Shown: positions 1-10,296 of the stretch, piece after piece
Position numbering within the stretch: position 1 is the stretch's first letter
Layout: each line of letters begins with the position of its first letter
Origin: Clostridiales bacterium
GTDB lineage: Bacteria > Bacillota > Clostridia > Christensenellales > Christensenellaceae
Direction: 5' to 3'
Assembly (NCBI GenBank): GCA_019420265.1
Contig: JAHZHM010000053.1
Coordinates: 1 to 10,296 of the forward strand
Length of the DNA: 10,296 nt
Position numbers and translations under genes: made by a program
The notes under the pieces: model-generated
Seen by the model: the letters and a program-made list of their open reading frames with translations, nothing else
Told to the model about the DNA's origin: nothing
Databases searched by the model: none

Positions 1-1
1 C

Positions 2-664
2 CAAAGCGAGCAGTTCGACGACCTGATGATGATCAGCGTCAACAAGTTCGGCCTGACGGGCGGCCAGAGAGTTATGAAGCGCATTTTGGATCTCTTCTTT
101 GGCCTGCTGGCGCTGGTGCCTGCGCTGCCCGTCATCCTGCTGTGCGCGCTGCTCATCTTTTTGCAGGATGGGCACAACCCCTTCTTTATGCAAAAGCGGC
201 TGACCCGCGGCGGAAAAGAGTATGGCGTCTACAAGCTGCGCACCATGATCCCGGATGCCGAGAAGCATGTGGGCCCGGTGCTGGCGGAAAAAGACGACCC
301 GCGCATCACCAAAATTGGCCGCATTCTGCGATCGCTGCGCCTGGATGAACTGCCCCAGATTTTCAACATCATCAAGGGGGATATGTCCATCGTGGGGCCG
401 CGCCCCGAGCGCCAGTTCTTCTACGATGAATACACCAAAACCATCCCGGAATTTTCGCACCGGCTGGCCGTCAAGGCCGGGCTGACGGGCATGGCGCAGG
501 TTTGGGGCCGCTATTCTACAGACCCATACGAGAAGCTCATGCTGGACCTGCTCTATATCCAAAGCTATTCGCTCATGCTGGACATCAAGCTCATGATCGA
601 GACGGTGCGGGTACTGTTCGTCAAGGAATCCTCCGAGGGCGTGGATACGGGAAGCGAGAAGTAG
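2..664 (+). CDS. Polyprenyl-phosphate sugar-1-phosphate transferase, C-terminal part (5' end outside window)
   Basis: The reading frame is open from the first bases of the window, so the ATGs at 26 and 29 are probably internal. The 220 visible residues match the C-terminal catalytic half of the exopolysaccharide polyprenyl glycosylphosphotransferase family (WcaJ/EpsL-like). They start with the linker F-D-D-L and G-L-T-x-x-Q-R, then K-R-I-L-D-L and one hydrophobic membrane helix (about residues 35-55). Next come the cytoplasmic motifs Q-K-R-L-T-R-G-G-K, Y-K-L-R-T-M, L-D-E-L-P-Q-I-F-N and S-I-V-G-P-R-P-E, and a C-terminal A-G-L-T-G-x-A-Q-V block. By family knowledge the enzyme moves a sugar-1-phosphate from a UDP-sugar to undecaprenyl phosphate, the first step of capsule or exopolysaccharide repeat assembly. 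The sugar cannot be read from sequence. There is no terminator before the next gene, so the two are probably co-transcribed. Confidence 0.93.
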   Translation, partial: QSEQFDDLMMISVNKFGLTGGQRVMKRILDLFFGLLALVPALPVILLCALLIFLQDGHNPFFMQKRLTRGGKEYGVYKLRTMIPDAEKHVGPVLAEKDDPRITKIGRILRSLRLDELPQIFNIIKGDMSIVGPRPERQFFYDEYTKTIPEFSHRLAVKAGLTGMAQVWGRYSTDPYEKLMLDLLYIQSYSLMLDIKLMIETVRVLFVKESSEGVDTGSEK

Positions 665-693
665 TGCGCGCCCCATTGGAAAGGAGAATAAGT

Positions 694-1638
694 ATGAAAA
701 TCGTCGTCATCGAGCCGCTGGGCGTGGAGGAAGCGCTGCTGCGGGGCATCGCGGAGCAAAAACTCGGCTCCGGCCATGAAATTATCATCCATTCCAGCCG
801 CACTGCGGATCCCGGCGCGCTCATCGCCCGGGGGCAGGATGCGGATATCATCGCCCTGGCCAATCTGCCCTTTCCGGGAGAAGTCGTCTCGGGCTGCAAA
901 AAGCTTCGGATGCTCTCCGTGGCCTTTACGGGCGTGGATCACGTCGCGCTCTCTGCCTGCCGGGAGCGGGGCATTGCCGTCTGCAACTGCGCCGGATATT
1001 CCACCGCTGCCGTGGCAGACCTGGTGTTCGGCCTGCTCATCTCCCTCTCTCGCCGCATCCCCGCCTGCGATGCCGCTGTGCGCCGGGAAGCGACCAAGGA
1101 TGGGCTGATTGGCTTCGAGCTGGAGGGCAAGAAGTTTGGCATTGTCGGCGCGGGCGCCATCGGCTCCCGGGTGGCGGCCATCGCCCAGGCCTTTGGCTGC
1201 GAAGTTTATGCCTATAGCCGCACGAAAAAGGATCTGCCCGGCGTGCGCTTCGTGAGCCTGGATACCCTGCTGGAGACCTGCGATATCGTCTCCCTGCATA
1301 CGCCGCTCAGCGAGCAGACCCGCGGGCTCATCGGCAAAGAGCAGCTGGCCAAAATGAAGAAAAATGCCGTGCTCATCAACACAGCCCGGGGGCCGGTGGT
1401 GGATAGCCAGGCGCTGGCCGACGCTCTTTCGCAAGGCCGGATTGCCGGCGCGGGCATCGACGTGTTCGAGAGCGAGCCGCCCATCGCCGCAGACCATCCG
1501 CTGCTGGGCGCGCCGAACTTGCTGGCCACGCCGCATGTCGCCTTCGCGACGCAGGAAGCGCTGGTCAAGCGGGCGCACATCGCCTTTGAAAATATCGCGG
1601 CCTACCTGAAGGGCACGCCGCAAAACCTCATCCCGTAA
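694..1638 (+). CDS. D-2-hydroxyacid dehydrogenase (NAD-dependent, phosphoglycerate dehydrogenase-like)
   Basis: This 314-residue protein has the normal length for the family. The start at 694 is chosen because AAAGGAG (680-686) lies 7 nt upstream; the same frame is open further upstream, but that part overlaps the sugar transferase gene. The NAD-binding fold carries G-A-G-A-I-G (residues 152-157). The catalytic trio of the family is visible: Arg232 in T-A-R-G-P, Glu261 in D-V-F-E-S-E-P-P, and His281 in T-P-H-V-A. The family reduces 2-oxoacids to D-2-hydroxyacids, or the reverse, with NAD(H). The substrate cannot be assigned: glycerate, hydroxypyruvate, lactate or phosphoglycerate homologues are all possible. 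There is no C-terminal ACT/serine-regulatory domain, which argues against a long-form SerA. It lies 29 bp after the sugar transferase and ends at an intrinsic terminator, so it looks like the last gene of that operon. Confidence 0.93.
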   Translation: MKIVVIEPLGVEEALLRGIAEQKLGSGHEIIIHSSRTADPGALIARGQDADIIALANLPFPGEVVSGCKKLRMLSVAFTGVDHVALSACRERGIAVCNCAGYSTAAVADLVFGLLISLSRRIPACDAAVRREATKDGLIGFELEGKKFGIVGAGAIGSRVAAIAQAFGCEVYAYSRTKKDLPGVRFVSLDTLLETCDIVSLHTPLSEQTRGLIGKEQLAKMKKNAVLINTARGPVVDSQALADALSQGRIAGAGIDVFESEPPIAADHPLLGAPNLLATPHVAFATQEALVKRAHIAFENIAAYLKGTPQNLIP

Positions 1639-1665
1639 AAAAGCGCCCCGGCGCTTTTTTCTTTT
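1637..1665 (+). terminator. Intrinsic terminator after the hydroxyacid dehydrogenase
   Basis: The stop codon runs straight into an A-tract, then GCGC (1643-1646), a CCCG loop, GCGC (1651-1654) and six T followed by CTTTT. A-tract and T-tract extend the stem to about 10 bp. The geometry is that of a Rho-independent terminator and it could also act weakly on the minus strand. Confidence 0.85.
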
Positions 1666-1775
1666 GAGGAAAATGGAATATAAAAATGTCGGAATCGTGA
1701 ATTGTTTCGGGGAAAGCAGGAGTACGCTTTGGGCGCGGCGAATGCTATGCCAAGAAAGAATCAGGAGGAACTAGT

Positions 1776-2294
1776 ATGAATCAAGTGCTAGAAAATATCA
1801 AATCCAGAAGGAGCATCCGCTCCTTTTTGCCAAAGCCCATTTCCCGGGAAGATTTGGAAAGCATCGTTCAGGCCGGGCAGTATGCGCCCACGGGCATGAA
1901 CCGCCAGGAATTCCAGTTTACCGTGCTGACCAGCCAGCAAAAGCTAGCCGAGTTGGCCAAAGTCATCCGGGAGGAGATTGGCGCAGACGACAGCTACAAT
2001 TTCTACGGCCCAAACGCCCTCATTCTGCTCTCCAACAACCCGGAAAACCACAACGGCATGCTGGATTGCGCCTGCGCGCTGCAAAATATCTTCCTAGCCG
2101 CGCACAGCCTGGGCATCGGATCCGTCTGGATCAATCAGCTGCGGGATATTTGCGATAAGCCCGCGGTTCGCCGGGTTTTGGATGCGCTGGGTGTGCCGGG
2201 AAATCACGTGGTCTGGGGCATGGCCGCGCTGGGCTATGCGGCCGAGGCGCCTGCCGCTCCTGAGCGCAGAAGCCGGGTTGTCTTTGCAGATTAG
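1776..2294 (+). CDS. Nitroreductase family protein (FMN-dependent)
   Basis: A 172-residue single-domain protein. AGGAGG (1763-1768) sits 7 nt before the ATG. The N-terminus has the family signature R-R-S-I-R-S-F (residues 11-17), where the basic residues contact the FMN phosphate. A-P-T-G-M-N-R-Q follows (37-44), and near the middle D-C-A-C-A-L-Q-N-I-F-L-A-A-H-S-L-G-I-G-S-V-W-I (97-119) forms the FMN-binding and dimerisation core. The C-terminus has the usual G-M-A-A-L-G-Y (148-154). Members are homodimeric cytoplasmic NAD(P)H oxidoreductases acting on nitroaromatics, quinones or flavins; the substrate here is unknown. It has no terminator of its own, and the promoter of the next gene begins 7 bp after its stop codon. 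I see no convincing promoter in the 137 bp upstream of it. Confidence 0.93.
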   Translation: MNQVLENIKSRRSIRSFLPKPISREDLESIVQAGQYAPTGMNRQEFQFTVLTSQQKLAELAKVIREEIGADDSYNFYGPNALILLSNNPENHNGMLDCACALQNIFLAAHSLGIGSVWINQLRDICDKPAVRRVLDALGVPGNHVVWGMAALGYAAEAPAAPERRSRVVFAD

Positions 2295-2300
2295 CGCTGC

Positions 2301-2330
2301 TTGACTTACCTGCCGCGCGTATGCTAGAGT
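2301..2330 (+). promoter_or_regulatory. Sigma-A promoter for the first SIS gene (extended -10)
   Basis: The -35 box is TTGACT (2301-2306). The -10 box is TAGAGT (2325-2330), 18 bp away and preceded by TGC, which makes an extended TG-n -10. It begins just after the nitroreductase stop and predicts a 5' UTR of about 35 nt. The -10 is only a partial consensus match. Confidence 0.55.
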
Positions 2331-2373
2331 TTTAGCTGCGGCATCGCCGTATTTTACTCAAAGGAGATTGGAA

Positions 2374-2952
2374 ATGGATCGGTTACAAGAGAGAATCAAG
2401 CTGGCAGAGCGCCAGGCAGAGATGCTGAAAAGCGTGGATCAGGCAGAGCTGGATGCGATGGCTCAGGCAATTTTGGATGCAGAGCGCATCTTCGTCTCGG
2501 GCTGGGGCAGAGCGGGCAACAACATCAAAATCCTTTCGATGAACTGCTCGCAGATTGGCCTTAAAACGCACGTTGTGGGCGATAATTCCTGCCCTTCCAT
2601 GAACGAGCGGGATATCCTCATCATCGGCTCGGGCTCGGGCGGCACGAAATCCATGCTGCTGTTTGCCGGCCAGGCCAAGAGCCACGGCAGCAAAGTCGGC
2701 CTCATTGTGGGCAAGCGCGGCTCCAAGCTGGAGGAAATCGCGGATTATACCGTGCATATCGACGACAACCTCATGATCGCCAACGATTACTGCCCGCCGG
2801 AGGGCATGGCCACGCTGGAAGAGCAGCTGGTGCAGTCTAACGCCTATTACCCGGTCATGCAGTCGGTCTGCGATACCATCACAGCCTACTGCGCGGATAA
2901 GCTGGGCGTAACACCCGAGGATATGGGCCGCAACCATAACAACATCGAATAA
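2374..2952 (+). CDS. SIS-domain protein, 6-phospho-3-hexuloisomerase (HxlB)-like, copy 1
   Basis: A 192-residue SIS (sugar isomerase) protein. The ATG at 2374 is preferred to the in-frame TTG at 2368 because AAAGGAG (2360-2366) is 7 nt from the ATG but only 1 nt from the TTG. Length and pattern fit HxlB-type phosphohexuloisomerases: a helical N-terminus, G-W-G-R-A-G-N-N (residues 43-50, where HxlB has G-A-G-R-S-G), V-V-G-D-N (67-71), I-I-G-S-G-S-G-G-T-K-S (83-93) and a terminal N-H-N-N-I-E resembling the H-A-N-L-E end of HxlB. HxlB converts 3-hexulose-6-phosphate to fructose-6-phosphate in the ribulose monophosphate pathway, but no hexulose-phosphate synthase gene is in the window, so the substrate is open. 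Position 90 is Gly where the family S-G-S-G-E-T signature and the second copy have Glu. It is about 64% identical to the next gene by hand alignment. Confidence 0.88.
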   Translation: MDRLQERIKLAERQAEMLKSVDQAELDAMAQAILDAERIFVSGWGRAGNNIKILSMNCSQIGLKTHVVGDNSCPSMNERDILIIGSGSGGTKSMLLFAGQAKSHGSKVGLIVGKRGSKLEEIADYTVHIDDNLMIANDYCPPEGMATLEEQLVQSNAYYPVMQSVCDTITAYCADKLGVTPEDMGRNHNNIE

Positions 2953-2956
2953 GAAG

Positions 2957-2990
2957 AGAAAGAGCGCCGCAATGCGGCGCTCTTTTTTTG
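2957..2990 (+). terminator. Intrinsic terminator after SIS copy 1
   Basis: A perfect 10-bp stem, AGAGCGCCGC (2961-2970) with GCGGCGCTCT (2974-2983), closes a 3-nt AAT loop and runs into seven T. The flanking AA/TT can extend the stem to 12 bp. Confidence 0.93.
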
Positions 2991-3082
2991 CGGGCGGGAT
3001 AGAAAACCGGCCAGAACAGGCGCTTTTGCTTCTTTTTTCCTGGCCTGTGCATCTGCCAAATGCGCAATTTCGCGTAAAAGCC

Positions 3083-3111
3083 TTGTGCCTCTGCCCGGCC
3101 CATTATATAAT
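3083..3111 (+). promoter_or_regulatory. Sigma-A promoter for SIS copy 2
   Basis: A perfect -10 box TATAAT (3106-3111) lies 17 bp downstream of TTGTGC (3083-3088), which keeps the TTG of the -35 consensus. The predicted start near 3118 gives a 5' UTR of about 32 nt with AGGAGG before the gene. This gives the second paralogue an independent transcript after the terminator of the first. Confidence 0.75.
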
Positions 3112-3149
3112 AAACTCAGGATTTGAAATACTCTTAGGAGGGAAACAAC

Positions 3150-3725
3150 ATGAACTTTTTAGAGGAGCGAAAGAAACTCGCGGCGCATCAGGCAGAGATG
3201 CTCACCAGTGTAGACCAGGCGGAGATCGACGCGCTGGCCGATGCCATGGTGGCGGCAAAGCGCATCTTCGTCTCGGGCTGGGGCCGCGCGGGCAACAATA
3301 TCAAAGTGCTGGCGATGGATTGCTCGCAGATTGGCCTTCGGGCTTATATCGTGGGCGATAACACCTGCCCTTCCATGCAGGAAGGCGATATTTTCATCAT
3401 CGGCTCGGGCTCGGGCGAGACAAAATCCATGGTTTTGTTCGCGAACCAGGCCAAAAGCCACGGCGTGAAAATCGGCCTGCTGGTGGGCAAGCGCGGCTCG
3501 ACGCTGGAGAGCCTTGCGGATTACACCGTGCATATCGATGATACCGTCATGATCGGCTCGGGCTACAAGCCGGATGCCGAGCTGACCGAGCTCTCCGCTC
3601 TGGTGCAGACCAGCGCGTTCTACCCCGTCATGCAGACGGTGGGCGACGTCATCCGGGCCTGCTGCGCCGTGCGCATTGGGGCAGATCGGCAGACCATCGC
3701 GAAAAACCACAGCAACGTGGAGTAG
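3150..3725 (+). CDS. SIS-domain protein, 6-phospho-3-hexuloisomerase (HxlB)-like, copy 2
   Basis: A 191-residue paralogue of the preceding SIS gene. The ATG follows AGGAGG (3137-3142) at 7 nt. It shares an identical block V-S-G-W-G-R-A-G-N-N-I-K (residues 41-52), C-P-S-M (73-76), the full S-G-S-G-E-T-K-S signature (86-93), Y-T-V-H-I-D-D (125-131) and the N-H-S-N-V-E C-terminus. Unlike copy 1 it retains Glu90 of the signature. However, it lacks the Glu-Gln pair (copy 1 residues 150-151) that aligns with the conserved F-E-Q of classical HxlB, having Ser-Ala there. An aldose-ketose isomerase role on a phosphosugar is inferred from the fold, and the exact reaction is unknown. It has its own promoter and terminator, so it is a separate transcription unit rather than an operon partner. 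Confidence 0.88.
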   Translation: MNFLEERKKLAAHQAEMLTSVDQAEIDALADAMVAAKRIFVSGWGRAGNNIKVLAMDCSQIGLRAYIVGDNTCPSMQEGDIFIIGSGSGETKSMVLFANQAKSHGVKIGLLVGKRGSTLESLADYTVHIDDTVMIGSGYKPDAELTELSALVQTSAFYPVMQTVGDVIRACCAVRIGADRQTIAKNHSNVE

Positions 3726-3734
3726 GAAATACGC

Positions 3735-3765
3735 AAAAAAGCGCCGGAAATTCCGGCGCTTTTTT
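3735..3765 (+). terminator. Intrinsic terminator after SIS copy 2
   Basis: GCGCCGG (3741-3747) pairs with CCGGCGC (3753-3759) around a 5-nt AAATT loop. The stem is flanked by six A upstream and six T downstream, so it could function in both directions. Confidence 0.92.
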
Positions 3766-3803
3766 CTCGCTCGCCTCTATTAGGGCAAGCTGGAGGAAAA
3801 ACT

Positions 3804-4495
3804 ATGAGTGAAGAATGCTTAATCTGCGGCGCACCTCTTGCATATCTGGAAAAAGACGAGCTGATGGAATGCGCCATCTGCCATAAAAAGGAAAACAGCA
3901 AAACAACGTGCACCCAGGGGCACTACGTCTGCAACCAATGCCATATGAAAGGCGCGGATTCCATCATCCACCTATGCCAAAGCACCTCCTCCAAAAACCC
4001 CTTCGAGATTATGGAGATGCTCATGCAGCAGCCATTTTGCCATATGCACGGGCCGGAGCATCATATTATGGTGGGCTCTGCGCATATCAAAATGCCGGCG
4101 GGAAGATTGATCTTGCCGCTTCTCTTATGGAAATGTACCATCGGGGCGAGAGCGTCCCGGGCGGAGCCTGTGGGTTTTGGGGCGCCTGCGGGGCAGGCAT
4201 CAGCGCCGGGATGTTTCTCTCCATCATCTCAAAATCGACGCCGCTTTCCAAAGAAGCTTTCGGCCTCTCCCATCTGATGACTGCCAAAGCGCTGGAACAG
4301 ATTGGCCGCATCGGCGGGCCGCGGTGCTGCAAGAGAGATTCCTTTCTCTCCATTCTCGCCGCTGTTGATTTCGTCTGGGAAACCTTTGGCATTCAAATGG
4401 AAAAACCTCAGCACATCATCTGCGGCTATGCCTCAAAAAACCAGCAGTACATCGGATCACGCTGCCCTTTCTCCCGTTCGAACGCCCCGCGCTGA
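3804..4495 (+). pseudogene. DUF5714 cysteine-rich protein, frameshifted
   Basis: GGAGG (3792-3796) precedes the ATG at 3804. The first frame encodes a Cys-rich, probably metal-binding N-terminus: C-L-I-C (residues 5-8), C-A-I-C (23-26), C36, and C-N-Q-C-H (43-47). It continues through F-C-H-M-H-G-P-E-H-H-I-M-V-G (78-91). Family-like sequence then switches to another frame, A-Y-Q-N-A-G-G-K-I-D-L from 4082, and runs on through V-P-G-G-A-C-G-F-W-G-A-C-G-A-G, G-G-P-R-C-C-K-R-D-S and a terminal R-C-P-F to the stop at 4493. Both halves are clearly one DUF5714 protein, broken near 4077-4084 by a net loss of one base (or 1 mod 3). As I remember the family, a few residues are also missing here, which would fit a 10-base deletion. 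Read straight, the first frame ends at 4277 after unrelated sequence. The biochemical function of the family is unknown to me. A sequencing or assembly error cannot be excluded. Confidence 0.85.
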
Positions 4496-4500
4496 TATCT

Positions 4501-4923
4501 CTATATAAACCGAAACAGATTCAGCCCAACCTGCTCGTCGAACGCCCGTTCCACCTTGCCATCCACAACCTCGATCACCATCTCGCAGGTTGCGCTGACG
4601 ACGGCCCGGTTCAAATGCCCGCCGAACACCTCGCCCTTCTCGTTTCCCGCGCTCATATGCAGATGCGCATAAAACTGCCCGTTCATCGTGCTGATGGTGC
4701 CCGTGAGAGAGACGATCTCGTGATCTCCGCGAAATTCATTGGCCTGATATTGCTTTTCCCCGGTTTTGAATACGCCGACGGTGAAATCGTCCGTGGCCCC
4801 AAGGGCGCGGATGCTGGCCAGGGCAATTTCCTCTTTTTCCGCAATTTTTTGGATTTGTTCCAAAATTTCCTCTCCCCTATCCATTCTGGCGACGATCGTG
4901 CTGCCAAATCTGCGATACTCCAT
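4501..4923 (-). CDS. PPC/DUF296 domain DNA-binding-type protein
   Basis: A 140-residue single-domain protein matching the bacterial PPC (plant and prokaryote conserved, DUF296) family. The visible core is I-A-L-A-S-I-R-A-L-G-A (residues 33-43), the strand pair S-L-T-G-T-I-S (72-78), then H-L-H-M-S (87-91) and G-G-H-L (101-104). His87, His89 and His103 are the conserved putative metal ligands, and the C-terminal F-D-E-Q-V-G-L-N-L-F (128-137) is also typical. In plants the domain accompanies AT-hooks; bacterial versions are trimers of uncertain role, and the DNA-binding label is by family name only. The ATG at 4923 is supported by AGGAGG (4938-4933), 9 nt away. It lies 72 bp downstream of the TfoX-like gene on the same strand with a hairpin terminator between. 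It ends 5 bp from the end of the convergent DUF5714 gene, with no terminator between them. Confidence 0.9.
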   Translation of the reverse strand: MEYRRFGSTIVARMDRGEEILEQIQKIAEKEEIALASIRALGATDDFTVGVFKTGEKQYQANEFRGDHEIVSLTGTISTMNGQFYAHLHMSAGNEKGEVFGGHLNRAVVSATCEMVIEVVDGKVERAFDEQVGLNLFRFI

Positions 4924-4960
4924 ATGCTCTCTCCTCCTTTTTTGAGCTCATCCGGCTCAG

Positions 4961-4988
4961 AATCAACAACCCGCAGAAGCTCTGCGGG
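4961..4988 (-). terminator. Intrinsic terminator for the HAD-dipeptidase-TfoX operon
   Basis: CCCGCAGA (4970-4977) and TCTGCGGG (4981-4988) form a perfect 8-bp stem with a 3-nt loop, 7 bp beyond the TfoX-like stop codon. On the minus strand it is followed by TTGTTGATT, an imperfect U-tract, so termination may be partial and the PPC gene could receive read-through. No clear promoter is seen for the PPC gene. Confidence 0.65.
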
Positions 4989-4995
4989 CGTTTTG

Positions 4996-5259
4996 CTATT
5001 TTTCTGTCTCCGCCCGGTAAAACGCTTTCAGATCCTGCTTGACCTCGCTGGGCAGGCTATGCCAGCGCACGCCCCGCACAGCCCCTTCCAGGGCTTGCAG
5101 CGCAGAAAGGCAGATGCCCGGGTCTGCCTTTCTGCGGATCTGCTTCCAGGCCTGCTTTGCGCCGGCGGCCCGCAGCTGCTCCGGCGTCTCAATCCCGGCT
5201 GCTTTCAGCTTTTGCACCATCACTGCCCCGAGGTTTGGCAGCGCCTCCAGCCCACTCAT
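4996..5259 (-). CDS. TfoX C-terminal-domain protein (stand-alone helix-hairpin-helix)
   Basis: A small 87-residue protein. The ATG at 5259 is chosen because it overlaps the dipeptidase stop codon as ATGA, the signature of translational coupling; the frame is open further upstream but that part lies inside the dipeptidase gene. Residues 4-41 (L-E-A-L-P-N-L-G-A, then L-K-A-A-G-I-E-T-P-E-Q-L) form the helix-hairpin-helix-like C-terminal domain of TfoX/Sxy. L-S-A-L-Q-A-L-E-G-A-V-R-G-V-R-W (51-66) fits the next helices of that domain. The N-terminal TfoX domain is absent. Such short versions are common in Firmicutes and their role is not established; a competence function should not be assumed. 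It is the third gene of a minus-strand operon. Confidence 0.88.
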   Translation of the reverse strand: MSGLEALPNLGAVMVQKLKAAGIETPEQLRAAGAKQAWKQIRRKADPGICLSALQALEGAVRGVRWHSLPSEVKQDLKAFYRAETEK

Positions 5260-5942
5260 AGCGAAAAAACTCCGCCGTAAATCGGCGTATTGCCCGTCCA
5301 CCTGGCCCAGGCGCTGTTGCCGTAGTTGAAGTGCCACCACTCCACGCTGTCCGGAATAAACCCGGCGTCTATCATGGCAAAATAGAGCAAGCGGCGGTTC
5401 TGGCGGATGCGCTCGTCTCTGCCGGCGGCTTCGTAGTATTCCGGGAGCGCGGCATCGCCAAAATAGTCGAAGCCCGTCCCCATATCCAGCTCGGCTCCCT
5501 GCTCATCCACGATGGTCAGATCCACCGCGCCGCCCGTGGCATGCAGCGGCGGGAACAGCACATCGCTTCCCGGCGGAAACACGAACTTTTTCGTCTCCTC
5601 AAAAATCTCTTTCTCGGAAAGCGCCGGCTGCTTTTGCGCAATTTCCGCGGCATAGGCATCGAAAATCGCCTGCTGCACGGCCAGCGGCCGCCAGATATCC
5701 CAAAGTTTGAAGCGGTATCCCTCGGGCAAAGCCTTTGCCGCCTTTTGCAGGCGCTCCAGCACGCCCTCCCGGATATAGATTTCCTCTAATGCGCCGGGCA
5801 GGCCCTGGGCAAAATAGGCCGAAGCGCAGATAAACTCCCCCGGGCACTGCCTTTGAATGCAGACCAGCGCCTCGCCGTTCTCCTTTGCCGCCGCGGCAGA
5901 TTCCCGAACGCCCGGAAAAGGCGGAATGATTCTATGCTCCAA
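5256..5942 (-). CDS. D-alanyl-D-alanine dipeptidase (VanX/DdpX-type, peptidase M15D)
   Basis: A 228-residue zinc dipeptidase. The VanX-family features are all present: W-D-I-W-R-P (residues 81-86) with the substrate-stabilising Arg85, the zinc motif H134-A-T-G-G-A-V-D141, and V-E201-W-W-H204-F with catalytic Glu and the third zinc ligand. No signal peptide is visible, so it is predicted cytoplasmic. It should hydrolyse D-Ala-D-Ala. Outside van clusters such enzymes are thought to salvage D-Ala from peptidoglycan. The start is TTG at 5942: no ATG or GTG lies between it and the upstream in-frame stop, and AAGGGAG (5960-5954) is 11 nt away. It overlaps the HAD gene by 11 nt and the TfoX-like gene by 4 nt. 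No vanH- or vanA-type partner is adjacent, so glycopeptide resistance is not implied. Confidence 0.92.
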   Translation of the reverse strand: MEHRIIPPFPGVRESAAAAKENGEALVCIQRQCPGEFICASAYFAQGLPGALEEIYIREGVLERLQKAAKALPEGYRFKLWDIWRPLAVQQAIFDAYAAEIAQKQPALSEKEIFEETKKFVFPPGSDVLFPPLHATGGAVDLTIVDEQGAELDMGTGFDYFGDAALPEYYEAAGRDERIRQNRRLLYFAMIDAGFIPDSVEWWHFNYGNSAWARWTGNTPIYGGVFSL

Positions 5943-6606
5943 CGCGTGCGCATCTCCCTTCTGCTTCTATCTCCACGCTGCGAAAATCCTGATGGTATTC
6001 ATCGGCCGCCTGCAGGATGCCCTGCTCATCTTCCTTCGTCGTCTCATCCGCCATGGCGACGACATAAAAGCCCGCGGCTTTTGCCGTTTTGATGGCATAA
6101 TAGGCATCTTCAAAGACGACGGTATCCTCCTGCCGCTCGCCCATAAATTCCATGGCCTTCAGATAGATATCCGGAAATTCCTTGCCGCGGCCGACTTCCG
6201 TGCAGGTATAGATCTGAGCAAAGTAATCATACAGCCCAATTCTTTTGAGCGCCGCCTCGACGAGATAGCGGTCTGTCGCTGTGGCGGCGCAGATTTTTAC
6301 GCCGTTTTCCCGGAGCAGCTCCAAAAATTCCCGCACATAGGGCTTTGCCTCAATCGTGTGAAAATAGCGCTCTTCCAAAACTTTGTTGATCCCCTCGGCC
6401 ACTTCCTCCGTGCTCCCGGGAACGCCGTATTCCAGCCGGAATACATCCGCCGATTCCTGCAGGCTTAGGGGCTTGAGCTTGTCTTTGAGATCCGCCTTGG
6501 GCTTCTTGCCGAATCCATCCAGAAAAATCTCGAACATATGCCGCCAGTAGTACATCGAATCCAGAAGCGTTCCATCCAAATCAAAAATTGCTGCCTTTAA
6601 TCTCAC
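5932..6606 (-). CDS. HAD-superfamily hydrolase (phosphoglycolate phosphatase / beta-phosphoglucomutase-like)
   Basis: A 224-residue protein. I place the start at the GTG (6606), because TAAGGAG (6620-6614) is 7 nt upstream and the conserved motif I then begins at residue 8; the longer open frame to 6657 covers the promoter. Motif I is F-D9-L-D11-G-T, the two catalytic aspartates. Motif II is the I-C-A-A-T-A-T-D stretch (105-112), motif III is Lys142 in G-R-G-K-E-F-P-D, and motif IV is F-E166-D167-A. A helical cap of about 70 residues follows motif I, as in subfamily I HADs. It is likely a cytoplasmic phosphatase or phosphomutase on a small phosphorylated metabolite, and the substrate is not predictable. 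It is the first gene of the minus-strand operon with the dipeptidase. Confidence 0.92.
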   Translation of the reverse strand: MRLKAAIFDLDGTLLDSMYYWRHMFEIFLDGFGKKPKADLKDKLKPLSLQESADVFRLEYGVPGSTEEVAEGINKVLEERYFHTIEAKPYVREFLELLRENGVKICAATATDRYLVEAALKRIGLYDYFAQIYTCTEVGRGKEFPDIYLKAMEFMGERQEDTVVFEDAYYAIKTAKAAGFYVVAMADETTKEDEQGILQAADEYHQDFRSVEIEAEGRCARVGA

Positions 6607-6647
6607 GCGCGCTCTCCTTACCCAAAAAATAAAAACTTTCTGGCAAA

Positions 6648-6677
6648 ATGATACCATGCCGCTTTTTAGGTTGTCAA
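6648..6677 (-). promoter_or_regulatory. Sigma-A promoter of the HAD-dipeptidase operon
   Basis: On the minus strand a perfect -35 TTGACA (6677-6672) is followed after 18 bp by TATCAT (6653-6648), 5 of 6 matches to consensus. The predicted start near 6641 gives a 5' UTR of about 35 nt with a good Shine-Dalgarno before the GTG start. Confidence 0.8.
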
Positions 6678-6690
6678 AGAAAAGAAACGC

Positions 6691-6719
6691 TTGACATCGC
6701 TTTTTTTGCAGGGTATCAT
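6691..6719 (+). promoter_or_regulatory. Sigma-A promoter of the aro operon
   Basis: A perfect -35 TTGACA (6691-6696), a 17-bp spacer and TATCAT (6714-6719) make a near-consensus promoter. Transcription should start near 6726, about 22 nt before the leader ORF and about 227 nt before aroF. It diverges from the HAD-operon promoter, with 13 bp between the two -35 boxes. Confidence 0.88.
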
Positions 6720-6747
6720 AGGGTTAGTAAAAAAGAGGTAGCGCAAC

Positions 6748-6849
6748 ATGAAAAACTTCGCAAAGGCAGCTGCATATTATTACTTTTACTTTATCTACTT
6801 TATGGATAAAGTCTTTTCGCGTGTCACTGCCAAGGTTCCAAGTTTTTAA
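6748..6849 (+). CDS. Aromatic-amino-acid leader peptide (attenuation peptide) of the aro operon
   Basis: A 33-codon ORF, too short for routine gene calling. GAGGT (6735-6739) lies 8 nt before the ATG. Codons 10-18 read Tyr-Tyr-Tyr-Phe-Tyr-Phe-Ile-Tyr-Phe: five Tyr and three Phe codons in nine positions. Phe also occurs at 4, 23 and 33. It sits between a consensus promoter and an intrinsic terminator that precedes aroF. This is how leader peptides of ribosome-mediated attenuators are built (compare pheL and trpL of enteric bacteria). By inference, translation senses the supply of charged tRNA-Tyr and tRNA-Phe: stalling at codons 10-18 favours the antiterminator, while smooth translation favours termination. 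The peptide itself probably has no function. It is longer than pheL (15 residues) and ends 24 nt before the terminator stem. I saw no T-box features in this leader. Confidence 0.85.
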   Translation: MKNFAKAAAYYYFYFIYFMDKVFSRVTAKVPSF

Positions 6850-6891
6850 GCGCCGCCGAATCATCGGAAAGCAAATGCAGTGTGCGAAAAG
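6813..6891 (+). promoter_or_regulatory. Predicted antiterminator pairing of the aro attenuator
   Basis: CTTTTCGC (6813-6820) in the leader ORF is exactly complementary to GCGAAAAG (6884-6891), and CACTGC (6825-6830) to GCAGTG (6877-6882). That is 14 bp with one asymmetric internal loop (4 nt against 1 nt). The downstream partner covers half of the terminator left arm and its whole loop, so this structure and the terminator exclude each other. The upstream partner begins 12 nt after the last codon of the Tyr/Phe run, where a stalled ribosome would leave it mostly free. A classical protector hairpin is only weakly visible: GGCAG (6765-6769) with CTGCC (6827-6831). Confidence 0.75.
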
Positions 6892-6911
6892 CCGCTGCAT
6901 TTTTTATTTTT
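6873..6911 (+). terminator. Attenuator terminator upstream of aroF
   Basis: AAATGCAG (6873-6880) pairs with CTGCATTT (6895-6902). The stem continues inward with a G-U and a G-C pair, a bulged U, two more G-C pairs, and a GAAAA loop. It runs into TTTTTTATTTTT. It lies 42 nt before the aroF start and after the leader ORF, so it ends transcripts before any structural gene unless the antiterminator forms. Confidence 0.9.
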
Positions 6912-6952
6912 CCAAAGAGTTTCGTATTTCTATTTGAAGGAGCAGAAAAGCC

Positions 6953-7969
6953 ATGATCATCATCCTCAAAAGCAACCCAGATGAGCAGCAAAAGCAAAAC
7001 CTCATCACCTGGCTGCACAGCCTCGGGCTGGATACGCATATGAGCCAGGGCGAATACCAGACCATCCTTGGCCTTGTGGGCGATACTTCCAAAGTCGACC
7101 TGGACCTCATCAAGAGCCTGGAAATTGTGCAGGACGTCAAGCGCATCCGGGAGCCCTATAAGAACGTCAACCGGGATTTCCATCCGGATGATACCGTTCT
7201 GGATATCGGCGGGGCGAAAATCGGCGGGGGCAATTTCCAGTTCATCGCCGGGCCCTGCTCGGTTGAGAGCGAGGAACAGATCATCGAGGTGGCAAAGGCG
7301 GTGCAGGCTTCCGGCGCCCGGCTGCTGCGGGGCGGCGCCTTCAAGCCGCGCACTTCCCCCTATGCTTTCCAGGGCATGGGCGCAGAGGGCATCCGGCTGC
7401 TGCTGGAGGCCAAGCAGGCCACGGGCATGCCCATCGTAACCGAAATTATGAACATCTCCCAGCTGCCGCTGTTTGCGGATATCGATGTCGTCCAGGTGGG
7501 CGCGCGCAACATGCAGAACTTCGATCTGCTCAAGGAGCTGGGACACAGCGACAAAGTGATTCTCTTAAAGCGCGGCCTGGCCAACACGCTGGAGGAACTG
7601 CTCATGAGCGCGGAATACATCATGGCCGGGGGCAACGAGCGCATCATCCTCTGCGAGCGGGGCATCCGCACCTTCGAGACATATACCAGAAACACGCTGG
7701 ATATCTCCGCCGTTCCCCTCATCAAGATGAAATCGCATCTGCCCGTTGTGGTCGATCCTTCCCACGCTTCCGGGCATTCCTATCTGGTGGAGCCGCTGGC
7801 TCTGGCAGCCGCGGCCGCCGGCGCAGACGGGCTGATGATCGAGGTGCATAACGACCCTGCCCGGGCGCTTTGCGACGGCCCGCAATCCCTCTCGCCCAAG
7901 ATGTTCGACGAGGTGGCGGGAAAAGTCAAAAAGATCCTGCCTGTCGTGGGCAAAGAGCTTGGGAGGTAG
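6953..7969 (+). CDS. aroF: 3-deoxy-7-phosphoheptulonate (DAHP) synthase, type I-beta with N-terminal regulatory domain
   Basis: A 338-residue enzyme for the first step of the shikimate pathway, condensing phosphoenolpyruvate and erythrose-4-phosphate. GAAGGAG (6936-6942) is 10 nt before the ATG. Residues 1-70 form a ferredoxin-like domain like that of the Thermotoga maritima enzyme, where it mediates feedback inhibition by Tyr or Phe. The barrel follows: F-I-A-G-P-C102-S-V-E, L-R-G-G-A-F-K-P-R-T-S-P (125-136, PEP site), I-L-L-K-R-G (203-208), D-P-S-H271-A-S-G, M-I-E297-V-H and D308-G-P-Q-S. Cys102, His271, Glu297 and Asp308 correspond to the metal ligands. It is the first structural gene after the attenuator, so the pathway entry step appears controlled both by attenuation and, by family analogy, allosterically. 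The tyrA ribosome binding site lies in its last codons. Confidence 0.96.
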   Translation: MIIILKSNPDEQQKQNLITWLHSLGLDTHMSQGEYQTILGLVGDTSKVDLDLIKSLEIVQDVKRIREPYKNVNRDFHPDDTVLDIGGAKIGGGNFQFIAGPCSVESEEQIIEVAKAVQASGARLLRGGAFKPRTSPYAFQGMGAEGIRLLLEAKQATGMPIVTEIMNISQLPLFADIDVVQVGARNMQNFDLLKELGHSDKVILLKRGLANTLEELLMSAEYIMAGGNERIILCERGIRTFETYTRNTLDISAVPLIKMKSHLPVVVDPSHASGHSYLVEPLALAAAAAGADGLMIEVHNDPARALCDGPQSLSPKMFDEVAGKVKKILPVVGKELGR

Positions 7970-7973
7970 CGGC

Positions 7974-8810
7974 GTGAAAATCGGCATCATCGGCCTGGGG
8001 CTGATTGGCGGCTCCATGGCAAAGGCAATTACAGAGCACACGGATCACACGGTCCTGGGCGCAGATCTCGATTCCAGCGTCGTCCTCAAAGCAAAGATGA
8101 CCAAAGTGATCGAGCAGGAACTGCTGGAGGAGGATTTGCCCTCCTGCGATATGCTCATTTTGGCGCTCTATCCCAAGGCCACGGTGGAATATATCTCCGC
8201 TCACGCCGGGAAAATCAAGAAGGGCGCGCTGGTCATCGATTGCTGCGGCGTCAAGGAAGTGGTCTGCACGCCTGTGCGGAGCATTGCCGCAGAGCACGGG
8301 TTCACTTTCATCGGCGGGCATCCCATGGCGGGCACCGAGCATTCCGGCTTTGAATATTCCCTGGCCTCGCTATTTGCCGGCGCTTCCATGATTTTAACGC
8401 CCTACCCGGATCACGATTTGGCCTGCGTGGAATTTGCCAAGGAGTTTTTCCTGAAAATTGGCTTTGGCAGCGTTATCATCACGACGCCGCTCATCCACGA
8501 TAAGCGCATCGCCTTCACTTCCCAGCTGGCGCATATCGTCTCCAATGCCTATGTCAAAAGCCCGACGGCCATCAACTTCAAGGGCTTTTCCGCTGGCAGC
8601 TTCCGGGATCTCACCCGGGTTGCCTATCTAAACGAGACCATGTGGACAGAGCTTTTCCTGGAAAACAGGGAAAACCTGGCCGAAGAGATCGATTGCATCG
8701 TCCAGCGGCTGCAGGAGTATAGCGCGGCGCTCAAGGCTGAGGACGCAGAAACGCTCAGGCAGCTCTTAAAAGAGGGCAGAGAACTCAAGGAAAAGGTGGA
8801 CAGATTATGA
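7974..8810 (+). CDS. tyrA: Prephenate dehydrogenase
   Basis: A 278-residue protein. I choose the GTG at 7974: GGGAGG (7961-7966) is 7 nt upstream and the NAD-binding strand starts immediately, V-K-I-G-I-I-G-L-G-L-I-G-G-S (residues 1-14). The in-frame TTG at 7959 would precede that ribosome binding site. Other family marks are G-G-H116-P-M-A-G-T-E-H-S-G, F-T-S-Q-L-A-H187 and G-S-F-R211-D-L-T-R. It oxidatively decarboxylates prephenate to 4-hydroxyphenylpyruvate, committing carbon to tyrosine. There is no chorismate mutase domain and no C-terminal ACT domain, since the protein ends with the helical dimerisation domain. Allosteric control through ACT is therefore not expected, leaving the operon attenuator as the visible Tyr-responsive control. 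It is 4 bp after aroF, and its stop overlaps the aroB start by 4 nt (ATGA). Confidence 0.94.
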   Translation: MKIGIIGLGLIGGSMAKAITEHTDHTVLGADLDSSVVLKAKMTKVIEQELLEEDLPSCDMLILALYPKATVEYISAHAGKIKKGALVIDCCGVKEVVCTPVRSIAAEHGFTFIGGHPMAGTEHSGFEYSLASLFAGASMILTPYPDHDLACVEFAKEFFLKIGFGSVIITTPLIHDKRIAFTSQLAHIVSNAYVKSPTAINFKGFSAGSFRDLTRVAYLNETMWTELFLENRENLAEEIDCIVQRLQEYSAALKAEDAETLRQLLKEGRELKEKVDRL

Positions 8811-9865
8811 GAAATGTGCATATTCCCCTCAGGGAGGGCTATGAGATTCTGATCGGGCCGGGCCTGTTGGGCCAAGCGGGCGCGCGCATCGCCGAACAAT
8901 TCTCGCCCAGCCGCATCGCTGTCATTACAGAGGGCACGGTAGACGCGCTTTATGCAGATGCGCTTCTCTCTTCCCTGCAAAAAGCGGGATTCGCACCCTG
9001 CAAATATGTGTTCCCGGCAGGCGAAGCCAGCAAAACGCTTGCGACTTACGCCGATATTCTGGAATTTCTTGCCCGGCATGAGCTGGACCGCAAATCGCTC
9101 ATCGTCGCCCTGGGCGGCGGCGTGACTGGGGATATGGCCGGGTTTGCCGCGGCGACTTATATGCGCGGCACCCCCTATGTGCAAATTCCCACCACCCTGC
9201 TGGCCGCCATCGATTCTTCCGTGGGCGGCAAGACGGCGGTGGACCTTTCGGCGGGCAAAAACCTGGTAGGCGCCTTCCATCAGCCCAGCCTGGTGCTTTG
9301 CGATACGGATACACTGGAAACGCTCTCCCCCGAAATTTTCGCAGACGGCGCCGCCGAAGCCATCAAATACGGCGTGCTGGATTCCGCCGCGCTTTTTGCG
9401 CAGATCCGGGATCACAAAATCGGCGCGGACCGGGAGGAGATCATCGAAAAATGCGTGTCCATCAAGCGGGACTACGTCGTGGAAGACGAGCGGGATACCG
9501 GCGCGCGCCAGTTCCTCAATCTCGGCCACACCATCGGCCACGCCATCGAAGCTTGCAGCAATTTCACCATCTCGCACGGCCATGCCGTGGCCATTGGCAT
9601 GGTGCTCATGGCCCGGGGCGCGCACCGCGCAGGGCTGCTGGCAGAGGATTGCTCCGCGGAAATTGCCGCGGCCGCGGCCGCCTTTGGCCTGGATACCCGC
9701 TGCCCTTATGACGCCGGAGCGCTTTATGCCGCCTCGCTCAGAGATAAAAAGCGCGGCGGCGCCAGCATCACACTGGTGCTGCCCGAACAAATCGGCAAAT
9801 GCCGGCTAGAAAAGGTCTCTATGCAAACGCTGGGCGAGATCATCCGCCTGGGAGTGGAGGCATAA
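8807..9865 (+). CDS. aroB: 3-dehydroquinate synthase
   Basis: A 352-residue enzyme that cyclises DAHP to 3-dehydroquinate using catalytic NAD+ and a divalent metal. The NAD-binding motif G-G-G-V-T-G-D is at 103-109. P-T-T-L-L-A-A-I-D-S-S-V-G-G-K-T-A-V-D (128-146) and K-N-L-V-G-A-F-H-Q-P (151-160) are family hallmarks. The metal ligands are visible as Glu184 (A-A-E-A-I-K-Y-G), His241 (N-L-G-H-T-I-G-H) and His257 (S-H-G-H-A-V-A-I-G). Length is normal and no key residue is missing. The start overlaps the tyrA stop as ATGA, with AGGTGG inside the tyrA end (8794-8799), so translation is probably coupled. The stop overlaps the aroA start by one base (TAATG). Confidence 0.97.
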   Translation: MRNVHIPLREGYEILIGPGLLGQAGARIAEQFSPSRIAVITEGTVDALYADALLSSLQKAGFAPCKYVFPAGEASKTLATYADILEFLARHELDRKSLIVALGGGVTGDMAGFAAATYMRGTPYVQIPTTLLAAIDSSVGGKTAVDLSAGKNLVGAFHQPSLVLCDTDTLETLSPEIFADGAAEAIKYGVLDSAALFAQIRDHKIGADREEIIEKCVSIKRDYVVEDERDTGARQFLNLGHTIGHAIEACSNFTISHGHAVAIGMVLMARGAHRAGLLAEDCSAEIAAAAAAFGLDTRCPYDAGALYAASLRDKKRGGASITLVLPEQIGKCRLEKVSMQTLGEIIRLGVEA

Positions 9866-10296
9866 TGGACATTCGCATCTCTCCCTCGCGCCTTTCGGGC
9901 AGCATTTCCGCCATCTCATCCAAATCCGATGCACACCGCGCGCTCATCTGTGCGGCGCTTTCGGATGCACCCACCGAGCTTGCTCTCAACGGGAGCTCGG
10001 TCGATATTGAAACAACCATCCGCTGCCTGCAAAGCCTGGGAGCGGCTTTTTCCGTTTCGGAGCACAGCATTTCCGTCTCCCCCATGCAGAGCGCGGCAAA
10101 AACTGCGGCGCTTAACTGCGAGGAGAGCGGCTCGACCCTGCGCTTTCTGCTGCCCGTTGCCGCGGCGCTGGGGTGCCAGGCCAATTTTACCGGCCGGGGC
10201 AGGCTGCCCCAGCGCCCAGTCTCCCCGCTGAAGGAGGAGCTGGAGGTGCACGGCTGCCGGCTGGACAGCGCTCTGCTGCCCATCGCGCTTTCGGGG
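9865..10296 (+). CDS. aroA: 3-phosphoshikimate 1-carboxyvinyltransferase (EPSP synthase), 5' part, cut by window end
   Basis: The first 144 codons of EPSP synthase, which joins shikimate-3-phosphate and PEP; the frame is still open at the window end. The ATG shares its A with the aroB stop (TAATG) and GGAGTGGAGG (9851-9860) provides the ribosome binding site. The N-terminal substrate motif S-S-K20-S21-D-A-H-R25 matches the Lys-Ser-Arg set that binds shikimate-3-phosphate. E-E-S-G-S-T-L-R-F-L-L-P (residues 90-101) is the E-S-G-S-T-L-R-F form common in Clostridia, in place of the N-A-G-T-A of enteric enzymes, and G-R-G-R-L-P-Q-R-P-V-S-P-L follows. Glyphosate sensitivity class cannot be decided from this part. 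It is the fourth gene of the attenuated aro operon, which probably continues beyond the window. Confidence 0.95.
   Translation, partial: MDIRISPSRLSGSISAISSKSDAHRALICAALSDAPTELALNGSSVDIETTIRCLQSLGAAFSVSEHSISVSPMQSAAKTAALNCEESGSTLRFLLPVAAALGCQANFTGRGRLPQRPVSPLKEELEVHGCRLDSALLPIALSG

Follow-up and report, generated by a model that had tools for sequence, protein, structure and literature searches.

A predicted leader-peptide attenuator with a mixed run of Tyr and Phe codons upstream of the aroF operon in Clostridia

The 10,296-nt stretch of Clostridiales DNA analyzed here (the window) raises the question of what a short open reading frame (ORF) crowded with Tyr and Phe codons does between a promoter and aroF, the first gene of an aromatic amino acid operon. 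In enteric bacteria, the pheL, trpL, and hisL attenuators combine a short ORF carrying codons for the end product with four RNA segments and an intrinsic terminator. Judging from the ORF, the codon run, the terminator, the predicted alternative pairings, the conservation in relatives, and the content of the operon, the leader in the window is very likely a ribosome-mediated transcription attenuator of the same trp/phe type, which would sense both Tyr and Phe.

All parts of the leader are on the plus strand. As the original prediction had it, a consensus-like promoter of the sigma-70 type, TTGACA-17-TATCAT (positions 6691 to 6719, 11/12 matches), precedes the ORF, and transcription is predicted to start around position 6726. 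The mRNA leader contains a short translatable ORF with a ribosome-binding site: a Shine-Dalgarno-like GAGGT (6735 to 6739) is found eight bases upstream of an ATG (6748) that opens 33 codons, closed by a TAA at 6847 to 6849 (ORF, 6748 to 6849; translation, MKNFAKAAAYYYFYFIYFMDKVFSRVTAKVPSF). Codons 10 to 18 (6775 to 6801) read YYYFYFIYF, a run with 8/9 codons for Tyr and Phe, the end products of the operon; the ORF and its run were confirmed exactly as they had been described. Between the ORF and the first gene there is an intrinsic terminator with a bulged stem (6873 to 6882 paired with 6893 to 6902) and a U-rich tail that extends to approximately 6909. The hairpin folds at -16.1 kcal/mol (z = -2.6; equalled by 6 of 200 shuffles) and the tail ends ∼43 nt upstream of aroF, in agreement with the strong terminator that had been placed 42 nt before this gene. 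The bulged hairpin was absent from the output of a simple generic terminator scan.

The upstream neighbor, an ORF for a HAD-type phosphatase (5932 to 6657), has the opposite orientation, so the leader is very likely the start of a separate transcript. A divergent promoter-like pair (6648 to 6677, minus strand, 11/12) stands back to back with the leader promoter and overlaps the 5' end of the phosphatase ORF as listed; the true start of that ORF is probably below 6648. Elsewhere in the window, the adjacent ORFs 2368 to 2952 (194 amino acids [aa]) and 3150 to 3725 (191 aa) are similar by eye and are probably tandem duplicates.

Downstream of the leader, the plus strand encodes AroF (6953 to 7969; PRK08673.1, 481 bits; TIGR01361, 385 bits), the DAHP synthase, which is the first enzyme of the shikimate pathway; a prephenate dehydrogenase-like TyrA (7959 to 8810, start codon approximate); the 3-dehydroquinate synthase AroB (8807 to 9865; TIGR01357, 356 bits); and the EPSP synthase AroA, which was recognized by tblastn with the aroA of locus L003 (Angelakisella massiliensis, a cultured relative) as the query and runs from 9799 (start codon approximate) to 10296 and beyond the window end. 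Gaps between these genes are small or absent. AroF and AroB pass the NCBIfam cutoffs, whereas the best match of TyrA, NF006307, scores 167 bits, below the equivalog cutoff of 295.

Conservation of the leader was examined in a first set of loci, obtained by an AroF scan of genome contigs and comprising the best 80 of 586 relatives. Their AroF proteins are 63 to 74% identical to the query in the best segment, and their titles are mostly those of metagenome-assembled genomes (MAGs) of Clostridia/Oscillospiraceae, with a few from Treponema or Spirochaetales. An ORF at most 330 bases upstream of aroF with at least 5/9 Tyr, Phe, or Trp codons was counted as a leader. Such an ORF was found at 67 of the 81 loci (the 80 relatives and the window), and in 65 of the 67 a hairpin plus U tract lies downstream of it, as judged by a looser terminator script that also passed some clearly spurious terminators in the draw around locus L037 (see below); a strict script missed several terminators in relatives. 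These counts support the attenuator reading of the original prediction. The remaining 14 of the 80 close relatives have no such leader, and an Rfam scan of 12 of them returned nothing except four tRNAs in L046; the same scan took in L017 and L062, which were afterwards counted as leader loci. When only Tyr and Phe codons were counted, 40 of the 81 aroF loci reached 7/9, compared to none of 671 control regions, and 66 of the 81 reached 5/9, compared to 17 of 671, where the controls were the regions upstream of other ORFs of at least 600 bases at the same loci, whether real genes or not. The leader is therefore more than a chance occurrence.

These comparisons also bear on the possibility that another factor (a protein, a small ligand, or Rho/NusG effects) controls the terminator, in which case the ORF would mainly serve translation coupling or have arisen as a side effect of a pyrimidine-rich spacer. 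Pyrimidine-rich DNA does favor Tyr and Phe codons, and translation of a leader may raise downstream expression, as indicated in part of PMC4833913. However, the 9-codon windows, which were picked in the leader frame, contain 6.8/9 Tyr/Phe codons in that frame and fewer than two in either of the others (1.8 and 1.5), and the complete lack of 7/9 runs in the control regions points the same way. Ribosome-binding sites are also enriched in the family: at least 4 nt of AGGAGGTGA were present in 55 of 65 leaders with terminators, compared to ∼11 expected from shuffles, a contrast that is somewhat inflated by the choice of the best-matching start for the leaders and of none for the shuffles. Finally, an Rfam scan of the whole window at gathering thresholds matched no family, and one of positions 6690 to 6960 gave no matches at E values up to 1, the Phe and Trp leader families included. 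Such alternative control is accordingly quite improbable.

Both Tyr and Phe are present in 66 of the 67 leader windows (means of 3.6 Tyr and 3.2 Phe codons), in line with the proposal that the mixed codons serve the sensing of both end products, a function that they would have under the attenuator reading. The residues outside the run are very divergent among the loci, with common tails in some subgroups, and the ORFs range from 15 to 40 aa. The pattern suggested as a check on the original prediction, a Tyr/Phe run that is kept while the rest of the peptide drifts, was thus observed in the relatives, and in the leader frame only. It also speaks against an arrest peptide similar to TnaC, in which the nascent Tyr/Phe-rich chain would stall the ribosome in response to free Tyr or Phe, with the peptide sequence as the sensor. 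The nascent chain is indeed rich in aromatic residues, and a fixed C-terminal FYYGV or similar ending is frequent in the draw around L037. Yet Tyr and Phe interchange freely, the other residues and the length vary, and by eye no motif outside the run is common to the group of the window; in addition, a biosynthetic operon induced by its own product would be switched on just when it is not needed. This alternative appears slightly less probable still than the previous one.

In the relatives, the operon usually extends further than the aroF-tyrA-aroB-aroA arrangement that had been proposed, which holds in the window, albeit with a tyrA below its equivalog cutoff. Downstream DNA of 5.5 kb or more was available for 49 leader loci (18 of the 67 were too short); of these 49, 34 have the order aroF-tyrA-aroB-aroA-aroC-pheA and 39 have pheA. 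Prephenate dehydratase was found in 13 of 14 whole genomes, in 11 of these 13 on the same strand and at most 7 kb downstream of aroF; in G162, it is on a different contig from aroF, and in G201, it is upstream of a second aroF copy. The usual operon in the relatives makes both Tyr and Phe. A search for trpE with TIGR00564 at E values up to 0.001, which covered 61 first-set leader genomes and left out five first-set leader loci, detected the gene in just 5 (1 of 2 [absent from G001, present in G002], 3 of 20, and 1 of 39) and not in the other 56. Many of these genomes are MAGs of unstated completeness, but absences this numerous are unlikely to be assembly gaps and suggest that Trp auxotrophy, or another route to Trp, is common in the first-set leader genomes (L001 to L080). 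For a pathway that yields Tyr and Phe without Trp, a sensor of Tyr and Phe alone would be enough.

The way in which such a sensor would work, including translation of the leader, ribosome stalling, in vivo termination and readthrough, and the response to the tRNAs, is what we infer from the predicted pairings of four segments. Segment 1 is GGCAG (6765 to 6769), just upstream of the codon run, and was located by the fold of the free leader and the swap test of 1:2 pairing described below. Segment 2 (6815 to 6831), the 5' side of the antiterminator, was located by the fold with a stalled ribosome and by duplex prediction and is made up of TTTCGCG (6815 to 6821) and CACTGC (6825 to 6830). Segment 3 (6873 to 6889) includes the 5' arm of the terminator and, at 6877 to 6889, the part that pairs with segment 2; segment 4 (6893 to 6909) consists of the 3' arm and the U-rich tail. 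With both Tyr-tRNA and Phe-tRNA charged, the ribosome would pass codons 10 to 18 and reach the stop codon; 1:2 would pair or segment 2 would be covered, the 3:4 terminator would form, and transcription would end before aroF. With either tRNA uncharged, the ribosome would stall within the run and cover segment 1, leaving segment 2 free to pair with segment 3 ahead of the synthesis of segment 4; the terminator would then be blocked and the Tyr/Phe operon transcribed.

Folding models of the window fit this scheme in most respects. In the free leader, GGCAG pairs with CTGCC (6827 to 6831) and the terminator is formed; the full leader of 190 bases folds as 1:2 plus 3:4 with a z score of -3.55, and none of 200 shuffles was as good. 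For a ribosome in the middle of the run and an RNA that still lacks segment 4, the model folds 2:3 at -19.0 kcal/mol, pairing 6815 to 6821 and 6825 to 6830 with 6877 to 6889 and consuming the terminator's 5' arm. When the ribosome is placed at the stop codon instead, the terminator is the only structure predicted to form. The complete RNA favors the terminator in the model even with a stalled ribosome, so the switch would need the cotranscriptional order in which 2:3 forms first. Known attenuators depend on the same order. The number of nucleotides of segment 3 predicted to be sequestered in the window is 9.3 with a stalled ribosome, 9.0 without a ribosome, 3.3 with the ribosome at the stop codon, and 6.1 after shuffling; the closeness of the first two values counts against a clean three-state switch at this one locus.

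Across the 65 first-set leaders, the predicted contrast is clearer: a stalled ribosome leaves on average 9.0 nt of segment 3 sequestered, compared to 6.9 nt with a shuffled spacer (the stalled value is higher in 59 of 65), 6.4 nt without a ribosome (higher in 60 of 65), and 5.6 nt with the ribosome at the stop codon (higher in 56 of 65), the last difference being partly trivial as less RNA is on offer in that case. The direction was the same in 16 and 8 leaders from the draws around G001 and G002, respectively. In 56 leaders, native partner segments gave stronger pairing than did partners exchanged with those of unlike leaders, with a mean z score of -0.83 for 2:3 (P = 3.8e-5) and -1.17 for 1:2 (P = 6.1e-11), P values that ignore common ancestry. 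In this test, the window has a rank of 0.25 for 2:3, a pairing that beats about three quarters of the swapped partners and no more, and a rank of 0.13 for 1:2. Locus by locus, 2:3 had a z score below -1.5 against shuffles in only 19 of the 56. With 2:3 weak at many single loci, it is the pooled tests that carry the argument.

Alignment A1, consisting of 14 leaders selected for a similar segment 2 rather than of all leaders, contains changes on both sides in 3/7 pairs of 2:3 and 6/8 pairs of 3:4. For 2:3, the observed values were reached by 13 of 500 shuffles for the pairing percentage, 43 for the count of both-sided changes, 239 for the count of pair types, and 2 for the covariation score; for 3:4, the respective numbers were 0 for the percentage, 2 for the both-sided changes, and 0 for the covariation score, all in tests made without correction for ancestry. 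Slid partners paired worse in both cases. The covariation of 2:3 is modest. Mutually exclusive 1:2, 2:3, and 3:4 pairings are hence found by prediction, more weakly at individual loci.

In Firmicutes, T-boxes or TRAP had been named as the better-known control of aromatic amino acid genes. T-boxes are indeed common in the related genomes, being found in 12 of 14 (11 above the cutoff) and in 20 of 20 (18 above the cutoff), but among the T-boxes listed for the 12 genomes, none is near aroF; at aroF, these bacteria therefore appear to use the leader peptide rather than a T-box. In genomes with trpE, this gene is directly preceded by a T-box match in 7 of 9 (G020, G105, G107, G162, and, below the cutoff, G077, G112, and G194) and, in a second genome set, in at least two of three (G358 and G367, both below the cutoff). 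A scan for a short T-box motif found it upstream of aroF at 1 of the 141 loci of the tree discussed below (L104, which is not a leader locus) and at 2 of 38 usable loci with more distant AroF proteins. The attenuator very probably sits where a T-box might be expected; that it is itself a diverged T-box or another tRNA-binding riboswitch is by far the least likely of the alternatives, common as T-boxes are in these genomes, given that RF00230 has no match within the window, that none is listed near aroF in the 12 genomes, and that the predicted start and the terminator are only ∼150 nt apart, compared to the 219 positions of the model.

Some leaders include Trp codons. A hand count over 81 searched genomes (61 from the first set, 16 from the G001 draw, and 4 from the G002 draw) found a Trp codon in the leader in 16, of which 9 have trpE (L085, L094 to L097, and L099 to L102) and 7 gave no trpE match (L025, L030, L032, L079, L086, L172, and L199), whereas among the 65 without a Trp codon, trpE was matched in 9 (L010, L037, L053, L059, L070, L082, L083, L098, and, as broken fragments, L093). 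That Trp codons follow trpE is a tendency, confounded with lineage, and not a rule. The leaders of L094 to L097 and L099 to L102 contain Trp as well as Tyr and Phe codons, and several have a recurring SAG(F/Y); all 8 of their genomes have trpE matches, but outside this group the codons and the gene do not coincide.

Beyond the closest relatives, leaders were looked for in two draws, each represented by the 30 loci with the best matches rather than by a random sample. In the draw of 199 genomes from the phylum of G001, 18 of 30 loci reach 5/9, 16 of them with a terminator; in the other draw, made up of 149 genomes from the phylum to which G002 (the genome of the Treponemataceae-titled L037) belongs, 21 of 30 reach 5/9, 9 of these 21 with a hairpin that passed the script, some of them spurious. 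A more distant set (L111 to L170) comprised 60 regions, 22 of which were dropped for having only a short aroF piece with no usable BLAST hit; 3 of the remaining 38 reach 5/9 and look like chance, so the leader system is not universal in Clostridia. On a FastTree tree of 141 AroF proteins, the label of leader plus terminator changes 19 times, compared to 41.8 times for shuffled labels. The AroF proteins of L029 (Treponema-titled) and L037 group, with low support, among Clostridia-titled ones, and their leaders go with them. The AroF and leader of L172, from the phylum draw around L037, also group with Clostridia-type sequences. This placement fits horizontal transfer of the operon together with its leader, or else misbinned MAGs.

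Within the draw around L037 (L173 to L194), FYYGV-stop or a similar ending closes many aroF leaders, such as those at 2480 to 2740 of L178 (minus strand) and 1240 to 1510 of L192. A hairpin overlaps their stop codon, and mostly no terminator was found downstream. The hairpins GGCGT-TTAA-GACGCC (L178) and GGTGT-CTA-ACACC (L192) show compensatory changes by eye. These leaders may represent a different design.

The kind of system described here is known; its breadth, the mixed codon run, and the contrast with T-boxes appear to be new. With pheL, trpL, and hisL, the leader in the window shares an ORF of end-product codons, four alternating segments, and a terminator before the first structural gene. 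It differs in having codons for two amino acids, including Tyr, mixed in one run, in belonging to Clostridia, in preceding a whole Tyr/Phe operon, and in matching no Rfam leader. The enteric ilvL and thrL are multivalent leaders, with codons for more than one end product; they likewise have codons for several end products in one leader, but those are of the branched-chain and threonine pathways.

The idea itself has precedents, in PMC6429828 and PMC8632094, as far as the consulted parts of the two papers go. The legend to Fig. 6 of Stav et al. 2019 (PMC6429828) mentions two upstream ORFs (uORFs) at shikimate genes that encode Phe and Tyr, as the leader in the window does, and come from at least one of five genomes, including Clostridium novyi and Thermovirga lienii. 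The portions of that text dealing with them give no organism or gene and contain no analysis of conservation, a pairing switch, the operon, or T-boxes; the uORFs may belong to the same family as the leader described here. The uORFC-13-1 motif (PMC8632094, 2021) is described as a short ORF with Phe codons and an intrinsic terminator upstream of aroF, with attenuation proposed, but according to the relevant entry, its 24 examples are from Acholeplasma and environmental sequences only, with at least one Phe and no Tyr run reported. A table in PMC2659441 lists a proposed Tyr-tRNA attenuator at aroF of E. coli and Shewanella, citing work on E. coli from 1980; it too would sense Tyr-tRNA but is proteobacterial, and the table describes no aroF leader peptide. 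Leader-peptide attenuation, described in Proteobacteria and Actinobacteria in part of PMC1262725, has also been reported in T-box-rich Firmicutes, in excerpts on the ilv operon of Staphylococcus aureus, with predicted leaders in Lactococcus and Streptococcus (PMC5794164), and on Bacillus hisZ/hisS (PMC2965389), although with branched-chain or histidine codons and in other genes and lineages. The tyrosine operon of the Bacillus cereus group carries a T-box, as stated in a section of PMC2494555; this is also control of Tyr synthesis at the RNA level in Firmicutes, but by tRNA binding without a leader peptide. In the main text of PMC11109978, aroF, tyrosine, and phenylalanine do not occur. Among the matches listed for the open-license literature, none deals with leaders of this family in Oscillospiraceae, with their pairing switch, or with the contrast to T-boxes.

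A broader reading, to which we give somewhat less than an even chance, is that these leaders form a widespread, as yet unnamed class of aromatic sensors with two inputs (or possibly three in some lineages), located at aroF in those Clostridia of the gut whose T-boxes serve other genes, moved with the operon into Treponema-like bacteria, and with a codon set that tends to follow the aromatic amino acids made. If so, a single ribosome would read a mixed Tyr/Phe run, and shortage of either amino acid would open the whole pathway. The data suggest that a large part of gut Clostridia control their main aromatic pathway by leader-peptide attenuation, a mechanism known above all from enteric bacteria, and do so beside T-boxes in the same cell. 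The system would offer a test case for a ribosome that integrates two amino acid signals in one codon run and a possible role for short ORFs and terminators upstream of aroF. Tyr and Phe are precursors of host-active metabolites, and the leader may provide a handle on when gut bacteria make them.
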